From Planctomycetota bacterium (GTDB lineage Bacteria > Planctomycetota > Phycisphaerae > Sedimentisphaerales > Anaerohalosphaeraceae), in the NCBI GenBank assembly GCA_029552545.1, contig JAKPDO010000051.1, positions 1 through 64,000 of the forward strand: a stretch of 64,000 nucleotides of DNA, read 5' to 3'. Below, piece after piece: positions 1 to 64,000 of the stretch. The notes beneath the pieces were generated by a model. The model was not told the DNA's origin. It did no database searches and saw only the letters and a list, made by a program, of their open reading frames with translations. The position numbers and the translations under genes are program-made. Position 1 is the first letter of the stretch. Every line of letters begins with the position of its first letter.

Positions 1-2048
1 CCGGGACCCAACCGCGTCAAATCCGCCTCAAAGACCGGCACCCCCAACATCCCGGTCTGCCAGCTCCCAAGGTGTTCCCCATCCAGAAAGGCGGAAATCC
101 GCCAGGCCGGCTGGGGCTGACCGATTCCAATCCACACCCGGCCTCCCTCCTGCTCGATCAGGATGTTCGGGTCGGAGGCATACACCTTCCCCCATTCGGC
201 CCAAAAGGCGTTCCTATCCCTGTCGTCAATTGTCTGCCGGCCGGGGGGGGTATTGGGGTCCTTGTACAGGTTGCACAGCCCGCACAGCCGTCCTTCATCA
301 AAAACCGCCGTCAGCCAGTGCTCCGCCGCAATCGCCAAATCCTCCAGATTCACCATCCCGTCCCCGCTGAAATCCGACCGGGCGCAGTTCGGGTCGTGAA
401 GCCCCGGCTGATTCGGGTCGGCCGTATAGCCGTAATCCGTTGCGAAAATCCCGAAATCCGGCAGATTGACCCAGCTGTCGGCGTTCAGGTCCATCCGCAC
501 CCGATTCGGGTCATCCGTCGCCCCCATGCACGCCTCCATCAGGGCCAAATCCTGCTCATCCACAACGCCGTCCCAATTGAAGTCGGCCGGACTGCTCGGA
601 ATCCCGAACGTCCCCGTAACTCCAACCGGAAAATGACAGCCGATATCCAGAATCCCCGTGTCCGGCCGGTCATGAGCCGTACCCGTCCCATCGTCGGCCA
701 TCCCATACCCCGCATCCGTCAGCTCTGAATCCGGCAGAATATACAGTTTTTCCCATTCCTGCGGGAAATTGTAAAGGGGGTCGGCCATCAGCCCAATGCA
801 TCCTGGAAAAGAACCCTCGAAATTGACAGGCCGACGATTGCCCCAGAATGCACTGTGGACAATCTCGGCCTCCGTCAGGCCTGACCGTTGGTAAATCCCA
901 AAGAAATAACTATTTGCAAAACAGCTGTTCACCGCTCGGATGCGGACTTCCGGCAGTTGGTTCGGGTCAGATGTATTTGGGTCTGTCGTGTTTGGGTCTG
1001 TCCAGGGTTCGTCAATATAAAGCCCGATATCCCCCTCATAAAGGATGGTTCGCTCAATTTCTACGGTAAAGGCAGGAAAGGAACTTATGTCCGGAACCAC
1101 ATAAATGCCGGTCCCGACATAACCAAGCAGCCCGTAAAAGATAGAACCGTTGAGCCAAAACTCGCAGTCTTGAACGGCCGCCGGAGCATACAATTGAAGC
1201 CCGTCAAAACATCCTACGGCAATCACCCAGCGCAGCGGTGTCTCGAGTGTTTCGTTGAGCACAATCCCTGCGGTACAATGCGTAATAATCAGGTTCTCAA
1301 TGCGTGTTTTCGGGTCGGCCCCACGATGCACGTAAATCCCTGCCGCGTTATTGACAAACCAGTTGTTCGATTCTGCCGCCTCAATTCGCACGGCCGGCAG
1401 CACGGCCGGGCAGTCCCCCTCATAAAAAGCCGCCCGGCCAAGGTCCAGCCGCCCGCCGGGCATCACTTCAATCACCGGCAGATTCGGATCATAAGGAGCA
1501 ATCAGCCGAGTGCCGGCGGGAATCACAACATACCCCTCAATCCGGACAGGCAGAGACGTAATGCGGTAAGTCTTCGGCTCCAGAATACAGGACCCCAGGG
1601 GTCCGGCCAGCTCTTCAATCGGTTCCGATTCTCCTCCCAAGGTTCGTATGCCGACAATCTCAACCAGCTCCGGATTCTCTTGCAGAGCCGTTGTCTCTAC
1701 CTTCGGAAGTGAATCTGGAGAACCTGTGGGCTCATTGGCGGAGAAAAGAGCAGTTTCCGGATAAATCGCCTCCACATAAGGCCGACTGTTTGGGTCCAGT
1801 TCCATCCGAAGCCAGTTCAGCAGAGCCCAAGCCATTTGGTCGCGTGAAGATGGAGAGTTTCGCAACGCAAAAATCTCGTTTGGCTCGTCCGGAATCTGTG
1901 AAGTATCGTAATCATAAATTGCGGAAAGAACCTCCAGCAGTGCAGAAATCCAGCTGCGCTGTTCCTCTGAGCCGGCGGATAAAAACCCAGCAGATGGGAA
2001 AAAACTGAAGAAAACCGACCCAAACAGAACCCGCCTCACACCTGACAT
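1..2048 (-). CDS. Secreted beta-helix-type protein with dockerin-like domain (3' end outside window)
   Basis: The minus strand is open from an ATG at 2048 to the window edge, 682 codons with no stop, so the C-terminus is missing. A good ribosome site (AGGAG) precedes the ATG, and the first ~26 residues form a signal peptide (MSGVRRVLFG, a hydrophobic stretch, then SAGS). The middle (~190-450) has short repetitive strands typical of right-handed beta-helix/pectate-lyase-like folds, with a DPNTTDPNTSDPNQ linker. From about 487 come three calcium-loop segments of dockerin type: DFNWDGVVDEQDL, DLNADSWVNLPDF and DFSGDGMVNLEDL. More sequence follows these loops, so the dockerin is not at the extreme C-terminus. 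Dockerins bind cohesins or, in planctomycetes, are abundant on secreted proteins of unknown assembly. The catalytic activity, if any, is not identifiable here. Confidence 0.85.
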   Translation of the reverse strand, partial: MSGVRRVLFGSVFFSFFPSAGFLSAGSEEQRSWISALLEVLSAIYDYDTSQIPDEPNEIFALRNSPSSRDQMAWALLNWLRMELDPNSRPYVEAIYPETALFSANEPTGSPDSLPKVETTALQENPELVEIVGIRTLGGESEPIEELAGPLGSCILEPKTYRITSLPVRIEGYVVIPAGTRLIAPYDPNLPVIEVMPGGRLDLGRAAFYEGDCPAVLPAVRIEAAESNNWFVNNAAGIYVHRGADPKTRIENLIITHCTAGIVLNETLETPLRWVIAVGCFDGLQLYAPAAVQDCEFWLNGSIFYGLLGYVGTGIYVVPDISSFPAFTVEIERTILYEGDIGLYIDEPWTDPNTTDPNTSDPNQLPEVRIRAVNSCFANSYFFGIYQRSGLTEAEIVHSAFWGNRRPVNFEGSFPGCIGLMADPLYNFPQEWEKLYILPDSELTDAGYGMADDGTGTAHDRPDTGILDIGCHFPVGVTGTFGIPSSPADFNWDGVVDEQDLALMEACMGATDDPNRVRMDLNADSWVNLPDFGIFATDYGYTADPNQPGLHDPNCARSDFSGDGMVNLEDLAIAAEHWLTAVFDEGRLCGLCNLYKDPNTPPGRQTIDDRDRNAFWAEWGKVYASDPNILIEQEGGRVWIGIGQPQPAWRISAFLDGEHLGSWQTGMLGVPVFEADLTRLGP

Positions 2049-2156
2049 TTTTCCTCTCCTTTCTGTCTCCTGTCTGCTTGACGCCCTTTTTTCAAAGAGG
2101 AAGGTAGAAAAAGGTCGGCCCTCTGAATGACCCTTCTTTCCCGCCTTCGCAATAGT

Positions 2157-2185
2157 AATTTAGCAAGGCCGCCGTTCACTGTCAA
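2157..2185 (-). promoter_or_regulatory. Sigma-70-type promoter for the dockerin protein gene
   Basis: On the minus strand TTGACA (2185-2180) is followed after exactly 17 bases by TAAATT (2162-2157). This predicts a start near 2150 and a ~100-base leader before the ATG at 2048. Confidence 0.5.
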
Positions 2186-2201
2186 GGATTGAAGGCGTTC
2201 T

Positions 2202-2254
2202 GAAAAAGCTCAGAGGCGCTGCGGCCTGCCGGATGTTTCGGCAGGGCAGCGCCT
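2202..2254 (-). terminator. Rho-independent terminator of the Gfo/Idh/MocA gene
   Basis: Two nested stems form one long hairpin: AGGCGCTGC (2214-2222) pairs with 2246-2254, and CCTGCCG (2225-2231) pairs with 2239-2245. On the minus strand it is followed by a CTTTTTC tract. It lies 27 bases past the stop at 2281. Confidence 0.7.
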
Positions 2255-2280
2255 TTGAGTTTGGTGGAATCTATAGTTTC

Positions 2281-3693
2281 TTAGACGGCCTGGATGCGTT
2301 TGACCTGCGGCTCCAAATCCGTCAGGTCTTTGATTTTCACGGGCTTGCCGGTGTCGATGCTCTTGCGGGCGGCGATTCCAATCAGAATTGACATCGCTCC
2401 ATCCCGGCTGCCTGCCGCATGGCCCAGCGGGTCCGGCGCATTCGGGGATACAAACAGCCGCTCGCGCAGCCGTGCATCTCCGCCGCCGTGTCCGCCGTAC
2501 ATCTTGGGCACTTTGACTTGCTCCACCGGTCCGAAATTGTGGGAAACCATAATTGAATTAAACTGGGTCGGGTCCTCCTGAAGGTCCTGCTTCATCTCCA
2601 GGGCGTGCAGCTCTTCCTGGCTGGGCATCTGCAGGCCCTTCTCCCAGGGGATTCCGTCCCAGCTGTCCAGCCGGCCTTCGAATCCGTTAAAGGCAATCTG
2701 CCAGCCCTCAAACGGCGAGTATGTGGTCAGCGAATAGCTCACCTGCACGCCGTTGGCGTATTTAATCTGCACGGCCATTTTGTCGAAGATGTCAATTTCC
2801 GGACGCCACAGACACGCATCCCGCAGATAGCCGTCGTATTTCTCATTGGCCACGTAAAGATTCATCAGGTGTTTGTCTTTGGTGATGTCCCAGTAAAATT
2901 TGCACTTGTCTTTGTGCGGGCAGGTTCGACAGTGCGTGTGCCGGAAGGGGTTGTTGCGGCCGTAATGGTCCAGTGCTCCGAAGGCGTGGACTTCGATGGG
3001 GTCTGAATCAATCCACCAGTTCAGCAGGTCAAAATGATGTGTGGCCTTGTGCAAAAGCAGGGTTCCGCTGCAGCGGCGCAGGCCGTGCCAGCGGCGGAAA
3101 TACGACGCGCCGTGGTCGGTGTTTAGGTACCAGTGGAAATCCACGGAGGTCAGTCGGCCGATTTTGCCTGCTGCCAGAACTTCCTTGATTTTTGTAAAGT
3201 GTGTTCCGTAGCGGTAATTGAAGCCGACGTGCACTTTGCGTTTGGTTCGTTTTTCCGCCTGGAGGATTTTGCGGCATTTGTCCTCATCGATAGTCATCGG
3301 CTTTTCCGTGATGACTTCCGCCCCCATTTCAAGGCCTTTGACGATAAACTCGTGATGGGTGCCGTCCACGGTGGTGACAATCACGGTATCCGGCTTGGTC
3401 TGGTCCATCATCTGCTCAAAATCGGTGAAGGTGGGGCAATCGACGCCGATGTATGTTTTGGCGTAAGCTACGCGCCCGGGATTGATGTCGCACAACCCTA
3501 CAAACTCCAGCCGGTCGCCGTGGTTTTCGACCAGCGATTTGCCCCAGAGCGAGATTCCTCGTACGCCGGTTCCAACCAGAACCAGACGTTTTTTGCGAGG
3601 CGTCGGAGCAGCAGCTCCGAAGAGGGAAGAAGGGCGGACCAGAGCAGCCGCTGTCGTCATTCCAGCCGCCGCCAGAAATTCTCTTCGCTTCAT
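2281..3693 (-). CDS. Tat-exported Gfo/Idh/MocA-family oxidoreductase
   Basis: The product is 470 aa. The N-terminus MKRREFLAAAG is a twin-arginine signal ending near FGAAA. It is followed by a Rossmann nucleotide-binding strand with GTGVRG and, further in, the family signature ITEKP. Family members are NAD(P)-dependent sugar or inositol oxidoreductases; exported ones are common in planctomycetes and Bacteroidetes and may act on oligosaccharide or glycoside substrates in the periplasm. A cysteine group near residue 250-260 (HCRTCPHKDKC) could bind metal. The start at 3693 is chosen because GGGAGG sits 8 bases upstream. A promoter at 3760-3788 would exclude a longer reading from 3819. Its substrate cannot be told from sequence. 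Confidence 0.88.
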   Translation of the reverse strand: MKRREFLAAAGMTTAAALVRPSSLFGAAAPTPRKKRLVLVGTGVRGISLWGKSLVENHGDRLEFVGLCDINPGRVAYAKTYIGVDCPTFTDFEQMMDQTKPDTVIVTTVDGTHHEFIVKGLEMGAEVITEKPMTIDEDKCRKILQAEKRTKRKVHVGFNYRYGTHFTKIKEVLAAGKIGRLTSVDFHWYLNTDHGASYFRRWHGLRRCSGTLLLHKATHHFDLLNWWIDSDPIEVHAFGALDHYGRNNPFRHTHCRTCPHKDKCKFYWDITKDKHLMNLYVANEKYDGYLRDACLWRPEIDIFDKMAVQIKYANGVQVSYSLTTYSPFEGWQIAFNGFEGRLDSWDGIPWEKGLQMPSQEELHALEMKQDLQEDPTQFNSIMVSHNFGPVEQVKVPKMYGGHGGGDARLRERLFVSPNAPDPLGHAAGSRDGAMSILIGIAARKSIDTGKPVKIKDLTDLEPQVKRIQAV

Positions 3694-3759
3694 AAGCATA
3701 CCTCCCGAAACAGGTTTGGACGATTGAAAACCGTTCAGCTGCCGGCTTTCCGCGCTTCC

Positions 3760-3788
3760 TTTATAATCCAAACCCGGCTTGACGGCAA
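3760..3788 (-). promoter_or_regulatory. Sigma-70-type promoter for the exported oxidoreductase
   Basis: Minus strand TTGCCG (3788-3783), a 17-base spacer and TATAAA (3765-3760). The predicted start is near 3753, about 60 bases before the ATG. Confidence 0.55.
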
Positions 3789-3844
3789 GAAATACCTTGT
3801 TTCTTTGTAAAAACCGCATCCTTTCGTCGTTTTGCCGGTCTTTC

Positions 3845-3873
3845 TTGACAGCAGGGGGGTGAAACGATAGACT
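3845..3873 (+). promoter_or_regulatory. Sigma-70-type promoter for ileS
   Basis: Perfect TTGACA (3845-3850), 17-base spacer, TAGACT (3868-3873). It points at the ileS start at 3903 with a leader of about 23 bases. Confidence 0.6.
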
Positions 3874-3902
3874 GGTTCCTTCTTTTGAATTAAGGGTCGA
3901 TT

Positions 3903-6746
3903 ATGTCGGATACAGAGAAAACAGGATATCGTCATACGTTAAATCTGCCGCAGACGAGTTTTGCGATGAAGGCCAACCTCGTGCAGCGCGAGCCGCAGCA
4001 GCGGAAGGCCTGGGAGAAAGAGGACATCTACGGCAAGATTCTCCAGGCCCGGCAGGGGGCGCCTTTGTATGTGCTCCATGACGGCCCGCCGTATGCCAAC
4101 GGCGATATCCACATGGGACACGTCATCAACAAGGTGCTCAAGGACTTTGTCGTCAAGTACAAGACGATGAGCGGCTTTCTCTGTCCCTATGTGCCCGGCT
4201 GGGACTGTCACGGTCTGCCGATTGAAGTGAAGGTGATGGCCGAACTGGGCGAGGCCGCCCGCACGATGAGCAAACTCGAAATCCGCCGACAGTGTCATAA
4301 ATATGCCAGCAAGTATGTCAAGCTACAAACCAAGCAGTTCCAGTCGCTGGGCGTCTTCGGGGATTTCGCCAATCCGTATCTGACCCTCAAGCCGCAGTAT
4401 GAGCAGGGGATTCTCGAAGTCTTTGCGGAACTGGTCGGCAACGGGCTGGTGTATAAGCAGCTCAAGCCCATCCATTGGTCGGTGGGCTGTCAGACGGCCC
4501 TGGCCGATGCGGAACTCGAATACAAGGACATTGCCTCTCCGAGCATCTACGTCAATTTTCCGCTGGAGGAGCCGTCGGCGGCTCGGGTGCGTCAGATGGG
4601 CTTGGCCGATGCAGACAGCACGGTCTGCTTTATGATTTGGACGACGACGCCCTGGACACTGGCGGCCAATCTGGCGGTGGCGCTGCATCCGCATCTGGAG
4701 TATGTCTGTCTGTCGTACACAAAGAACGGCCGCAAATGGGCCTCGATTGTCTGCAAGAGCCGTCTGGAGGCGGTTGTGGCTGCTGCGGGCTTGACGGAGG
4801 GAACCTACACCGTCAGCGCCTCGCGGCTCGGCAGTGAGTTTCAGGGCCTGCGGTACCGCCATCCCTTTGTGGAGAAAAATCCGACGGACAAAGATGCCTG
4901 GTTTGCCATCAATGAAACGTTTGTGACGACGGAAGACGGCACCGGCATTGTGCATATCGCCCCCGGCCACGGCGAGGAGGACTATCAGGCCGGACTGAAC
5001 AACAATCTGGCGGTTTATTCTCCCGTTCAGGACGACGGCTGCTATGATCAGACCGTGCCGGCCTGGCTGGCGGGCAAAAATGTCCTGCAGGTGGACCCGG
5101 TGGTCAACGAGCATCTCCGTCAGATCGGCCTGCTGGTGCACGAGGAAAAAATCGTTCACAGTTATCCGCACTGCTGGCGCAGCAAGATGCCCGTCATCTT
5201 CCGCGCCACGGAGCAGTGGTTTATCAGTGTGGACAAGCCCGCCGCCGCCTTCGGCAAATCGCTGCGGCAGATGGCCCTCGAACAAATCGGACAGGTCCGC
5301 TGGATTCCCGCCTGGGGCGAAAAGCGCATCCGCGGCATGCTCGAGACGCGTCCGGACTGGTGCATCAGCCGCCAGCGGGCCTGGGGGCTGCCGATTCCGG
5401 CCTTTACCAACAGTCAGGGCAAGGTGCTCCTGACGCGCCAGTCCGTGCTGGCCGTCGCCCGCCATATCGGACAAAAGGGCTCCGACAGCTGGTTTACGGA
5501 TTCCCCGCGCCAGCTCCTCGGCGAAGATTTCCCGCTGCCGGAGGGTTTCTCCTGGGACGACCTGCACAAGGAAGACAACATCTTCGATGTGTGGTTTGAA
5601 TCCGGCTGCAGCTGGCATTCCGTCGCCGTCAAGGCGGGCTGGCCCATTCCGGTCGATTTGTATCTGGAGGGGTCCGATCAGCACCGCGGCTGGTTCCAGC
5701 TGTCGCTGCTGCCGGCGCTGGGAGCGGTCGGCAAAGCGCCGTTCAAGACGGTCCTCACGCACGGCTTTACCGTCGATGAGAAAGGAATGAAGCAGTCCAA
5801 ATCCGCGGGCAACTATGTCAGCGCCCTGGAAGAAATTGAAAAATACGGCGCCGACATCCTGCGGCTCTGGGTGGCCAGCGTCAATTATCAGGAGGATATG
5901 CGATGCAGCGATGAGCTCATCGGGCGTCTCCAGGAGGCCTACCGGAAGATTCGAAACACCCTGCGCTATCTGCTGGGCAATCTGGAGGACTTTGACCCGG
6001 CGAAGATGACGGTGCCGTATCCCGACCTGCTGCCGCTGGATCAGTGGGCGATGGAGGCCCTCCAGAAGCTGATCATCCAGGTCCGGCAGGCCTACGAAGA
6101 CTTTGCATTTCACCGGGTCTTTTCGCTCCTGTACAACTTCTGCGTCGTCGAGATGAGCAGCATCTATATGGATGTCCTGAAGGACCGAATGTACTGCGAC
6201 GGAACCGACAGCCGCAGCCGGCGCAGCGGACAGACCGTGATGTATGCGATTCTGGATGCGCTGGTTCGAATGCTGGCTCCGATTCTGGTGCATACGGCCG
6301 AGGAGGCCTGGGCGGCCGTCCCCTTCAAATCCGAACCGCTGGACAGCGTTCATCTGGCCGGGATGCCGCAGCCGGATGCGTCGATTCCCTGGGAAGCTAA
6401 CGAGCCCAAATGGCAGAAGATTCTGGCCCTGCGCGACGAAGTCCTTCGCGTCCTCGAGCCCCTGCGGAAAAACCAGGTCATCGGTTCCAACCAGGAGGCC
6501 TGGGTCCGCCTGACCGTGCCCGAAGAGGAGTATGCTCTTCTGGAGCAGCTCGGCGCCCAGACCTTCGCCTCGCTGTGCATCGTCAGCGGCGTCACGGTCG
6601 AAAAGGGTCCGGCCCTCCGGGTTGCCGCCGACCGAAGCCCCTATCCCAAATGCCAGCGCTGCTGGAACTATTGGCCCTCCGTCGGTCAGAACAGCGAGTA
6701 TCCGGACCTGTGCGCCCGCTGCATCCAGGTCCTTCAGCAGGGATAA
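3903..6746 (+). CDS. ileS: Isoleucine--tRNA ligase
   Basis: 947 aa, normal length for bacterial IleRS. It charges tRNA-Ile in the cytoplasm. The class I signature HMGH is at residues 70-73, after GPPYANGD. The editing (CP1) domain shows TTPWTLAAN and GTGIVHIAPGHGEED. The catalytic domain continues with WCISRQRAWGLP and EGSDQHRGWF. The KMSKS loop reads KQSKS (630-634), an unusual Met-to-Gln change. The C-terminus ends in a four-cysteine zinc finger (C917, C920, C937, C940), as in E. coli-type enzymes. A small two-gene unit starts 6 bases after the stop and may be co-transcribed. Confidence 0.97.
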   Translation: MSDTEKTGYRHTLNLPQTSFAMKANLVQREPQQRKAWEKEDIYGKILQARQGAPLYVLHDGPPYANGDIHMGHVINKVLKDFVVKYKTMSGFLCPYVPGWDCHGLPIEVKVMAELGEAARTMSKLEIRRQCHKYASKYVKLQTKQFQSLGVFGDFANPYLTLKPQYEQGILEVFAELVGNGLVYKQLKPIHWSVGCQTALADAELEYKDIASPSIYVNFPLEEPSAARVRQMGLADADSTVCFMIWTTTPWTLAANLAVALHPHLEYVCLSYTKNGRKWASIVCKSRLEAVVAAAGLTEGTYTVSASRLGSEFQGLRYRHPFVEKNPTDKDAWFAINETFVTTEDGTGIVHIAPGHGEEDYQAGLNNNLAVYSPVQDDGCYDQTVPAWLAGKNVLQVDPVVNEHLRQIGLLVHEEKIVHSYPHCWRSKMPVIFRATEQWFISVDKPAAAFGKSLRQMALEQIGQVRWIPAWGEKRIRGMLETRPDWCISRQRAWGLPIPAFTNSQGKVLLTRQSVLAVARHIGQKGSDSWFTDSPRQLLGEDFPLPEGFSWDDLHKEDNIFDVWFESGCSWHSVAVKAGWPIPVDLYLEGSDQHRGWFQLSLLPALGAVGKAPFKTVLTHGFTVDEKGMKQSKSAGNYVSALEEIEKYGADILRLWVASVNYQEDMRCSDELIGRLQEAYRKIRNTLRYLLGNLEDFDPAKMTVPYPDLLPLDQWAMEALQKLIIQVRQAYEDFAFHRVFSLLYNFCVVEMSSIYMDVLKDRMYCDGTDSRSRRSGQTVMYAILDALVRMLAPILVHTAEEAWAAVPFKSEPLDSVHLAGMPQPDASIPWEANEPKWQKILALRDEVLRVLEPLRKNQVIGSNQEAWVRLTVPEEEYALLEQLGAQTFASLCIVSGVTVEKGPALRVAADRSPYPKCQRCWNYWPSVGQNSEYPDLCARCIQVLQQG

Positions 6747-6751
6747 GAACC

Positions 6752-7009
6752 ATGCAGACGCAGTCACCTGACACACCCGGTCAATTCGAGGAGGTCTGGA
6801 TTGAAAAAATCCGACAGGCCGGCGTTGCGCAAAGACTGGCCCTGGCATGTTCTCTGTCTCAGACTGCGATTCAGCTGTCCCGGCGAGCCATTCAGCGGAG
6901 CCATCCCGACTGGCCTGCACGCCGAGTTTTGCTGGAGTTTGTTGAGCTTCATTACGGCCGCACGCTGGCGGACGCACTCCAAGCCCTCTGGGAGCAGCCG
7001 AGCCGATGA
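6752..7009 (+). CDS. Small helical protein, antitoxin-like partner of the next gene
   Basis: 85 aa, starting 6 bases after ileS. The sequence is helical and ends with the pattern RRVLLEFVELHYGRTLADAL. I associate that pattern with the Rv0078B-related antitoxin family, whose members commonly sit directly upstream of a nucleotidyltransferase-fold gene. Its stop overlaps the next start in an ATGA (7006-7009), indicating translational coupling. No DNA-binding motif is evident. The antitoxin role is inferred from family resemblance and gene order. Confidence 0.65.
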   Translation: MQTQSPDTPGQFEEVWIEKIRQAGVAQRLALACSLSQTAIQLSRRAIQRSHPDWPARRVLLEFVELHYGRTLADALQALWEQPSR

Positions 7010-7599
7010 AATCCAATGAACACATGCTGACACTGGAGCCGCTGCTGCGGGTCTTTGAGATGCTGGGGATTTCCTATTACATCGGCGGTTCTTTAGCCAG
7101 TTCTGCGTACGGCATAGCCAGAGCGACCCTCGATATTGGTTTGGTGGCCGACATCCGGATGCATCAGGTTGAACCTCTGGCGGCGGCCCTCAAACCGTTT
7201 TTTTATATTTCGCCTCAAACAGCCGAACAGGCCATTGCCCGGCAAACATCTTTGAATCTGATTCATCTGCAGACGATGCTCAAAGTGGACATTTTTGTCT
7301 TGAGAAATGAGCCGTTTGATTGGACGGCTTTTCAGCGAAGAAGACAGGATACTTTTTCGGAAGAGCAGCCGCGGCCTATTTACCTGGCGACGGCGGAAGA
7401 TGTGATCCTCAGCAAACTTCGCTGGTATCGGCAGGGCGGCTGCACATCCGATCAGCAATGGAAGGATATTCTCGGCGTTTTGAAAGTCCAGACGCTGAAT
7501 CTGGACATACCGTATTTAAAAAAATGGTCCGCTCAGCTGGGAGTGTTGGACTTGTTCGAACAATCCCTTCAGCAGGCAGGAATCCAACCGACGTTTTGA
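7006..7599 (+). CDS. Nucleotidyltransferase-fold protein (AbiEii-like), possible toxin
   Basis: 197 aa. Residues 24-50 carry the minimal nucleotidyltransferase signature: YYIGGSLAS, then TLDIGLVAD. The usual form of the second element is xDIDxV, where the two Asp bind metal. Here the first (D43) is kept and the second is Gly (G45), so catalysis may be lost or altered unless D49 compensates. The C-terminal half (LATAEDVILSKLRWY and an RQGG...QWKDI segment) matches the helical part of this family. Relatives act as toxins that modify tRNA or proteins, or are uncharacterised. It overlaps its upstream partner by 4 bases, and an S9 peptidase gene follows 9 bases on. Confidence 0.7.
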   Translation: MKSNEHMLTLEPLLRVFEMLGISYYIGGSLASSAYGIARATLDIGLVADIRMHQVEPLAAALKPFFYISPQTAEQAIARQTSLNLIHLQTMLKVDIFVLRNEPFDWTAFQRRRQDTFSEEQPRPIYLATAEDVILSKLRWYRQGGCTSDQQWKDILGVLKVQTLNLDIPYLKKWSAQLGVLDLFEQSLQQAGIQPTF

Positions 7600-7608
7600 T
7601 TCGCAATT

Positions 7609-10125
7609 ATGACCCCTTTATACAAACAGATTTTTTTGACCGGTTTTCTGTTCTTGATGACACTCGGAAACGCACAGACTCTGGAAGAAAAATATCGGCG
7701 GGCTCTGGCAATCGAGCAAATCACAAGCGGCAAAGTCTTCAAAGAGAAGGTTGTGCCGTACTGGTTTGACGGCGGCAGTCAGTTCTGGTACCGCAATGAC
7801 CTGCCGGACGGGCGCAAAGAGTTCATCCGGGTTCATGCCCTCCGCGGCTACCGGCGGGAGGCCTTTGACCATGCCCGTCTGGCGGAGGCCCTTGCGCAGG
7901 TGTCGGGAGGACAGGTGGACCCGCAGCGTCTGCCCTTCGGACAAATCCGTCTTTCGGATGATGACGGTACCCTTGCTTTTTCCGCCTTTGGGAAAACCTG
8001 GAGGTGCGATTTAAATACGTATGTCCTTCAGGAATGCCCGCCGCAGGAGGGGCCGGCGGAAGTGCTCGGGCCCGAGGCGGACATCCGGCCCAGTCAGGAC
8101 AGTCAGGAGGAGACCTTCATTGTCTTCCGAAACCGCACCGACCGGCCCGTCCGGCTTTACTGGGTGGATACCGCCCGCCGCCGGCAGCACTATGCCGACC
8201 TGGCGCCCGGTCAGGAGCATCGCCAGCATACCTATGTCGGCCATGTCTGGCTGGCTGTCGACCCGAACGACCGTCCGCTGGCCGTCTTTATCGCCCAGTC
8301 CGATGAAGCCCTTGCCGAAATCACCCCCGACCTGCTGGCCGAGCCCAAAGTCCGTGACAGCCGCCGGTCTCAGCCGTCGCCCCTGCGCTCCCCGGACGGC
8401 AAATATCGCATTGTCGTTCGCGACCACAATCTTTTCCTGCAGGAAGCCGAAACCGGCACCGAAACACCGCTGACTGCGGACGGCACGGCGGAACACTTCT
8501 ACACCCGGCAGGTCTATTGGTCGCCCGACAGCCGCTGGCTGGCCGCCGTCCGGACCCGCAAGGGCTTTGACCGCAAAATTCACCTGATTGAATCCTCTCC
8601 CGAAGACCAGCTCCAGCCCAAACTGCACACCCTCTCCTATGCCAAACCCGGCGATGAAATCGACCGCGACAGTCCCTGTCTGTTCGACATCGAATCCCGA
8701 AAACAAATCCCAATTTCCGATGCGCTCTTTTCCAATCCCTGGTCCCTCACGGACTTCTGCTGGCAGCCCGACTCCAAACGCTTTCTGTTCTGCTACAATC
8801 AGCGGGGCCATCAGATCCTGCGGGTTTTGGCCGTCCGCGCCGAAGACGGGCAAGTGCAGACCGTCATCGAAGAAACCAGTCCGACCTTTATCGATTACGC
8901 CGGCAAATACTTCTTCCGCTATCTGGAGGCGACCCAGGAAATCATCTGGATGTCCGAGCGGGACGGCTGGAATCATCTCTATCTGTATGATGCTGCCGAA
9001 GGCCGTCTGAAAAATCAGATTACAAAGGGTCCCTGGGTCGTCCGGCGTGTCGTCGAAGTGGATGTTGAAAAGCGGCAGATTTGGCTGGAAGCCGGCGGCG
9101 TCCGCCCCGAGCAGGACCCGTATTATGTTCACGTCTGCCGCGTCAATTTTGACGGAACCGGTTTTGAGATTCTCACGGAAGGCGACGGGACCCACGAGGT
9201 CGAGTTTTCGCCCGACCGCCGTTTCTTTCTGGACCGCTGGTCGCGCGTCGATTTGCCCCCGATTACCGACCTGCGCAGTGCGGCGGACGGACGGCTCATC
9301 TGCCGGCTGGAGGAGGCCGACTGGTCGGCTCTGCTGGAAACCGGCTGGAAGCCGCCCATTCGCTTCGCCGCCAAAGGCCGCGACGGGCAGACCGATATCT
9401 ACGGCATCCTCATCCTGCCGTCCGCCTTTGACCCGAATGAAAAATATCCTGTCCTGGAGGAAATCTACGCAGGTCCGCAGGGGGCCTTTGTGCCCAAGGC
9501 CTTCGGCCGGCAGACCCGCCAGCGGCAGCTGGCCGAACTGGGGTTCGTGGTTGTCCAGATTGACGGGATGGGCACATCGTACCGCTCCAAGGCCTTTCAC
9601 GATGTCTGCTGGAAAAATCTGGGCGACAGCGGTTTTCCGGACCGCATCGCCTGGATGAAGGCCGCCGCCGAAAAATATCCGTTCCTCGACCTGACCCGCG
9701 TGGGCATCTACGGCGGCTCAGCCGGCGGGCAAAGTGCGCTGCGGGCCCTGCTGGCGCACGGAGATTTTTACAAAGCCGCCGCCGCCGACTGCGGCTGTCA
9801 CGACAACCGGATGGACAAAATCTGGTGGAATGAGTTGTGGATGGGCTGGCCGGTCGGCCCGCATTATGAGGAACAGTCCAACGTCACCAACGCACACAAA
9901 CTGACGGGCAGGCTCCTGCTGACCGTCGGCGAGCTGGACCGCAATGTGGACCCGGCCTCGACGATGCAGGTGGTCAACGCCCTCATCAAGGCCGACAAGG
10001 ATTTCGAGCTGCTCGTCATCCCCGGCGGGGGCCACGGAGCCGGAGAAACCCCCTACGCCAGACGAAAACGAATGGATTTCTTCGTCCGACACCTGCTCGG
10101 CATCGACCCGCCTGCGCGAAATTAA
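7609..10125 (+). CDS. Exported prolyl oligopeptidase-family (S9, DPP IV-like) peptidase
   Basis: 838 aa with an N-terminal signal peptide (hydrophobic stretch ending at GNAQ, ~22). Residues ~80-560 form the beta-propeller of the DPP IV N-terminal domain (for example YWSPDSRWLAAVR and MSERDGWNHLYLYD). The C-terminal alpha/beta hydrolase has the nucleophile in YGGSAGGQS (S704), Asp in VGELDRNVD (D777) and His in GGGHGAGE (H809). It should cleave dipeptides or short peptides, often after Pro or Ala, in the periplasm or outside. The glutamate motif of true DPP IV was not located, so substrate specificity is open. Confidence 0.92.
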   Translation: MTPLYKQIFLTGFLFLMTLGNAQTLEEKYRRALAIEQITSGKVFKEKVVPYWFDGGSQFWYRNDLPDGRKEFIRVHALRGYRREAFDHARLAEALAQVSGGQVDPQRLPFGQIRLSDDDGTLAFSAFGKTWRCDLNTYVLQECPPQEGPAEVLGPEADIRPSQDSQEETFIVFRNRTDRPVRLYWVDTARRRQHYADLAPGQEHRQHTYVGHVWLAVDPNDRPLAVFIAQSDEALAEITPDLLAEPKVRDSRRSQPSPLRSPDGKYRIVVRDHNLFLQEAETGTETPLTADGTAEHFYTRQVYWSPDSRWLAAVRTRKGFDRKIHLIESSPEDQLQPKLHTLSYAKPGDEIDRDSPCLFDIESRKQIPISDALFSNPWSLTDFCWQPDSKRFLFCYNQRGHQILRVLAVRAEDGQVQTVIEETSPTFIDYAGKYFFRYLEATQEIIWMSERDGWNHLYLYDAAEGRLKNQITKGPWVVRRVVEVDVEKRQIWLEAGGVRPEQDPYYVHVCRVNFDGTGFEILTEGDGTHEVEFSPDRRFFLDRWSRVDLPPITDLRSAADGRLICRLEEADWSALLETGWKPPIRFAAKGRDGQTDIYGILILPSAFDPNEKYPVLEEIYAGPQGAFVPKAFGRQTRQRQLAELGFVVVQIDGMGTSYRSKAFHDVCWKNLGDSGFPDRIAWMKAAAEKYPFLDLTRVGIYGGSAGGQSALRALLAHGDFYKAAAADCGCHDNRMDKIWWNELWMGWPVGPHYEEQSNVTNAHKLTGRLLLTVGELDRNVDPASTMQVVNALIKADKDFELLVIPGGGHGAGETPYARRKRMDFFVRHLLGIDPPARN

Positions 10126-10193
10126 AGCAGGGGTTTTGATACGAAGGCCTTCCCTGAGCGGTGCTTTCAAAATATCCATTCCAGGTTTTGCTC

Positions 10194-10222
10194 TTGTTCC
10201 TGTCTGTCTGGAAAGGTACAAT
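10194..10222 (+). promoter_or_regulatory. Sigma-70-type promoter for the rhomboid gene
   Basis: TTGTTC (10194-10199), exactly 17 bases, TACAAT (10217-10222). The start is predicted near 10229, 45 bases before the ATG. Confidence 0.55.
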
Positions 10223-10273
10223 GCCGGTTTAGGAAAGTGAATCGAAGAATTCTGAAATCGGAATCGTAAACCC

Positions 10274-11479
10274 ATGCTGCTTCCAATAGGCACGAGCGTG
10301 CGGCCGCGGCAGACGCCGTATGCCAATTATCTGCTGATCGGTCTGAACATTTTCTTCTATCTGCTTTCGATGCATTTGGTGATGGATCCCCGCAGCGGGG
10401 CGCGGTATTTTGACCTTCGGCCGTGGGCATACAACTTTATGCTCTGGCCGGAGCGTCCGCAAATCTGGCAGTTTGTGACCTATTCGTTTCTCCACGCCGG
10501 CGGGCAGATGTACATCCTCCATTTGTTCGGGAATATGTATTTTCTGTATCTGTTCGGCAACAGCGTCAATGAGAAGCTGGGCAATGTTGCTTATGTATGC
10601 CTGTATCTCGGTGGGGCGGTGTTTGCGGGACTCGGACACGCTCTGCTGCATACCAATCCGGTCCTCGGCGCCAGCGGGGCGGTGGCGGCGGTCACGGGCG
10701 CGTACCTGGTTCTCTTCCCGAACACCCTGATTACCGTACTGTACTGGATGTTTTTCATCGGGACGGCGGAGTTTCGCGCGCTGTATTTTATCGTCTTCAA
10801 AATGATTGTCTGGGACAATATCATCGAGCCGAAGCTGTCCGCGTCCGCTGTGGCCTATGATGCTCACCTGGCGGGTTATCTGTTTGGGATTGCGGCGGTG
10901 ATGGGGCTGCTGGCTCTGCGGCTGGCGGACGGGGACCATCAGGACCTCTGGTCGATGCTGCGGCAGTGGAACCGCCGGCGCCGGTTTCGCGATCTGGCGG
11001 CGGCCGGGTACGATGCCTTCGGTCCTTCGGGGCCTGTTCGAACGGTACCGACCGTTGCAGGAGAACAGACACAACTGGGGGAGGAATCGCGGAATCCTTT
11101 CATTCAGCAGCTGCGGGAGGAGATTGCCGAACTGCTGCGGCGGCACGATGCGGCGGACGCGGCCGAGGTCTATCTAAAACTGCTCGACGCCGACCCGACG
11201 CAGGTTCTCGGCCGGCAGAACCAGCTCGACGTGGCCAATCAGCTGATGGCGTCCGGACGCTGGGCGCCGGCGGCCAGCGCCTATGAAAAATATCTGAAGC
11301 ACTATGGGGGGTTTGAACACAGCGAACAGGTGCATCTGATGCTCGGGCTTCTGTACGGCCGATACCTCAGCGAGCCGCGCCTGGCCGTCAGCCACCTGCG
11401 GGCGGCCCTCGAACACTTAACCGACCCCAACCAGGTCAAACTCTGCCAAGATGAACTGGCCCGCCTGGGCGTTCTGTAA
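10274..11479 (+). CDS. Rhomboid-family intramembrane serine protease with C-terminal repeat tail
   Basis: 401 aa. The first ~230 residues are a six-helix rhomboid core with catalytic GASG (S134) and the helix-6 histidine in DAHLAGY (H198). HLFGNMYFLYLFG is the typical helix-2 segment. Residues ~290-401 are soluble and helical and look like TPR-type repeats (PASAYEKYLKHYGG, HLMLGLLYGRYL). They could recruit substrates or partners. Rhomboids cut transmembrane helices of substrate proteins; the substrate here is unknown. The GH43 gene begins 36 bases downstream and could share the transcript. Confidence 0.9.
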   Translation: MLLPIGTSVRPRQTPYANYLLIGLNIFFYLLSMHLVMDPRSGARYFDLRPWAYNFMLWPERPQIWQFVTYSFLHAGGQMYILHLFGNMYFLYLFGNSVNEKLGNVAYVCLYLGGAVFAGLGHALLHTNPVLGASGAVAAVTGAYLVLFPNTLITVLYWMFFIGTAEFRALYFIVFKMIVWDNIIEPKLSASAVAYDAHLAGYLFGIAAVMGLLALRLADGDHQDLWSMLRQWNRRRRFRDLAAAGYDAFGPSGPVRTVPTVAGEQTQLGEESRNPFIQQLREEIAELLRRHDAADAAEVYLKLLDADPTQVLGRQNQLDVANQLMASGRWAPAASAYEKYLKHYGGFEHSEQVHLMLGLLYGRYLSEPRLAVSHLRAALEHLTDPNQVKLCQDELARLGVL

Positions 11480-11515
11480 GAAGACAAAGAATACACACAA
11501 GGGAGTCATTCGAAG

Positions 11516-13330
11516 ATGAAAGACAAACGACTTGCCGCCGTTTTTGTCTGGCTGTTTTCAGCGGTCTGCGGATTCTGTTCGCAGGATTCGGAAACGATGT
11601 ATCTGTTTACCTCCTTCCGCGGCGACGGGGACGGGCTGCATCTGGCCGTCAGCGAAAACGGGCTGGAATGGACCGAAATTGAAGGCGTCTTTGTTCAGCC
11701 GACGGTCGGCAGCGGCCTGCTGCGCGACCCGCATATCCTCCGCGGTCCGGATGGTACCTTCCATCTGGTCTGGACGACGGGCTGGCACGACAAAGGCATC
11801 GGATATGCCCGCTCGCAAGACCTGAAGACCTGGACGCCGCCGCGCTGGCTGCCCCTGATGGAAAACACACCCGGTACACGCAACTGCTGGGCCCCGGAGA
11901 CTTTCTATGATGCCAAACGCGGCGAGTTCCTGATTGTCTGGTCCTCCGATGTGGAAGGCCGCTTTCCGGAAACCGTTTCCCCCGACCGGATGAACAACCG
12001 CACTTATTATGTGACAACAAAAGATTTCCAGACCTTCTCCGAACCGAAAATCCTCTTTGACCCGGGGTTTGACCATATCGACGCCACGCTGCTCGAACAC
12101 CAAGGGCGGTATGTCCTGACGGTCAAGGAAGGAGATATGCAGCAGAAGGGAATCTGGGGGCCGATTCATCAGGCGGTCGCCGATGACCCGCGCGGGCCGT
12201 ACAAACGGCTCGAAAAGCCCGTTCTGACGGCCCGAGCCGAAGGCCCGACGCTCTGCCGCATCGGCGATGCGTATGTGATGTACATCGATTATTACGTCCA
12301 CGGGCGCTATGGAGCACTGCAGACGAAGGATTTTCAGACCTGGACGGACATCAGCGAACGGATGAAACCGGTGCGCGGCCAGCGGCACGGGACGGTCCTG
12401 CCCATCCCCCGGGCGCTGGGGCAGGCCCTGCTGGCCGTTCGGCTTCCGCTGCCGCCGCCGCCCGTCCTGCCGGGCTATCACGCCGACCCGCACATTGCCG
12501 TCTTCAACGGCCGATACTACCTGTATCCCACGACAGACGGCACGGAGGGCTGGGCGGCAACGTCCTTCAGTTGCATGTCCTCCGAAGACCTGGTTCACTG
12601 GCAAAACCACGGCGTCATCCTGCGGCTGGGTGTGGATGTCCGTTGGGCCGAGCGGAATGCCTGGGCGCCGGCGATTGCCTTCAAAAACGGGAAATACTAT
12701 TTCTACATCTCCGCCGCCCAGAATATCGGCGTAGTGACAGCCGACCGACCGGAAGGCCCCTACACCGACCCGCTGGGAAAACCGCTGGTGCCCAAGGGCA
12801 AATACCGCGGACAGGCCATCGACCCGATGGTTTTCATCGATGACGACGGGGCGGCCTATCTGTACTGGGGACAGGGGCAGTGCTACGCCGTCAAACTCAA
12901 TGAGGATATGATTTCGTTTGAGGAATCGGCGGTGCAGCGAATCACCCCGCCCAACTACAACGAAGGCCCCTTTGTCATCAAACGCAAGGGCATTTATTAC
13001 TTGATGTGGTCGGAATATGACACCCGCGACCCGCGCTACAGCGTCGCCTACGGGACCTCCGATTCTCCGCTGGGGCCGTTCAAAAAGGCCGCCGAAAATC
13101 CGATTCTGCAGGGCAGGGACCTGGTCAAAGGCGCCGGACACCACTCCGTCGTCCAGGTGCCGGGCAAGGACGAATGGTATATCGCCTACCACCGGTTTGC
13201 GATTCCCGACGGCAGCGGCTACAAGCGCGAAACCTGCATCTCGCCGATGCGGTTTAACCCCGACGGCACCATCCAAAAAGTCGATGTGTACGAAGGCGTC
13301 CGCCCGGTAAGAACTCGGCTGCAGGATTAG
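11516..13330 (+). CDS. Exported protein with two tandem GH43-type five-blade propellers
   Basis: 604 aa with a signal peptide (~residues 1-21). The N-terminal propeller (~25-315) has the GH43-like acidic set: LLRDPHIL (D71), FDHIDATLL (D186/D189) and AEGPTLCRIG (E242). The C-terminal propeller (~318-600) is a clearer GH43 domain: HADPHIAVF (base D324), IDPMVF (pKa-modulating D436) and NEGPFVIKRKG (acid E483). GH43 enzymes are inverting arabinofuranosidases or xylosidases. The N-terminal half resembles the more distant DUF/GH43-like group, so it may have a different specificity. The two halves are joined by a Pro-rich linker (LPLPPPPVLPG). The stop codon overlaps the convergent cupin gene by 4 bases. 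Confidence 0.88.
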   Translation: MKDKRLAAVFVWLFSAVCGFCSQDSETMYLFTSFRGDGDGLHLAVSENGLEWTEIEGVFVQPTVGSGLLRDPHILRGPDGTFHLVWTTGWHDKGIGYARSQDLKTWTPPRWLPLMENTPGTRNCWAPETFYDAKRGEFLIVWSSDVEGRFPETVSPDRMNNRTYYVTTKDFQTFSEPKILFDPGFDHIDATLLEHQGRYVLTVKEGDMQQKGIWGPIHQAVADDPRGPYKRLEKPVLTARAEGPTLCRIGDAYVMYIDYYVHGRYGALQTKDFQTWTDISERMKPVRGQRHGTVLPIPRALGQALLAVRLPLPPPPVLPGYHADPHIAVFNGRYYLYPTTDGTEGWAATSFSCMSSEDLVHWQNHGVILRLGVDVRWAERNAWAPAIAFKNGKYYFYISAAQNIGVVTADRPEGPYTDPLGKPLVPKGKYRGQAIDPMVFIDDDGAAYLYWGQGQCYAVKLNEDMISFEESAVQRITPPNYNEGPFVIKRKGIYYLMWSEYDTRDPRYSVAYGTSDSPLGPFKKAAENPILQGRDLVKGAGHHSVVQVPGKDEWYIAYHRFAIPDGSGYKRETCISPMRFNPDGTIQKVDVYEGVRPVRTRLQD

Positions 13331-13608
13331 TCAAAATCGTAGTGCTTGCGCACGGGCGCGGTCACCTTCCAGATGCATTTGAGCCCTTCAGGGAAGACGA
13401 CATAATCCCCCGGGCCGAAGGAAACCGAACGCCCGCTGTCCGGGTTGTCCGTGACCGTCACTTTGCCTTCGAGAATCAGGCACTTTTCCGTCTGCGTGTA
13501 TTCCCATTCAAACTCGCTGACCGGACAGGACCAGGTCGGCCAGGTTTTGCACGTTTTGGCTTCTTCGGCGGTCGGCTTTCGAACAATCACATCCTTGACC
13601 GTAGGCAT
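13327..13608 (-). CDS. Small cupin-domain protein
   Basis: 93 aa and a single cupin fold: EYTQTEKCLILEGKVTVTD is the first cupin motif and FGPGDYVVFPEG the second. The Trp-rich start (KTWPTWSCPVSEFEWEY) is typical of the Cupin_3/DUF861 group. It may bind a metal and a sugar acid or act as a small isomerase or regulator; no specific reaction can be assigned. AGGAGAGG stands 7 bases before the ATG. It follows the rhamnosidase on the same strand after 11 bases, so it is probably in one operon and linked to sugar metabolism. Confidence 0.85.
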   Translation of the reverse strand: MPTVKDVIVRKPTAEEAKTCKTWPTWSCPVSEFEWEYTQTEKCLILEGKVTVTDNPDSGRSVSFGPGDYVVFPEGLKCIWKVTAPVRKHYDFD

Positions 13609-13619
13609 AACAACCTCTC

Positions 13620-16600
13620 CTATGGCTTATAAGGTTCCACAGTAAACTGATACCGTCCGGACGGCACGGAAAGCGTCAGCCGTCCGTCCTGCAGTCCGAG
13701 TATCCGAATGCATTCGTCCTGATGCAGGCTTCGCCCGCTTTCGCGAACCTGCTCGGCTTTTCGAGCAGGCAGAGAAACCTCCGCCGTTGTATTGGCGGGG
13801 ATCTGCACATCCAGCACAAACCGATCTCCTTCGACAGACCAGTTTGAAACGATGCGTCCGCGCACGGATTCATACGTTGTTTTGGCCCAGGTGAGTTTGC
13901 CGCCGGGCTGCGGGGCAATCCGAATGATGCCGAATCCGGGCTCCAGCGGCTGGATGCCGCCGACCTGCTCAAAGAGCCACTGCCCGACCGCCCCGAATGA
14001 ATAATGTGCAAACGAATTCATCCCGGGGTCGGCAAAGCCCTCTTCGGGCGTCCAGCCGTTCCACCGCTCCCAAATCGATGTCGCCCCCTGACGAATGGAG
14101 AACCCCCACGACGGGAACGTCTCGTTGTGGAGCAGCTGGTAAGCAAGGTCGTTGCGGCCGATTTGGGCCAGGGCCAGCATCAGGTCTTTGGTGCCGACAA
14201 AGCCGGTGGACAGATGCCCGTTTCGCTCCTGAATCCGCCGAACCAGATGGGCGGCGGCGCGTTCCCTCTGCCGGGGCGTCAGCAGGTCATAAACAATCGC
14301 CAGAACATACGCCGTCTGCGAGTCGCCTTCGATGCGTCCGTCGGGCTTGACATACGCCTTCTGGAAGGCCCGGCAGATTTTTTCCGTCAGCTCCCGATAG
14401 GTGCGGGCATCCTCCGGCCGTTCCAGAACCTCCGCCATCTGCGACAGCAGCCGGCTGGCGTTAGCAAAATAAGCCATATAGATCACTTCATTGGGCGTCG
14501 GGTCATCAATATGAAGCCAGTCGCCGAAACAATGGAACTGTTTGGGCGGCAGAAGGTCTTCCGTGGATCGGTTTTTGGTAAACTCCACAAACCGCTTCAT
14601 CGCCTCATAGTGCGTTTCGAGAATCCGCCGGTCGCCGTACATCCGCCAAATCGTCCACGGACAGATGACGCCTGCATCCGCCCAGGCCGGCCCGCCGTCG
14701 GCCCCTCCGCTTCGAATCGGCGGGGCGTAGCGAGGAAACGGGCCGTCCTGACGCTGCGCATCCGTTAAATCGGTCAGCCATTTGGTAAAGAAGGCCTGCA
14801 CATCATTGTTATAGCAAGCGGTCTGGATATAGACCTGCGCATCGCCCGTCCAGCCCAGCCGCTCATCCCGCTGCGGACAATCCGTCGGGATATCGATAAA
14901 GTTCATTCGCTGGGTCCAGGTGATATTTGAATAAAGCCGGTTGACCATCGGGTCGGAGCATTCAAACCGGCCGGCAACCGGTGTATCGCTGCTGAAAGCA
15001 AGCCCCGTGACGGCATCCAGGCCCGGCCGATAGTCCAGGCCGGTGATTTCGACATACTGAAAGCCGTGGAACGTAAACATCGGCTGCCAGATTTCCTCGC
15101 CTGTGCCCTCGCAGATGTACACATCCTCTGCGGCGGCGGTGCGGAGATTGATGGTATAAACGGTTCCGTTTGGATTGAGCCGCTCACCGTGGCGAATCTC
15201 GATGCGCTGACCGGGTTTGCCTTTGACCTTCAGCCGCACCACACCGGCAAAGTTCTGCCCCATATCAAACACATAGATGCCCTTGGCCGGCTCACTGACG
15301 GAAACGGGTTTTATTTCCGCAATTATCTTCACCGGTTCCGAGACCGCCGCCTGAACAAGGGGCTCAACCGGCTGTCCGCCGACACTGACCGGCTGCCAGC
15401 TGCGCTCGTCGAAATCCGGTTCGGCCCAGCCGGGCATCCGGCGCCGCGCATCATACCCTTCACCCGCAAGCAAATCCGCATAGAAAAGCGGACCCGTGGC
15501 GCCCTTCCAATCGGGGCCGGAGGCAATCACCTGACGCGTGCCGTCCTTGTAGTCAATCACCAGCTGGAGTTTCAGACGCGGCTGCGTGCCGTAGTGGTGG
15601 CGGTTCATTCCCCAGCCGACATAGCCCGCATACCAGCCGTCGGCCAGAACCGCCCCCAGCGCATTTGCATCTTTGCGAAGGTGTTCCGTCACATCGTAGG
15701 TGCGGTAATAAATCCGTTTTCGGTAATCCGTCCAGCCGGGGGACAGAAAGTCCGAACTGATGCGCTGCCCGTTCAGATAGAGCTGATAAATCCCAAGGGC
15801 CGTCGCATACAGACGGGCCTTCTCCACAGGTTTGGACTCCATAGAAAAGCGGTGCCGCAGATACCGGGCCGGCGGAAGCGTGCGCACCTGCACGCGGCTC
15901 TCCTGCCACGGGGCATCGCCGAACGTCCCGACGACGGCCGCCGCCGACCAGCCGGAATCATCCGTCAACGGCTTTTGCCAGTTGTCAACCGACTCTTTGG
16001 TTACTTTCCAGCTGTCATCGCTCACAAACTCCAGCACCTGCCCGTCCACCGTTTCGATGCGGACCGCCGCCAGAAAACCGGCCGGATTGCGCTCCTGCCC
16101 GCCGTTGGACGCCGAGACGGCCAAGACATTCCGCCCCGTCTGCAGATAATCCCGAATCGTAATCTCATAAACGGTGCGGTGATCCCCGAAAGAGCGGAGA
16201 ATGTGTCCGTTCAGAAAGGCCTGAAACGAATCGTCCGCCGTCATCCAGGCTGTCGCGGACTTGACCGCCCATCCGTCAGGCAGGTCAAACGTTTTGCGCA
16301 AAAAACACCGTCCGGGCTCCGTCCCGCCGGCGGCCCCGGCGTCCGACCAAATCCAGCGGGCCTTCTGAATCACCGCCGGCGCCGGCTGGGGCTCCGTCTG
16401 CATATCCAGACCAATCCATTGAGCCGACCAGTCCGTCGGCTCCAGCAGGCCCATCGTCCAGCGGGCCGGCCGGCTCCAGTCCGAAACGCGTCCGTCTTTA
16501 TCCCACACCCGAACGCGCCACCAGCAGTCCATCCCGCTTTCGAGTTTCCTGCCCGCATAGACGATTCCGAACGTTTGAGAGCTCTCCACCCGGCCGCTGT

Positions 16601-16868
16601 CCCACAGGTCCGCCCGCCCGTCTTTCAGCAGGTGCAGTTTGGAAGCGGCCTGAATCTGATAGGCGGTCTGAACCTGTCCGCGCTGCTCAGAAAGCAGAGT
16701 CCACGAAAGCCGCGGGCCAAGCACATCGATTCCCAGCGGGTCGATTCGGCTCTCGCAGCGCAGACACGCCGGAGAAAGGCCGTCGGACGTCTGGGTTCTC
16801 TGAGAAGTTCGGCTGCAGGAAAGGACAAAAAGAAAGGATATTCCTAACAAAACGACGGTTTTTTTCAT
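13620..16868 (-). CDS. Alpha-L-rhamnosidase (GH78), lipoprotein
   Basis: 1082 aa. The N-terminus is a lipoprotein signal with lipobox FVLSC (C18), so the enzyme is probably membrane-anchored. Fibronectin-like and carbohydrate-binding beta domains follow (WWRVRVWDKDG, TDWSAQWIG, AYVGWGMNRHHYG). The (alpha/alpha)6 barrel carries DCPQRDERLGWTGDAQ with the general acid E669 and TSIWERWNGW with the general base E934. GH78 enzymes release terminal alpha-L-rhamnose from pectic side chains and glycosides with inversion. This fits the two PL11 lyases at 57-61 kb. The cupin gene lies immediately downstream. Confidence 0.95.
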   Translation of the reverse strand: MKKTVVLLGISFLFVLSCSRTSQRTQTSDGLSPACLRCESRIDPLGIDVLGPRLSWTLLSEQRGQVQTAYQIQAASKLHLLKDGRADLWDSGRVESSQTFGIVYAGRKLESGMDCWWRVRVWDKDGRVSDWSRPARWTMGLLEPTDWSAQWIGLDMQTEPQPAPAVIQKARWIWSDAGAAGGTEPGRCFLRKTFDLPDGWAVKSATAWMTADDSFQAFLNGHILRSFGDHRTVYEITIRDYLQTGRNVLAVSASNGGQERNPAGFLAAVRIETVDGQVLEFVSDDSWKVTKESVDNWQKPLTDDSGWSAAAVVGTFGDAPWQESRVQVRTLPPARYLRHRFSMESKPVEKARLYATALGIYQLYLNGQRISSDFLSPGWTDYRKRIYYRTYDVTEHLRKDANALGAVLADGWYAGYVGWGMNRHHYGTQPRLKLQLVIDYKDGTRQVIASGPDWKGATGPLFYADLLAGEGYDARRRMPGWAEPDFDERSWQPVSVGGQPVEPLVQAAVSEPVKIIAEIKPVSVSEPAKGIYVFDMGQNFAGVVRLKVKGKPGQRIEIRHGERLNPNGTVYTINLRTAAAEDVYICEGTGEEIWQPMFTFHGFQYVEITGLDYRPGLDAVTGLAFSSDTPVAGRFECSDPMVNRLYSNITWTQRMNFIDIPTDCPQRDERLGWTGDAQVYIQTACYNNDVQAFFTKWLTDLTDAQRQDGPFPRYAPPIRSGGADGGPAWADAGVICPWTIWRMYGDRRILETHYEAMKRFVEFTKNRSTEDLLPPKQFHCFGDWLHIDDPTPNEVIYMAYFANASRLLSQMAEVLERPEDARTYRELTEKICRAFQKAYVKPDGRIEGDSQTAYVLAIVYDLLTPRQRERAAAHLVRRIQERNGHLSTGFVGTKDLMLALAQIGRNDLAYQLLHNETFPSWGFSIRQGATSIWERWNGWTPEEGFADPGMNSFAHYSFGAVGQWLFEQVGGIQPLEPGFGIIRIAPQPGGKLTWAKTTYESVRGRIVSNWSVEGDRFVLDVQIPANTTAEVSLPARKAEQVRESGRSLHQDECIRILGLQDGRLTLSVPSGRYQFTVEPYKP

Positions 16869-16921
16869 GATTTTTCCCTTCCGAAAAGGATTCTCAGGCG
16901 AGAAGATGTCTTTGATGGGAT

Positions 16922-16951
16922 TTCATAGCACAGACATCTGTTTTTTGTCAA
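16922..16951 (-). promoter_or_regulatory. Promoter of the rhamnosidase gene with palindrome in the spacer
   Basis: Minus strand TTGACA (16951-16946), 18-base spacer, TATGAA (16927-16922). Start near 16915. The spacer contains ACAGACATCTGT (16930-16941), with 5-bp inverted arms around 2 bases, a possible repressor operator. Confidence 0.5.
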
Positions 16952-17011
16952 TCAGAAAGAGGAGAAAAAATAAGACATACTCTATATATTTTTCGCACAG
17001 AACCCAATAGA

Positions 17012-17027
17012 TGTGATAAATATCACA
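17012..17027. promoter_or_regulatory. CRP/FNR-family binding site
   Basis: TGTGATAAATATCACA fits the TGTGA-N6-TCACA consensus of CRP-type regulators without a mismatch. Its centre is about 60 bases before the predicted start of the hydrogenase operon, the classic class I activator position. It also lies ~104 bases upstream of the divergent rhamnosidase start. Confidence 0.6.
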
Positions 17028-17043
17028 TAAAATAAATTGTCTA

Positions 17044-17072
17044 TTGAAATAATTATTCTATATTTGTATAAT
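17044..17072 (+). promoter_or_regulatory. Near-consensus sigma-70 promoter of the hydrogenase operon
   Basis: TTGAAA (17044-17049), exactly 17 bases, perfect TATAAT (17067-17072). The start is predicted near 17079, 39 bases before the first ATG. TTGTGAA directly after the -10 resembles half of a Rex operator. Confidence 0.65.
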
Positions 17073-17117
17073 ATTGTGAAATACATAACACATTTTTGAC
17101 GAAAAGACGTATCAGAA

Positions 17118-17393
17118 ATGATGAGTGAAAGAGACCTGAAAAAACCTATCGAAGTGGTTTTTTGTATGGGCAGCAGCTGCTTTAGCCGCGGCAACGGAAA
17201 AACCCTGTCTTTCATTCAGAACTATTTGAAAGAAAACGGTTTGGAAAACCAGGTCCAGTTAAAAGGTGTGCTTTGTCAGGGAAAGTGCCAAAACGGACCC
17301 AATATAACCATTAACGGCACCCTCTACCAAACCACCGAGCCCGGCGTTGTGATTGATTTGATTCGGCATCATCTTGCTGCGGGGCCGCAGTAA
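17118..17393 (+). CDS. Thioredoxin-like [2Fe-2S] protein of hydrogenase locus
   Basis: 91 aa; translation may begin at 17118 or at the next codon, also ATG. Cysteines C16 and C21 (FCMGSSC), then C53 and C57 (CQGKC), give the C-x4-C...C-x3-C pattern of the thioredoxin-like 2Fe-2S fold of NuoE and HydC-type subunits. It is probably a small electron carrier or subunit for the hydrogenase proteins encoded next. It is the first gene of a five-gene run with 4-base overlaps or short gaps. A second copy of this type is at 20347. Confidence 0.85.
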   Translation: MMSERDLKKPIEVVFCMGSSCFSRGNGKTLSFIQNYLKENGLENQVQLKGVLCQGKCQNGPNITINGTLYQTTEPGVVIDLIRHHLAAGPQ

Positions 17394-17408
17394 AGCCAGG
17401 AGATTTGG

Positions 17409-19145
17409 ATGAATCCGCTTCACCCGATTTACACGGAAACAACCCGATGCCAGGACTGCTACAAGTGTCTGCGGCAGTGCCCGGTCAAGGCCATTGACAT
17501 CCGCAATGGCCACGCCAGCGTAATGCCGGAGATGTGTGTCCTGTGCGGCTCCTGCGTGCAGACCTGCCCGATGGGCGCCAAACGCATTCGAAGCGACCTC
17601 GAACGGGCCAAGATGCTCCTGCGTCTGAAAAAGCAGGTGATTGCCTCGATTGCCCCCAGTTTTGCCGCCGAATTCCCGGAGATTCAGCCGGGCCAACTGA
17701 CTGCGGCCCTCAAGGCCCTCGGATTTGCCGCCGTCAGCGAAACAGCCCTCGGAGCCGAAGAGGTCAGTGCCGCCGCCGCTCGGATGATGGAAACCGAGGG
17801 GGGACTGGCGATTTCCTCCGCCTGTCCAGTCGTAGTCGAGCTGATTCATCGGTATTATCCGCAATACAGCTCTGCCGTTTGCCGAATGCTCAGCCCTGTG
17901 CTGGCTCACTGCAAACTGCTCCGCCGCGAATTCGGACCGGATATCGGCATCGTTTTCTTCAGCCCCTGCATAGCCAAAAAAATCGAATCCGACCGAAACC
18001 CCGACCTGCTGGATGTGGCCCTGACCTTCAGCGAACTTCGCCAGTGGCTTCAGGAAGAGGGCATTGACCCGGCATCCGCAGTGCCCGAAGCCGAGGATGC
18101 TTTTGTCCCTCGCCTGGCCCGGGATGGTTCGCTGTATCCGATTGACGGCGGGATGCTGGCCGGCATCCGCTCCAACAGCCCGGTCACCAGCCGGCATCTG
18201 ATGGCCTTCAGCGGGATGTCCGCCATCCAAAGGGCCCTCGAAGACCTTCAGGAGCTCGGCGGACAGGAACCGCTCTTTCTGGAACTGCTGGCCTGTGAGG
18301 GCGGCTGCATCAACGGCCCGCAAATCAGCAATCCGGGCCGAACTATCGTCAAACGAACACGGATTATCGACACGTTCGAAAACCGCCGGGGCCTGCCTGA
18401 GCCGTCCGCCGGTCTGGCCATCGAACACAGCTGGCGGCTCGAACCGGTCCGGCAGAGCTGCTATCCCCCTGAACAGATACAGGAAGCCCTCAAGCGCGTC
18501 GGCAAATTCGGGCCGGAAGACGAACTGAACTGCGGCGGGTGCGGCTATGACAGCTGCCGACAGTTTGCCAAGGCCCTGCTGGACGGACGCGCGGAGGAAA
18601 CGATGTGCATGGGCTATATGCGGCAGCTGGCCCAGAAACAGGCCGATGCCCTGCTGCGGGCTATGCCCTCCGGGGTTGTCATTGTCGATGAACACCTGCA
18701 GATTCTCGAAAGCAACCGGCGCTTCTCCGAACTGATGGGCCCGGAGGCGGTCCGGGCTTATGAAGCACGGCCGCATCTGACCGGCGCCGCCCTGCACAAA
18801 ATCGTTCCGTTCGCCGACTTGTTTGCGCAGGTGCTTCAAAGCGGCGCCGCCACGCTCGAAAAAGAAGTCAAGGTCGGAAAAACCATCTACCACGTGACCC
18901 TTTTTACGATTGAAAAACACCGGCGCATCGGCGGCATCATTCAGGATGTGACGCTGCCGACCGTCCGGAAAGAACAGATTATCAACAAGGCGCGCGAAGT
19001 CATTTCCCGCAACCTCGAAACCGTTCAGAAAATCGCCTATCTACTGGGAGAAAATGCCGCCGAGTCGGAAGTGATTCTGAATTCGATTGTGGAGATGTTT
19101 CAGCCCGCCGCGGATGCCAAACCGCGGCCTTCGGATGAACCATGA
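17409..19145 (+). CDS. Sensory-type [FeFe] hydrogenase with PAS domain
   Basis: 578 aa. Two N-terminal 4Fe-4S clusters (CQDCYKCLRQCP, CVLCGSCVQTCP) precede the H-cluster domain with SSACP (A138-C139), FSPCIAKK (C187) and LLACEGGC (C296, C300). All four H-cluster cysteines are kept. The residue before the first, normally the proton-relay Cys of catalytic enzymes, is Ala; to my knowledge the sensory HydS enzymes show the same change. A further cluster motif (CGGCGYDSC, ~375-383) and a PAS domain (~425-520) follow, then a coiled-coil-like helical tail. No kinase domain is present. Its stop overlaps the SpoIIE phosphatase start (ATGA, 19142-19145). The likely role is to sense H2 or redox state and pass the signal to that phosphatase (inference). 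It resembles the PAS-containing protein of hfs-type loci in thermophilic Firmicutes. Confidence 0.9.
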   Translation: MNPLHPIYTETTRCQDCYKCLRQCPVKAIDIRNGHASVMPEMCVLCGSCVQTCPMGAKRIRSDLERAKMLLRLKKQVIASIAPSFAAEFPEIQPGQLTAALKALGFAAVSETALGAEEVSAAAARMMETEGGLAISSACPVVVELIHRYYPQYSSAVCRMLSPVLAHCKLLRREFGPDIGIVFFSPCIAKKIESDRNPDLLDVALTFSELRQWLQEEGIDPASAVPEAEDAFVPRLARDGSLYPIDGGMLAGIRSNSPVTSRHLMAFSGMSAIQRALEDLQELGGQEPLFLELLACEGGCINGPQISNPGRTIVKRTRIIDTFENRRGLPEPSAGLAIEHSWRLEPVRQSCYPPEQIQEALKRVGKFGPEDELNCGGCGYDSCRQFAKALLDGRAEETMCMGYMRQLAQKQADALLRAMPSGVVIVDEHLQILESNRRFSELMGPEAVRAYEARPHLTGAALHKIVPFADLFAQVLQSGAATLEKEVKVGKTIYHVTLFTIEKHRRIGGIIQDVTLPTVRKEQIINKAREVISRNLETVQKIAYLLGENAAESEVILNSIVEMFQPAADAKPRPSDEP

Positions 19146-20326
19146 ACAACCGTTTTTTCATCGAAGTGGACTGTGCACGGCAGAACAAACACGGCCAGGG
19201 GGCCCCGGGCGATGTCTTTCTGTCCCAGCGGGACCCGGACGAGGGCCGTATTGTCTGTGTGCTGGCCGACGGGCTGGGCAGCGGCATCAAGGCCAATGTC
19301 CTGGCAACCCTGACGGCCACGATGGCCCTCAAGTATGTCCGCTCGGATATGGACATCTGCAAGGCCGCCGGTGTGATTATGTCCACGCTGCCGGTCTGCA
19401 GCGAACGAAAAATCGGCTACTCGACGTTCACCATTGCCGATATTCACCCGGACGGCCGTATCCGGATGATGGAATACGACAATCCGCCGGCGGTTCTGCT
19501 GGAGGGACCGACCGTCCTGCCGCTGGAGAAAAAACCGATGGAAATCGAAACGGCTCATCTCGGGCGCCGTCCGCTTTTCTACAGCGCCTTTCAGGCCCGC
19601 CGGGAGATGCGTCTGGTGCTGTTTTCCGACGGCCTGTCCCAGGCGGGGATGGGACGCCCGCGCACCCCGCTGGGCTGGACGGCGGAAAAAGCCGTTCTGT
19701 TTCTCCGCGAACAGATTCGCCGTCTGCCGAACATCTCCGCGCGACAGCTTTGCCGCGCGGCCGTGACGGAGGCCCTCCGCCAGGACCAGTTCCAGGCCCA
19801 GGACGACATCAGCTGCGCTGTGATTTATTTTCGCCGGCCCCGGAAGCTGCTCGTGGTCACCGGGCCTCCGATTGACCGCAAAAAGGATGCCCAGCTGGCG
19901 GCCCGAGTCGCCGAATTCGACGGACGCAAGGTCATCTGCGGCGGCACAACCGCCAACCTCATTGCGCGGGAACTGGGCCGAACCGTCCGGGTGGATTTGA
20001 GCTTCCTGGACCCAGAGATTCCGCCCGTCTCGACGCTCGAAGGGGTGGACCTGGTTACGGAAGGCACGCTGACGATGTCCAGAACCGCTCAGCTGCTCGA
20101 ACAGAATCAGGAGCCCGACACGAGCCGGCCGAACGCCGCCGTGCGGCTGATGAATATTCTGCTCGAGAGCGACCAGATTGAATTTGTCGTCGGAACCAAA
20201 ATCAACGAGGCCCATCAGGACCCGAATCTGCCGGTGGAGCTGGATATCCGCCGCAACCTGATTCGGCGGATTGTCTCGCTGCTCAATGAAAAATATATGA
20301 AACAGGCCTCGATTGAATTCATTTGA
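19142..20326 (+). CDS. SpoIIE-family (PP2C-type) protein phosphatase
   Basis: 394 aa. The N-terminal ~225 residues are a SpoIIE/PP2C core with metal-ligand motifs LADGLGSG (D43), VLFSDGLSQ and AQDDISC. Residues ~230-390 form an extra domain conserved in the versions that sit beside [FeFe] hydrogenases (VTGPPIDRKKD, ICGGTTANLIAREL). SpoIIE phosphatases usually dephosphorylate anti-sigma antagonists, but no such partner is encoded nearby. There are no membrane segments, so the protein is cytoplasmic. It overlaps the sensor hydrogenase gene by 4 bases, implying a fixed stoichiometry or complex with it. Confidence 0.88.
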   Translation: MNNRFFIEVDCARQNKHGQGAPGDVFLSQRDPDEGRIVCVLADGLGSGIKANVLATLTATMALKYVRSDMDICKAAGVIMSTLPVCSERKIGYSTFTIADIHPDGRIRMMEYDNPPAVLLEGPTVLPLEKKPMEIETAHLGRRPLFYSAFQARREMRLVLFSDGLSQAGMGRPRTPLGWTAEKAVLFLREQIRRLPNISARQLCRAAVTEALRQDQFQAQDDISCAVIYFRRPRKLLVVTGPPIDRKKDAQLAARVAEFDGRKVICGGTTANLIARELGRTVRVDLSFLDPEIPPVSTLEGVDLVTEGTLTMSRTAQLLEQNQEPDTSRPNAAVRLMNILLESDQIEFVVGTKINEAHQDPNLPVELDIRRNLIRRIVSLLNEKYMKQASIEFI

Positions 20327-20346
20327 GAACGGAAAGGAACAGGGGT

Positions 20347-20619
20347 ATGAAACCGCTTACGATTACCATCTGTACGGGAACGACCTGCTATGTGATGGGC
20401 TCCGGATATCTGCTTTCGCTTCAGGAGCAGATTGAGTCGGCCTGCTCGAGGCCGGTGGAGATTGTCGGCTCCTCCTGCCTGGGGCTGTGCAAAGACGGCC
20501 AGTACGGCCGAGCCCCCTTTGTGCAGATCGGCTCAACCGTGATTGCCGAAGCCACAGCGGAAAAAATTATCGAAACCCTTAAACAGCAGACTGCCCGCAA
20601 ACCCATGGAGCAGATATGA
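20347..20619 (+). CDS. Second thioredoxin-like [2Fe-2S] protein
   Basis: 90 aa. C9 and C14 (CTGTTC), then C44 and C48 (CLGLCKDG), match the 2Fe-2S thioredoxin fold. The ATG at 20347 is preferred to a TTG further up because AAAGGA lies ~9 bases before it. It overlaps the catalytic hydrogenase gene by ATGA (20616-20619), so it is probably that enzyme's electron-transfer partner. It is only distantly similar to the first copy at 17118. Confidence 0.82.
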   Translation: MKPLTITICTGTTCYVMGSGYLLSLQEQIESACSRPVEIVGSSCLGLCKDGQYGRAPFVQIGSTVIAEATAEKIIETLKQQTARKPMEQI

Positions 20620-22070
20620 ACGGCGATAACAATGTTCAGCGAATCAAACGGCGGCTTCTGATTGAAACAGCGGCGCTGGCCTTTCGGGGCCGCCTGGCCG
20701 AAGAAATCGATGCCCTGCCGGTCAAACTTTTCCCGAAGGGGTCAACGCCCACGCGCTGCTGCATTTACAAATCCCGTGCGATTACCCGATACCGGCTGAT
20801 GGCTGTTCTCGGATACAGCACGCAGGATGAAACGGACGAGTGCACGCCGCTGTCGGAGTATGTCCGGCGTGCTGAAGAATCCCGGCCCCGAAGCGGTCCG
20901 ATTCTGACCGTCATCAACGAGGCCTGCAGCGCCTGTCTGAAAGGACGCCACTACGTTACCAATGTCTGCCGCGGCTGCGTCGCCCGTCCCTGCGTAACCA
21001 ACTGTCCCAAACAGGCGGTGCAAATCATCAGCGGCCGGGCCCGAATCGACGAAGAACGGTGCGTCAACTGCGGCCTGTGTCTCCAGCAGTGCCCCTACCA
21101 CGCCATCGTCTATGTGCCGATTCCCTGCGAAGAGGTCTGCCCCGTCGGGGCGATTCGCAAGGGCCCGGACGGTCACGAACAGATTGACGAGGACAAATGC
21201 ATCGACTGCGGCAAGTGCCTGCAGGCCTGCCCCTTTGCCGCAATTGTCGAGCGCTCCCAGATAGTGGATGTAATCCGCCGACTGCGCCAGCAAAAGCCCG
21301 TCGCCGCGCTGCTGGCTCCGGCCGTGGCCGGCCAGTTTCCTCAGGAGTTTTCCAAACTGGTCAGCGCTCTATTGAAAATGGGCTTTACCCGGGTGGTGGA
21401 GGTGGCCGCCGGAGCGGAGATGACCGCCCGGCACGAAAGCCGCGAGCTGCAGGAGAAGATAGGCGCCGGACAGGCCTTTCTGACCAGCAGCTGCTGTCCG
21501 GCGTATGTGCAGGCCGTCCGCAAGCACATCCCCGCGCTGGCTCCGTTTGTCTCCCAGACGCCCTCGCCGATGCATTTTACGGCCCAGCAGGTCAAACAGC
21601 AGCAGCCGGATATGCTGACGGTCTTCATCGGCCCGTGCATCGCCAAGCGCCGTGAGGCCGCGGACAACCCCTACATCGATTATGTCTTGACCACCGATGA
21701 GCTGGGAGCCATGCTCGTGGCGGCCGGGATTGAATTGGCCGATTGTCCGCCCGCGGAATGGACCGAAAGCCCGCTGCCCCAGGCCCGCGTCTTTGCCGTC
21801 AGCGGCGGCGTGGCCGAAACCCTTCGCACCGTCAGCCCGGAGCCGGACGCCGTCCGTCCGATGCTCATCGACGGGCTGGACAAAAAGTCGCTCAAACTCC
21901 TGTCCCTCCTGCCTGCCCGCGGCACCGGAGGGGCCAATTTCGTCGAAGTGATGAGCTGTGCCGGCGGCTGTGTGGCCGGGCCGTGCAACATCAGCCAGCC
22001 CAAAACCGCCGCCCGAAAGGTCCGCGACTTTGCAGGCCTGCAAAGTCCGGCTGCACGAGCCGTCTCCTGA
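20616..22070 (+). CDS. Catalytic-type monomeric [FeFe] hydrogenase (group B-like)
   Basis: 484 aa. The start (KGSTPTRCCIYKSRAITRYR, then LSEYVRRAEE) is characteristic of the group B1/B3 family. N-terminal clusters include CSACLKGRHYVTNVCRGC, CVNCGLCLQQCP and CIDCGKCLQACP. The H-cluster region has TSSCCPAY (C293 proton relay, C294 ligand), GPCIAKRRE (C341) and MSCAGGCVAGP (C448, C452). With both L1 cysteines present it should reduce protons or oxidise H2 using ferredoxin. It is the last gene in the coupled run. Maturases HydE, HydF and HydG are not in the window. Confidence 0.92.
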   Translation: MNGDNNVQRIKRRLLIETAALAFRGRLAEEIDALPVKLFPKGSTPTRCCIYKSRAITRYRLMAVLGYSTQDETDECTPLSEYVRRAEESRPRSGPILTVINEACSACLKGRHYVTNVCRGCVARPCVTNCPKQAVQIISGRARIDEERCVNCGLCLQQCPYHAIVYVPIPCEEVCPVGAIRKGPDGHEQIDEDKCIDCGKCLQACPFAAIVERSQIVDVIRRLRQQKPVAALLAPAVAGQFPQEFSKLVSALLKMGFTRVVEVAAGAEMTARHESRELQEKIGAGQAFLTSSCCPAYVQAVRKHIPALAPFVSQTPSPMHFTAQQVKQQQPDMLTVFIGPCIAKRREAADNPYIDYVLTTDELGAMLVAAGIELADCPPAEWTESPLPQARVFAVSGGVAETLRTVSPEPDAVRPMLIDGLDKKSLKLLSLLPARGTGGANFVEVMSCAGGCVAGPCNISQPKTAARKVRDFAGLQSPAARAVS

Positions 22071-22156
22071 CGGGTTTCGAAACCGCCGGTTTGGGAGTAG
22101 AAAACCGGCCTGAACCGTGGTACAATCCCCGCCTTTGCAGGAAAGGCGGACGACTT

Positions 22157-22957
22157 GTGGACAGCGGACAGCTGAACAGACTGAAAAAATGGTTTGCCGA
22201 GTATGTCGGCGGATTCTACACCGGCGGGCAGGATGCGTATCTCGACAAGCACATCCGGCTTAAAGAGGAGCACACCGCCCGCGTCTGTCAGGAGATGCGC
22301 TATATTCTGCACGGTCTGAAGGTCCGTCAAGCCGACGGCCTTCTGGCGGAGGCGGCGGCCCTGCTGCACGATGTCGGGCGGTTTGAGCAGTTCCGCCGAT
22401 ACCGCACCTACGCAGACCCCAAAAGCTGCGATCACGGCCTGCTGGGCTGTCAGGTGCTCTGCGAAAACGGCACACTGGAAGGCCTCGACGAACCGGAAAA
22501 GAAGATTCTGCTGGACGCCGTCCGCTGGCACGGCGCCAAGACGGTACCGTCGGAACTGGAGGAACGCTCGTCTTACTTTTGCAAACTTGTGCGCGATGCC
22601 GACAAACTCGACGTGCTCGGGCTTCTGATTGACAACTTCACCCGCTATTACCGGGACCCGAAGCATTTCGACCTGGAGGTGGAGTTTGCCGACGAACCGT
22701 TTGTCAGCCCGGACGTGCTGAAGGCCGTTTTCAGCGGGCAGCTGGTGGATTATCGGCAGATTCGAACGCTCCACGATGCCCAGATGGTCCTGCTGGGCTG
22801 GGTGTATGACATCAATTTCGGCCCCGCACTGGTGCGGATTCTGGACAAGCAGTATCTGGACAAAATCGCCGCCTTTCTGCCCGAGACTCCCGAGGTCCGC
22901 CGGGCCGTTGAGCACATCTTCACATACGTCCGCAGCCGTTTGAATCCGAGTCACTGA
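22157..22957 (+). CDS. HD-domain phosphohydrolase
   Basis: 266 aa starting at GTG 22157, with AGGAAAGG about 10 bases upstream. The metal-ligand set is visible: KEEHTARV, LLHDVGRF (HD), DHGLLG, RWHG and RDADKLD. Such proteins hydrolyse nucleotides or phosphate esters; the substrate is unknown. It follows the hydrogenase gene after 86 bases. A TACAAT at 22121 may be a -10 element, but no good -35 fits, so it may or may not belong to the hydrogenase transcript. Confidence 0.82.
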   Translation: MDSGQLNRLKKWFAEYVGGFYTGGQDAYLDKHIRLKEEHTARVCQEMRYILHGLKVRQADGLLAEAAALLHDVGRFEQFRRYRTYADPKSCDHGLLGCQVLCENGTLEGLDEPEKKILLDAVRWHGAKTVPSELEERSSYFCKLVRDADKLDVLGLLIDNFTRYYRDPKHFDLEVEFADEPFVSPDVLKAVFSGQLVDYRQIRTLHDAQMVLLGWVYDINFGPALVRILDKQYLDKIAAFLPETPEVRRAVEHIFTYVRSRLNPSH

Positions 22958-23393
22958 AACCCTTCCGAGAGAGGGATTTCGCAGATTGTACGGATTTTTA
23001 TTTAACCACGGATTGCGCGGATTACACAGATTGGGGAAGGGAAGAATTAAGAATAGAGAAGCCGGCGGCCGGCTTCCAGCGGTGGCGGAAATTCAAAGCA
23101 CAAAGTTAAACAATCTCGAAAATCAACCAGCAAGGGGCGGGAGCAAAAGAAGTCATCAGCTATCAGTCAACAGTCATCAGTGACCAGTTATCAGAAAAAA
23201 GTAAAGAAGCGTTTCATTTCGCCGGGCTTTGCGCCCGGGTGTCGGAAACGAAGGGAGAAGCAAAAGAGGAAAAGAATAGGGGCCGGCGGGGGATTTCTTT
23301 CAACCAGCCGACTTTGGAACAGAGGAACGAATTGGATGCCGGATGCGGGTTGAAAAAAACGGTTGCCGGCCTTTTTTGTCTTGTACTGATTGT
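22958..23393. other. Intergenic region with dispersed repeat fragments
   Basis: No credible gene in 436 bases. It holds a copy of the 29-bp AATCTG repeat (23004-23032), ATCAGT-type short repeats (23157-23200, variants of TCATCAGTTATCAG) and a CCGGGC...GCCCGG stem (~23222-23238). The same elements recur in the 56.5-57.1 kb gap. It separates two convergent genes. Confidence 0.6.
23004..23032 (-). repeat. 29-bp dispersed intergenic repeat, copy 1
   Basis: The reverse complement reads AATCTGTGTAATCCGCG followed by CAATCCGTGGTT, i.e. three spaced AATCTG-type units. Two further copies are at 24292 and 56635 in the opposite orientation. Confidence 0.7.
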
Positions 23394-24158
23394 TCATGTT
23401 TTCCGGAACAAGTAATAAGCGGCTCCCGTCCATCCAAATCTTTCTCTTAAAAATTGATTTTGGTCTTCTTGGCTTATCAGCCCATTGTTTTCGCACAGAT
23501 TGATTATTTCTTCATCAGACCAGCGTCGTAAAAGAAAGGAATCTGTGTATCGAATGGTTTTCTGCCCGATTGTAATCTGTGCGTTTTCTTCATAGAAGTA
23601 CAAATTCTCTTCATTTAGCTGTCGTGCAATATGGACTTTCCTCTGCAGTTGCTGTGTTTGATAGGATTGATCAGGCCGAAACAGCTCAATTTGGGGAATA
23701 TCCAGCAGAAAGAGTCCTCCTGACTTGAGAGTCCTCGATATGGTCTGGATAGTCCGAGTTAAGTCATTTTCTGTTGTGATGTATGCAATCACAGTAAAGA
23801 GACAAAGAGCAAGGCCATAAGCATTTTCTTTGGCCTGATAATCCTGTATCCGTTCTGAAACAATGGTCAGATTCTTCTCAAAGTCTTTGCCGGCCGCCTT
23901 TCTGCGTATTTCCTCACACATCGGAACAGAAGGTTCAACTGCTGTTACCCGATGTCCCTGTTGAGCGAGAGGAATCGCGGTTCTTCCTGTGCCGGCTCCA
24001 ATGTCCAGAATGCTGCAGGTACCCCGTCCTGCCGGACTTTGCTGACACAACTGTTGGCACAGATGATTTGTATCGGAGCAAAGCCGTGTATATAGTGTTC
24101 CGAAACTCTCCTGATTGACAAGGTCGTAAACATGAGCCCAACTGTCATGCGGATTCAT
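23394..24158 (-). CDS. Class I SAM-dependent methyltransferase
   Basis: 254 aa. Motif I is ILDIGAGTGRTAIPLAQ (~50-66) followed by the acidic strand end VTAVEPS. LKSGGLFLLDIP is the post-III strand. This is the generic small-molecule methyltransferase fold. The start WAHVYDLVN is like the ubiE/tehB-type group, but the substrate cannot be told. AAAGGAG stands ~10 bases before the ATG. It seems to be a single-gene unit between two repeat-bearing gaps and has somewhat lower GC than its neighbours. Confidence 0.85.
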   Translation of the reverse strand: MNPHDSWAHVYDLVNQESFGTLYTRLCSDTNHLCQQLCQQSPAGRGTCSILDIGAGTGRTAIPLAQQGHRVTAVEPSVPMCEEIRRKAAGKDFEKNLTIVSERIQDYQAKENAYGLALCLFTVIAYITTENDLTRTIQTISRTLKSGGLFLLDIPQIELFRPDQSYQTQQLQRKVHIARQLNEENLYFYEENAQITIGQKTIRYTDSFLLRRWSDEEIINLCENNGLISQEDQNQFLRERFGWTGAAYYLFRKT

Positions 24159-24291
24159 CCGGCATTTCTCCTTTTTTCATAAACGCAGAGGACGTCACTG
24201 TATCAAAATCATGCCGGGCAGGCAGCAATTTTCTTGTTAGGGAGCCCTGCCGCTGAATCACAATCCTGAACTGGGTAAGAAGGGTTCAAGC

Positions 24292-24320
24292 AATCTGTGA
24301 AATCTGCGCAATCTGTGGTT
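24292..24320 (+). repeat. 29-bp dispersed intergenic repeat, copy 2
   Basis: Three tandem AATCTG-type units (AATCTGTGA, AATCTGCGC, AATCTGTGG). It differs from the 56635 copy at one base and lies between two minus-strand genes. Confidence 0.75.
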
Positions 24321-24360
24321 GCTGTGTTTTTCTTTTGCCGTTGGGAGGAAAGAAAGCCGT

Positions 24361-25332
24361 TTATTCCGTTTCGAGGACGCGGTTGCGGTAAAGTTTGGTT
24401 TCCAGCGACTTCTGGTAGGAGGTCCAGTTTCCCTCGCCCGGGTCATTTTCAATCAGCATGGTCGTCTGGTTCATCTTGGCGTCGAGGTTGTCGATGTAGT
24501 GGACCATAAAGGCCTCCGGCGTGGCGGGCACCTTGACCGCCCCGAATTCCGGCAGGCCGTGATGGCTGATGACAATGTGCATCAGGTTGTCCAGAATCTC
24601 CTGCGGGACGGGCTTGCCCTCCTGAGCCAGTTTGTCGGCCTTCTGCGCAATGAGCTGGCAGCCCTGAATAATATGCCCCAAAAGCTGCCCCTGATCGGTA
24701 TAGCCGATGCTCACCTTGTAGGACAGCTCCTGCGTCTTGGCGATGTCGTGGAGAAAGACGGCCGCAATAACCAAATCTTTCTGAATCTTCGGATAGAACG
24801 GAAAGAGGGCCTTGGCGGCCTTGAGCATATTCAGCGTGTGCTCCAGCAGCCCGCCCAGATAATTGTGATGCATCTGCATCGCCGCCGGCGCCGTGCAGAA
24901 CTGCTTCATCAGCTCCGTATCCTTCACAAAGGCCGACACGAGATTGCGCAGCGGCTCGTTCTCAATCGCCGCCAGAATGCCGAGCATCTCTTTGTACATC
25001 TGGGCGATGTCTTTGTCCGTACGGGGGATATAGTCGGCCGGGTTGACCTTGGACGGGTCCACCGGCTGGATGTCATTGATGACGATTTGCAGGGCCCCCT
25101 GATAGAGTTCACTCTTGCCGCGGATGTGCACATATCCTTCCGGGGGAATCTGCTGATAGATTTCTTCGGTGGCCTGCCACATCCGGCTGTTGAGTTTGCC
25201 GGTCTTGTCGGACAGGAACATGGCGATATACAGATCGCCGCGGGTGGTGTTGCGGAGGATGGGCTGGCTGACTACGTAGATATCATTGATGGGCTGGTTG
25301 GGCTGGATGTCTTTGATAAACAGATGCGCCAT
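24361..25332 (-). CDS. YhaM-like 3'-5' exoribonuclease (OB fold + HD domain)
   Basis: 323 aa. The N-terminal OB-fold nucleic-acid-binding domain (~10-100: LYIAMFLSDKTGKLNSRMW, GALQIVINDIQ) is followed by an HD domain with HHNYLGGLLEHT, FLHDIAKT and HHG. This order is that of Bacillus YhaM/CBF1, which degrades RNA and single-stranded DNA from 3' ends. It is cytoplasmic. It lies downstream of rpsT across a terminator, so it is probably transcribed separately or by read-through. Confidence 0.88.
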   Translation of the reverse strand: MAHLFIKDIQPNQPINDIYVVSQPILRNTTRGDLYIAMFLSDKTGKLNSRMWQATEEIYQQIPPEGYVHIRGKSELYQGALQIVINDIQPVDPSKVNPADYIPRTDKDIAQMYKEMLGILAAIENEPLRNLVSAFVKDTELMKQFCTAPAAMQMHHNYLGGLLEHTLNMLKAAKALFPFYPKIQKDLVIAAVFLHDIAKTQELSYKVSIGYTDQGQLLGHIIQGCQLIAQKADKLAQEGKPVPQEILDNLMHIVISHHGLPEFGAVKVPATPEAFMVHYIDNLDAKMNQTTMLIENDPGEGNWTSYQKSLETKLYRNRVLETE

Positions 25333-25372
25333 AGGTTTTCTCCCGGCAGGCGAGGGCTCGTCCGCCTGCGAT

Positions 25373-25398
25373 AAAAAAGGCCGTCGCAGCGGACGGCC
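25373..25398 (-). terminator. Rho-independent terminator of rpsT
   Basis: GGCCGTC (25379-25385) pairs perfectly with GACGGCC (25392-25398) around a 6-base loop. On the minus strand it is followed by TTTTTT (25378-25373). Confidence 0.8.
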
Positions 25399-25439
25399 TC
25401 TGGGTTCCCGTCAGAGCAGGGTGTTTTGTGCCGAGCGGT

Positions 25440-25715
25440 TCAGCCGGCCTTGACCTGCATCTGATTGAGCCGGCGGGCCATACGCGACTTGATGCGGGCC
25501 GCCGTATTTTTGTGCATCGTGCTGGTGGAGGCCACTTTGTCCAGCTTGCGCACCAGCGTCTTAAATTCCTGCTGAGCGGTTTCTACATTCCCGGCTGTTA
25601 GGGCCGCCAGAAACTTCTTAGTCTGGGTCTTAATTGCACTCTTGCGAGCCCGGTTAATGGCCCGCCGCTTGGCGTTTTGACGAACACGCTTCTTGGCAGA
25701 TAACGAATGTGCCAC
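25440..25715 (-). CDS. rpsT: 30S ribosomal protein S20
   Basis: 91 aa, standard length. The start MAHSLSAKKRVRQNAKRRAIN and the helical Lys/Arg-rich body are diagnostic for S20, which binds 16S rRNA helices during early 30S assembly. Translation starts at GTG, as often seen for S20, with CAGGAG 7 bases upstream. The terminator at 25373-25398 closes the unit. The TPR gene ends 63 bases upstream on the same strand. Confidence 0.97.
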   Translation of the reverse strand: MAHSLSAKKRVRQNAKRRAINRARKSAIKTQTKKFLAALTAGNVETAQQEFKTLVRKLDKVASTSTMHKNTAARIKSRMARRLNQMQVKAG

Positions 25716-25778
25716 GTTTGTCTCCTGAAATCTGTTTCACTATTCAACCGGCCTGCCTTCAGACCGGACTATAAAGAA

Positions 25779-27191
25779 TCAGCCATTATGGCCTTTGGAA
25801 CGCAGTTTGTCAATACGCTGGCTGACATCTTTAAAGCTGTAGTCGGTCTGGGCCAGTTTCCGGTAGATTTCGAGGGCCTTGTCGATTTGGCCGGCGGCTT
25901 CATAAGCCCTTGCCAGATTGTATCTTATGTCTTTTGCAAGGGCGGTTTCATGCGGCGGGCACTGCTGGAGGGCCTCTTGAAAGAGGTCGATGGCGTCTTC
26001 AAACCAGCCCTTCAGAAGAAAGCAAAGTCCCGCCTTGTCGAGGGCGGACGGACGCAGCCGCGGGTTTTGCTGGGCCTCCTGAAAGAGGGGAATGGCCTCA
26101 TCGTAGCGGTGGTTTTTGAGGAGGCATCGGCCGTATTCGTATTTGACTTGGTAGTCCGTCGGGTAGTTTTCCTGGCATTCTTTGTAATGTTCCAGTTCGG
26201 TTTTATCCAGAAGTGCCGTAAGGGCTTGAAACCGGCTTTTGAGGCCCTCATCGTCCGGTTTTTCCTGCAGTTGGCGGTGAAGCTGGCGGATTTGGTCTTT
26301 CAGACGCCGGATTTGAAGTTCTCCAAGTTTCCTTTTGAATGTGAAATCGCGGGTTTTTTCGTAGTTGGATTGGAGCAACGCCGCTGCTTCGGCCCAGCTT
26401 TCCTCTGTATCCAAGTCAGCCAGACTTTGGGCAAGCTGGAGGATATTGGTAACGGTCGGCTCCTGTTTGACCATCTTGCGGGCCTCGAGGACGGCTTTTT
26501 GTCTGTATTCCGCGCTTTTGACGGCCTGTTCCTGACTATGGAGCCGGTCTTGAAGTTCTTTGTTTTTAATGGAGCTGCGGAAGTCTGCGGATTTCCCGTA
26601 CTTGCCCTCTTCCATGGTCATTCGGGCGCACAGGTCCCGGAATTCGTCGCGAAGGGCATCGTCGTTGGGTTTCAGTTCGAGGGCGTGCTGGCAGGCGGCA
26701 ACGGCCTTGCTGTAAAGGCCCATTTGGGAGTAGGAGTCTTTCAGGAGGAGATAGGTTGCCAAAGAGGGCTTGCTGCTGGCCCGGTTGGCGTCGAAAATCA
26801 GCTGGGCAATCCATTCGGCGGTTCGATGATAACCTCCGGCCACACAGGCCTTTAGCATATCTTCTGCATAGGCCAGGCAGTCCGGGTCTTTGGCCAGAAG
26901 ATACTCGGCGTTGAGCATCTGCTCAATGGGAGTTTTTTTGGGGGCCAGCCGTTTGGCTTTCTCGATAATCGAGGGTTTTTTCCCGCCTTTGGCCTGGCGA
27001 ATGAGGGCCAGGCGGCGCAGGGGGGCGTGTCCGTCCTCCAGCGCATCCGGACAGAGCCGAAGTCCTTCCAAATAGAGGTCGATGGCGTAGTCGAAGTTGT
27101 CGGCACTGGCCACCTCTTCCGCCCGATTGAAGAAGGCCCGGGCCTTTTCGAGGTTGCGCTCAAACTGATCTTCCTGCGGCTCGATGGACAT
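25779..27191 (-). CDS. Tetratricopeptide repeat protein
   Basis: 470 aa from the ATG at 27191 (MSIEPQEDQFERNLEKAR). Repeated helix pairs with TPR spacing are evident, for example NFDYAIDLYLEGLRLCP, GLYSKAVAACQHALELKP, HRYDEAIPLFQEAQQNP, GWFEDAIDLFQEALQQCP and GQIDKALEIYRKLAQ. A charged coiled-coil-like stretch lies at ~210-340. There is no signal peptide or membrane segment. TPRs mediate protein contacts, and no partner is evident. An upstream ATG at 27251 would place a promoter -35 over the coding start, so the shorter form is favoured. Confidence 0.8.
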   Translation of the reverse strand: MSIEPQEDQFERNLEKARAFFNRAEEVASADNFDYAIDLYLEGLRLCPDALEDGHAPLRRLALIRQAKGGKKPSIIEKAKRLAPKKTPIEQMLNAEYLLAKDPDCLAYAEDMLKACVAGGYHRTAEWIAQLIFDANRASSKPSLATYLLLKDSYSQMGLYSKAVAACQHALELKPNDDALRDEFRDLCARMTMEEGKYGKSADFRSSIKNKELQDRLHSQEQAVKSAEYRQKAVLEARKMVKQEPTVTNILQLAQSLADLDTEESWAEAAALLQSNYEKTRDFTFKRKLGELQIRRLKDQIRQLHRQLQEKPDDEGLKSRFQALTALLDKTELEHYKECQENYPTDYQVKYEYGRCLLKNHRYDEAIPLFQEAQQNPRLRPSALDKAGLCFLLKGWFEDAIDLFQEALQQCPPHETALAKDIRYNLARAYEAAGQIDKALEIYRKLAQTDYSFKDVSQRIDKLRSKGHNG

Positions 27192-27229
27192 TCTCCCGAT
27201 TGAGTCTATCGATTTTCTGTTTTTTCTGT

Positions 27230-27259
27230 ATGGTAGCCGCGGCGGGGCCATTTTGTCAA
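27230..27259 (-). promoter_or_regulatory. Possible promoter of the TPR gene
   Basis: Minus strand TTGACA (27259-27254), 18 bases, TACCAT (27235-27230). The start would be near 27223, before the ATG at 27191. Confidence 0.4.
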
Positions 27260-27270
27260 GAAGTTCCGGC

Positions 27271-27299
27271 TTGTAGAGGGGTTGCGAATGTGGTATAAA
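27271..27299 (+). promoter_or_regulatory. Sigma-70-type promoter for glyA
   Basis: TTGTAG (27271-27276), 17 bases, TATAAA (27294-27299). Start near 27306. A GGAG ribosome site 7 bases before the ATG at 27341 follows. It is back-to-back with the TPR gene promoter. Confidence 0.6.
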
Positions 27300-27340
27300 A
27301 CCCTTTTCTAAAAAAAGGACATTTCATTTGGAGTTTGAGA

Positions 27341-28588
27341 ATGGGTTCATCGCTGGAACGAACAGATCGTCAGGTTTACGAACTGATTTGCGGGGAAGAA
27401 GCCCGGCAGGCCGGTTCGATTCGGCTGATTCCTTCGGAAAATTATGTCTCGAAGGCGGTTCGAGAGGCCACCGGCAGCTGTCTGACCAATAAATATTCGG
27501 AGGGGTATCCGACCAAGCGGTATTATGAAGGTCAGCAGTTTACGGACCAGATTGAAATGCTGGCCTGCCAGCGGGCGATGGAGCTGTTCGGGGCCGAAGG
27601 GGCCAATGTTCAGCCGCACTCCGGCTCGGAGGCGAATCTGGCGGCCTACGGGGCGCTGGCGGAACCGGGCGATACGATTATGGGGCTGGCTTTGCCCCAC
27701 GGCGGGCATCTGACGCACGGCTGGAAGGTCAGTTATACGGGCAAGTTTTTCAAGTCGGTTCAGTATGAGCTGGACCCGTCCACCGGCCGGCTGGATTATG
27801 ACCGGATTGAGCAGCTGGCCAAAGAGCATCGTCCGAAGATTCTGATTTCCGGTTCGAGTGCGTATCCGCGTCAGATTGATTTTGCTCAGTTTGACCGGAT
27901 TGCCAAGGCGGTCGGGGCCTACCACATCTGCGATATGGCTCATATTGCCGGGCTGGTGGCCGGAGGGGTTCATATGAGCCCGATTCCGTATGCGGATGTG
28001 GTGACAACCACGACGCACAAGACGCTTCGGGGCCCCCGCGGCGGGATGATTCTGTTCAAACAGCAGCATGCGGCGGCGGTCAATAAGTCGGTCTTTCCCG
28101 GTCTGCAGGGCGGACCGCATATGCATACGATTTCGGCGCTGGCGGTGGCCCTGAAAGAGGCGGCGCTGCCGTCCTTTCAGGAGTATGCCCGTCAAATCGT
28201 CAAAAACGCCAAACGGCTGGCCGAACGGCTGCTGGAATACGGATTTCACCTGGTCTCCGGCGGCACGGATAATCATTTGATTTTGATTGATTTGCGGAAC
28301 AAAGGTCTGGCGGGCAAGCCGCTGGCCAAGGCCTTGGACCGGGCTCATATTGAGTGCAATTACAATTCCGTGCCGGGCGATACGGCGCCGCCGTTCAACC
28401 CGAGCGGGCTGCGTCTGGGGACGCCGGCGACGACCACGCGGGGAATGAAGGAAGAGCAGATGGACCAGATTGCGCTGTGGATTAAAACCGTGGCGGAGAA
28501 TCTGGACAATGAATTGGTTATCGAGAAAGTCGGGCGTCAAGTTCAGGACTTGTGCAGGCAGTTTCCGGTGCCTGAGGTGTTTGTGTAG
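27341..28588 (+). CDS. glyA: Serine hydroxymethyltransferase
   Basis: 415 aa, normal length. It interconverts serine and glycine with tetrahydrofolate and PLP in the cytoplasm. Visible signatures are SENYVS near the start, NKYSEGYPTKRYYEG, ANVQPHSGSEAN, the PLP-lysine segment VTTTTHKTLRGPRGG and LRLGTPATTTRGM. GGAG 7 bases before the ATG fixes the start. The next gene, a degenerate oxidoreductase, begins 63 bases downstream on the same strand. Confidence 0.97.
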   Translation: MGSSLERTDRQVYELICGEEARQAGSIRLIPSENYVSKAVREATGSCLTNKYSEGYPTKRYYEGQQFTDQIEMLACQRAMELFGAEGANVQPHSGSEANLAAYGALAEPGDTIMGLALPHGGHLTHGWKVSYTGKFFKSVQYELDPSTGRLDYDRIEQLAKEHRPKILISGSSAYPRQIDFAQFDRIAKAVGAYHICDMAHIAGLVAGGVHMSPIPYADVVTTTTHKTLRGPRGGMILFKQQHAAAVNKSVFPGLQGGPHMHTISALAVALKEAALPSFQEYARQIVKNAKRLAERLLEYGFHLVSGGTDNHLILIDLRNKGLAGKPLAKALDRAHIECNYNSVPGDTAPPFNPSGLRLGTPATTTRGMKEEQMDQIALWIKTVAENLDNELVIEKVGRQVQDLCRQFPVPEVFV

Positions 28589-28651
28589 GTTTGCGGAGCT
28601 GACCGAATCAGGACTCCGGAAGGCAGGGAAAGCCGTGGATAGGGATTGCCG

Positions 28652-29710
28652 ATGAATGAACGTCCGCTGAAAATCGCTGCATTCGGTCTGACGAAGGAGA
28701 TCGAGACACTGCTCGAATGTGCCTTTGCGATGAAGGAGGCCTTTGCAGTGGCGGGAGTGGCGGATTTGGACCCGGAGCGGGCAGGAGCGGCGGCCCGCCG
28801 GTTTGAATGCACGGCGTATGATGACGTCCGTCGGATGCTGGTGCAGACGGGTCCGAAGATTTTTCTGGCGGGGGGGCCTACCTATCAGTGTGCGGAATGG
28901 ATTTCACTGGCGATTGACAAACAATGTACGGTATTTAAGACAGCCCCGGCGGGACTGACGTTTGAACAGGCCTCCGATTGGATTCGAACGGCATACCGGC
29001 AGGGGCGGCATTTTCTTGTTGTGGAGCCGCAGCGGCTTCATCCGCTGATGCAGATTTTCGGGGAGATTGCCGATCGGGAGGATGTCAATTACTGGCATTT
29101 GATTTCACTGGTCTGCCGGGTGCCGCAGGGACTTTCGGAGCCGCAGGAGCGGTGGCGGTTTGACCCGTCGCTGGCGGGCGGGGGCGTTCTGATTCAGAAT
29201 ACCTATTGGCTTTTGGACTGTCTGCTGCTTCATTTCGGCCTGCCTCAGCAGATTTATATGCAGCGGTGCAGTCAGGCGCCGGACCGGCAGCAGCGGCTGA
29301 GCACCACAGAGGATACAGCGGCGGCGGTGATGCGGTTTTCGGATTCGCTGATTGCGGAGATTTCGGCCAGCCGCACGCTCGGACCGCCGGCGGAGTATCT
29401 GCGGGTCTGCGGGAAGGAACGTTTTGTTACGCTGGAGCGTGAGCAGCTGACGGTTTGCGGACATGACGGTCGGCTTCTGGAACGGCGGCAGATTTGTGCG
29501 TCGCCGACCGCCTGGGCTCAAAGACTGCTCGAGATGTATCTGCGGCATCTGGAGAATCCGCCGCAGCAGCCGCTGTTTCCGCCGCCGGAGGCGGATGTGC
29601 GGACGATGGCGGTTCTGGAGGCGGCATATCTGTCGTCCAAAACGGGGATGCCGGAATCCCCTTCGCGGATTCTGGAGGTCGGCGGATTTAAGCCGGACGG
29701 CTTGTGGTAG
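28652..29710 (+). CDS. Degenerate Gfo/Idh/MocA-like protein
   Basis: 352 aa from the ATG at 28652. The fold order of Gfo/Idh/MocA proteins is recognisable: an N-terminal Rossmann-like strand, VAGVADLDPERAGAAARRF, then a C-terminal domain with FDPSLAGGGVLIQNTYWLLD, matching the usual GGGxLxDxGxH segment. Key features are lost. The glycine loop reads FGLTKEIET rather than GxGxxG, and the EKP signature is replaced by KTAPAGL. It may no longer bind NAD(P) normally and could be a structural or regulatory relative. There is no signal peptide. Confidence 0.72.
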   Translation: MNERPLKIAAFGLTKEIETLLECAFAMKEAFAVAGVADLDPERAGAAARRFECTAYDDVRRMLVQTGPKIFLAGGPTYQCAEWISLAIDKQCTVFKTAPAGLTFEQASDWIRTAYRQGRHFLVVEPQRLHPLMQIFGEIADREDVNYWHLISLVCRVPQGLSEPQERWRFDPSLAGGGVLIQNTYWLLDCLLLHFGLPQQIYMQRCSQAPDRQQRLSTTEDTAAAVMRFSDSLIAEISASRTLGPPAEYLRVCGKERFVTLEREQLTVCGHDGRLLERRQICASPTAWAQRLLEMYLRHLENPPQQPLFPPPEADVRTMAVLEAAYLSSKTGMPESPSRILEVGGFKPDGLW

Positions 29711-29753
29711 TTTTCCGATGTTTTTGTTTGTCCTCTGCGGGCGGAAATTTTTC

Positions 29754-29782
29754 TTGCGGTGGGCGGAGGAGGGGGGTATATA
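29754..29782 (+). promoter_or_regulatory. Promoter of the Rnf operon
   Basis: TTGCGG (29754-29759), 17 bases including a long G-run, TATATA (29777-29782). Start near 29789, 28 bases before the first gene. Confidence 0.5.
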
Positions 29783-29816
29783 AGAATTTTTTATAGTTCA
29801 GCAGGAATGAACAGGG

Positions 29817-30152
29817 ATGGATGAAGCGTGCCGCAGCTGCGGTTTGCGAAGGGACTGCCAGTCAGTCTATGAAGCCCTCGGAAAGGCGAAAGGGCCCTCT
29901 GTCGTTTGGAAGTCCATTTTTATCTTTTTGGCTCCGCTGGCTGTCTTCGCCGTCTCGGCGACGGGGCTGGACGTCTGGATGAAGGGCCGAATCGAGAATC
30001 CGTCGTTTCGTACGGCAGCGGTTTTTTTGCTGTCGGCGGTTTTGGCGGTTTTGACGGCGGCGGCGATTCGACTGGCGGTTCCGAGCTGGAGAAAACGCAG
30101 CAGCGGCTGTGGGAAAGAGCAGAATGATTTTTGCAGCGAAAAAGACATTTAA
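29817..30152 (+). CDS. Small cysteine-bearing two-helix membrane protein leading the Rnf operon
   Basis: 111 aa. The N-terminus has CRSCGLRRDC, a possible metal or Fe-S ligand set. Two hydrophobic helices follow (~32-54 and ~64-87), then a basic tail with C98 and C105. The layout recalls a shortened RseC/MucC-type protein, a family often found with Rnf/Rsx genes, but the similarity is too weak to name it. It overlaps rnfC by 29 bases, so it is surely co-expressed with the Rnf subunits. It could assist Fe-S or flavin insertion (inference). Confidence 0.65.
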   Translation: MDEACRSCGLRRDCQSVYEALGKAKGPSVVWKSIFIFLAPLAVFAVSATGLDVWMKGRIENPSFRTAAVFLLSAVLAVLTAAAIRLAVPSWRKRSSGCGKEQNDFCSEKDI

Positions 30153-31494
30153 AGGCGGAGTTCATCCGCTGGAGAATAAGCATTATACGGAATCCTGTCC
30201 GATAGAGCCGGTGCCGACACCGCGTCAGCTTGTGCTGCCGCTGGTTCAGCATATCGGGGCGCCGTGCAAGCCGCTGGTTCAAAAGAAACAGACCGTTGCG
30301 CTCGGTGAGCCGATCGGCCGTTCGGATGCGTATGTATCGGCGCCGATTCATTCCCCGGTCAACGGGGTGGTGAAGGATATTGCTTTGGCCTCGCATCCGG
30401 TCATCGGGCGGACGACGGCGGTGTATCTGGAGGCCGTTCCGGAGGAGAACCCGCCGCGGATTCCTCAGCCGCAGCGGTTTGATGAGCATTTTGACCCCGG
30501 CACGTTTACGCCGGAGCAGATTTGCACTGCGATTCAGGAAGCGGGGCTGGTGGGGATGGGCGGGGCCGGTTTCCCGACCCGCGTCAAGATAGACCCGAAT
30601 CCGGCGATGCCCAAGCATACGCTGATTATCAACGGCTGCGAGTGCGAGCCGTACATCACCTGCGATTACCGGATTATGCTCGAGTGGACCTGGCAGATTC
30701 TGGCGGGGATTCGGCTGGCGGCCCGCGCCGCCGGCTGTCAGACGGTCCGCATCGGGATAGAGGACAATAAACCGGAAGCGGTCAAAGCGTTTGAGCAGGC
30801 CCTGTCCCGCTGTCGGTGTGAAGAAGATATTCAGGTTGTCGTGGTGAAAACCAAATATCCGCAGGGCGGGGAACGGCAGCTGATTCGGGCCGTTTTGGGC
30901 AAGCAGGTTCCCACCGGCGGGATTCCGCCGCAGATCGGGGTATGCGTGCTGAATGTGGCGACCTGTGCGGCGATTGCCGAGGCGGTGGTTTTCCAAAAGC
31001 CGCTGACACATCGGGTGGTGACGGTGACGGGTCGAGCGATTGCCCGTCCGGGCAATTATTATGTGCCGATCGGGATGAGTGTGCAGGACCTGCTGGCGCA
31101 CTGCGGGGGCCTGACGGAACGGGCGGCCAAGGTGGTGTTGGGCGGGCCGATGATGGGCTTTGCGATTGCGGATTTGACGACCCCGCTGACCAAGACCTGC
31201 GGGGCGCTGACGGTTTTGACCCGGGAAGATGTCACGGAGCCCAAATATGCGCGGCAGCAGACGGCGTGCATTCGGTGCGGCCGATGCTTGGCGGTTTGCC
31301 CGGAGGGACTGAATCCGACGAAGATTGCCCACGCCGTCAAGCATTTTCGGATGGACCGGGCTGAGCAGTATTATCTGAGCGCCTGTATCGAGTGCGGCAG
31401 CTGCAGTTATGTCTGTCCGGCGCATATTGAACTGGCGGGTTATATCAAGACGGGCAAACTGCTGAAAGCCCGGGAAAAGAAGCGACTGGGTTAA
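30124..31494 (+). CDS. rnfC: Rnf complex subunit C
   Basis: 456 aa. The peripheral NADH/flavin-binding subunit of the Rnf ferredoxin:NAD+ oxidoreductase, which couples electron transfer to Na+ or H+ export. FKGGVHP is the standard start and GLVGMGGAGFPTRVK the nucleotide/flavin-binding segment. Two 4Fe-4S motifs follow (CIRCGRCLAVCP, CIECGSCSYVCP). The ATG at 30124 is chosen because MIFAAKKTFKGGVHP matches the family start. It overlaps the upstream small gene, and rnfD follows after 18 bases. Confidence 0.95.
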   Translation: MIFAAKKTFKGGVHPLENKHYTESCPIEPVPTPRQLVLPLVQHIGAPCKPLVQKKQTVALGEPIGRSDAYVSAPIHSPVNGVVKDIALASHPVIGRTTAVYLEAVPEENPPRIPQPQRFDEHFDPGTFTPEQICTAIQEAGLVGMGGAGFPTRVKIDPNPAMPKHTLIINGCECEPYITCDYRIMLEWTWQILAGIRLAARAAGCQTVRIGIEDNKPEAVKAFEQALSRCRCEEDIQVVVVKTKYPQGGERQLIRAVLGKQVPTGGIPPQIGVCVLNVATCAAIAEAVVFQKPLTHRVVTVTGRAIARPGNYYVPIGMSVQDLLAHCGGLTERAAKVVLGGPMMGFAIADLTTPLTKTCGALTVLTREDVTEPKYARQQTACIRCGRCLAVCPEGLNPTKIAHAVKHFRMDRAEQYYLSACIECGSCSYVCPAHIELAGYIKTGKLLKAREKKRLG

Positions 31495-31512
31495 CAGAGG
31501 AACTTTCGAGCG

Positions 31513-32520
31513 ATGTTCAGCCAAATTATTGTTTCACCGGCTCCGCATACAAGCCAGAATCTGACGACCCGCCGCCTGATGGCGGATGTGCTGATTGGGC
31601 TTGTGCCGGCAATGGTTGCGTCGGCGGTGTTTTTCCGGTTTCGTGCGGTGCTTGTGATTGCGGTATGTGTCGCGGCTTGTCTGCTGAGTGAATGGATTTG
31701 CAATCGTCTGCGCCGCAAGCCGAATTCGCTGGGGGATTTGAGTGCAGCGGTGACGGGGGTGATTTTGGCGATGTCGCTGCCGCCGGCGGTGCCGCTGAGT
31801 GTGGCCGTCATCGGCAGCGTCTTTGCGATTGTGATTGTCAAGATGCTTTTCGGCGGGCTTGGCAATAACGTGTTTAATCCGGCGATGGCGGCGCGGGCTT
31901 TTCTGACGGCCTCGTTCGGGGCGGCAATGACGACCTGGACGGTGCCGGCCACGATTGATTCGGCGATGCCGACAGTGCAGGCCTCGAATGTGGAAGCCGT
32001 CACGCAGGCAACGCCGCTTGCCTGGAGCAAGATGGCGCTGAAAGGACAGGCAACGCCCGAACAGGTTCATGCCCAGCTGAAGGATGTTTTCTGGGGCCAG
32101 GTCGGCGGCTGCATCGGGGAGACCTCCGCGGCGGCGCTGCTTTTGGGCGGTCTGTATCTGCTGGTGCGAAAGACGATAACCTGCCATATTCCGCTGGCGG
32201 TGCTGCTGTCGGCGGGAATTTTTGCGGCGGTCGGCCGGCTGCTTAAACCGGATGTGTTTGTCCGGCCGGATTTTCATCTATTCGGGGGCGGGCTGATGCT
32301 GGGGGCCTTTTTCATTGCGACGGACCCTGTTACGGCACCGCTGTCGGTCCGAGGCAAGTGGCTTTTCGGAATCGGCGTCGGTCTTTTGATTATGCTGATT
32401 CGGGTTGTGGGGGAGTATCCGGAAGGGGTGATGTATGCGGTGCTGATTATGAATGCGTTCACACCGCTGATTGACCGGCTTTGTCATACGGCGCCGGTGG
32501 GAGGCAAGCCCCATGTCTAA
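31513..32520 (+). CDS. rnfD: Rnf complex subunit D
   Basis: 335 aa. An integral membrane subunit with about nine hydrophobic helices. The segment VTQATPLAW contains the Thr expected to carry covalent FMN in RnfD/NqrB proteins. LGNNVFNPAMAARAFL is a conserved family helix. FMN attachment needs ApbE, which is not encoded in this window. Its last 8 bases overlap rnfG. Confidence 0.93.
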   Translation: MFSQIIVSPAPHTSQNLTTRRLMADVLIGLVPAMVASAVFFRFRAVLVIAVCVAACLLSEWICNRLRRKPNSLGDLSAAVTGVILAMSLPPAVPLSVAVIGSVFAIVIVKMLFGGLGNNVFNPAMAARAFLTASFGAAMTTWTVPATIDSAMPTVQASNVEAVTQATPLAWSKMALKGQATPEQVHAQLKDVFWGQVGGCIGETSAAALLLGGLYLLVRKTITCHIPLAVLLSAGIFAAVGRLLKPDVFVRPDFHLFGGGLMLGAFFIATDPVTAPLSVRGKWLFGIGVGLLIMLIRVVGEYPEGVMYAVLIMNAFTPLIDRLCHTAPVGGKPHV

Positions 32521-33136
32521 ACTGCGGTTTTTCTGGGAGCAGAGCTGGCTGCTGCTGGTTTCGTCGCTGGTTTTCGGTGTGCTGCTGGCGATAGCGGACA
32601 CGGCGTGGGCGCCGCGGATTGCCCGCAACGAGGTGGAAAAGTTCACACGCCTAGCCGGCGGGATGCTGCCGGAGGCGAAACGGTTTGAACCGCTTGCGTC
32701 CAAAATCCCTGTCGATGCGGGCAAGGGCAAGACGGTTCAGGTCGAAGTCTATCGGGCTGTGGATGATTCGGGGCGGCGCGTCGGTTGGGCATTTGTGTGT
32801 GAAGGGTCAGGTTTCGCGGACAAGATTAAACTGGTTGTTGCGGCGGATGCCGGATTTGAGAAGCTGGCGGGCTTTGGGGTGCTCAGCAGCAACGAAACAC
32901 CGGGCTTTGGGGACAAAATCACGATTCCGGGCGGGTTTTATCAGAAGCAGTTTGTCGGGGCGCCGGCCGGGACGCTTACGCTGGTGAAAACCGGTGATGC
33001 CGAGCGAATTGACGGCGAGATTGTGGCCATCAGCGGGGCGACGGTGACCAGTCAGGCGGTGGTGGATATTCTGAATCGGTATGTATCGGCGGTTCGGGCG
33101 GCTCTGCAGGAACAAGGGCTGCTGACAAAAGAATGA
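32513..33136 (+). CDS. rnfG: Rnf complex subunit G
   Basis: 207 aa from the ATG at 32513. One N-terminal membrane anchor (~10-28: WLLLVSSLVFGVLLAIAD), then a periplasmic FMN-binding domain. ISGATVTSQAV near residue 170 is the classic SGATxT motif whose Thr carries covalent FMN. FAGFGVLSSNETPGFGDKI-like sequence is typical of the family. Translationally coupled to rnfD. Confidence 0.93.
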   Translation: MSKLRFFWEQSWLLLVSSLVFGVLLAIADTAWAPRIARNEVEKFTRLAGGMLPEAKRFEPLASKIPVDAGKGKTVQVEVYRAVDDSGRRVGWAFVCEGSGFADKIKLVVAADAGFEKLAGFGVLSSNETPGFGDKITIPGGFYQKQFVGAPAGTLTLVKTGDAERIDGEIVAISGATVTSQAVVDILNRYVSAVRAALQEQGLLTKE

Positions 33137-33145
33137 GGCGAACGA

Positions 33146-33778
33146 ATGGCGGATAATCAGACCAGTTTGGCCCGCACGTTTCTGGCGGGACTGTGGCAGG
33201 AAAATCCGGTGCTGCGGCTGATTCTCGGGATGTGTCCGACGCTGGCGGTGACGACCAGTGTGCAGGCGGCACTGACGATGGGGGCCAGCGTGATTTTTGT
33301 GCTGATTGGTTCAAATCTGGTGGTTAGTCTGATGCGCAATCTGCTCAAGCCGCACCTTCGGATTCTGATGTTTACGCTGACGATTGCGGCCTTCGTGACG
33401 GTTGCGGATTTGTTTTTGAAGGCCTATCAGCCCGCAATGAGTGCCAAACTGGGGCCGTATATTCCGCTGATTATCGTCAACTGCATTATTATCTGCCGGG
33501 CGGAGGCCTGCGCGAGCAAGAACGGGCTGCTGGTCAGTCTGGCTGATGCCGTTGGGATGGGGCTGGGCTTTACCGGCGCGCTGGCGGTGCTGGCGCTGGT
33601 TCGGGAGCTTTTGGCGACCGGACAGATTGTTTTTGAGTTCGGCCAAAAGGTGACGCTGGTGAGTCTGCCGGATGTGCCGCTGTTTCGGATGGCGGGAATG
33701 GCAATGCCCGTTGGGGCGTTTCTGACCCTCGGGCTGATGCTCGGCTTGGTGAAGATGGTGACAGGCAAACGAAGCTGA
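33146..33778 (+). CDS. rnfE: Rnf complex subunit E
   Basis: 210 aa with six predicted membrane helices. LWQENPVLRLILGMCPTLAV is the typical RnfE/NqrD start and NCIIICRAEACASKNG the conserved cysteine-bearing loop that helps hold the membrane Fe-S centre shared with RnfA. It starts 9 bases after rnfG. Confidence 0.94.
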   Translation: MADNQTSLARTFLAGLWQENPVLRLILGMCPTLAVTTSVQAALTMGASVIFVLIGSNLVVSLMRNLLKPHLRILMFTLTIAAFVTVADLFLKAYQPAMSAKLGPYIPLIIVNCIIICRAEACASKNGLLVSLADAVGMGLGFTGALAVLALVRELLATGQIVFEFGQKVTLVSLPDVPLFRMAGMAMPVGAFLTLGLMLGLVKMVTGKRS

Positions 33779-33795
33779 GGGAACGGAGAACCGAT

Positions 33796-34386
33796 ATGGA
33801 TACATTCGAAACCCTGCTGCTCGGATTTCTGGGGATTGTGATTGTCAACAATCTGGTCTTTACGAAGTTTTTGGGGACGTGTCCGTATTTGGGGGTTTCC
33901 GGCCGGATTGATATGGCCTTCGGGATGGGGTGCGCTGTTACGTTTGTGCTGGCGCTGGCGGGGACGCTCACATGGCTGATAGATTATTTTGTGCTGATTC
34001 CGTACGGCCTGAATGTTCTTCGATATGTTTGTTTTATTCTGGTGATTGCCGGGGCCGTGCAGCTGGTAGAGATGTATGTGCGGAAGTTCTTTCCGGTGCT
34101 GTATGACAGTTTCGGCATTTTTCTGCCGCTGATTACAACCAACTGCGCCATCCTCGGAATGTGTCTGTTTATCAATTTGTGGGGGATTGACAATCTGCCA
34201 GAGACGGTGGTGCTCAGTGTGGGGGCCGGCTTGGGGTTTACGCTGGCCATCTGCATTATGGCGGGGATTCGGGAAAATCTGGAGCTGGCGGATGTGCCGG
34301 CTGCGCTGCGTGGGGCGCCGATTACACTGATTACGGCGGGGCTGCTGACGCTGGCGTTTATGGGGTTTGCCGGAATGATTCGGTAG
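33796..34386 (+). CDS. rnfA: Rnf complex subunit A
   Basis: 196 aa, six membrane helices. NNLVFTKFLGTCPYLGVS and ITTNCAILGMCL are conserved RnfA/NqrE segments with the cysteines of the intramembrane Fe-S site. It pairs with RnfE to conduct electrons across the membrane. 17 bases separate it from rnfE. Confidence 0.95.
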   Translation: MDTFETLLLGFLGIVIVNNLVFTKFLGTCPYLGVSGRIDMAFGMGCAVTFVLALAGTLTWLIDYFVLIPYGLNVLRYVCFILVIAGAVQLVEMYVRKFFPVLYDSFGIFLPLITTNCAILGMCLFINLWGIDNLPETVVLSVGAGLGFTLAICIMAGIRENLELADVPAALRGAPITLITAGLLTLAFMGFAGMIR

Positions 34387-34438
34387 GATGGGAACCCGTC
34401 TGCTGCCGGAGGAAACTTGTGAGAATGCGGGAACGGAT

Positions 34439-35317
34439 ATGATAGCTGCAACAGGAATGCAGGTGGTTTGGTTATCAGCCCTGCTGCTGACGGGACTGGG
34501 GGTTGTGTTTGCCGTCGTGCTGCTGGCGGCCAGCATCAAGCTGAAGGTGCAGGAAGACCCGAAGGTGGAGCAGATTCACGCGGTGCTGCCGAAGGTGGAC
34601 TGCGGGGCGTGCGGATTTGCGGGCTGTTCTTCCTATGCCAAGGCCGTGGCGGCGGATGCATCGCTGATTGGGCGGTGTTCGCCGGGCGGGGCGGCGACGG
34701 CGGCGAAGATTGCAGCGGTGCTGAACCTGCAGATATCCGAGGGCGGGGCCCCGAAGCGTCCGATTATTCACTGTCGGGCCTGCAGGCAGGACAAAACGTT
34801 TTATGCGGAATACAGGGGGATTGAGGGCTGCACCAGTGCCAATGCCCAGCCGAATGTGCAGGCCTGTGCGTTCGGCTGTCTGGGCTTCGGCGGCTGTGTG
34901 CGCCGGTGCCGGTTCGATGCCATTCACATTATCGACGGCCTGGCGGTGATTGATTATGACAAGTGCACCGGCTGCGGGGCCTGTGTGGCGGGCTGTCCGC
35001 GGGGATTGATTGAGATGGTGCCTTTCACGCATGAGCCGATGCTGGTGGTGGCCTGCAGCAGCCGGGAAAACGGCAAGACGACGCGGGCGATGTGTGCGGT
35101 CGGCTGCATCGGATGCGGTCTTTGTGCCCGTCAGAGCGATGTCTTTACGGTCAAAGACAATCTGGCCCGGGTGGATTATGCCCGCTATCAGCCCAGTGAG
35201 GCGACGGAGACAGCCCGTCAAAAGTGCCCGACCAAGGTGATTGTCTTTCGTGGGAAAGGGGCGCCTGCGGACGAAAAGGTTTCCAAAGCGCCTGCCGCCG
35301 CCGGCGCGGCTTCCTGA
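34439..35317 (+). CDS. rnfB: Rnf complex subunit B (ferredoxin-type)
   Basis: 292 aa from the ATG at 34439; 34388 and 34457 are in-frame alternatives. An N-terminal membrane helix is followed by the CGACGFAGCSSYAKAV four-Cys cluster domain and several 4Fe-4S motifs (CLGFGGCVRRC, CTGCGACVAGCP, and a less regular set at CIGCGLCARQ). It accepts electrons from ferredoxin for the complex. A Pro/Ala-rich tail ends the protein. It is the last gene of the operon; a hairpin follows about 100 bases downstream. Confidence 0.93.
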   Translation: MIAATGMQVVWLSALLLTGLGVVFAVVLLAASIKLKVQEDPKVEQIHAVLPKVDCGACGFAGCSSYAKAVAADASLIGRCSPGGAATAAKIAAVLNLQISEGGAPKRPIIHCRACRQDKTFYAEYRGIEGCTSANAQPNVQACAFGCLGFGGCVRRCRFDAIHIIDGLAVIDYDKCTGCGACVAGCPRGLIEMVPFTHEPMLVVACSSRENGKTTRAMCAVGCIGCGLCARQSDVFTVKDNLARVDYARYQPSEATETARQKCPTKVIVFRGKGAPADEKVSKAPAAAGAAS

Positions 35318-35413
35318 GCGTTTGTTTTTTCGAGGGGATTTAGCAAGTCTCTGGGGGTGGAGATTTTTTCCTCTATTGGAGAAGAACTGCCCGCTCAATT
35401 GTCTATATTCTAT

Positions 35414-35445
35414 AACTCTTTTTTAGAAAAAGAGTTGCGATTTTT
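35414..35445. terminator. Hairpin terminator after the Rnf operon
   Basis: AACTCTTTTT (35414-35423) pairs with AAAAAGAGTT (35427-35436) around a 3-base loop, followed by GCGATTTTT. The AT-rich symmetric stem could stop transcripts from either side. Confidence 0.6.
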
Positions 35446-35466
35446 AAAATTTTTTCAATCTTGTTT

Positions 35467-35494
35467 TTGAAATATGACGATTATGTTATATGAT
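35467..35494 (+). promoter_or_regulatory. Promoter of the ATPase gene, overlapping an operator
   Basis: TTGAAA (35467-35472), 16 bases, TATGAT (35489-35494). The -10 lies inside the first 17-bp palindrome, so a bound protein would block polymerase. Confidence 0.5.
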
Positions 35495-35503
35495 AATCAT
35501 ATA
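35487..35503. promoter_or_regulatory. Palindromic operator, copy 1
   Basis: TATATGATAATCATATA is a palindrome with 8-bp arms around one central base. A second copy is centred 23 bases downstream. Confidence 0.6.
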
Positions 35504-35509
35504 GTCCAT

Positions 35510-35526
35510 TATATGATTATCATATA
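35510..35526. promoter_or_regulatory. Palindromic operator, copy 2
   Basis: TATATGATTATCATATA is the same palindrome as copy 1 with only the central base changed. It covers the predicted transcription start and ends 3 bases before the AAGGGG ribosome site. Confidence 0.6.
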
Positions 35527-35539
35527 AAGGGGTTTATAA

Positions 35540-36736
35540 ATGATAAAAAGAACGGTAGAAAGAAAACTCAAAGAAGCATCTATTTCATATCCAGTAATAG
35601 CAATAACTGGTCCCCGGCAATCCGGCAAAACGACTTTGGCCAGAAAAGTTTTTCCTGATTATCGATATCTTTCTCTCGAAGAGCCGGATCAGGCCCACAT
35701 TGCACAGGAAGATCCGCGAGGATTTCTGAGCCAATCTACAGACCCAATGATTCTTGACGAGGTGCAGAGGGTACCGAAATTACTGTCTTATATTCAGACA
35801 ATAGTGGACTTGGATAATCGTCCGGGACGTTTTGTGCTGACAGGTTCTCACAATTTTTTGCTGATGGAAGGCATCAGCCAATCTTTAGCAGGCCGTTGCG
35901 CCATATTTTATTTGCTGCCGTTTAGTCAGGCGGAGTTGAGAGGAAGGGAACCGATTGATATTGAACAATTGGATACCCCCAAAACCCTGACGGTTCCTGA
36001 AAAAAAGGGGGACTTGTATGAGATGTTGTTTGCGGGATTCTATCCTCGCATTCATGACCGCGGTCTGGACCCTCAGGAATGGCTGGGCGATTATTTATCG
36101 ACATACGTTGAGCGAGATGTTCGGCTGATTTCCAACATCGGGGATGCTCAGACGTTTCGGCGTTTTTTGGGTCTATGTGCTGCCCGCAGCGGACAACTGC
36201 TGAATCTTTCCTCTCTGGCTCGTGATTGCGGAATCACGGTGGTCACCGCCAGGAAATGGCTTTCGATACTCGAAACCAGTTTTCTTATTAAACTTCTGAC
36301 TCCTCACTATGAAAATTTTAATAAGCGGTTGATCAAAACTCCAAAATTGTATTTTATTGATACGGGGCTGCTGTGCTACCTGTTAAAAATTCGGTCTCCT
36401 GATGAACTGCAAAAGAGTGGGCTGCGGGGGCAGGTTTTTGAGACATGGGTTGTCGAGGAATTCATAAAAAACTGCTGCCACCGTAAGCGAGAACCGGATT
36501 TTTATTATTGGCGGGATTCAAACGGCCATGAAGTGGATTTGGTGGTCAGTCGGGGTACTGCTTTGCTGCCGATTTCCGTCAAATCCGGGCAAACCTTCAG
36601 CGAGGATTTTATTAAAGAGTTGCTCTTCTGGCGGCGGCTGACCGGCTGTGACGAACATCCGGGCGTTGTCATTTACGGCGGAGACCAATTCTTTGAGTAC
36701 AAAGGATTTACGGTAGTACCCTGGTATATGCTTTAG
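35540..36736 (+). CDS. AAA-type ATP-binding protein with DUF4143
   Basis: 398 aa. Walker A is GPRQSGKT (24-31), Walker B is DPMILDEVQ, and VLTGSHNFLL is the sensor segment, as in AAA_14 ATPases. The C-terminal DUF4143 part contains FETWVVEEF, YYWRDSNGHEVDLVV and PISVKSG, matching a PD-(D/E)xK nuclease-like core. These proteins are common in anaerobes and often horizontally transferred; their function is unknown. The gene and its upstream region are more AT-rich than both neighbours, and it stands alone behind two operators. Confidence 0.88.
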   Translation: MIKRTVERKLKEASISYPVIAITGPRQSGKTTLARKVFPDYRYLSLEEPDQAHIAQEDPRGFLSQSTDPMILDEVQRVPKLLSYIQTIVDLDNRPGRFVLTGSHNFLLMEGISQSLAGRCAIFYLLPFSQAELRGREPIDIEQLDTPKTLTVPEKKGDLYEMLFAGFYPRIHDRGLDPQEWLGDYLSTYVERDVRLISNIGDAQTFRRFLGLCAARSGQLLNLSSLARDCGITVVTARKWLSILETSFLIKLLTPHYENFNKRLIKTPKLYFIDTGLLCYLLKIRSPDELQKSGLRGQVFETWVVEEFIKNCCHRKREPDFYYWRDSNGHEVDLVVSRGTALLPISVKSGQTFSEDFIKELLFWRRLTGCDEHPGVVIYGGDQFFEYKGFTVVPWYML

Positions 36737-36815
36737 CAGGATTTGAGGGCTTGTGTGTCGGAACTGTTTCCTTGCGAAAAGACATGCCTCGGCGCAGCCG
36801 GATAGTTTGGGGTTT

Positions 36816-37889
36816 TTATCCGGAGGCGGAGTTTCGGACGGACAGGCCGGAACGGGACTGGGGCTGGGCCTGGCTGCGGATTTCCTCCAAAAGCGGGGGG
36901 AAGTGCAGGACCGGCCGGATGGGCATCTCGGGCTCGAGATTTAAGATGCGGTAGATTTTCCAGCGTTCGGCTTCCACCGGATAAATCAGCAGGTCGGCCT
37001 CAAATCCTTCCGGTGTCGGGGAGGACAGCAAGGGGGCCGGCAGAGGCGAAGGAACGGCATCCGGGCAGATTCCGGGCACCAGCAGCGGGACGACGGGTCG
37101 AAAGCCCAGCCCGGTAGAGAAGTTTCGCTTTTTCATTTCCACGAAGAAATAGAATCCGCCGCTGTACCATTTGCCTTCGATTTGGTGAGCCGCTTCCTTC
37201 GCGACGGAGGCGGGCTGGACCTCCAGATGAGCCAGGGCGCGCTGGAGTGCTTCCGTCATTCCTTTGTTGTAGGGCTGTTCGGAACGAAGCACGTATCCGG
37301 CCAGAGAAATGCCGAGCAGGTCGGAGTAGGTATCCTCCCACGAGAAAGCGGAAATGTGTTCGGAGAAAATCCCGCTGGAAGCAAAGCCGAACCAGGTGAG
37401 GATTTCGTGCCAGACCAGACTCCAGTGTGTGAAGGTTTGTGCCATCCGCACGGATGTTTCGAAGGCGAGGGCCTTTTTCTTTTCTTCGGGGAAGGTGTGC
37501 CATCCGGGCGGATAGGTGATCAGGGCGGTATAGTGTGAGGGTTCGATGATGTGGTAGGAGATTTGGGTTTTCCCCTCTAGGAGAGCTGAATAAAGAATCT
37601 GCTGGAGATAAGCCGTACGGTCGGCGGCCTCCCGGACGTGCCCGATGTCAATAAAGCCGCCTCGGCACGTGTACACCATGCCGACTTTTTCGCCGCTGGA
37701 GGACTGATAATGGTGTCTGCCGAGCTGGTCCGGTTCGAGGAAAGTCATTCCCCCCGGAGCCCCAAAAAAGGCCCCGAGCCGTCGGCGCGGCTGTCGGGGG
37801 CCGGCACAACCGGCTTCCAGCAGCATGGCCAGCAGGACCATCAGCTGTATTGAGAGACGGAACTTTTTATGGGACGTTGAGGTTTTCAT
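36816..37889 (-). CDS. Lipoprotein of unknown function (DUF4056-like)
   Basis: 357 aa. The N-terminus is a lipoprotein signal with lipobox LLEAGC (C28). The body has VYTCRGGFIDIGHVREAADRTAYL, FTHWSLVWHEILTWFG and FSWEDTYSDLLG, which I associate with DUF4056. The HE pair in VWHEILTW and the nearby acidic residues could be metal ligands, but a protease role is not established. GAGGA precedes the ATG by 8 bases. It is a single gene divergent from the glycosyltransferase cluster. Confidence 0.75.
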   Translation of the reverse strand: MKTSTSHKKFRLSIQLMVLLAMLLEAGCAGPRQPRRRLGAFFGAPGGMTFLEPDQLGRHHYQSSSGEKVGMVYTCRGGFIDIGHVREAADRTAYLQQILYSALLEGKTQISYHIIEPSHYTALITYPPGWHTFPEEKKKALAFETSVRMAQTFTHWSLVWHEILTWFGFASSGIFSEHISAFSWEDTYSDLLGISLAGYVLRSEQPYNKGMTEALQRALAHLEVQPASVAKEAAHQIEGKWYSGGFYFFVEMKKRNFSTGLGFRPVVPLLVPGICPDAVPSPLPAPLLSSPTPEGFEADLLIYPVEAERWKIYRILNLEPEMPIRPVLHFPPLLEEIRSQAQPQSRSGLSVRNSASG

Positions 37890-38014
37890 ATCTCGTTCCT
37901 CTATTTACATACCTCAACGGGGTTCAAAAAGCAAATCGACAATCGTAAAAAGCCGATAAAGTCCAGGAAAAACAGGTTTGGTACAAAAGACTGGTTTCGA
38001 GGACTTTTGGAAGG

Positions 38015-38020
38015 TATAAT
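38015..38020 (+). promoter_or_regulatory. -10 element just upstream of the first glycosyltransferase gene
   Basis: A perfect TATAAT lies 9 bases before the ATG at 38030, predicting a start near 38027 and an almost leaderless message. The -35 (TGGTTT, 17 bases upstream) is poor. Confidence 0.4.
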
Positions 38021-38029
38021 CGCGCTGAT

Positions 38030-39013
38030 ATGGAAGAACCCAAGCTGGATTTGTCGATTGTGATTCCGGTTTTTAACGAGGAATCAAATCTGGAACCTCT
38101 TCATCGAGAGATCGAGTCGGTGCTGTCCGGGCAGGGGCTGACGTATGAGATTTTGGCCGTTGATGACGGAAGTACCGACGGAAGTTTTGAAACACTTCAG
38201 AAGATTCAGAAGACCGAACCTCATCTTCGGATTATCCGGTTTCGGCGGAATTTCGGCCAGACGGCGGCCTTGAGCGCCGGGTTTAAGCATGCCCGGGGTC
38301 GGGTGATTGTTCCGATGGATGCGGACGGACAGAATGATCCGGCGGATATTCCGCGTCTCCTGAAGAAACTTCAGGAGGGGTATGACATTGTTTCCGGCTG
38401 GCGGAAAGAACGCAAGGACAACCCCGTCACCCGGACGCTGCCCAGCCGGATTGCCAACTGGCTCATCGGGCGGATTACTGGGGTGCGGCTGCACGACTAC
38501 GGATGTACCCTGAAGGCGTATCGGGCGGAATCGCTTAAGCCCATTCGTTTGTATGGGGAGATGCATCGGTTTATCCCTGCTTTGGCGCGGTGGGGCGGCG
38601 AGAAGGTTGCAGAGGTTGTCGTCAACCATCGGCCCAGACGGCACGGTAAAACGAAATACGGACTGAACCGGATCTTCAAGGTTTTGCTGGATTTGATTAC
38701 GATTAAGTTTCTGGCCTCTTTCTCGACCAAGCCGATTTACGTGTTTGGGGGTCTGGGAATGGTCTGTCTGCTTGGTTCGATTGTTTCGGGCGCGGTGGTT
38801 CTGTATATGAAGCTTGCCCTGCAGTATTCGATGAACCGCAATCCGCTGCTGATTGTTTCGCTGATTCTGATGACGACAGCGGTTCAGTTTGTCCTGATGG
38901 GGCTTTTGGCGGAGATTCTGGTGCGGACCTATCATGAATCGCAGGACCGCCCGACCTATGTGATTGAACGGATTCTGGAGCCGGCGGAGTCTGCCGGAGA
39001 GGACAAGGGGTGA
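38030..39013 (+). CDS. Polyprenyl-phosphate glycosyltransferase, family 2
   Basis: 327 aa. GT2 domain: LSIVIPVFNEESNL, LAVDDGSTDGS and MDADGQNDP (DxD metal site). Two C-terminal membrane helices (~233-260, ~270-295) are as in dolichyl/undecaprenyl-phosphate sugar transferases (DPM1/ArnC type). It probably loads a sugar onto a lipid carrier at the inner membrane. The next gene, a membrane GT-C enzyme, overlaps it by 4 bases and could use that lipid-linked sugar. Confidence 0.9.
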   Translation: MEEPKLDLSIVIPVFNEESNLEPLHREIESVLSGQGLTYEILAVDDGSTDGSFETLQKIQKTEPHLRIIRFRRNFGQTAALSAGFKHARGRVIVPMDADGQNDPADIPRLLKKLQEGYDIVSGWRKERKDNPVTRTLPSRIANWLIGRITGVRLHDYGCTLKAYRAESLKPIRLYGEMHRFIPALARWGGEKVAEVVVNHRPRRHGKTKYGLNRIFKVLLDLITIKFLASFSTKPIYVFGGLGMVCLLGSIVSGAVVLYMKLALQYSMNRNPLLIVSLILMTTAVQFVLMGLLAEILVRTYHESQDRPTYVIERILEPAESAGEDKG

Positions 39014-41142
39014 AGGGGATGCGGGCCGAACGGCGGCGGAAAACGGCGGCGGCAGCCGGAGCACAAACGGGCGGGAAAGGGCTGTATTATGTTTTGACCG
39101 CTGCAGGGCTGCTGCCGGCGGTTTTGTTTTTTGTTGCGGGCAAGTATCTTGAGTTTCGTCAGGATGACCCTTTTGACAGCGGGGCGTATGTCTATTCGGC
39201 GGCTCATCTTTTAAATGGAGGGCGGCTGGGGGTCGATGAAGCACCGTCCGCTCAGCCCGGCACCCTGCTGGTCAATCTTCTGGGGGTTGCTCTTTTCGGA
39301 TTCAATGAAACCGGTCCGCAGGTTATTCAGACCCTGCTGCAGGTGCTGGCGCTGACGGCGATGTTTGGGGCGGTGCGCTCGCTGTATGGGACGGCGGCGG
39401 CGGTTTTTTCCGTGACAATCTCAGCGCTGTATCTGTCCTCTCCGCATCTGGCCAAGTTCGGCAACACCAAAGAGCAGTATATGATTGCGATGATGGTGCT
39501 GGCGGTTTGCCTGTGGATTTTTTATGAGCAGACCGGCCGGAGACTCTGGCTGATTCTGACGGGGGCGGCGCTGATTTGGCCGTATTATTTCAAGGCGACG
39601 GGTTTGTCCGTCGATGCGGCCTTTGCCGTGTACTTTCTGTGGAGGGCTTTCCGGGAAAAAATCGGATTTCGGCGTTTTCAGCAGGAGTTGGGGCTGCTGC
39701 TGGCCGGAACGGGGGCGGGTCTTCTTCCGCTGGCGGGCTTCTTTCTGTGGCAGCGGCAGCCGGGCTGGCTGTGGAACAGTTTTCCCGTGCTGGTTTTGCG
39801 AACGTTTGTGTTGGCGGATGCGGCAGTCCTGGCCGTTTGGGGGATTTATCAGGGGCGGGGGTTTGAGCGGGCGGTCGGTCTGTGCCGGCGAGTGCGTCCG
39901 TTGCTGTGGATTGCAGGACTTGCGGCGATTGCAGCCGCCGCGGCGGTGGGTTCTGTTCTGGTTTATCAGGCCGACGGCAGTGAGCTGAATGATGTTCGTT
40001 CGTATCTGACGAACCTTTTTTTTGTGAAGATTCCTCTTGACGGCTGGTATTGGGTCTCCGGGCATCTGCATGCGGTTGTCCGTGCGGCGGGTGCGGATAC
40101 CCCCTATATTGCGGACAGCCGAAGAGTTTTTCCTCTTTCCAGGCAGGCGCCGATTGTCTTTCGTTATTATGGTTCTGTTGCGCTGCCGATTGCAGCGGCT
40201 TTGGTTTCGCTGGGGGCGGCCCTGGTTCGGGCTGCCGCCGGGCATCTCAAAAGGCAGTCCGGTTTGCTTCAGGACCGAATGGTCCGGCTGCTGGGGCTCT
40301 GGTGGCTGCTGGATACGGCGTTTGTGTGGATTAGTCCGCATTCGTATGAACAGTATTATCTGCCGCTGTGTGCCTCCGGGGCGATGACGGGGGCCTATGC
40401 CGTGTGGCTGTATGTTTGCCGGATGCGGGAGAGCGAGTTTCGTCTTCCTTATCAGCTGTCGGCGGCGGGGGCGGGGCTGGTGATGACGGCGATGGTCTGG
40501 CCGCTGGTGTTCGGCTATTCGAGAAGCCCCTATTCCGGACAGCCCTATCAGGACCCCCGGACGGGACAGCCGATACGCCAGCGCGGGTATGTGCAGGCCT
40601 TTCAGGAGCCGCGCCAAACCGGTCTGTGGGAAAAAATCGGCGATTACATTCGGACTCATTCGAGTCCGCAGGACCGCATCTATGTCTGGGGCTGGTATCC
40701 GGGGATTTATGTGCGGGCGCAGCGGCTGGCTCCGACGCCCAGTGCGTTCGAGCAGGGAATGCATATTCTGCCGCCGGAGCGTCTGGCCGGGTTTGTTCTG
40801 CATCTGATTGAATGCTTTGAGAAGCAGCCGCCGGTTTTTCTGGTGGACAGCCGCAAGCGGCATTTTCCGTTTGACCGGCCGCCGCTGGAATTGTGGCCTG
40901 TGATGCCCAGTCGGCAGGGCGGGCAGGTGCAGCTGGTGTTTGCCTCTTCTGAGCCGGCGGTTTTGGAGTCCTATGAACAATCCTATCGGGCCATGCTCGA
41001 GAAGCAGTTCGGACCGGAGGAGGCCCGGCGGTTTGAGGCGATGAAGCCCCTGCGGGATTATGTGATGACGCATTACCGGATTGTGCAGGAGGTCTCTTCG
41101 CCTTACAGTCATGTGCTGCTGGAACGGAAGACGAAAGAGTAG
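39010..41142 (+). CDS. Membrane glycosyltransferase (GT-C / ArnT-like)
   Basis: 710 aa if begun at GTG 39010 (GTGA overlap with the previous gene); an ATG at 39019 is possible. About ten to twelve hydrophobic helices span ~28-495, and a soluble C-terminal domain follows (~500-705). The first loop has RQDDPFDSGAYVYSAAHLL, with the acidic residues expected for a GT-C catalytic site facing the periplasm. GNTKEQYMIAMM and ISPHSYEQYYLPL are other family-like loops. It probably transfers a sugar from the lipid carrier made by the upstream enzyme. Confidence 0.8.
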   Translation: MKGMRAERRRKTAAAAGAQTGGKGLYYVLTAAGLLPAVLFFVAGKYLEFRQDDPFDSGAYVYSAAHLLNGGRLGVDEAPSAQPGTLLVNLLGVALFGFNETGPQVIQTLLQVLALTAMFGAVRSLYGTAAAVFSVTISALYLSSPHLAKFGNTKEQYMIAMMVLAVCLWIFYEQTGRRLWLILTGAALIWPYYFKATGLSVDAAFAVYFLWRAFREKIGFRRFQQELGLLLAGTGAGLLPLAGFFLWQRQPGWLWNSFPVLVLRTFVLADAAVLAVWGIYQGRGFERAVGLCRRVRPLLWIAGLAAIAAAAAVGSVLVYQADGSELNDVRSYLTNLFFVKIPLDGWYWVSGHLHAVVRAAGADTPYIADSRRVFPLSRQAPIVFRYYGSVALPIAAALVSLGAALVRAAAGHLKRQSGLLQDRMVRLLGLWWLLDTAFVWISPHSYEQYYLPLCASGAMTGAYAVWLYVCRMRESEFRLPYQLSAAGAGLVMTAMVWPLVFGYSRSPYSGQPYQDPRTGQPIRQRGYVQAFQEPRQTGLWEKIGDYIRTHSSPQDRIYVWGWYPGIYVRAQRLAPTPSAFEQGMHILPPERLAGFVLHLIECFEKQPPVFLVDSRKRHFPFDRPPLELWPVMPSRQGGQVQLVFASSEPAVLESYEQSYRAMLEKQFGPEEARRFEAMKPLRDYVMTHYRIVQEVSSPYSHVLLERKTKE

Positions 41143-41171
41143 TGCTGCGGATAAGCCGGCGGACGGATGGA

Positions 41172-42320
41172 ATGAATATCCTGACGTTAAATTATGAGTT
41201 TCCTCCTATCGGCGGCGGGGCCGCTCCGATGACGCTCGAACTGTGCCGTCAGTTTGTCCGACTGGGGCATCGTACGGATGTGGTGACGATGCGGTTTCGC
41301 GGTTTGCCCGCTTATGAAGAGACGGAGGGGGTTCGCGTGTTTCGAACGCCGTGTATCCGGCGGCGGCCGGATTTGTGCCACATTCACGAGATGGCCTCTT
41401 ATCTTATCGGAGCGTATCCCGCCCTTGCTCGGCTTTTTCAGGAAACTCGATATGATGTTGTCCATACGCATTTTATCATTCCGACCGGTCCGCTGGGGTT
41501 GCGGGTGCGGCGAAAGGCCGGCTGTCCATGGGTGGTTACCGTGCACGGCAGCGATGTGCCCGGGTACAATCCGGACCGGTTTCGGTTGGCACATCGGCTT
41601 TTGTTTCCGTACTGGCGGCGTCTGGTGCAGCAGGCCGACGGTGTGGTCAGTCCCAGCGGGTATCTTCGCGCTCTTCTGAAGCGTCATTGTCCGCCGCTGG
41701 ATGTGCGGGTGATTCCCAATGGAATTGAAAGCGGTTTGTTTGCTCCGGATGCTCCGAAGCAGCCGCAGATTTTGGCATGCAGCCGGCTGCTGCCTCGCAA
41801 AGGGATTCAGTATCTGATTGCGGCCGTTCGGGATGTGCCGCTCGGCTGGCCGGTGCATATTGTCGGAGACGGCCCGTATCTGCCGACCCTGCGGGCGATG
41901 GCGGAGGGGTCAAAGACGCCGATTCATTTTTACGGCTGGCTGGACCGAAGCGATCCGCGTTTTAAGGAGCTGTATGAGTCCAGCGCCGTTTTTGTTTTTC
42001 CCTCGGAGGCGGAGAACTTTCCGACGGTGCTGCTGGAGGCGATGGCGGCCGGCTGTGCCGTGATTACAACGGATGCAGGGGGCTGCTCGGAAGCAGCCGG
42101 CGAGGCCGCCGTCTATGTCAAGCCGCGGGATGTCGAGGGGCTGCGGATGCAATTGCTGGCATTGATTGCGAATCCGCATCTTCGGGAGCAGTGGTCTCAA
42201 AAGGCCCGAGCAAGAGCGGCGGATTTCTCCTGGCCGGGCATTGCCCGAATGTATCTGGAACTTTTTGAAAGCCTTCTGCGGAAGGATTCAGCCGGCGGTT
42301 CAAGACAGGAACGACGATGA
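41172..42320 (+). CDS. Glycosyltransferase family 4
   Basis: 382 aa from the ATG at 41172 (MNILTLNYEFPPIGGGAA). Two Rossmann domains. HTHFIIPTGPLG and VTVHGSDVPG are in the acceptor half. The donor half has RLLPRKGIQYLI, HIVGDGPY and the E-x7-E motif PSEAENFPTVLLEAMA. It is a retaining, nucleotide-sugar-dependent enzyme for surface glycan assembly. Its end overlaps the next gene by 4 bases. Confidence 0.92.
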   Translation: MNILTLNYEFPPIGGGAAPMTLELCRQFVRLGHRTDVVTMRFRGLPAYEETEGVRVFRTPCIRRRPDLCHIHEMASYLIGAYPALARLFQETRYDVVHTHFIIPTGPLGLRVRRKAGCPWVVTVHGSDVPGYNPDRFRLAHRLLFPYWRRLVQQADGVVSPSGYLRALLKRHCPPLDVRVIPNGIESGLFAPDAPKQPQILACSRLLPRKGIQYLIAAVRDVPLGWPVHIVGDGPYLPTLRAMAEGSKTPIHFYGWLDRSDPRFKELYESSAVFVFPSEAENFPTVLLEAMAAGCAVITTDAGGCSEAAGEAAVYVKPRDVEGLRMQLLALIANPHLREQWSQKARARAADFSWPGIARMYLELFESLLRKDSAGGSRQERR

Positions 42321-43426
42321 ATACAGATGAAAAAAAGGTCATTTCCGTTTGTTTTGTTTGTCCGAAGGCCTACGGCCTGTTTGACCCGTCGGTCAAGACC
42401 TATTACGGCGGAGCGGAGGTGGATTTGTATATGCTGGCGACGGAGCTGGCCAAAGACCCCGCCTTTTCGGTTTCGTTTATTTGTGCGGATTACGGCCAGC
42501 CTGACGAGCAGGTGCGGGAGAATGTACGGCTTTTGCGGGGTCCGGATTTCCGAAAAAATGCGGCTTGCTCGGCCGTGCGGCTTTGGCGGGCGATGAAAAA
42601 AGCAGATGCCCGGTTCTATCTGATGAAAACCGCTTCGCCGGGTGTGCCGCTGGTGTATGCTTTCTGTCGTTCGCATGGGCGAAAGTTTCTTTATCGAACG
42701 GCTCATCGATACGAATGCGACGGGACCTATCGGGCACAGCATCCGGTTTTGGGCCGGCTTTTTGTTCGGGCCCTTCGGCGGGCGGCCGCTGTCTTTGCCC
42801 AGAATGAGGAAGACAGCCGGCTGCTGCAGCAGACGGCGGGGGTTGAGTCGGTGGTGATTGCCAACGGCCATCGGCTTGCCGAGCCGGGGCGGGAGGAGCG
42901 AACCTCTGTTTTGTGGGTTGGACGTTCGGCGGACTTCAAGTACCCGGAGCGTTTTCTCCGGCTTGCCGAACAATTTCCGCAGGAGCGGTTTGTGATGGTC
43001 TGCCGGCAGGCCGCCGGCGACAGGGAGTATGACGCTCTCCGAAAAGAAGCGGAATCGGTTCCCAATCTGCGGTTTTTCCCGGATGTGGATTTCTTTGAAC
43101 TGGGGCGTTTTTTTGCTGCCGCCAAGGTCTTCGTGAATACCTCGGATGCGGAGGGCTTTCCGAATACATTCATTCAGGCGGCGGCGGCCGGCACCGCCAT
43201 TTTGTCCTGGCAGGTGAACCCGGACCAGTTTCTGACAAAGTACCAATGCGGACTGTCCTGCGGCGGGACGATGGAGCGGCTCGTACAGGGACTGGGGTTT
43301 CTGCTGGACAGGCAGCGCTATCTGGAAATCGGTCAGAACGGCCTGCGTTATGTCCGGGAGTGTCACGACATTGCCGTGCTGGTGCAGCGGTATAAAGAGT
43401 GTCTGCGGGCACTGGAGAAGGGGTAA
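42317..43426 (+). CDS. Glycosyltransferase family 4
   Basis: 369 aa. KTYYGGAEVDLYMLATEL is the N-terminal glycine loop and SVLWVGRSADFKYPERFL the start of the donor domain. The motif NTSDAEGFPNTFIQAAAAG stands where E-x7-E is expected, with the second Glu replaced by Gln, so activity or donor choice may differ. It sits between a GT4 gene (4-base overlap) and asnB (6-base gap). Confidence 0.86.
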   Translation: MNTDEKKVISVCFVCPKAYGLFDPSVKTYYGGAEVDLYMLATELAKDPAFSVSFICADYGQPDEQVRENVRLLRGPDFRKNAACSAVRLWRAMKKADARFYLMKTASPGVPLVYAFCRSHGRKFLYRTAHRYECDGTYRAQHPVLGRLFVRALRRAAAVFAQNEEDSRLLQQTAGVESVVIANGHRLAEPGREERTSVLWVGRSADFKYPERFLRLAEQFPQERFVMVCRQAAGDREYDALRKEAESVPNLRFFPDVDFFELGRFFAAAKVFVNTSDAEGFPNTFIQAAAAGTAILSWQVNPDQFLTKYQCGLSCGGTMERLVQGLGFLLDRQRYLEIGQNGLRYVRECHDIAVLVQRYKECLRALEKG

Positions 43427-43432
43427 GAGCGG

Positions 43433-45256
43433 ATGTGCGGGATTGCCGGATTCAACTGGCAGGAGCGTGAGCGAATTGAGGCGATGGCGGCCGGCCTGTC
43501 GCACCGGGGGCCGGACCAGGAGGGGTTTTTTGTCGGAGAGGGGGTCAGTCTCGGGCATAAGCGTCTTTCGATATTGGATTTGAGCGAGCACGGACGCCAG
43601 CCGATGTTCAGCGAGGATGAGCGGGCGGCGGTGGTGTACAACGGAGAGATTTTCAATTTTGAATTGCTTCGGCGTCAACTGGAGGCGTGCGGGCACCGGT
43701 TTGTCTCCCGCAGCGATACGGAAGTGCTCGTTCACGGATATGAGCAGTGGGGCCGGGGGATTCTGGAGCGGCTGAACGGGCAGTTTGCGTTCTGCATCTG
43801 GGACCGAAACGAACGGATTTTTTTTCTGGCGCGGGATCGATTCGGCATCAAGCCGCTGTATTACTGGAATGACGGAAAGCGGTTTGCTTTCGGGTCGGAA
43901 ATGAAGACGATTCTGGCGGCGGGTGCCCCGCGGGAACTGGATTTGGAATCCTTGAATCATTACTGGTATTTCGGCTATATGCCGACGGGACGGACGATTT
44001 TTAAGGGGGTTTCTCAGCTGCCGCCGGCGTCTTTTCTGATTTATGATTTGGAAAAAGGGGAGGTTCTCTCGAGCGGACAATACTGGCGGCTGTCTTTTGC
44101 CCGACGGGAGTTTCGAAGCGAGCAGGAGGCCGCCGAGCAGCTGGCCGAAAAGCTCGAAGAGAGTGTGCGGATGCAGATGGTCAGCGATGTGCCGGTGGGG
44201 GCCTTCCTGTCGGGCGGTCTGGACAGTTCGATTCTCACGGGGCTGATGCGGCGGCACACGGATAACCTGAATACATTTTCCATTCGTTTTGACCGTCCGG
44301 ATTTCAATGAATCGCGGTATGCCCAGGCGGTTTCAGAGTTTTTCGGCACGGAGCATTATGAGATCCAGTTTGACGCGCATCATGTGCTGGAGCTGATGGA
44401 GCGTCTGCCCGTTCATTATGATGAGCCGTTTGCGGACCCATCGATGATTCCAACCTGGCTGGTCTGTTCCGTGGCCCGACAGCACGTCACGGTCAGTTTG
44501 TCGGGGACGGGCGGGGATGAGCTGTTCGCCGGCTATCCGCGGTATCGCCAGTTTCTCCTGCTGAAACGTCTGAATCGCCTTCCGAAAACCGCTCGGCGTC
44601 TTTTGGATGCAGCGGCGGCCGGTGTGGGACGTCTGAGCCGGCAGGACCAGTGGAATAAGCTGCGGTGTTTTCTGGAGGAGCGTCTGCCGGATTCGGTTTT
44701 GTATCCGATGCTGCTGAGTTTTATGTTTCGAACGCCGCAGGAAGCCGAACGGGCCTTCTGTGATTTTGAGCGGACGGCGGGGCTGTTCTGCACCGGCAGC
44801 GATTTGGAGAATCTGCTGGCGTATGACCTGCAGGAGTATCTGCCGAACGATCTGCTGGTGAAGGAGGACCGGGCTTCCATGGCCTTTGGGCTGGAGGTGC
44901 GGGTGCCGTTTCTGGACCATTCGTTTGCCGAGTTTGCCTGCGGGCTGAAGCCGGAGTGGAAGCTGCGGGGCGGGTGTTCCAAGTATCTTTTGAAGAAGGC
45001 CTTCCGTTCTTTTCTGCCGCCGATGGTGATTCGGCGCAGAAAACAGGGCTTTGGGGTGCCGCTGGTGCATTATTTTCGAAAAGAATTAAAATCCGCGGCG
45101 GAGGAGATTTTGTTTTCTTCGGGCGCGGAGGGGTTTTATGAGCGGGCTTTTGTGGAGGAGATGTGGCGGCTGCATCAGAGCGGCCGGTCGGATTATTCGC
45201 GGATTATCTGGGCGGTGATGATGTTTGTTCTTTGGCATCAGCGCTGGATGCAATAA
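43433..45256 (+). CDS. asnB: Asparagine synthase (glutamine-hydrolysing)-type amidotransferase
   Basis: 607 aa. The N-terminal class II glutaminase begins MCGIAGF with catalytic Cys2, then LSHRGPDQEG and YNGEIFN. The C-terminal synthetase has the ATP-binding loop FLSGGLDSSIL and SGTGGDELFAGYPRY. In polysaccharide clusters such proteins may amidate uronic acids or amino sugars rather than make asparagine. The last 53 bases overlap the convergent glycosyltransferase gene. Confidence 0.93.
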   Translation: MCGIAGFNWQERERIEAMAAGLSHRGPDQEGFFVGEGVSLGHKRLSILDLSEHGRQPMFSEDERAAVVYNGEIFNFELLRRQLEACGHRFVSRSDTEVLVHGYEQWGRGILERLNGQFAFCIWDRNERIFFLARDRFGIKPLYYWNDGKRFAFGSEMKTILAAGAPRELDLESLNHYWYFGYMPTGRTIFKGVSQLPPASFLIYDLEKGEVLSSGQYWRLSFARREFRSEQEAAEQLAEKLEESVRMQMVSDVPVGAFLSGGLDSSILTGLMRRHTDNLNTFSIRFDRPDFNESRYAQAVSEFFGTEHYEIQFDAHHVLELMERLPVHYDEPFADPSMIPTWLVCSVARQHVTVSLSGTGGDELFAGYPRYRQFLLLKRLNRLPKTARRLLDAAAAGVGRLSRQDQWNKLRCFLEERLPDSVLYPMLLSFMFRTPQEAERAFCDFERTAGLFCTGSDLENLLAYDLQEYLPNDLLVKEDRASMAFGLEVRVPFLDHSFAEFACGLKPEWKLRGGCSKYLLKKAFRSFLPPMVIRRRKQGFGVPLVHYFRKELKSAAEEILFSSGAEGFYERAFVEEMWRLHQSGRSDYSRIIWAVMMFVLWHQRWMQ

Positions 45257-46265
45257 GCCGAAAGATTTCCGCCAGCCGTTCGGTGAGAATCTCAATCGAA
45301 AAGAATTGTTCCACGACCCGCCGTCCGGCCCGGCCCATGGCCTGCCGAAGGGAGGGATTCCGATACAGGACTTCGAGGGCGTCGTACCATTCGTCCGGGG
45401 TTTGTGGGGCTAATCCGACATCGCCTTTTTCGAGGACCTGACGGTTCATTCCGACGGGGGAGACCACAGCCGGCAGCCCCGTCGCCATATATTGAAGCAT
45501 CTTGAAACTGCATTTGCCGCGCGTCCAGGGGTCATCCGGAAGGGGCATCAGGCCGACCGTCATGCGGTGAAGCAGGCGGCTTTCGTCCGCGGGGTTCCAG
45601 AAATGAAAGTCAATCCGTTCGGGTGGAATCCGGTCGGATTTCCAGGGCTCATTGGAAATCAGCATCAGGCGGCTGTCCGGATGTGCATCCAGAAAGCGAC
45701 GGAGAATCGGCTCAATGGGGCGCAGGTATTTGTAGTTGGAGCGCAGTCCCGTCCAGCCGATGACGAACGGCTCGTTGGGTTCGTCGGGTGCCGGCTTCGG
45801 GGTATAGCGTTGGGTATCAATGCCGGTCGGCACAACGAAAATGGTCCGGCAGTATCGGCTGTAGTAATCGGCCAGATAATCATTGCCGGCGATGACGGCA
45901 TCCATTCCGCGTGCAATCCAGGGCTGGCCGATGCGTCCGAGCGGAGGGCTCAGCCAAATGGCGTCATCCACATCGAAGATGCGCGGGCGTTTGAGAAGCC
46001 GCTCGAAGGTGGCATAGCCCTGAACCAGCTCCCGGCTGAGCCAGATGATATCCGCGCTGCGTGAGCGGAAAAGGGCCGGAATGCGAGCAGCCATTTTGAA
46101 AGGGCTGGGCAGTCCGCAGCTTTCCCCCCAGCGGGGGATATGCTCCGTGACGCAGATGCCGAAACGGCTCAGCGGCTGAATATACTGGCGGACCCGGAAG
46201 CGGGTGGAAGGGGTGTTCAATCCGCCGGTGAGAGCAGCAATTTGAAGGGTGGATTGTTCAGTCAT
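45204..46265 (-). CDS. Glycosyltransferase family 4-like
   Basis: 353 aa from the ATG at 46265 (MTEQSTLQIAALTGG). NTPSTRFRVRQYIQPL, RIFDVDDAIWLSPP, VPTGIDTQRYTP and FVIGWTGLRSNYKYL define the two-domain fold. The C-terminal SFKMLQYMATGLPAVVSPVG replaces the usual E-x7-E region. It overlaps the upstream GT2 gene by 8 bases and runs 53 bases into asnB on the other strand. It is the last gene of the dxr-rseP-glycosyltransferase run. Confidence 0.86.
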   Translation of the reverse strand: MTEQSTLQIAALTGGLNTPSTRFRVRQYIQPLSRFGICVTEHIPRWGESCGLPSPFKMAARIPALFRSRSADIIWLSRELVQGYATFERLLKRPRIFDVDDAIWLSPPLGRIGQPWIARGMDAVIAGNDYLADYYSRYCRTIFVVPTGIDTQRYTPKPAPDEPNEPFVIGWTGLRSNYKYLRPIEPILRRFLDAHPDSRLMLISNEPWKSDRIPPERIDFHFWNPADESRLLHRMTVGLMPLPDDPWTRGKCSFKMLQYMATGLPAVVSPVGMNRQVLEKGDVGLAPQTPDEWYDALEVLYRNPSLRQAMGRAGRRVVEQFFSIEILTERLAEIFRLIASSADAKEQTSSPPR

Positions 46266-47262
46266 AGCGGGTGTATCCGGATAAAGGCGGCGGTTTGCGG
46301 ACAACCCGTCGGCGAAGTCCCATCTTGCGGACAACAAATGAAAGACCGCGGCAGCCGACGGCGGTCAGAGAAGGAAAGACGGTCAGCAGCGTATATTGCA
46401 GGCGGACGCAGACGGGCAGCAGGGCGGCAAAGTCATTCAGCAGGCGGCGAATCTCCCGGGCCTGCGAGGGGTCAAAGAGCAGGGCCCGCATCCAGCGGCG
46501 CAGGAGAAAGACCGCCAGCGGACGAAAGGCATCCAGCCGGTGGTGTTCAGCCGAGAGATGCAGATGACGGGAAATCAGCTCGCGGAATAAATGTGGAGAA
46601 TGAAAACGAACAGAGATATGTTCCCCCGCCTGGAGGTGATGGACAGCCAGCGGTTGTGCAATATATCCGATCGGCGGCTCAAGATAAGCGATTCGGAGCC
46701 ATAAATCCAAATCGTTAAAGCGTTTCTGTTCGGGTCGGAAGAGGCCGGCCTTTTCGAGCAAATTTCGGCGGATGAGCATCGTATCCGTATGGCCGGTGAG
46801 GTCTTTGGCGTAGGTTTTGAGATAATCGGGGCTGATTTGTCCGCCGTTTAGGACTGCAAGAATGCGCTGTTCCGGGAGGGCGGGGGCCTGCCGTCCGCTT
46901 TCGCAAAGGCATTCAATATAGTTGCCGCAAGTCCATTGCAGCTGGGGGTGTCGGCGGAGCAGGTCGGTCTGCACAGCCAGCTTGTCCGGCAGCCATTCGT
47001 CATCGGCATCCAGAAAGGCAATCCATTCGCCCGAGGCCGCCCGGATGCCGGTATTGCGGGCGGCGCCGGGGCCCCGATTGTCCTGACGGATACAGCGGAT
47101 TTTTTCCCCGTAGGTCTGCGCAACCTCCGCCGTCCGGTCGGTCGAGCCGTCGTCCACCACGATGATTTCGTCGGCCGGACGGCTCTGGGCCAGCACACTG
47201 TCAATGGCTCGGCCCAAATACCGTTCATTGTTGTAAGCCGGAATGATTACACTGATCGTCAT
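46258..47262 (-). CDS. Glycosyltransferase family 2
   Basis: 334 aa from the ATG at 47262, with GGGAG 7 bases upstream. TISVIIPAYNNERYLGRAID, VVDDGSTDRT and FLDADDEWLPDKL give the GT-A core and DxD-type site. It is a paralogue of the gene at 48281-49327: both share GEWIAFLDADDEWLPD, TDTMLIRR and DLWLRIAYL. Its start overlaps the stop of the middle GT2 gene by ATGA. Confidence 0.92.
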   Translation of the reverse strand: MTISVIIPAYNNERYLGRAIDSVLAQSRPADEIIVVDDGSTDRTAEVAQTYGEKIRCIRQDNRGPGAARNTGIRAASGEWIAFLDADDEWLPDKLAVQTDLLRRHPQLQWTCGNYIECLCESGRQAPALPEQRILAVLNGGQISPDYLKTYAKDLTGHTDTMLIRRNLLEKAGLFRPEQKRFNDLDLWLRIAYLEPPIGYIAQPLAVHHLQAGEHISVRFHSPHLFRELISRHLHLSAEHHRLDAFRPLAVFLLRRWMRALLFDPSQAREIRRLLNDFAALLPVCVRLQYTLLTVFPSLTAVGCRGLSFVVRKMGLRRRVVRKPPPLSGYTRYD

Positions 47263-48284
47263 AAGGGCTCCCGGGTTTGTTCCGGGTCTCGAATCGGTTT
47301 TCCCGTCAGCTTCCGCCAGAAGCGCTGAATCGGCGGTCGAATATACAATCCGCCGAACCGCTTGAAAAGAACCCAGTATTTCAGCAGCGGGCTGAACACA
47401 ATCTGGACTCGGCAGAGCCGATAGAGGCCTTTGAATTGCCGGGCATCCGGAAAACGCTCCAGCAATTCTGCGGCGGTTTTTCGAAATCCGTTTCGGGCCT
47501 GATGATGGGCGGTCCGCAGCGCCAGATAACAGAGCACGTCCTCCGCCAGCTTCTTTTTCTCCGGAGGGCACCAGTCCAGCAGCAGGGAGGGGTTCCGGAG
47601 AATCGGAGCGACGGCCCGGGAGATGTCATTGGACAGGGCGCTGTCCTGCCGATTGTGCCGCACGGAGACAGCGGGAAGAATCAGGAAGGGTTCATTAAAA
47701 ACCAGCCGGGCGAAAAAGACGGTGTCTTCGCCGAAGGTGCATTTGTTTTCCGTATAAAAGCCGCCGTATTTGCGGGCGATGTCGGTGCGGAGGATGGTTG
47801 TGCCCACGTGAAAGAACATCATCAGGGCCTCCGCCAGCGGGGCGGGCTCGCAGCCGGTGAGCTGATGGAGTCCGGGTTTGACGCCGCGCCTGTGCCAGTA
47901 GCCGGTCATTTCGATTTGCCGCGGCCATTCTTCGTACATCGTGCCTGCGAAAGAAGCCGTCGGCCGGCTTTCGAGCGCCGCAATCCCGTTTTCCAGATAA
48001 TCGGGGTACCACTGGTCGTCGGCGTCCAGAAAGGCGAGGTAGGGGGCTTGTGCGGCTTCGATGCCCCGATTGCGGGCGGCGCCGGGGCCCTGATTGTCCT
48101 GACGAATCAGGAAAATTCGGGAATCGTTCAGCTGCTGAACGCGCTGAGCGCCGTGGTCTGTGGAGCCGTCGTCCACCACAATCAGCCGCCAGTGGGGGTA
48201 GGTCTGCTGCTGGACGGAGCGGACGGCCCGGAGAATCGTCCGTTCCTTGTTGTACAGCGGGATGATAACATCCACCGGTTTCAT
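47259..48284 (-). CDS. Glycosyltransferase family 2
   Basis: 341 aa. VDVIIPLYNKERTILRAV, VVDDGSTDHG, RQDNQGPGAARNRGIEAA and FLDADDQWYPDYL are the GT2 core. The C-terminal half (GFYTENKCTFGEDTVFFARL) holds the expected catalytic-base region. It is more divergent than the two flanking paralogues and is coupled on both sides by 4-base overlaps. Confidence 0.92.
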   Translation of the reverse strand: MKPVDVIIPLYNKERTILRAVRSVQQQTYPHWRLIVVDDGSTDHGAQRVQQLNDSRIFLIRQDNQGPGAARNRGIEAAQAPYLAFLDADDQWYPDYLENGIAALESRPTASFAGTMYEEWPRQIEMTGYWHRRGVKPGLHQLTGCEPAPLAEALMMFFHVGTTILRTDIARKYGGFYTENKCTFGEDTVFFARLVFNEPFLILPAVSVRHNRQDSALSNDISRAVAPILRNPSLLLDWCPPEKKKLAEDVLCYLALRTAHHQARNGFRKTAAELLERFPDARQFKGLYRLCRVQIVFSPLLKYWVLFKRFGGLYIRPPIQRFWRKLTGKPIRDPEQTREPL

Positions 48285-49327
48285 TCGGCCGGGTTCTCCT
48301 TACGTTTCCGCCAATATTCCTTTATGTGATTATACAGCGTTGCCGTCCGCGGGCAAAAGGAGGAGATGTACAGTTTGCGGAAAGAAGAGGCGGAAAAGAG
48401 ACTTCGATATTTGTTCAGCAGGAATCGGACCTGCTTTCCGTCGCCTTCCCGGAGGCGCTGTCCGAGCCACCAGCCGAGCATTGCCGCCGCACAGGGGCGA
48501 AACGGCTCGAGCATCCCGGCCTGCTGGGCCAGTTCGAAATGCCGCCGGAGAAATTGGTCAATATGGTCCGGCTGACGATGAGCCTTCAGGATGCTTCCCT
48601 CTGTGTCCAGGTGATAGACCGCCAGCGGTTCAAAGACATACCCGAGCGGCTGGCGGAGATAGGCAATCCGCAGCCACAGGTCCACGTCGTTAATTCGTTT
48701 TTGACCGACCCGGAACAAGCCGGCCTTCAGCAGAATCTCCCGCCGAATCAGCATCGTATCCGTGCAGCCCATTGCGCTGTGCTGATGAGCGGAGAAATAG
48801 CTGTCGAAGACGGGCTGTCCGTTCAGGAGTCTCAACAGGGCGTCTTGTCGAGGTAGGGGCAAATCGAGTGTCCGTTGATGTCCGCGCCGGCATCGGCATC
48901 GGTAGAAATTGCCGGTTACCCAGTTGAGAAAAGGATACTGCTGAAGCAGCCGCACCTGAAGGGCCAGCCGGTCGGGGAGCCATTCATCATCGGCATCGAG
49001 AAAGGCGATCCATTCTCCCGAAGCCGCCAGAATGCCGGCGTTGCGGGCGGCACTGGCGCCCTGATTGTCCTGACGGATATATCGAATGTTGCCGCCGCAG
49101 GATTGGACGGCCTGGCGGGTGCCGTCGGTGGAGCCGTCATCCACTATGATAATCTCCTGTGGCGGGAGGGTTTGAGCCAAAACGCTGTCAATCGCCCGCC
49201 GAATAAACGCTTCGGAGTTGTAGGCCGGAATGATGACGCTGATACCGCCCGCAGGGGCCGGAACGCTCCGAGCGCCTGTCTGTTCCGACGGCTGGTTCGG
49301 CTGCGGACTGGCGTTTCGTTCGACCAT
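48281..49327 (-). CDS. Glycosyltransferase family 2
   Basis: 348 aa. A ~25-residue polar N-terminal extension precedes ISVIIPAYNSEAFIRRAID. IVDDGSTDGT and FLDADDEWLPDRL follow. It is closely related to the gene at 46258-47262, so one arose by duplication with the third GT2 gene now lying between them. No clear ribosome site is seen before its ATG. It starts 6 bases after rseP ends and probably depends on coupling. Confidence 0.91.
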   Translation of the reverse strand: MVERNASPQPNQPSEQTGARSVPAPAGGISVIIPAYNSEAFIRRAIDSVLAQTLPPQEIIIVDDGSTDGTRQAVQSCGGNIRYIRQDNQGASAARNAGILAASGEWIAFLDADDEWLPDRLALQVRLLQQYPFLNWVTGNFYRCRCRRGHQRTLDLPLPRQDALLRLLNGQPVFDSYFSAHQHSAMGCTDTMLIRREILLKAGLFRVGQKRINDVDLWLRIAYLRQPLGYVFEPLAVYHLDTEGSILKAHRQPDHIDQFLRRHFELAQQAGMLEPFRPCAAAMLGWWLGQRLREGDGKQVRFLLNKYRSLFSASSFRKLYISSFCPRTATLYNHIKEYWRKRKENPAE

Positions 49328-49333
49328 TCGGCA

Positions 49334-51577
49334 TCAGGAACCAAAAAAGATTCGATGAATGTCGTTGTAGGTTATCCACAAAAAGACGGCCAGCAGAAAG
49401 ACCACACCGGCGTAGGTTATACCGGCCTGGACTTTTTCGGGTATCGGGCTGCCTTTGATTTTTTCAATCAGCAGAAAGAGGATGACGCCTCCGTCCACAA
49501 CGGGAATCGGCAGCAGGTTCATCACGGCGATGCAGGCGCTGATCAGGCCCATGAAGTAAAGGAATTTGATAAAGGATTCCTGAGCGACCTGATAACTGAT
49601 GGACAGAATGCCCACCGGTCCGCTCAGGGCGGAGGTCGGCACATCGCGTGTGAACAGTCCTTTGAGGGTCAGATAGGTCGTGGCGATAAAATACCAGGTT
49701 TTTTTGGCGCCCATGGCTACGGCCTTGGCGGGGTTGGAGGTCTTGGCCTTTTCTTCCAGCAGCGTCAGCGGAATCGGACGGGTGGTTTCGCTCCAGACGT
49801 GCATCAGGCCTTCGATGTTCGGAATCAGCAGAGCGGCGGAGCCGGCCTCCGTTTCCGAAAGCCGATAATCGATGCCGATTTGCTGGCCGGCGTTTCGGTG
49901 GAAAATCTCTGCGATTTCATAGAAGTTTTTGACCGGCTGTCCGTCCACGCGTTCAATCCGTGCCCCGCGCGGAATCGGCAGGGCATCGACGGAAACGGTG
50001 TCGAGGGTCTGGGCCACAACGGGGTTTTCCATATCAAAACGTAAAGAAATACCCAGCCAAAGGCGGTTCTTTGTGCCGGGCTGAACGGTGGGACGAGTGC
50101 TGATGTCCACGATGCGGTTTTGTCCGTCGGAGTCGGTTCGAAGCACCTTGACGGAAAGGGTTTTGTCTTTGTGATTTTCTATGGCCTGTCTGTATTCCGC
50201 GAAGGTGGGGCAGAAACAGTCGGCGACTTGAAGGAGGATGTCTCCTTTTTTAAATGGGTTCGGCTGCATTTCTTTTTGGACCGGCCTGCGAAGAACCGCT
50301 GTAGAAAACCGCTGGAGGATTCGCTGCAGGAATCCTTCTGAGGAGGTCGGTTCAAAGACCTGCTCCACCTGAAGTCGGGGGATAAGAGAGTAGAAATTCG
50401 CCAGGTCATATTCTTTGCGGAAATTCGGGTAGAGGATTTTGGGTTCGAGGGGGATGGCGACTGTGGTTAACGGTTCGCCGGGTTTGGCCCCTTTGCGCTG
50501 GACGGTCAGATTCACTTCCGGTTTCACGGAGCGGCGGATTGCTTCTTTGAGCTCCCAGGATGTTTTGACGCTTTTTCCGTCTACGGCCAGGATGACATCG
50601 CCGGGTTCAAAGCCGGACTCAGTCAGCTGCTGTTTCCATTCGGGTTCCTCCCAGTCGGGGATTTCGAGCGTGGAGGCCGGTTCGATGCCGAATTGGCGCA
50701 GCCGCTGTGTATCGGCGGCGGCCAATTCGGAGACGGCTTTGAGCCGTTCGACCCGGCCGTCCGGATGGCGCACGGTGAAGGTGGTCGTTTCGCCTTTGGG
50801 GCCCAGGGCGGCGGCCAGCGAAATCATCGAGAAATCGACAAAATCTCCGACAAAAGATTTGCCGTTGACGGCGATGATGCGGTCCCCGGGGCGAAATCCG
50901 GCGGCTTCGGCGGGAGAATTGGGCACAACGCCCCCGACGACGGCGGGCTGCTGGTCAAGTCCATGCAGGTACAGGCCCATAAAGAGAATGACGGCGCTGA
51001 GGACATTGAACAAAACGCCCGCCGCTACCACGCAGATGCGGATCCAGATAGGGCGATTGGCAAAGGAGCGGGGGTCGTCGGTTTTTTCTGCGGTTCCGGA
51101 GTCGGACTGGCCGAGCATCTTGACAAATCCGCCGAAGGGAATCAGGCCCAGCCAGTATTCCGTTTCAGAGTCGCCTTCCTGCAGGGTCTCTTCGATGTTT
51201 TTTCGCGGGAAAAGACGGATGCGAAACCCTTTTTTCAGTTTCCGTATGGAAAGAATGGTCGGCGGAAACCCGATGGAAAAGGCCTCGACTTTGATGCCGC
51301 CGAGTTTGGCAACCAGGAAATGTCCTAATTCGTGGACGAAGATGACGCCGCCGAATCCGAGCAGGACCAGAGCGGTTGTTCCGGCAATGCCGGGGGCACG
51401 CAGGATAAAGGCAATAACAGCGGCCACGATTGCCAGCGCCGCGGCCAGGTCCAGCAGGTTGCTCAAACGGCTCTGCGGCGGCTGCGGAGAACCTTTCGTT
51501 TCTCCGGACACGGCGGAAGCGGAAGAGCAGGCAGCAGAGTCGGACGGTTCAGGAACAGAAAGCGGTTGGTCGGTCAT
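49334..51577 (-). CDS. rseP: Site-2 protease (RseP-like, M50) with several PDZ-like domains
   Basis: 747 aa, well above the ~450 of E. coli RseP. An extra N-terminal hydrophobic helix (~43-62) precedes the zinc site VHELGHFLVAK (HExxH, 82-86). NLLPIPVVDGG near residue 700 supplies the third ligand. Between them are up to four PDZ-like modules: PAEAAGFRPGDRIIAVNG, ESGFEPGDVILAVDG, NPFKKGDILLQV and IPRGARIERVDG. RseP-type enzymes cut membrane-bound anti-sigma factors and signal-peptide remnants. The start overlaps the dxr stop by one base. Confidence 0.92.
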   Translation of the reverse strand: MTDQPLSVPEPSDSAACSSASAVSGETKGSPQPPQSRLSNLLDLAAALAIVAAVIAFILRAPGIAGTTALVLLGFGGVIFVHELGHFLVAKLGGIKVEAFSIGFPPTILSIRKLKKGFRIRLFPRKNIEETLQEGDSETEYWLGLIPFGGFVKMLGQSDSGTAEKTDDPRSFANRPIWIRICVVAAGVLFNVLSAVILFMGLYLHGLDQQPAVVGGVVPNSPAEAAGFRPGDRIIAVNGKSFVGDFVDFSMISLAAALGPKGETTTFTVRHPDGRVERLKAVSELAAADTQRLRQFGIEPASTLEIPDWEEPEWKQQLTESGFEPGDVILAVDGKSVKTSWELKEAIRRSVKPEVNLTVQRKGAKPGEPLTTVAIPLEPKILYPNFRKEYDLANFYSLIPRLQVEQVFEPTSSEGFLQRILQRFSTAVLRRPVQKEMQPNPFKKGDILLQVADCFCPTFAEYRQAIENHKDKTLSVKVLRTDSDGQNRIVDISTRPTVQPGTKNRLWLGISLRFDMENPVVAQTLDTVSVDALPIPRGARIERVDGQPVKNFYEIAEIFHRNAGQQIGIDYRLSETEAGSAALLIPNIEGLMHVWSETTRPIPLTLLEEKAKTSNPAKAVAMGAKKTWYFIATTYLTLKGLFTRDVPTSALSGPVGILSISYQVAQESFIKFLYFMGLISACIAVMNLLPIPVVDGGVILFLLIEKIKGSPIPEKVQAGITYAGVVFLLAVFLWITYNDIHRIFFGS

Positions 51578-52764
51578 TATCGGTTTTCCTTTTGAGAAGT
51601 CAGTACGGTTCTGTGTTCGAGATTCCGATGGACCTCCTGCCGGGCCCAGCGGTCGATTTCAAGGAGGGCCTCCAGGGACAGATGGGTTTGAACGGAATGA
51701 TTTTGCAGACACTGTTCAATCAGTTCGATGATTCTGCCGAAGGGGATTCTGCCTTCCAGAAAGGCGGCGACGGCCTCTTCGTTAGCGGCGTTGAAAACCA
51801 CCGGTGCCGAACCGCCCAGCCGGGCCGCTTCATAGCCGACTGCCAGAGCGCGGAACCGGTTCAGGTCCGGCGCCTCAAAGGTGAGCCGGCCGAGCGTTTC
51901 CAGCTGAAGGCCTTTGGAAAGGCCCGGTTTTCGCTGCGGATAGGTGAGGGCATACTGAATCGGGGTTTTCATATCCGGTGTGCCCATCTGGGCCATCACG
52001 GAGCCGTCGATGAACTCAACCATTGAATGGATGACCGATTCCGGATGAATCAGCACATCAATTTTGTCCACAGGCAGGCCGAACAGCCATCGGGCCTCCA
52101 TCACCTCCAGGGCCTTGTTGACCATAGTGGCCGAATCGACGGTAATTTTGGGTCCCATCCGCCAGGTCGGATGAGCCAGGGCCTGGGCGGCGGTCGCCTG
52201 CTCGATTTCTTCCGGCCGGCTGCGCAGGAAGGGCCCGCCCGAGGCGGTCAGGACAATCCGGCGGACTTCTTCCGGGCGGCCTGCCTGAAGGGCCTGGAAG
52301 ACGGCGGAGTGTTCGCTGTCAATCGGCAGGATTTCCGCGCCGCCGGCGGCTGCCTGGCGGGTGAGCAGTTCGCCGGCAATCACCAGCGGCTCTTTGTTGG
52401 CGATTGCCAGGCGTTTTCCCGCTTGGGCGGCTGCCAGCAGGGCCGGCAGTCCCGCCGCACCGACCACGGCACAGAGGATAATGTCGATATCTTCCTGCGA
52501 GGCAATCTCGGTGAGGGCTTCGGGTCCCAGAAGAATCTGTCCCCGGAAACCGTCCAGAGCGGGAATGTTTCCTTTTGAAAAATCCGGATGGGTGACGGCG
52601 GCGATTTGGGGCTGAAAGCGCCGGACCTGCTCAGCCAGAAGGTCGATTCGGCTGTGGGTGGTCAGTGCCGCCACCTCGTACTCCGGCCCCAGGGCCGCCA
52701 GGACCTGCAGAGCATTCTGGCCGATTGAGCCGGTCGAACCTAAAATTGCAACACGTTTACCCAT
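51577..52764 (-). CDS. dxr: 1-deoxy-D-xylulose 5-phosphate reductoisomerase
   Basis: 395 aa. It catalyses the second step of the MEP isoprenoid pathway. NADPH site GSTGSIGQNAL near the N-terminus; AIANKEPLVIAG and PIDSEHSAVFQAL are active-site segments, with ASGGPFL and HPESVIHSMVEF further on. The dxr-rseP pairing is widespread in bacteria. Here it extends into four glycosyltransferase genes, which suggests shared control of lipid-carrier supply and glycan assembly (inference). Confidence 0.97.
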   Translation of the reverse strand: MGKRVAILGSTGSIGQNALQVLAALGPEYEVAALTTHSRIDLLAEQVRRFQPQIAAVTHPDFSKGNIPALDGFRGQILLGPEALTEIASQEDIDIILCAVVGAAGLPALLAAAQAGKRLAIANKEPLVIAGELLTRQAAAGGAEILPIDSEHSAVFQALQAGRPEEVRRIVLTASGGPFLRSRPEEIEQATAAQALAHPTWRMGPKITVDSATMVNKALEVMEARWLFGLPVDKIDVLIHPESVIHSMVEFIDGSVMAQMGTPDMKTPIQYALTYPQRKPGLSKGLQLETLGRLTFEAPDLNRFRALAVGYEAARLGGSAPVVFNAANEEAVAAFLEGRIPFGRIIELIEQCLQNHSVQTHLSLEALLEIDRWARQEVHRNLEHRTVLTSQKENR

Positions 52765-52773
52765 AAACCAGTC

Positions 52774-52802
52774 AGTATCTCAAAATATACAAACCGCGTC
52801 AA
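52774..52802 (-). promoter_or_regulatory. Sigma-70-type promoter for the dxr-rseP-glycosyltransferase run
   Basis: Minus strand TTGACG (52802-52797), 17 bases, GATACT (52779-52774). The start is predicted near 52767, only about 3 bases before the dxr ATG, so the message would be nearly leaderless. No ribosome site is present. Confidence 0.5.
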
Positions 52803-52872
52803 GAAAGGTCCTGTCTTAATCCGACAAAACAGGGAATATAGGTCGAATATGGATGTATTCTATAGAACATTT

Positions 52873-55734
52873 TTACTTTACTATCCCTTCTTCGGCCAAT
52901 TTCTCCCGCAGGTATCGAGCGGTGTAGGAGTGGTTGTTTTCGACAATTTTTTCCGGAGTACCGGCGGCGATGACACGTCCGCCTTCCTCACCGCCTTCGG
53001 GGCCCAGGTCGATGATATAGTCGGCCATTTTGATCACATCCAGGTTGTGTTCAATGACGATGACAGTATTGCCCATATCGGTCAGACGCCGCAGCACGGT
53101 CATCAGGTTGTCAATGTCGGCAAAGTGCAGACCGGTGGTGGGTTCGTCGAGGATATAAAGGGTATGGCCGGTGCCGGGTTTGCCCAGCTCGGCGGCCAGC
53201 TTGACCCGCTGGGCTTCGCCGCCGGACATCGTGGTGGAGGACTGCCCGAGGGTCATGTATCCCAGCCCGACATCGCAGAGGGCCTTGATGAGCCGGAGAA
53301 TCTTGGGGAAGTTGGCAAAAAACTGCCGCGATTCATCAATCCGCATATCCAGAACATCGGCAATGTTCTTGCCTTTGTAGGTAATCTGGAGGGTTTCGGG
53401 ATTGTAGCGTTTGCCCTTGCATTCCTGACAGGTGACGTACACATCCGGCAAGAAGTGCATTTCAATCCGGCGGGTCCCCTGCCCCTGGCAGAATTCGCAG
53501 CGTCCGCCTTTGACGTTGAAGCTGAACCGGCCGGGTTTGTAGCCGCGGATGCGGGCCTCGCGGGTCATGGCGAACAGCTGGCGGATGAGGTCAAACACGC
53601 CTGTATAGGTCGCCGGGTTGCTGCGGGGTGTCCGCCCGATAGGGGTTTGGTCGATTTCGATGACCTTGTCGATATTGGCAATCCCGAGGATGTTTTTGTG
53701 TTTGCCCGGTTTTTCGCGGGAGCCGTAGAGTCGGCGCTTGAGCCCTTTCAGGAGGATTTCGGTAATCAGGGTGCTTTTGCCGGAGCCGGAGACGCCGGTA
53801 ACGCAGGTGAGCACGCCGAGCGGAAATTTGACATCGATATTTTTCAGATTGTGTTCGGCGGCTCCCCGAACTTCGATGCAGTAAGACATTTTGACTTTGT
53901 GCCGGCGCGGGGGCATTTCGATGCGTTTGGCGCCGCTGAGGTATTGGCCGGTGATGGACTGCGGGCATCGGCAGACGTCTTCCAGCGAGCCGGCGACCAC
54001 GACTTCGCCGCCGTGGCTTCCGGCGGCCGGCCCGATGTCAATGATGTAGTCGGCCTGGCGGATGACCTCTTCGTCGTGTTCGACAACCAGCACGGTGTTG
54101 CCGATGTCGCGCAGACGCTTGAGGATATTCAGGAGCCGGTCATTGTCGCGCCGGTGCAGGCCGATAGTCGGTTCATCGAGCACATAGCAGCAGCCGACCA
54201 GCCCGCTGCCTACCTGCGTGGCCAGGCGAATCCGCTGGGCCTCGCCGCCGGAGAGCGTGCGGCTGGTGCGGTCTAACGTCAGATAGCCCAACCCGACATC
54301 TATCAGGAATTGAAGCCGGGCGCGGATTTCCTTCAGGGGCTGTTCGGCGATGACGGCCTGTTCGGGATTCAGCGGCAGTTCGGCAAAAAATTTCTGGGCG
54401 GCCTGCACGGTCATTTCGGTGATTTGGCTGATGTTTTTTCCGCAGATGGTTACGGCGGAGGCCTCCGGACGCAGCCGTGTTCCTTTGCAGGCCTGACAGG
54501 GCGTTTCGGACAGGTAGCCGTGCAGGCGGGCCTTGACATATTCGCTGGTGGTGTTTTCCCAGCGTCTGCGGAGATTGGGAATGACCCCTTCGAACGCCAT
54601 TCCGTAGTGGGCCTCGTCTTCGGGGGTCGTTCCGTAAAGGAGAATCTGCCGAATCGGTGCAGGCAGATTGCCGTAGGGCTCGCTTTTGCTGATGCCGAAC
54701 TGCCGGCAGAAGCGGTTGATGAGCCGATTGTAGTAAATGTTCATCCGTTTGCCGCCCTTGCGCCAGGCCTCGACGGCGCCGTTTTCGAGCGAGACGGATT
54801 TATCCGGCACAATTAAGTCCGGGTCAAACTCGAGGATGGTTCCCAGTCCGTCGCAGGCTGGACAGGCGCCGTAGGGACTGTTGAAACTGAAGAGACGAGG
54901 GCTCAGTTCCGGCAGGGAGGCCTCGGGATGATCGGGACAGGCGAATTTTTCGCTGTAGATGACGTCGCGCCACTGGCCGTCGCCGCCGTTGTCTTTTTTC
55001 TCTTCGGGCGTCTGCACCATCACCAGGACAAGCCCATCCCCGATTTTCAGGGCGGTTTCGATGGAGTCGGCCAGCCGGATGCGGATGTTGTCTTTCAGAA
55101 TCAGCCGGTCCACGACGGCGGCAATGTCGTGTTTTTTGTTTTTGTCCAGTTTTGGGATGTTTTTGATGTCATAGATGACGCCGTCCACCCGGGCCCGGAC
55201 GAAACCGTCCCGCTGAATCTGAGCGAAGATGTCCCGGTGTTCTCCTTTTTGACCGCGGACAATCGGGGCGCAGATCTGAATGCGGGTATTTTCCGGCAGA
55301 GACAGGATGGAATCGACAATCTGGGTGGTGTGCTGCGACTGAATCGGCCGGCCGCATTTCCAGCAGTGGGGCTGTCCGATGCGGGCAAACAGCAGGCGGC
55401 AGTAGTCGTAGATTTCCGTCGTGGTTGCCACGGTCGAGCGGGGATTGCTGGAGGCGCTTCGCTGTTCGATGGCAATTGTGGGAGGCAGTCCCTCGATGTG
55501 CTCGACGTGGGGTTTCTGCATCTGTTCGAGGAACTGGCGGGCGTAGGCGCTGAGGGATTCGACGTATTTACGCTGGCCTTCTGCGTAGATGGTGTCAAAG
55601 GCCAGCGAGCTTTTTCCCGAACCGCTCAAACCGGTAATGACAACCAGTTTGTCGCGGGGAATATCGACGTTGATGTTTTTGAGATTATGTTCGGCCGCAC
55701 CGCGGATGCGGATGTATTTCTGCGAATCATTCAT
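52873..55734 (-). CDS. uvrA: Excinuclease ABC subunit A
   Basis: 953 aa from the ATG at 55734 ([20 protein letters not shown]); an in-frame ATG at 55779 would add 15 residues. It is the DNA-damage recognition ATPase of nucleotide excision repair. First Walker [10 protein letters not shown] (35-43), first zinc module with CPDH...[11 protein letters not shown] signature [13 protein letters not shown]. The second half has GVSGSGKST, zinc module CEFCQGQG...CQECKGKRY and [13 protein letters not shown]. It is divergent from endonuclease V across a shared promoter. Confidence 0.96.
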
Positions 55735-55804
55735 CGCTGTCAAACTCGCTTCTTGAGGTTTCTGCTCTCTTATCTCCATTTAAAGAGAATACGCCAAACT
55801 TACC

Positions 55805-55834
55805 ATTGTACCGGAAAAGTCGGGCGTGTACAAT
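55805..55834. promoter_or_regulatory. Symmetric bidirectional promoter of uvrA and nfi
   Basis: ATTGTAC (55805-55811) and GTACAAT (55828-55834) are inverted repeats. On the plus strand they give TTGTAC-17-TACAAT toward nfi, and on the minus strand the identical TTGTAC-17-TACAAT toward uvrA. Each hexamer is -35 for one gene and -10 for the other. Confidence 0.65.
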
Positions 55835-55869
55835 AGCCGGTCGGGTTTTTTGCAGGATGCGATAACGCT

Positions 55870-56544
55870 GTGCAAATCAAACACTTACATTCATGGCAGG
55901 TGAGCCCGAAAGAGGCGGCATCGATTCAGAGCCGGCTGGCCGGCCTTGTTCAGTTTTGTCCGCTTCCAAAACGCATTCAGACGGCGGCCGGTCTGGATTG
56001 CGCCTTCAGCGGGGATGGGCTGCAGATGGCGGCGGTGATTGTAGTGCTGTCGTTTCCGCAGCTGGAGATGCTGGAGGTTGTGCAGGCCCGGGACAAGGTG
56101 CGGTTTCCGTATGTGCCGGGTCTTCTTTCGTTTCGCGAAGCGCCGGTCTGTCTGAAGGCTGCCGAGAAACTCAAAATCCGGCCTGATGTGTTTCTCATCG
56201 ATGGACAGGGTATTGCTCATCCCCGACGGCTGGGGCTGGCTTCGCATCTGGGCCTGTGTCTGGATGCTCCGGCAATCGGGTGTGCCAAAAGCCGTCTGTG
56301 CGGGGTGTATGAGGAACCCCAAACAGAAAAGGGCAGCTGGAGCCCTCTCTGGGTGGATGGTCAGCCGGCGGGGGCTGTGGTGCGAACCCGCAGGGGCGTA
56401 AAACCTCTGTTTGTCTCCGTCGGGCATCGGGCGGTTCTGGAGGAGGCGGTTGACTTTGTGCTGGCCTGCTGCCGGCGGTACCGCCTGCCGGAGCCGACTC
56501 GCCTGGCCCACCAGCAAGTGAGTCTGCTGAAGAGACAGCTTTAA
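55870..56544 (+). CDS. nfi: Endonuclease V (deoxyinosine repair)
   Basis: 224 aa starting at GTG 55870. It cleaves DNA near deoxyinosine and other deaminated bases. Motifs: TAAGLDCAF (D43), FPYVPGLLSFREAP (wedge PYVPG, E91) and LIDGQGIAHPRRLGLASHLG (D112), then GCAKSRLCG. The acidic triad matches the family. The start lies ~30 bases after the predicted transcription start. Divergent from uvrA, so two DNA repair genes share one control region. Confidence 0.94.
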   Translation: MQIKHLHSWQVSPKEAASIQSRLAGLVQFCPLPKRIQTAAGLDCAFSGDGLQMAAVIVVLSFPQLEMLEVVQARDKVRFPYVPGLLSFREAPVCLKAAEKLKIRPDVFLIDGQGIAHPRRLGLASHLGLCLDAPAIGCAKSRLCGVYEEPQTEKGSWSPLWVDGQPAGAVVRTRRGVKPLFVSVGHRAVLEEAVDFVLACCRRYRLPEPTRLAHQQVSLLKRQL

Positions 56545-56634
56545 ATCAGCATCCAGTTTCCAGCGGCCAGTATCCAGTCATCAGTTATCAGTGAGCAGGT
56601 AAATTCATTTGCTTTCCTTCTTCACTTTTTTTCA

Positions 56635-56663
56635 AATCTGTGAAATCTGCGTAATCTGTGGTT
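56635..56663 (+). repeat. 29-bp dispersed intergenic repeat, copy 3
   Basis: Same three AATCTG-type units as the 24292 copy, with one base changed (C to T in the second unit). Confidence 0.75.
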
Positions 56664-57064
56664 AATTGTTTCGGATTTCGAGATTCGGATTTCGGTTGTT
56701 CCCGTCTGCTGGATTCCCGCCTTCCTCCTTCGCCAAGGCTTCGGAGGACAAGCCGCGGGAATGACAGCGAATGCGGGAATGACAGGGCAACGGGAATGAC
56801 GGGGGATGCGCGAAGGACAAGGGCCTGTGCGAGAAGGGACGGAAACCTGTGCACGAAGGACAAGGGCCTGACGTGGGAATTAGCCCCGAGCACAAGGGTC
56901 GCAAGGGCTGGTGAGAAAAATAGCCCCGGGCGATAAGCCCGGGGGAGAGAGGATAGGGGGTTCGTTCTCTTTTTTCCCCGCCCTTGCGGGCGGGGCTATC
57001 TTCCAGCGGCCAGTGTCCAGTTATCGCAGTTATCCTGTAAATTCGTGACTAAATATTTTAAAAA

Positions 57065-57077
57065 GTTTCTCAGAAAC
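57065..57077. promoter_or_regulatory. 13-bp palindrome upstream of PL11 gene
   Basis: GTTTCTCAGAAAC has perfect 6-bp arms around one base, an operator-like site 77 bases before the ATG. Confidence 0.35.
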
Positions 57078-57102
57078 GGGGTTTTTCTGCAATACACATA
57101 CA

Positions 57103-57120
57103 GGACAAAGAGTTTTGTCC
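57103..57120. promoter_or_regulatory. Inverted repeat in the PL11 leader
   Basis: GGACAAA-GAGT-TTTGTCC has perfect 7-bp arms and a 4-base centre. It lies 33 bases before the ATG at 57154 and could act as operator or RNA hairpin. Confidence 0.4.
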
Positions 57121-57153
57121 TTCAGAGAGTCCCTTTTTGAGAGGCGAAAACGG

Positions 57154-58905
57154 ATGAACCGAAGAGGATATCTGGGGATTATTGTTTTTCTTTGCGGTTC
57201 GCTGGTTCCGGCGGCCCGGCAGCCCGCGGAGAATTTGGACAGAGGATTGATTGCCGTGGTTCAGTCTCCTTCGCGGGTCTATTTGGGCTGGCGGCTGCTG
57301 AAAACGGACCCGGCGGACATCGGCTTTCATCTTTATCGGATTACCGACGGCGGCGAGCCCGTCAAGCTCAATTCCGAACCGATGACGAGTTCCACAAATT
57401 TTGCGGATGAATCCGCCCCGCTCGATAAGCCCAACCGCTGGCGGCTGACGATGGTTCTCGGCGGGGAAGAAAAAGAGGCGGCGACGGTTGACCTGCCGGC
57501 CAATCCTTCCGTGCGTTCCTATATCTCCATTCCGTTTCAGGGCAATTATGTCTGCAGCAAAGTTGCTATAGCCGACCTGAACGGCGACAGACGATATGAT
57601 TTTGTCATCAAGCAGCCGCAGCAGACAACCGACCCGGGGGTCTGGCAGAAAAGCACCGATACGTTCAAGGTCGAGGCCTACCTTCACGACGGCACGTTTC
57701 TGTGGCGCAAGGACCTCGGGTGGAATATTGAACAGGGGGTCTGGTGGTCGCCGATGGTGGTCTTTGATTTTGACGGAGACGGCCGGGCGGAGGCGGCCCT
57801 TAAGACCGCCCCGACCGATGTCGATTACCGCAACCCCGACGGCCATCCCTATCCGGGCCGCGTGATGTCCGGGCCGGAGTATGTATCGCTTCTGGATGGG
57901 ATGACCGGCCGGGAGCTGGACCGGGCTGACTGGCCCGCCCGCGGACGTGTGGAGGACTGGGGTGATGAGAAAAACAACCGCGCCTCCCGGCATCTGCTCG
58001 GGGCGGCCTATCTGGACGGAGTTCGTCCGAGTCTGATTGTTCTGCGCGGCACCTATACGCGAATGCGGGTGGATGCCTACAATGTGGCCGACCGCAAACT
58101 GCAGAAGGTCTGGAGCTGGGACGGCGATGCGGAGGTGCCGCCGGTGCGCGGGCAGGGCATGCACGGGATGCATGCGGCGGATGTGGACGGCGACGGACGG
58201 GATGAAATCATTCTGGGAGCGGCCGTGCTCGATGACAACGGCAAAATCCTCTGGAATACCGGCCTGGGGCATCCGGACGGCTGCTATGTGACGGATATTT
58301 ATCCGCAGCGGCCCGGGCTGGAAATCCTTTACGGGATCGAGCCGCCGCAGGAGAAAAACGGCATTTGCATCGTGGATGCCAAAACTGGCGAGATTCTCTG
58401 GGGCTGTGAGCATCCGACGGCGCACGTCCACAGCCAGGGCCTGTTCGGTGAGTTTGACCCGGACAATCCCGGATACGAGTTTTATACCGGCGAAAAGGAC
58501 CGCTCCCGACACTGGACGTACAGTGTGGACGGACGTCTGCTTTCGGAGGAATCGATGAGCACCCTGGCGCCGACGCCGCTGTATTGGCTGGATGGGCCCC
58601 TGAAGATGATTGCCGAGCAGGGACAAATCCGCCGATATAAAGGCGAAGCGGTGGGCCGTTACGAAGGGCGCATTTTGGCTGTGGCGGATATTCTGGGTGA
58701 CTGGCGGGAGGAATTGATTACAACCGTGCCGGGTGAACTGCGGATTTATACAACGATGCATCTGTCCCGGCAGCGCCGGATATCGCTGATGCAGGATGCG
58801 ATTTATCGGCTGGATGTCGCGATGGTTTCGATGGGTTATTTTTATCCGCCGCAGCGGAGCGAGTATTTTGCACTGGATGTCCCGCCGGCGGTTCAGAAAC
58901 CCTGA
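57154..58905 (+). CDS. Rhamnogalacturonan lyase, PL11 family
   Basis: 583 aa from the ATG at 57154, GAGAGG ~8 bases upstream. Signal peptide ~1-20. An N-terminal fibronectin-like module (ENLDRGLIAV...RVYLGWRLL) is followed by an eight-blade propeller with calcium-binding DxDGDG loops (FDFDGDGRAE, ADVDGDGRDE, ADLNGDRRYD). HAADVDGDG and GDWREEL are PL11 segments. It cleaves the rhamnose-galacturonic acid backbone of pectin by beta-elimination, outside the cell. The second PL11 gene starts 14 bases after its stop. Confidence 0.92.
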   Translation: MNRRGYLGIIVFLCGSLVPAARQPAENLDRGLIAVVQSPSRVYLGWRLLKTDPADIGFHLYRITDGGEPVKLNSEPMTSSTNFADESAPLDKPNRWRLTMVLGGEEKEAATVDLPANPSVRSYISIPFQGNYVCSKVAIADLNGDRRYDFVIKQPQQTTDPGVWQKSTDTFKVEAYLHDGTFLWRKDLGWNIEQGVWWSPMVVFDFDGDGRAEAALKTAPTDVDYRNPDGHPYPGRVMSGPEYVSLLDGMTGRELDRADWPARGRVEDWGDEKNNRASRHLLGAAYLDGVRPSLIVLRGTYTRMRVDAYNVADRKLQKVWSWDGDAEVPPVRGQGMHGMHAADVDGDGRDEIILGAAVLDDNGKILWNTGLGHPDGCYVTDIYPQRPGLEILYGIEPPQEKNGICIVDAKTGEILWGCEHPTAHVHSQGLFGEFDPDNPGYEFYTGEKDRSRHWTYSVDGRLLSEESMSTLAPTPLYWLDGPLKMIAEQGQIRRYKGEAVGRYEGRILAVADILGDWREELITTVPGELRIYTTMHLSRQRRISLMQDAIYRLDVAMVSMGYFYPPQRSEYFALDVPPAVQKP

Positions 58906-58919
58906 ATTGGGGGATGTGT

Positions 58920-60767
58920 ATGAGTTTTCGCTGGATATGCGTGTGGATTTTGCTGACGGGGGCGGGCTTGTTTGCTGCCCCATACCAACGGCAGATGGAA
59001 GCGCCTGACCGGGGGCTGGTCGCCCTTGTGGACAAGCCCGGCCGGGTCTTTCTGAGCTGGAGGATTCTGGGGACCGAGCCGGAGTCGATTGCCTTTGATG
59101 TGTATCGGCAGACGGAAGACGGCGAGCCGGTTCGGCTGAATGAAAAGCCCCTGACCGGCGGAACATGGTTTTCGGATGAGACGGCGGATTTGACGCGGAC
59201 GAACCGCTATTTTGTGCGGGCGGTTCCGGACGAGCGGCAGGGCCCTCCGTGCCGTGTCGCGGAAGTGAAGGCCAATCCGCCGGTGCGGCCGTATCTGTCA
59301 ATTCCGCTGCAAACCCTGCCGCAGCATCGTCCTTCAGATGCGGCGGTTGGGGATTTGGACGGCGACGGACGCTATGAAATCGTCCTCAAGCAAGAGATGC
59401 GTCCGCGGGATAATGCGCACAACGGGCTTACCGGCCAGACCAAACTGGAGGCGTATGACCTGGACGGGCGGTTTCTGTGGCGGATTGATTTGGGAAAAAA
59501 TATCCGAGAAGGAGCTCACTATACGCCGTTTCTTGTCTATGATTTGGATGGGGACGGTCGGGCGGAGGTTGCCGTGCGCACATCTGACGGCACGGTGGAC
59601 GGCACCGGCAAGGTCATCGGCGACCCGAATGCTGACTGGCGCGAGGAGAACGGACGAATCCTCCGCGGTCCGGACTATCTGACAATTTTTGACGGGCGCA
59701 CCAGTGCCGAACAGGTGACGGTCCCCTATATCCCGCCGCGCGGAAATGTGCGGGACTGGGGCGATGCAACCGGCAACCGCTCGGACCGCTTTCTGGCCTG
59801 TGTCGCCTATCTGGACGGGGAGCGTCCTTCGCTGGTGATGTGCCGGGGCTATTATACGCGGACGGTGCTGGCGGCCTGGAACTGGCGGGATGGGAAGCTG
59901 ACGAATCTGTGGGTTTTTGACAGTGATGCGGGCCCGGAGAGCAATCGGGCGTACCGCGGACAGGGCAATCACAATCTGGCTGTCGGGGATGTGGACGGCG
60001 ACGGCAAAGACGAAATCCTCTACGGGGCCTGTGCGATCGACCACGACGGCAGGGGCCTGTATTCCACCGGTTTGGGGCACGGGGATGCGATGCATCTGGC
60101 GGAGATTGACCCGGACCGGCCGGGGCTGGAAATCTTTGCCATCCATGAAAACCCGCGTCATCCGAACGGAGCCAATCTGCGCGATGCGGCGACCGGAAAG
60201 GTCCTTTGGGGGCTGGATTCGAAAGATGCGGTGCGGGGAGTCGCAATGGATATTGACCCGCGGCATCGGGGATATGAATGCTGGGCCTTCGGCAGCGGTC
60301 TGCAGGGCTTGTACAGCTGCAAAGGCCAAAAGATTGCCGAGCGGTCGCCGCGCTCCTGCAATCTGGGGATTTGGTGGGACGGCGACCTGCTGCGGGAGCT
60401 GCTCAACGGAACGCGCATTACGAAATGGGATTTCGAAAATCTGACGGAAACGATTCTGCTGGACGGCTGGGATTCTGACTGTGTCCGCGTAAACGGCTCC
60501 AAATCCACCCCTTCTTTTTACGGGGATATCCTGGGTGACTGGCGGGAGGAGGTCATTTGGCCGACGCTGGACGGCAAAGAGCTTCGCATTTTTGTTTCGA
60601 CGCATCCGACGGAGCATCGGTTTTATACCCTGATGCACGACCCGATTTATCGGCTCAGCGCCGCCTGGCAGAATGTCGGCTACAACCAGCCGACGCAGGT
60701 GAGTTTTACTCTGGGCGAGGGGATGTCCGCTCCGCCCCGGCCCCCAATAAAAACCCCCAGGCCCTGA
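58920..60767 (+). CDS. Rhamnogalacturonan lyase, PL11 family (second copy)
   Basis: 615 aa from the ATG at 58920, GGGGG 6-7 bases upstream; ATG 58914 is too close to that site. Signal peptide ~1-20. Same architecture as the upstream paralogue: APDRGLVALV...RVFLSWRIL, calcium loops GDLDGDGRYE, YDLDGDGRAE and GDVDGDGKDE, and GDWREEVIWP. The overall divergence suggests a different mode, perhaps endo versus exo. The stop codon lies in the loop of a terminator hairpin that serves the opposite strand. Confidence 0.93.
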   Translation: MSFRWICVWILLTGAGLFAAPYQRQMEAPDRGLVALVDKPGRVFLSWRILGTEPESIAFDVYRQTEDGEPVRLNEKPLTGGTWFSDETADLTRTNRYFVRAVPDERQGPPCRVAEVKANPPVRPYLSIPLQTLPQHRPSDAAVGDLDGDGRYEIVLKQEMRPRDNAHNGLTGQTKLEAYDLDGRFLWRIDLGKNIREGAHYTPFLVYDLDGDGRAEVAVRTSDGTVDGTGKVIGDPNADWREENGRILRGPDYLTIFDGRTSAEQVTVPYIPPRGNVRDWGDATGNRSDRFLACVAYLDGERPSLVMCRGYYTRTVLAAWNWRDGKLTNLWVFDSDAGPESNRAYRGQGNHNLAVGDVDGDGKDEILYGACAIDHDGRGLYSTGLGHGDAMHLAEIDPDRPGLEIFAIHENPRHPNGANLRDAATGKVLWGLDSKDAVRGVAMDIDPRHRGYECWAFGSGLQGLYSCKGQKIAERSPRSCNLGIWWDGDLLRELLNGTRITKWDFENLTETILLDGWDSDCVRVNGSKSTPSFYGDILGDWREEVIWPTLDGKELRIFVSTHPTEHRFYTLMHDPIYRLSAAWQNVGYNQPTQVSFTLGEGMSAPPRPPIKTPRP

Positions 60768-60779
60768 AAGGCCCGGGGG
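60746..60779 (-). terminator. Rho-independent terminator of the E1 operon
   Basis: CCCCC-A-GGCC (60754-60763) pairs with GGCC-C-GGGGG (60770-60779) around CTGAAA. On the minus strand TTTTTATT follows. It overlaps the 3' end of the convergent PL11 gene. Confidence 0.7.
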
Positions 60780-60801
60780 CGGAGGGGTATTGTTTCGTCC
60801 G

Positions 60802-63273
60802 CTACACGCCTTCGCGGTTTCGTCGAAGCAGTTCTTCGCGGCTGCAGACCCGCTGGACGGTATAGCCCTTCAGCGGGAGGATGTGTTCGTGAATCATATC
60901 CAGAAAGTCCGACGGATAGGGGAAGAAAGCGTCCTCGATTTCATCCGGCGGGGTAATCCAGTTGCGGGCGCCTAACACCGCCGGCGGCGCATCCAGTTCA
61001 TCGAAGGCCAGCTGGGTGATGGTGGAGGCCATCGTGTGCAGATAGCTGCCGCGTTCGCAGGCATCGGAGGCCAGCAGAATCTTTCGGGTCTTGCAGACGG
61101 ACTCGAGCACCAGCGAGTAATCGAAGGGCACCAGCGAGCGGGCATCGATAATCTCGCAGGACAGGCCGTATTTGTCTTCGAGGATTTTGGCGGCCTCGAG
61201 GGCCCGATACAGGGTGGCGCCGATAGTCAGGATAGTCAGGTCTTTGCCTTGTTTTCGCAGGGCCGGCTGACCGAAGGGCACTTCATAATACCCTTCCGGC
61301 ACGCCGCCCGGATGGAACTCTTCGGCGATGCCGTACAGCCGCTGGCTTTCGAAGAAGACCACAGGGTCTGTGCCGACCAGGGCCGAATACATCAGCCCTT
61401 TGGCGTCGTAGGGCGTGGCGGGGAAGACAACCTTCAGCCCCGGCAGATGGGCACAAAGCGAGGTCCAGTCCTGGCTGTGCTGGGCGCCGTATTTGCTGCC
61501 GACGGAGACCCGCAGCACAACCGGCATCTTCAGCAGGCCGCCGCTCATCGACTGCCATTTGCACAGCTGGTTGAAGACCTCATCACCGGCCCGGCCCAGA
61601 AAATCGCAGTACATCAGCTCCACGAGGGCCCGGCCGCCTTCGAGGGCGTAGCCGACCGCCGAGCCGACAATCGCCCCTTCGGCAATCGGCGTGTTGAATA
61701 ACCGGTGATACGGCAGGGCCTCCGTAAGGCCCCGATAGACGGCGAACGCCCCGCCCCAGTCGCGGTTTTCTTCGCCGTAGGCAACCAGCGTCGGGTCGGC
61801 GTAAAACCGGTCGAGGATGGCTTCAAACAGGGCGTCGCGGAAGACGACACAGCGGGTGTCTTTGAGCCGCTGGCCCGCCGCATCAAAGGCGCTGCGGCTT
61901 TTGTCTTTCAAACTGAGGATTCGCGGGTTTTGTTCCTTCGGCAGAAGCGTCTCAGGGGTTCGGCTCGGGTCCATCGACTCGATGCGCTGGTTGGAGAACA
62001 TCGTCTGATCGAGCAGGCAACGGTGCTTTTTGAGGTCGGCGCGGGGAGAAATGCTCAAATCCACCGCTTTTTTGCAGGCCTTGTAAATCAGTTTTTCGGC
62101 GTTCTGACGAATGTCGTCGATGGTCTGCTGCGTGCAGATGCCCGCTTCGACGAGGTCTTTGGCGTAGTGAACCGTCGGGTCCTGTTCGAGCCATGCCTGG
62201 ACTTCTTCCTTGTCGCGGTAGCTGCTCTGGTCGGAGGGAGAATGCCCGCTGTATCGGTAGGTGACGGTATCCAGCAGGACCGGGCCGCCGCCCTGGCGGA
62301 GAATTTCTTTCTTGCGGAGGATGGCGTCGGCGACCGCCAGCGGATTAAAGCCGTCCACGCGTTCGGCGTGCATCTGTTCGGGGTTGACGCCGGCGCCCAG
62401 CCGGGCCAGGACGCCGAATCCCATCGTTTCGCCCTGCGGCTGGCCGCCCATCCCGTAGAAGTTGTTCATAAAATTGAAAATCAGCGGCAGCCCCCCTCGA
62501 TACGGCGGCTGCCAGAGCGTCTTATACTGATCCATAGCGGCCAGACAGATGCCCTCCCAGACCGGCCCGCAGGAGGAAGAGGCGTCGCCGATGTTGGCGA
62601 TGACGATGCCGCTTTTTTGGTTGATTTTTTTGTAGAGAGCCGCCCCGACGGCGATATCGCCGGAGCCGCCGACGATGGCGTTGTTGGGATAGACCCCGAA
62701 CGGCGGGAAGAAGGCGTGCATCGAACCGCCCATGCCTTTGTTGAAGCCCGCCTGACGTCCGAAGATTTCCGCCAGCGTTCCGTAAATCAGAAAATCAATC
62801 GCCAAATCTTTGACGGAGCCCTCGGCGTCTTTCTCCACGATGCGAAGGCACTCGCCGTCAAAGTAGCTCTTCATCATCTTCATCAGGTCGGCGTCGTCGA
62901 GTTTTTCAATGGCCGACAGCCCTTTGGCAAGGATTTCGCCGTGGCTGCGGTGGCTGCCGTAGATATGGTCGTCGATGTTCAGATGAAAGGCCATTCCGAC
63001 GGCGGCTGCTTCCTGGCCGAGCGACAGATGCGCCGGCCCCTTGTGGTTGTATTCGATCCCCTGATAGGAGCCGCGGAGCTTGATTTCATTGAGCATCGTT
63101 TCGAAGGTGCGGATGATCATCATATCCCGCTGAATCCGCACCAGCTGCTCGCGGCTGTAGCGGCTTTGCTCCTCGCGAATGCTTTTTTTGTATTGATTGA
63201 GCGGAATCGGCTGAAACTGAAGCCAGCCGGGGGCTCGGTTTTCTTTCGGACAAATGCGAATGGATTTGGGCAT
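60802..63273 (-). CDS. Fused E1 alpha/beta of a 2-oxoacid dehydrogenase complex
   Basis: 823 aa. Residues ~45-440 are the thiamine-diphosphate E1-alpha domain: [29 protein letters not shown], and the cofactor motif starting GDASS and ending FNFMNN (usual GDG reads GDA). Residues ~480-823 are E1-beta: [50 protein letters not shown] and [11 protein letters not shown]. It would decarboxylate pyruvate, a branched-chain 2-oxoacid or acetoin; no E2 or E3 gene is visible to settle which. A DeoR regulator gene lies 16 bases upstream on the same strand. Confidence 0.93.
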
Positions 63274-63289
63274 AAAGGGACCTCGTATA

Positions 63290-64000
63290 TTAAGATTTTG
63301 GATACAGGACGTTTATCTGATGACGATGAAAGAAGTCCATCCAGTTGGATTCCGGTTTCTTTTCGGTAATGACGGCCGAGAGCATCTGCAGGTCGATGAT
63401 TTTGTAGAGGGCGGGGCGGTCGAATTTGCTGCTGTCGGCCAGAAGGATGCATTCGCGGGCGTTGCGGGCCGCCAGCCGAAGCAGATGGGCGCTTTCGATG
63501 TCGATGGAGGTCAGCCCGAAGTCCTGGCTGATGCCGTCGGTGCCGAGGAAGGCCCGATAGCCGCGAAGCCGCTCGATGGTTTCGGAGGCCAGCGGTCCGA
63601 CGGTATCCATCCGTTCGGGGCGGTACTGTCCGCCCAGCAGGAGCACATCGATGCCGGGGGACTGAAGTTCGAGGGCCGTGCGGACGGAATTGACGATGAC
63701 AGACAGTCCCTTTCGCCCCCGCAGATGGGCGGCCATTCCAAAGCAGGTGGTGCCCGAGCCGATAAAGATTTGGTCGCCGTCCTGGACGAGGTTGGCCGCC
63801 AGCTGAGCGATGACGCGTTTGGCCTCGATGTTGCGCATCGATTTGGACAGGAAGGAATAGTCGGAGTTTCGCGCGACCGCAGCGCCGCCTCGCGACAGTT
63901 CGAGCAGTCCTTCAGCGGCCAGATTGTGCAGGTCTCGCCGGACGGTTGCTTCGGACACCTTCAGGTGTTCGGCCAGCTGCCGAATGCTCACGTGTCCCTG
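63290..64000 (-). CDS. DeoR-family transcriptional regulator (5' end outside window)
   Basis: At least 236 residues, the frame being open to the window edge; a GTG at 63991 is internal because [13 protein letters not shown] continues the usual N-terminal helix. The winged helix-turn-helix is [19 protein letters not shown]. The C-terminal sugar-phosphate-binding domain has [28 protein letters not shown] and LADSSKFDR. DeoR proteins repress sugar catabolic genes until a sugar phosphate binds. It probably controls the E1 gene 16 bases downstream and itself. Confidence 0.92.

Follow-up and report, generated by a model that had tools for sequence, protein, structure and literature searches.

Two candidate Rex operators upstream of a sensory [FeFe]-hydrogenase operon in a Planctomycetota bacterium

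The operon and its upstream region

We analysed a 64,000-nucleotide stretch (the window) from the genome of a Planctomycetota bacterium (3,093,821 bases in 58 contigs, 99.97% complete). It carries an operon of hydrogenase and signalling genes that diverges from an alpha-L-rhamnosidase gene across a 249-bp intergenic region, in which two candidate Rex-type operators, O1 and O2, lie beside two overlapping candidate promoters, P1 and P2:

13620 to 16868, minus strand: divergent alpha-L-rhamnosidase, beside the operon within the genus only
17011 to 17028, plus strand: O1, candidate Rex-type operator ATGTGATAAATATCACAT (sequence scan, matrix rank, conservation)
17037 to 17042, plus strand: candidate -35 of P1, TTGTCT, reading TTGACT in the relatives G117 and G119 (promoter scan, comparison)
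17044 to 17049, plus strand: candidate -35 of P2, the promoter of a first-pass annotation, TTGAAA (promoter scan)
17059 to 17064, plus strand: candidate -10 of P1, TATATT, 16-nt spacer (promoter scan)
17067 to 17072, plus strand: candidate -10 of P2, TATAAT, 17-nt spacer, the same in G117 and G119
17074 to 17091, plus strand: O2, candidate Rex-type operator TTGTGAAATACATAACAC over the predicted start (matrix rank, conservation)
17118 to 17393, plus strand: thioredoxin-like [2Fe-2S] ferredoxin, first operon gene (PF01257, E 4e-9)
17409 to 19145, plus strand: HydS-like sensory [FeFe] hydrogenase with 4Fe-4S, H-cluster and FeS domains (PF02906, PF04060)
19142 to 20326, plus strand: SpoIIE/PP2C-type phosphatase (PF07228, E 3.3e-12)
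20323 to 20619, plus strand: second thioredoxin-like ferredoxin (PF01257, E 1.3e-6)
20616 to 22070, plus strand: group B1 monomeric [FeFe] hydrogenase (TIGR04105, 519 bits, cut-off 450)

In HydS, the proton-transfer Cys is replaced by Ala (SSACP; A138, invariant in all seven aligned sequences), a residue that about 43% of the sensory enzymes are reported to have at this position (PMC10055695). All 71 named loci with 1.5 kb or more of downstream DNA, which span many phyla, have a SpoIIE-type phosphatase gene after hydS. The non-Cys residue at the proton-transfer position and the linked signalling gene place HydS with the sensory (group C-like) enzymes, and the Ala together with the conserved phosphatase partner marks the window operon as mainly a sensor operon. 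A PAS domain in HydS was not matched by Pfam at E ≤ 0.001; one stretch resembles PAS by eye only. The catalytic HydABC, assigned to group A6 by NCBIfam, is encoded elsewhere (C50:142152).

The first-pass annotation had suggested that a regulator bound between the divergent genes might link sugar supply with hydrogen metabolism. The rhamnosidase gene adjoins the operon in G117 and G119 and is absent from the fetched stretches of five relatives (G096, G086, G103, G147 and G143), so that a conserved sugar-hydrogen link through the site is unsupported.

Two boxes with a Rex-type core

The exact palindrome TGTGATAAATATCACA, at 17012 to 17027, lies upstream of a TTGAAA-17-TATAAT promoter, and both elements are present as first annotated. 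Its TGTGA-N6-TCACA core is perfect, and against the extended Rex consensus TTGTGAANNNNTTCACAA O1 matches 10 of 14 positions, with its four mismatches at positions 1, 7, 12 and 18. This consensus, that of Ravcheev 2012 as quoted in other papers, contains the same core (PMC5317091, PMC6391272, PMC2883068); S. aureus Rex binds TGTGAn6TCACA, with lower affinity reported to accompany changes at positions 1 and 7 (PMC2883068). O2 comes closer to the extended consensus (11 of 14 matching, three mismatches), and its core TGTGAAATACATAACA, at 17075 to 17090, has one mismatch to TGTGA-N6-TCACA. The earlier suspicion that TTGTGAA over the start could be a Rex half-site is borne out in that it forms part of this one-mismatch site. 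O1 and O2 begin 63 bp apart here, in G117 and in G119, and G096 has a weaker second box (four mismatches) 61 bp from its first. Four bases past O2, TTGACG at 17096 to 17101 repeats the box-then-TTGAC layout; we rejected it as a promoter, as its -10 would be inside the first gene and G119 reads TTAGCG there.

The perfect site is above chance by genome counts and by shuffling. Exact TGTGA-N6-TCACA occurs at two places in the genome, against none for a backwards control pattern; the other place (C5:38285; positions 1501 to 1516 of stretch L001) is within a called gene and is probably due to chance. A perfect site arose in 2 of 5000 dinucleotide shuffles of the intergenic region, and none of the 5000 held a pair of sites each within one mismatch, such as the real intergenic has. 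With at most one mismatch allowed, the genome holds 47 places against 16 for the backwards control. A rough codon-based gene caller placed 14 of the 47 outside genes; the two window sites are among these, as is the rex1 site described below. A scan allowing three mismatches to the Rex consensus (175 places against 64 in the control) was too noisy for naming targets.

We also ranked the window sites with motif models built from the promoters of rex2, a regulatory gene described below, in other genomes. An 18-mer matrix built on rex2 boxes from 10 further genomes, which comprise 8 distinct sequences, placed O2 (17074; 21.95 bits) first and O1 (17011; 20.8 bits) second over both strands of the window, the next match scoring 15.9 bits; column-permuted matrices put their top match in the AT-rich intergenic in 145 of 1000 cases and both top matches there in 21 of 1000. 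A 55-position model from eight rex2 promoters, none of them from this genome and omitting those of G146 and G147, in which MAFFT misaligned the -35, was run over 10 genomes. It gave seven matches at E ≤ 10 in this genome (G000), among them rex2 (5.9e-7), C33:2441 (0.804), two on C56 (1.92 and 2.17) and the region upstream of rex1 (5.63). The O2 match (17072 to 17100, E 0.347) came second after rex2, and O1 was matched at 17012 to 17064 (E 2.97); both E-values are weak alone. In G117, the second- and third-ranked matches of the model are the two hydS sites, and in G096 the hydS promoter and a site before a HydC-like gene of the same operon each scored 3.4e-4, ranking below rex2 and one other match.

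Two further boxes were seen in relatives. In G096 (C118:50058-50121; L149), a Rex-like box TTGCGAAAAAAATCACAA stands before TTGACA with E 2.8e-4 by the rex2 promoter model, ahead of genes that by eye resemble a metal regulator and then FeoB. In G103 (C1:1498165; L160), a box TTTGTGAAAAAAATCGCAA lies 74 bp upstream of a long gene, of which 483 codons fall in the stretch.

Rex proteins and boxes at their own genes

CRP and Rex operators share TGTGA-N6-TCACA, which makes a CRP reading tempting here but mistaken; the choice between them turns on which regulators the genome encodes. The cNMP-binding domain PF00027, which would mark the CRP/FNR-type regulator proposed in the first-pass annotation, had no match in a profile search of this genome and none in any of 13 genomes (this one and 12 relatives, including every one of the set that keeps the palindrome); a control search was positive in 10 of 14 known genomes. 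Lack of a CRP/FNR-family protein was a refuting condition that the first-pass annotation had itself set. PF13545 matches were by eye metal-regulator-like (156 aa), replication-initiator-like and DeoR-like proteins, with no CRP among them. Two Rex proteins were found, as a check proposed at first pass had sought, each with a winged-helix domain (PF06971) and a Rossmann NAD(H) domain (PF02629), scoring above the cut-off of the NCBIfam Rex models and matching PDB Rex chains at 3e-41 and 1.2e-38.

Both genes sit with hydrogenases. The first, rex1, heads a [NiFe]-hydrogenase operon (L103, 5481 to 10656) with genes for Fer4_22 and flavin reductase-like proteins, the small and large subunits and a maturation protease; rex2 stands first in the [FeFe] HydABC operon and is followed by a histidine kinase gene ahead of HydABC. 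Candidate boxes lie at rex1 and rex2 themselves, as autoregulation would have it. The rex1 promoter has TTGTGAATGTGAGCACAA at its start, and its box TTGTGAWTGTGAGCACAA is present in 6 of 6 genus genomes examined (as TTGTGATTGTGAGCACAA in G118). At rex2, all 11 full-length loci examined (a partial rex of G096, L131, left out) have a box upstream of the -35; those of G096, G103, G117, G119, G146 and G147 were found by a rule of at most three mismatches, the other five being chosen by where they lie in the orthologous promoter. The rex2 box of G103, TTGTGAAAAACATCACAA, has a perfect TGTGA-N6-TCACA core.

Conservation near and far

A HydS match at E ≤ 1e-80 occurs in 22 of 161 genomes of the order. 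The ten core positions of O1 are perfect in G117, G119 and G096 and show one mismatch in G086, and O2 is conserved in G117 and G119. In G103, G143, G146 and G147, a rex gene directly precedes the genes for the thioredoxin-like ferredoxin and HydS; two boxes stand before this rex in G103, and no box with at most three mismatches was found upstream of it in the other three.

Among 80 named HydS loci from many phyla (L169 to L248), 13 have a rex within the fetched stretch; in 12 of these it lies upstream in the same orientation. The box itself is mostly absent from distant HydS operons. Once five loci whose upstream DNA was too short or too rich in N were dropped, a box with at most two mismatches was present in the 470 bp scanned at 4 of 75, against 0 and 1 for the controls. 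L169 and L170, which make up half of these four, are apparently G096 and G086 over again, since they share sequence and Rex-search places with them; the others are a Candidatus Auribacter MAG and a Spirochaeta locus, and both genomes encode Rex.

A model of Rex control

We consider it very probable that O1 and O2 are two Rex operators controlling the sensory [FeFe]-hydrogenase/phosphatase operon by NADH/NAD+. This reading of the DNA sequence is favoured because PF00027 is absent, the genome has two Rex genes, the boxes are conserved, their motif is shared with rex promoters and rex genes are linked to HydS loci. From the same observations we infer Rex binding, repression as its sign, the response to NADH, the Rex that acts and the transcription start. 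At low NADH/NAD+, one Rex dimer would occupy O1 immediately before the -35 and another O2 at the start site, excluding RNA polymerase and repressing the operon. A rise in NADH would release Rex, and the operon would then be expressed alongside the two other Rex-linked operons, those of HydABC and the [NiFe] hydrogenase. The acting regulator is probably Rex2, because a box of this kind also lies in the rex2 promoter. Several observations count against Rex control: the four departures of O1 from the extended consensus, the Rex-like box of G086 in a genome (91% complete) with no PF06971 match, the lack of a box before rex in the rex-led operons of G143, G146 and G147, the scarcity of boxes at the named loci (4 of 75), the weak E-values of O1 and O2 in the genome scan, and the 21 of 1000 permuted matrices that also placed both top matches in this intergenic.

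The position of the boxes bears on how Rex would act. The promoter scanner scored the P2 pair 11 of 12 and the P1 pair 9 of 12. With P2, whose start is predicted 7 nt past the -10, O1 is centred about 60 nt upstream; with P1, its centre is at about -52. Class I activation, as read in the first-pass annotation, would call for a centre near -61.5; the -60 of P2 comes close to it, but this spacing is not conserved. In 17 of 19 box-bearing promoters, from two different operons and including that of the Candidatus Auribacter MAG, the box is centred -49 to -52 relative to the sigma70-like pair that scores best. The exceptions, this genome and G117, have their best pair at -60 but a further pair at about -52, formed by a second TTGTCT or TTGACT at a gap of 8; the boxes of relatives lie near -50, 5 to 8 nt upstream of a TTGACW element. 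The comparison covered promoters chosen for having a box and was set apart from the rex-led operons (G103, with boxes; G143, G146 and G147, without) and from the other named loci. An unusually fixed operator position in this lineage is suggestive and falls short of proof, because the promoters were selected for the box and the rex2 boxes were partly picked by position.

This regularity is what speaks for Rex at O1 acting as an activator, or as a regulator that contacts polymerase from near -50, with O2 giving repression. We judge this unlikely: S. aureus Rex is described as a repressor with sites in promoters or a few bp away (PMC2883068), an activator would be unneeded because the -35 (TTGACA or TTGACT) is already good, and position-picking of rex2 boxes in orthologous promoters favours equal spacing. 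A broader conjecture, which we hold to be rather unlikely, is that a Rex box is fixed at H2-sensor and H2-producing operons alike (centre near -50, 5 to 8 nt before the -35), where Rex would contact polymerase, activating or position-dependently repressing, and that a second box 61 to 63 bp, or about six turns, downstream would close one NADH/H2-sensing circuit.

It is decidedly unlikely that another palindrome-binding repressor occupies O1 and that the likeness to a Rex box is accidental. The four mismatches to the extended consensus fit such a repressor, as does a Rex-like box in G086, a 91% complete genome with no PF06971 match; against it, O1 and O2 match the rex2 boxes of relatives, rex genes are linked to HydS loci and the geometry is shared. 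The class I CRP/FNR activator first proposed has in its favour a perfect core whose centre precedes the start given by the best-scoring promoter pair by about 60 nt, and inner flanks (GAT...ATC) that we take to be nearer the CRP than the Rex consensus, but with PF00027 absent from all 13 genomes and the -60 spacing not kept in relatives it is highly improbable, surviving only if the gene for such a regulator lies in sequence missing from the assembly or its product has diverged beyond what PF00027 can recognise.

Relation to known Rex systems

The closest parallel to O1 is the S. aureus Rex operator, which has the same TGTGA-N6-TCACA core, an A/T-only spacer and an adjoining sigma70-type promoter (PMC2883068). 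O1 differs from it in the bases at positions 1, 7, 12 and 18, belongs to a different phylum and is a predicted binding site; the window, unlike that operator, has two boxes 63 bp apart. In Caldithrix abyssi, a rex-hydABC locus with the candidate box cTGTGAATCAATTCACAt links Rex to an electron-bifurcating [FeFe] hydrogenase, as at rex2 here, and this box shares T at position 18 with O1 (PMC5317091). The window operon differs from that locus in having no rex of its own and in encoding a sensory hydrogenase, a phosphatase and a group B1 enzyme. The Rex regulon of Caldicellulosiruptor bescii takes in [FeFe]- and [NiFe]-hydrogenase genes and rex, as appears to be the case here, whereas a sensory hydrogenase operon is not mentioned in the portions of that report consulted (PMC6391272). 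Conversely, the group C cluster of Ruminococcus albus places an H-cluster sensor and a Ser/Thr phosphatase beside hydrogenase genes, as here, but the control proposed in the accessible portion of its description is H2 sensing, with Rex not named (PMC6776011).

Implications

A literature search, with subscription sources mostly outside it, found no paper listed as dealing with Rex in Planctomycetota or with a sensory [FeFe]-hydrogenase operon under Rex. The window operon would be an addition to the Rex regulon, itself an already known type of regulation. On this reading, each of the three hydrogenase loci examined here, the H2 sensor included, should respond to NADH/NAD+. If so, the supply of the sensor would depend on the redox state.

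Follow-up and report, generated by a model that had tools for sequence, protein, structure and literature searches.

Probable interlocked promoters between the divergent repair genes uvrA and nfi in an order of uncultured bacteria

Introduction

Divergent genes whose core promoters occupy the same few turns of DNA have been described in several bacterial systems. In the Pc/Pr pair of the Bacillus subtilis plasmid pLS20, each proposed −10 box doubles exactly as the −35 box of the opposing promoter, and polymerase occupies only one of the two promoters at a time (PMC4207663). There, unequal promoters, the regulator RcoLS20 and DNA looping together make a switch (PMC4207663). The bidirectional promoters studied by Warman, Grainger and colleagues have a single shared −10; their starts are mostly separated by 18 bp, sometimes by 10 or 23 bp (PMC10268837, PMC12825309). 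Five such promoters tested in E. coli fired too little at basal level for the two directions to compete, whilst strong activation in one direction repressed the other (PMC12825309). For a repair gene, the relevant precedent is E. coli uvrA, which has a control region common to the divergent ssb gene (Brandsma et al. 1983, cited in PMC9505508); there the −35 region of uvrA holds a LexA SOS box, and ssb has three promoters. Here we describe a short symmetric element between uvrA and nfi in a Phycisphaerae genome and compare it with the equivalent regions of its relatives.

Results

A symmetric element between two repair genes

The window, which is the whole stretch of 64,000 nucleotides that was analysed, carries uvrA on the minus strand (52873–55734; excinuclease ABC subunit A, TIGR00630, 1385 bits) and nfi on the plus strand (55870–56544; endonuclease V, PF04493, E 9e-73, with a GTG start), separated by a region of 136 bp. 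The uvrA start is most likely at 55734; there is an alternative in-frame ATG at 55779, and, counted in this longer frame, alignments to homologues begin around residue 16. An nfi locus 92% identical to this one is present in another record named as a Phycisphaerae MAG. Further along the window, two adjacent plus-strand genes (57115–58905 and 58914–60767) resemble, by eye, paralogous rhamnogalacturonan lyases.

The element at 55805–55834 reads ATTGTACCGGAAAAGTCGGGCGTGTACAAT, a perfect inverted repeat of the form ATTGTAC-N16-GTACAAT that holds both proposed core promoters. On the plus strand TTGTAC (55806–55811) is followed after 17 bp by TACAAT (55829–55834), and the minus strand reads identically, exactly as the initial annotation had it. 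On each strand TTGTAC matches TTGACA at three of six positions and TACAAT matches TATAAT at five of six. A promoter scan gave one 9/12 match, on the minus strand, with TGTACA as −35 and a 16-bp spacer.

The perfect repeat occurs once in the 3.09-Mb assembly, and six matches with at most three mismatches were found in the window, against 0.75 expected. Its sole other near-perfect copy, with one mismatch, stands at C40:156313–156342 just upstream of a NifU-like gene; it has no divergent partner, and its position before a gene read one way is consistent with a promoter. A match with one mismatch to the pattern CCAAACT-N4-ATTGTACC was rejected, as it falls inside a coding frame resembling tryptophan synthase beta. 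Symmetry of this kind is in itself a poor guide to function: there are 228 perfect inverted repeats of 7 bp in the window when loops of 3–30 are allowed, and the chance of one in random sequence like the intergenic region is 0.15 for such loops and 0.03 for loops of 15–18. That the repeat is a functionless accident is nonetheless contradicted by the order-wide conservation of both arms and of the distance between them, described below, and has next to no probability. It is this conservation in relatives, and not the inverted repeat itself, that marks the element as more than chance.

Conservation of the arms and of their spacing

Among the 98 relatives searched, nfi was found in 73 and uvrA in 91. 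We read the upstream regions of 38 divergent nfi-uvrA loci from 23 genera, referred to below as linked, and of about 45 loci in which uvrA is not directly beside nfi. Loci with a fic gene between uvrA and nfi were counted apart from the unlinked uvrA loci in the final tally. The arms were located by consensus scoring, which favours finding them.

A recurring layout emerged in the linked loci, namely (CCAAAC)-N-ATTGTA-n-CA, about 14 unconserved bases, and GTA(A/C)AAT, so that the whole element may be written ATTGTA.CA-N-GTA(A/C)AAT in the 38 relatives. Most arm positions hold roughly 1–2 bits of information, compared with roughly 0.04–0.6 bits at most spacer positions, and both arms vary at position 3 of the −10. 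The distance between the arms is 16 bp in 16 loci, 17 bp in 20–21 and 18 bp in one. Judged from these alignments, both arms are conserved over the whole order in loci with the divergent pair. The initial annotation had staked its reading on the repeat being kept in close relatives with the same gene pair, and in the 38 loci the element is indeed kept. Only five of the 38 are perfectly symmetric: the window species together with its two closest relatives, and two further loci. In family f2 a longer palindrome around CCAATTTGG was seen by eye and dropped because it is not conserved in other families.

The right arm follows nfi and the left arm follows uvrA

Separation of the two genes in some lineages provides a natural test. 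A −10 of the form TA.A.T is kept in the right arm in 32 of 38 linked loci and in four of 22 loci with neither nfi nor fic as neighbour (Fisher p 8.5e-7); counted by genus, the figures are 20 of 23 and four of 15 (p 3e-4). These p values overstate independence because the loci are related by descent, which the genus counts reduce in part. The left arm persists at uvrA loci flanked by neither nfi nor fic. In genera with both states, the right-arm −10 is lost in g17 and g5 and in one of two cases in g12; g13 is without it in both states, its right arm having no good −10 even when nfi is adjacent. Since the right arm usually decays and the left arm stays when nfi leaves, we take the right arm to belong to nfi and the left to uvrA.

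In several genomes of family f7 (L052, L079, L081, L082 and L028; also L201, L217 and L221) a fic-like gene of about 450 amino acids lies between uvrA and nfi in the nfi orientation. The family f7 layout is that of a divergent fic-nfi operon facing uvrA, and a good right-arm −10 is kept in two of the six such loci scored. A record titled as a Pseudomonadales MAG (L012) also holds both genes, an nfi 51% identical to that of the window and a fic gene 47% identical (4001–4645 and 7365–8630, within about 3 kb of one another), which may reflect transfer or misbinning.

Assignment of promoter elements

The uvrA −10 is the minus-strand hexamer TACAAT at 55805–55810, which survives the separation of the two genes. 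On the uvrA strand it forms an extended −10, TGnTACAAT, in 28 of 38 linked and 26 of 29 unlinked loci; the window species has CGG instead of TGn. The nfi −10 is the plus-strand TACAAT at 55829–55834, which is TAAAAT in most other genera and follows TA(A/C)AAT in the right arm generally. TG at the extended −10 position of the nfi strand was found in none of the 38 linked loci. From the distance to each −10, transcription of uvrA is predicted to start at 55798–55800 on the minus strand (A 55800 or G 55799) and that of nfi at 55839–55841 on the plus strand. No start-site map for Planctomycetes was found in the literature searched. By eye, the recA upstream regions of the order carry elements of the TTGACA-N-TATACT type, and therefore the order appears to use a canonical housekeeping sigma factor.

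The predicted uvrA start and first transcribed bases coincide with a block, CCAAACT at 55794–55800 (AGTTTGG on the uvrA strand), that is conserved in most families of the order, f1, f2 and f7 among them, with or without an adjacent nfi. Family f5 has ATTCCG in its place.

The −35 elements are less distinct. For uvrA, the weak −35 region lies at 55827–55833 on the minus strand and can be read either as TGTACA (55832–55827; 16-bp spacer, 4/6) or as TTGTAC (55833–55828; 17-bp spacer, 3/6). In relatives the usual candidate is TTTACC or TTTACT, 16–17 bp away and with a 4/6 match. The best uvrA −35 match averages 3.82 of six in linked and 3.45 in unlinked loci, against a background of 2.87. The nfi −35 region, TTGTAC at 55806–55811 on the plus strand with a 17-bp spacer, is a 3/6 match, and across the loci the nfi mean of 3.24 is hardly above the same background.

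These weak matches, above all that of nfi, bear on whether the arms do double duty. It is conceivable that they are independent −10 elements only, with neither serving as a −35 and with their 16–17 bp separation inherited and not selected. An extended −10, as on the uvrA side, can dispense with a −35, and uvrA in genus g43 has lost the right arm, as such an account would allow. Against it, the separation has stayed within 16–18 bp over 23 genera while the spacer bases change freely, and the uvrA −35 in linked loci matches better than background. We regard independent −10 elements as rather unlikely, though the possibility deserves real weight. The near-fixed distance is in keeping with a −35 role of each arm for the promoter facing it, which is suggestive only.

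A damage-responsive operator is improbable

The initial annotation raised the possibility of a damage-responsive operator, in which the inverted repeat would bind a dimeric regulator such as LexA and repress both genes until DNA is damaged. The dyad is perfect in the window species, the genome encodes a LexA homologue, and E. coli uvrA is SOS-controlled through an SOS box common to divergent ssb (PMC9505508). The comparative data argue the other way. Perfect symmetry is not conserved beyond the few loci given above; the separation of the arms shifts by 1 bp between lineages (16, 17 or 18 bp), so that half-site spacing is not fixed; and the right arm decays after nfi leaves though uvrA remains. 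When the suggested search for GTAC-type inverted repeats before recA and lexA was made, the upstream regions of up to 40 relatives scored like shuffled sequence, with no match above it. Scans of the whole order for the pattern found it about once per genome and nearly always at uvrA or nfi, and there is therefore no regulon. A LexA or damage operator is rejected as far as sequence allows, and we hold it to be highly improbable.

In many relatives (L147–L149) lexA follows a short conserved frame with a KFGPGGDFV..WP motif; the two therefore probably form an operon, the frame encoding a small uncharacterised protein. Elsewhere in the order (L125, L127, L131) a TGACCATATA-like sequence stands just upstream of lexA, possibly a self-regulatory LexA site of this clade.

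Discussion

We consider it very probable that the element comprises two interlocked divergent promoters of the housekeeping (sigma70) type, one for uvrA and one for nfi. The uvrA −10, extended across most of the order, would come from the left arm and the nfi −10 from the right. As the arms are 16–17 bp apart, each −10 falls where the −35 of its partner would be, an arrangement conserved in the 38 loci. The right arm probably also supplies the weak uvrA −35, as TTTAC(C/T) in most genera and as TTGTAC or TGTACA here. The overlap of −35 and −10 elements proposed in the initial annotation thus stands as regards position, each arm lying at one −10 and at the −35 position of the other, whilst the −35 matches themselves are weak.

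A single RNA polymerase would cover both core promoters, and therefore only one gene should be initiated at a time. Mutual exclusion of the two polymerases, as first suggested, is accordingly to be expected from the geometry for each binding event. The balanced output that was supposed to result does not follow from the overlap, because the E. coli bidirectional promoters do not compete at basal activity. At low activity each gene probably fires independently, and only when one fires strongly should the other be reduced. It is very improbable that the overlap was selected as a regulatory device, with a putative regulator binding the AGTTTGG block so that activation of one repair gene shuts off the other; in that case the two pathways, nucleotide excision repair and repair by endonuclease V, would be deliberately anti-correlated across the entire order.

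How does the locus compare with the known systems? With the promoters of Warman, Grainger and colleagues it shares a short pseudo-symmetric core on which polymerase would bind in two mutually excluding orientations. Unlike them, it has two separate −10s, 18–19 bp apart, in place of a shared one, and its predicted starts are some 39–43 bp apart and not about 10, 18 or 23 bp. As in E. coli uvrA-ssb, the uvrA control region is common to a divergent gene of DNA repair or replication; the partner here is nfi, and no LexA-type element was found at uvrA-nfi. The likeness to pLS20 Pc/Pr is that −10 and −35 boxes appear to be swapped between divergent promoters, the starts and the exclusion at uvrA-nfi being predicted from sequence. 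The two differ in that no regulator is evident at uvrA-nfi and that both of its genes encode repair enzymes. The arrangement is already known from pLS20, and the uvrA-nfi pair reveals no new mechanism or damage-response circuit. Its interest lies in being a compact double promoter that an order of uncultured bacteria has kept, and in a built-in natural experiment: when one gene leaves, its own −10 decays and that of its partner persists, which makes the pair a good test object for the evolution of bases that serve two promoters.
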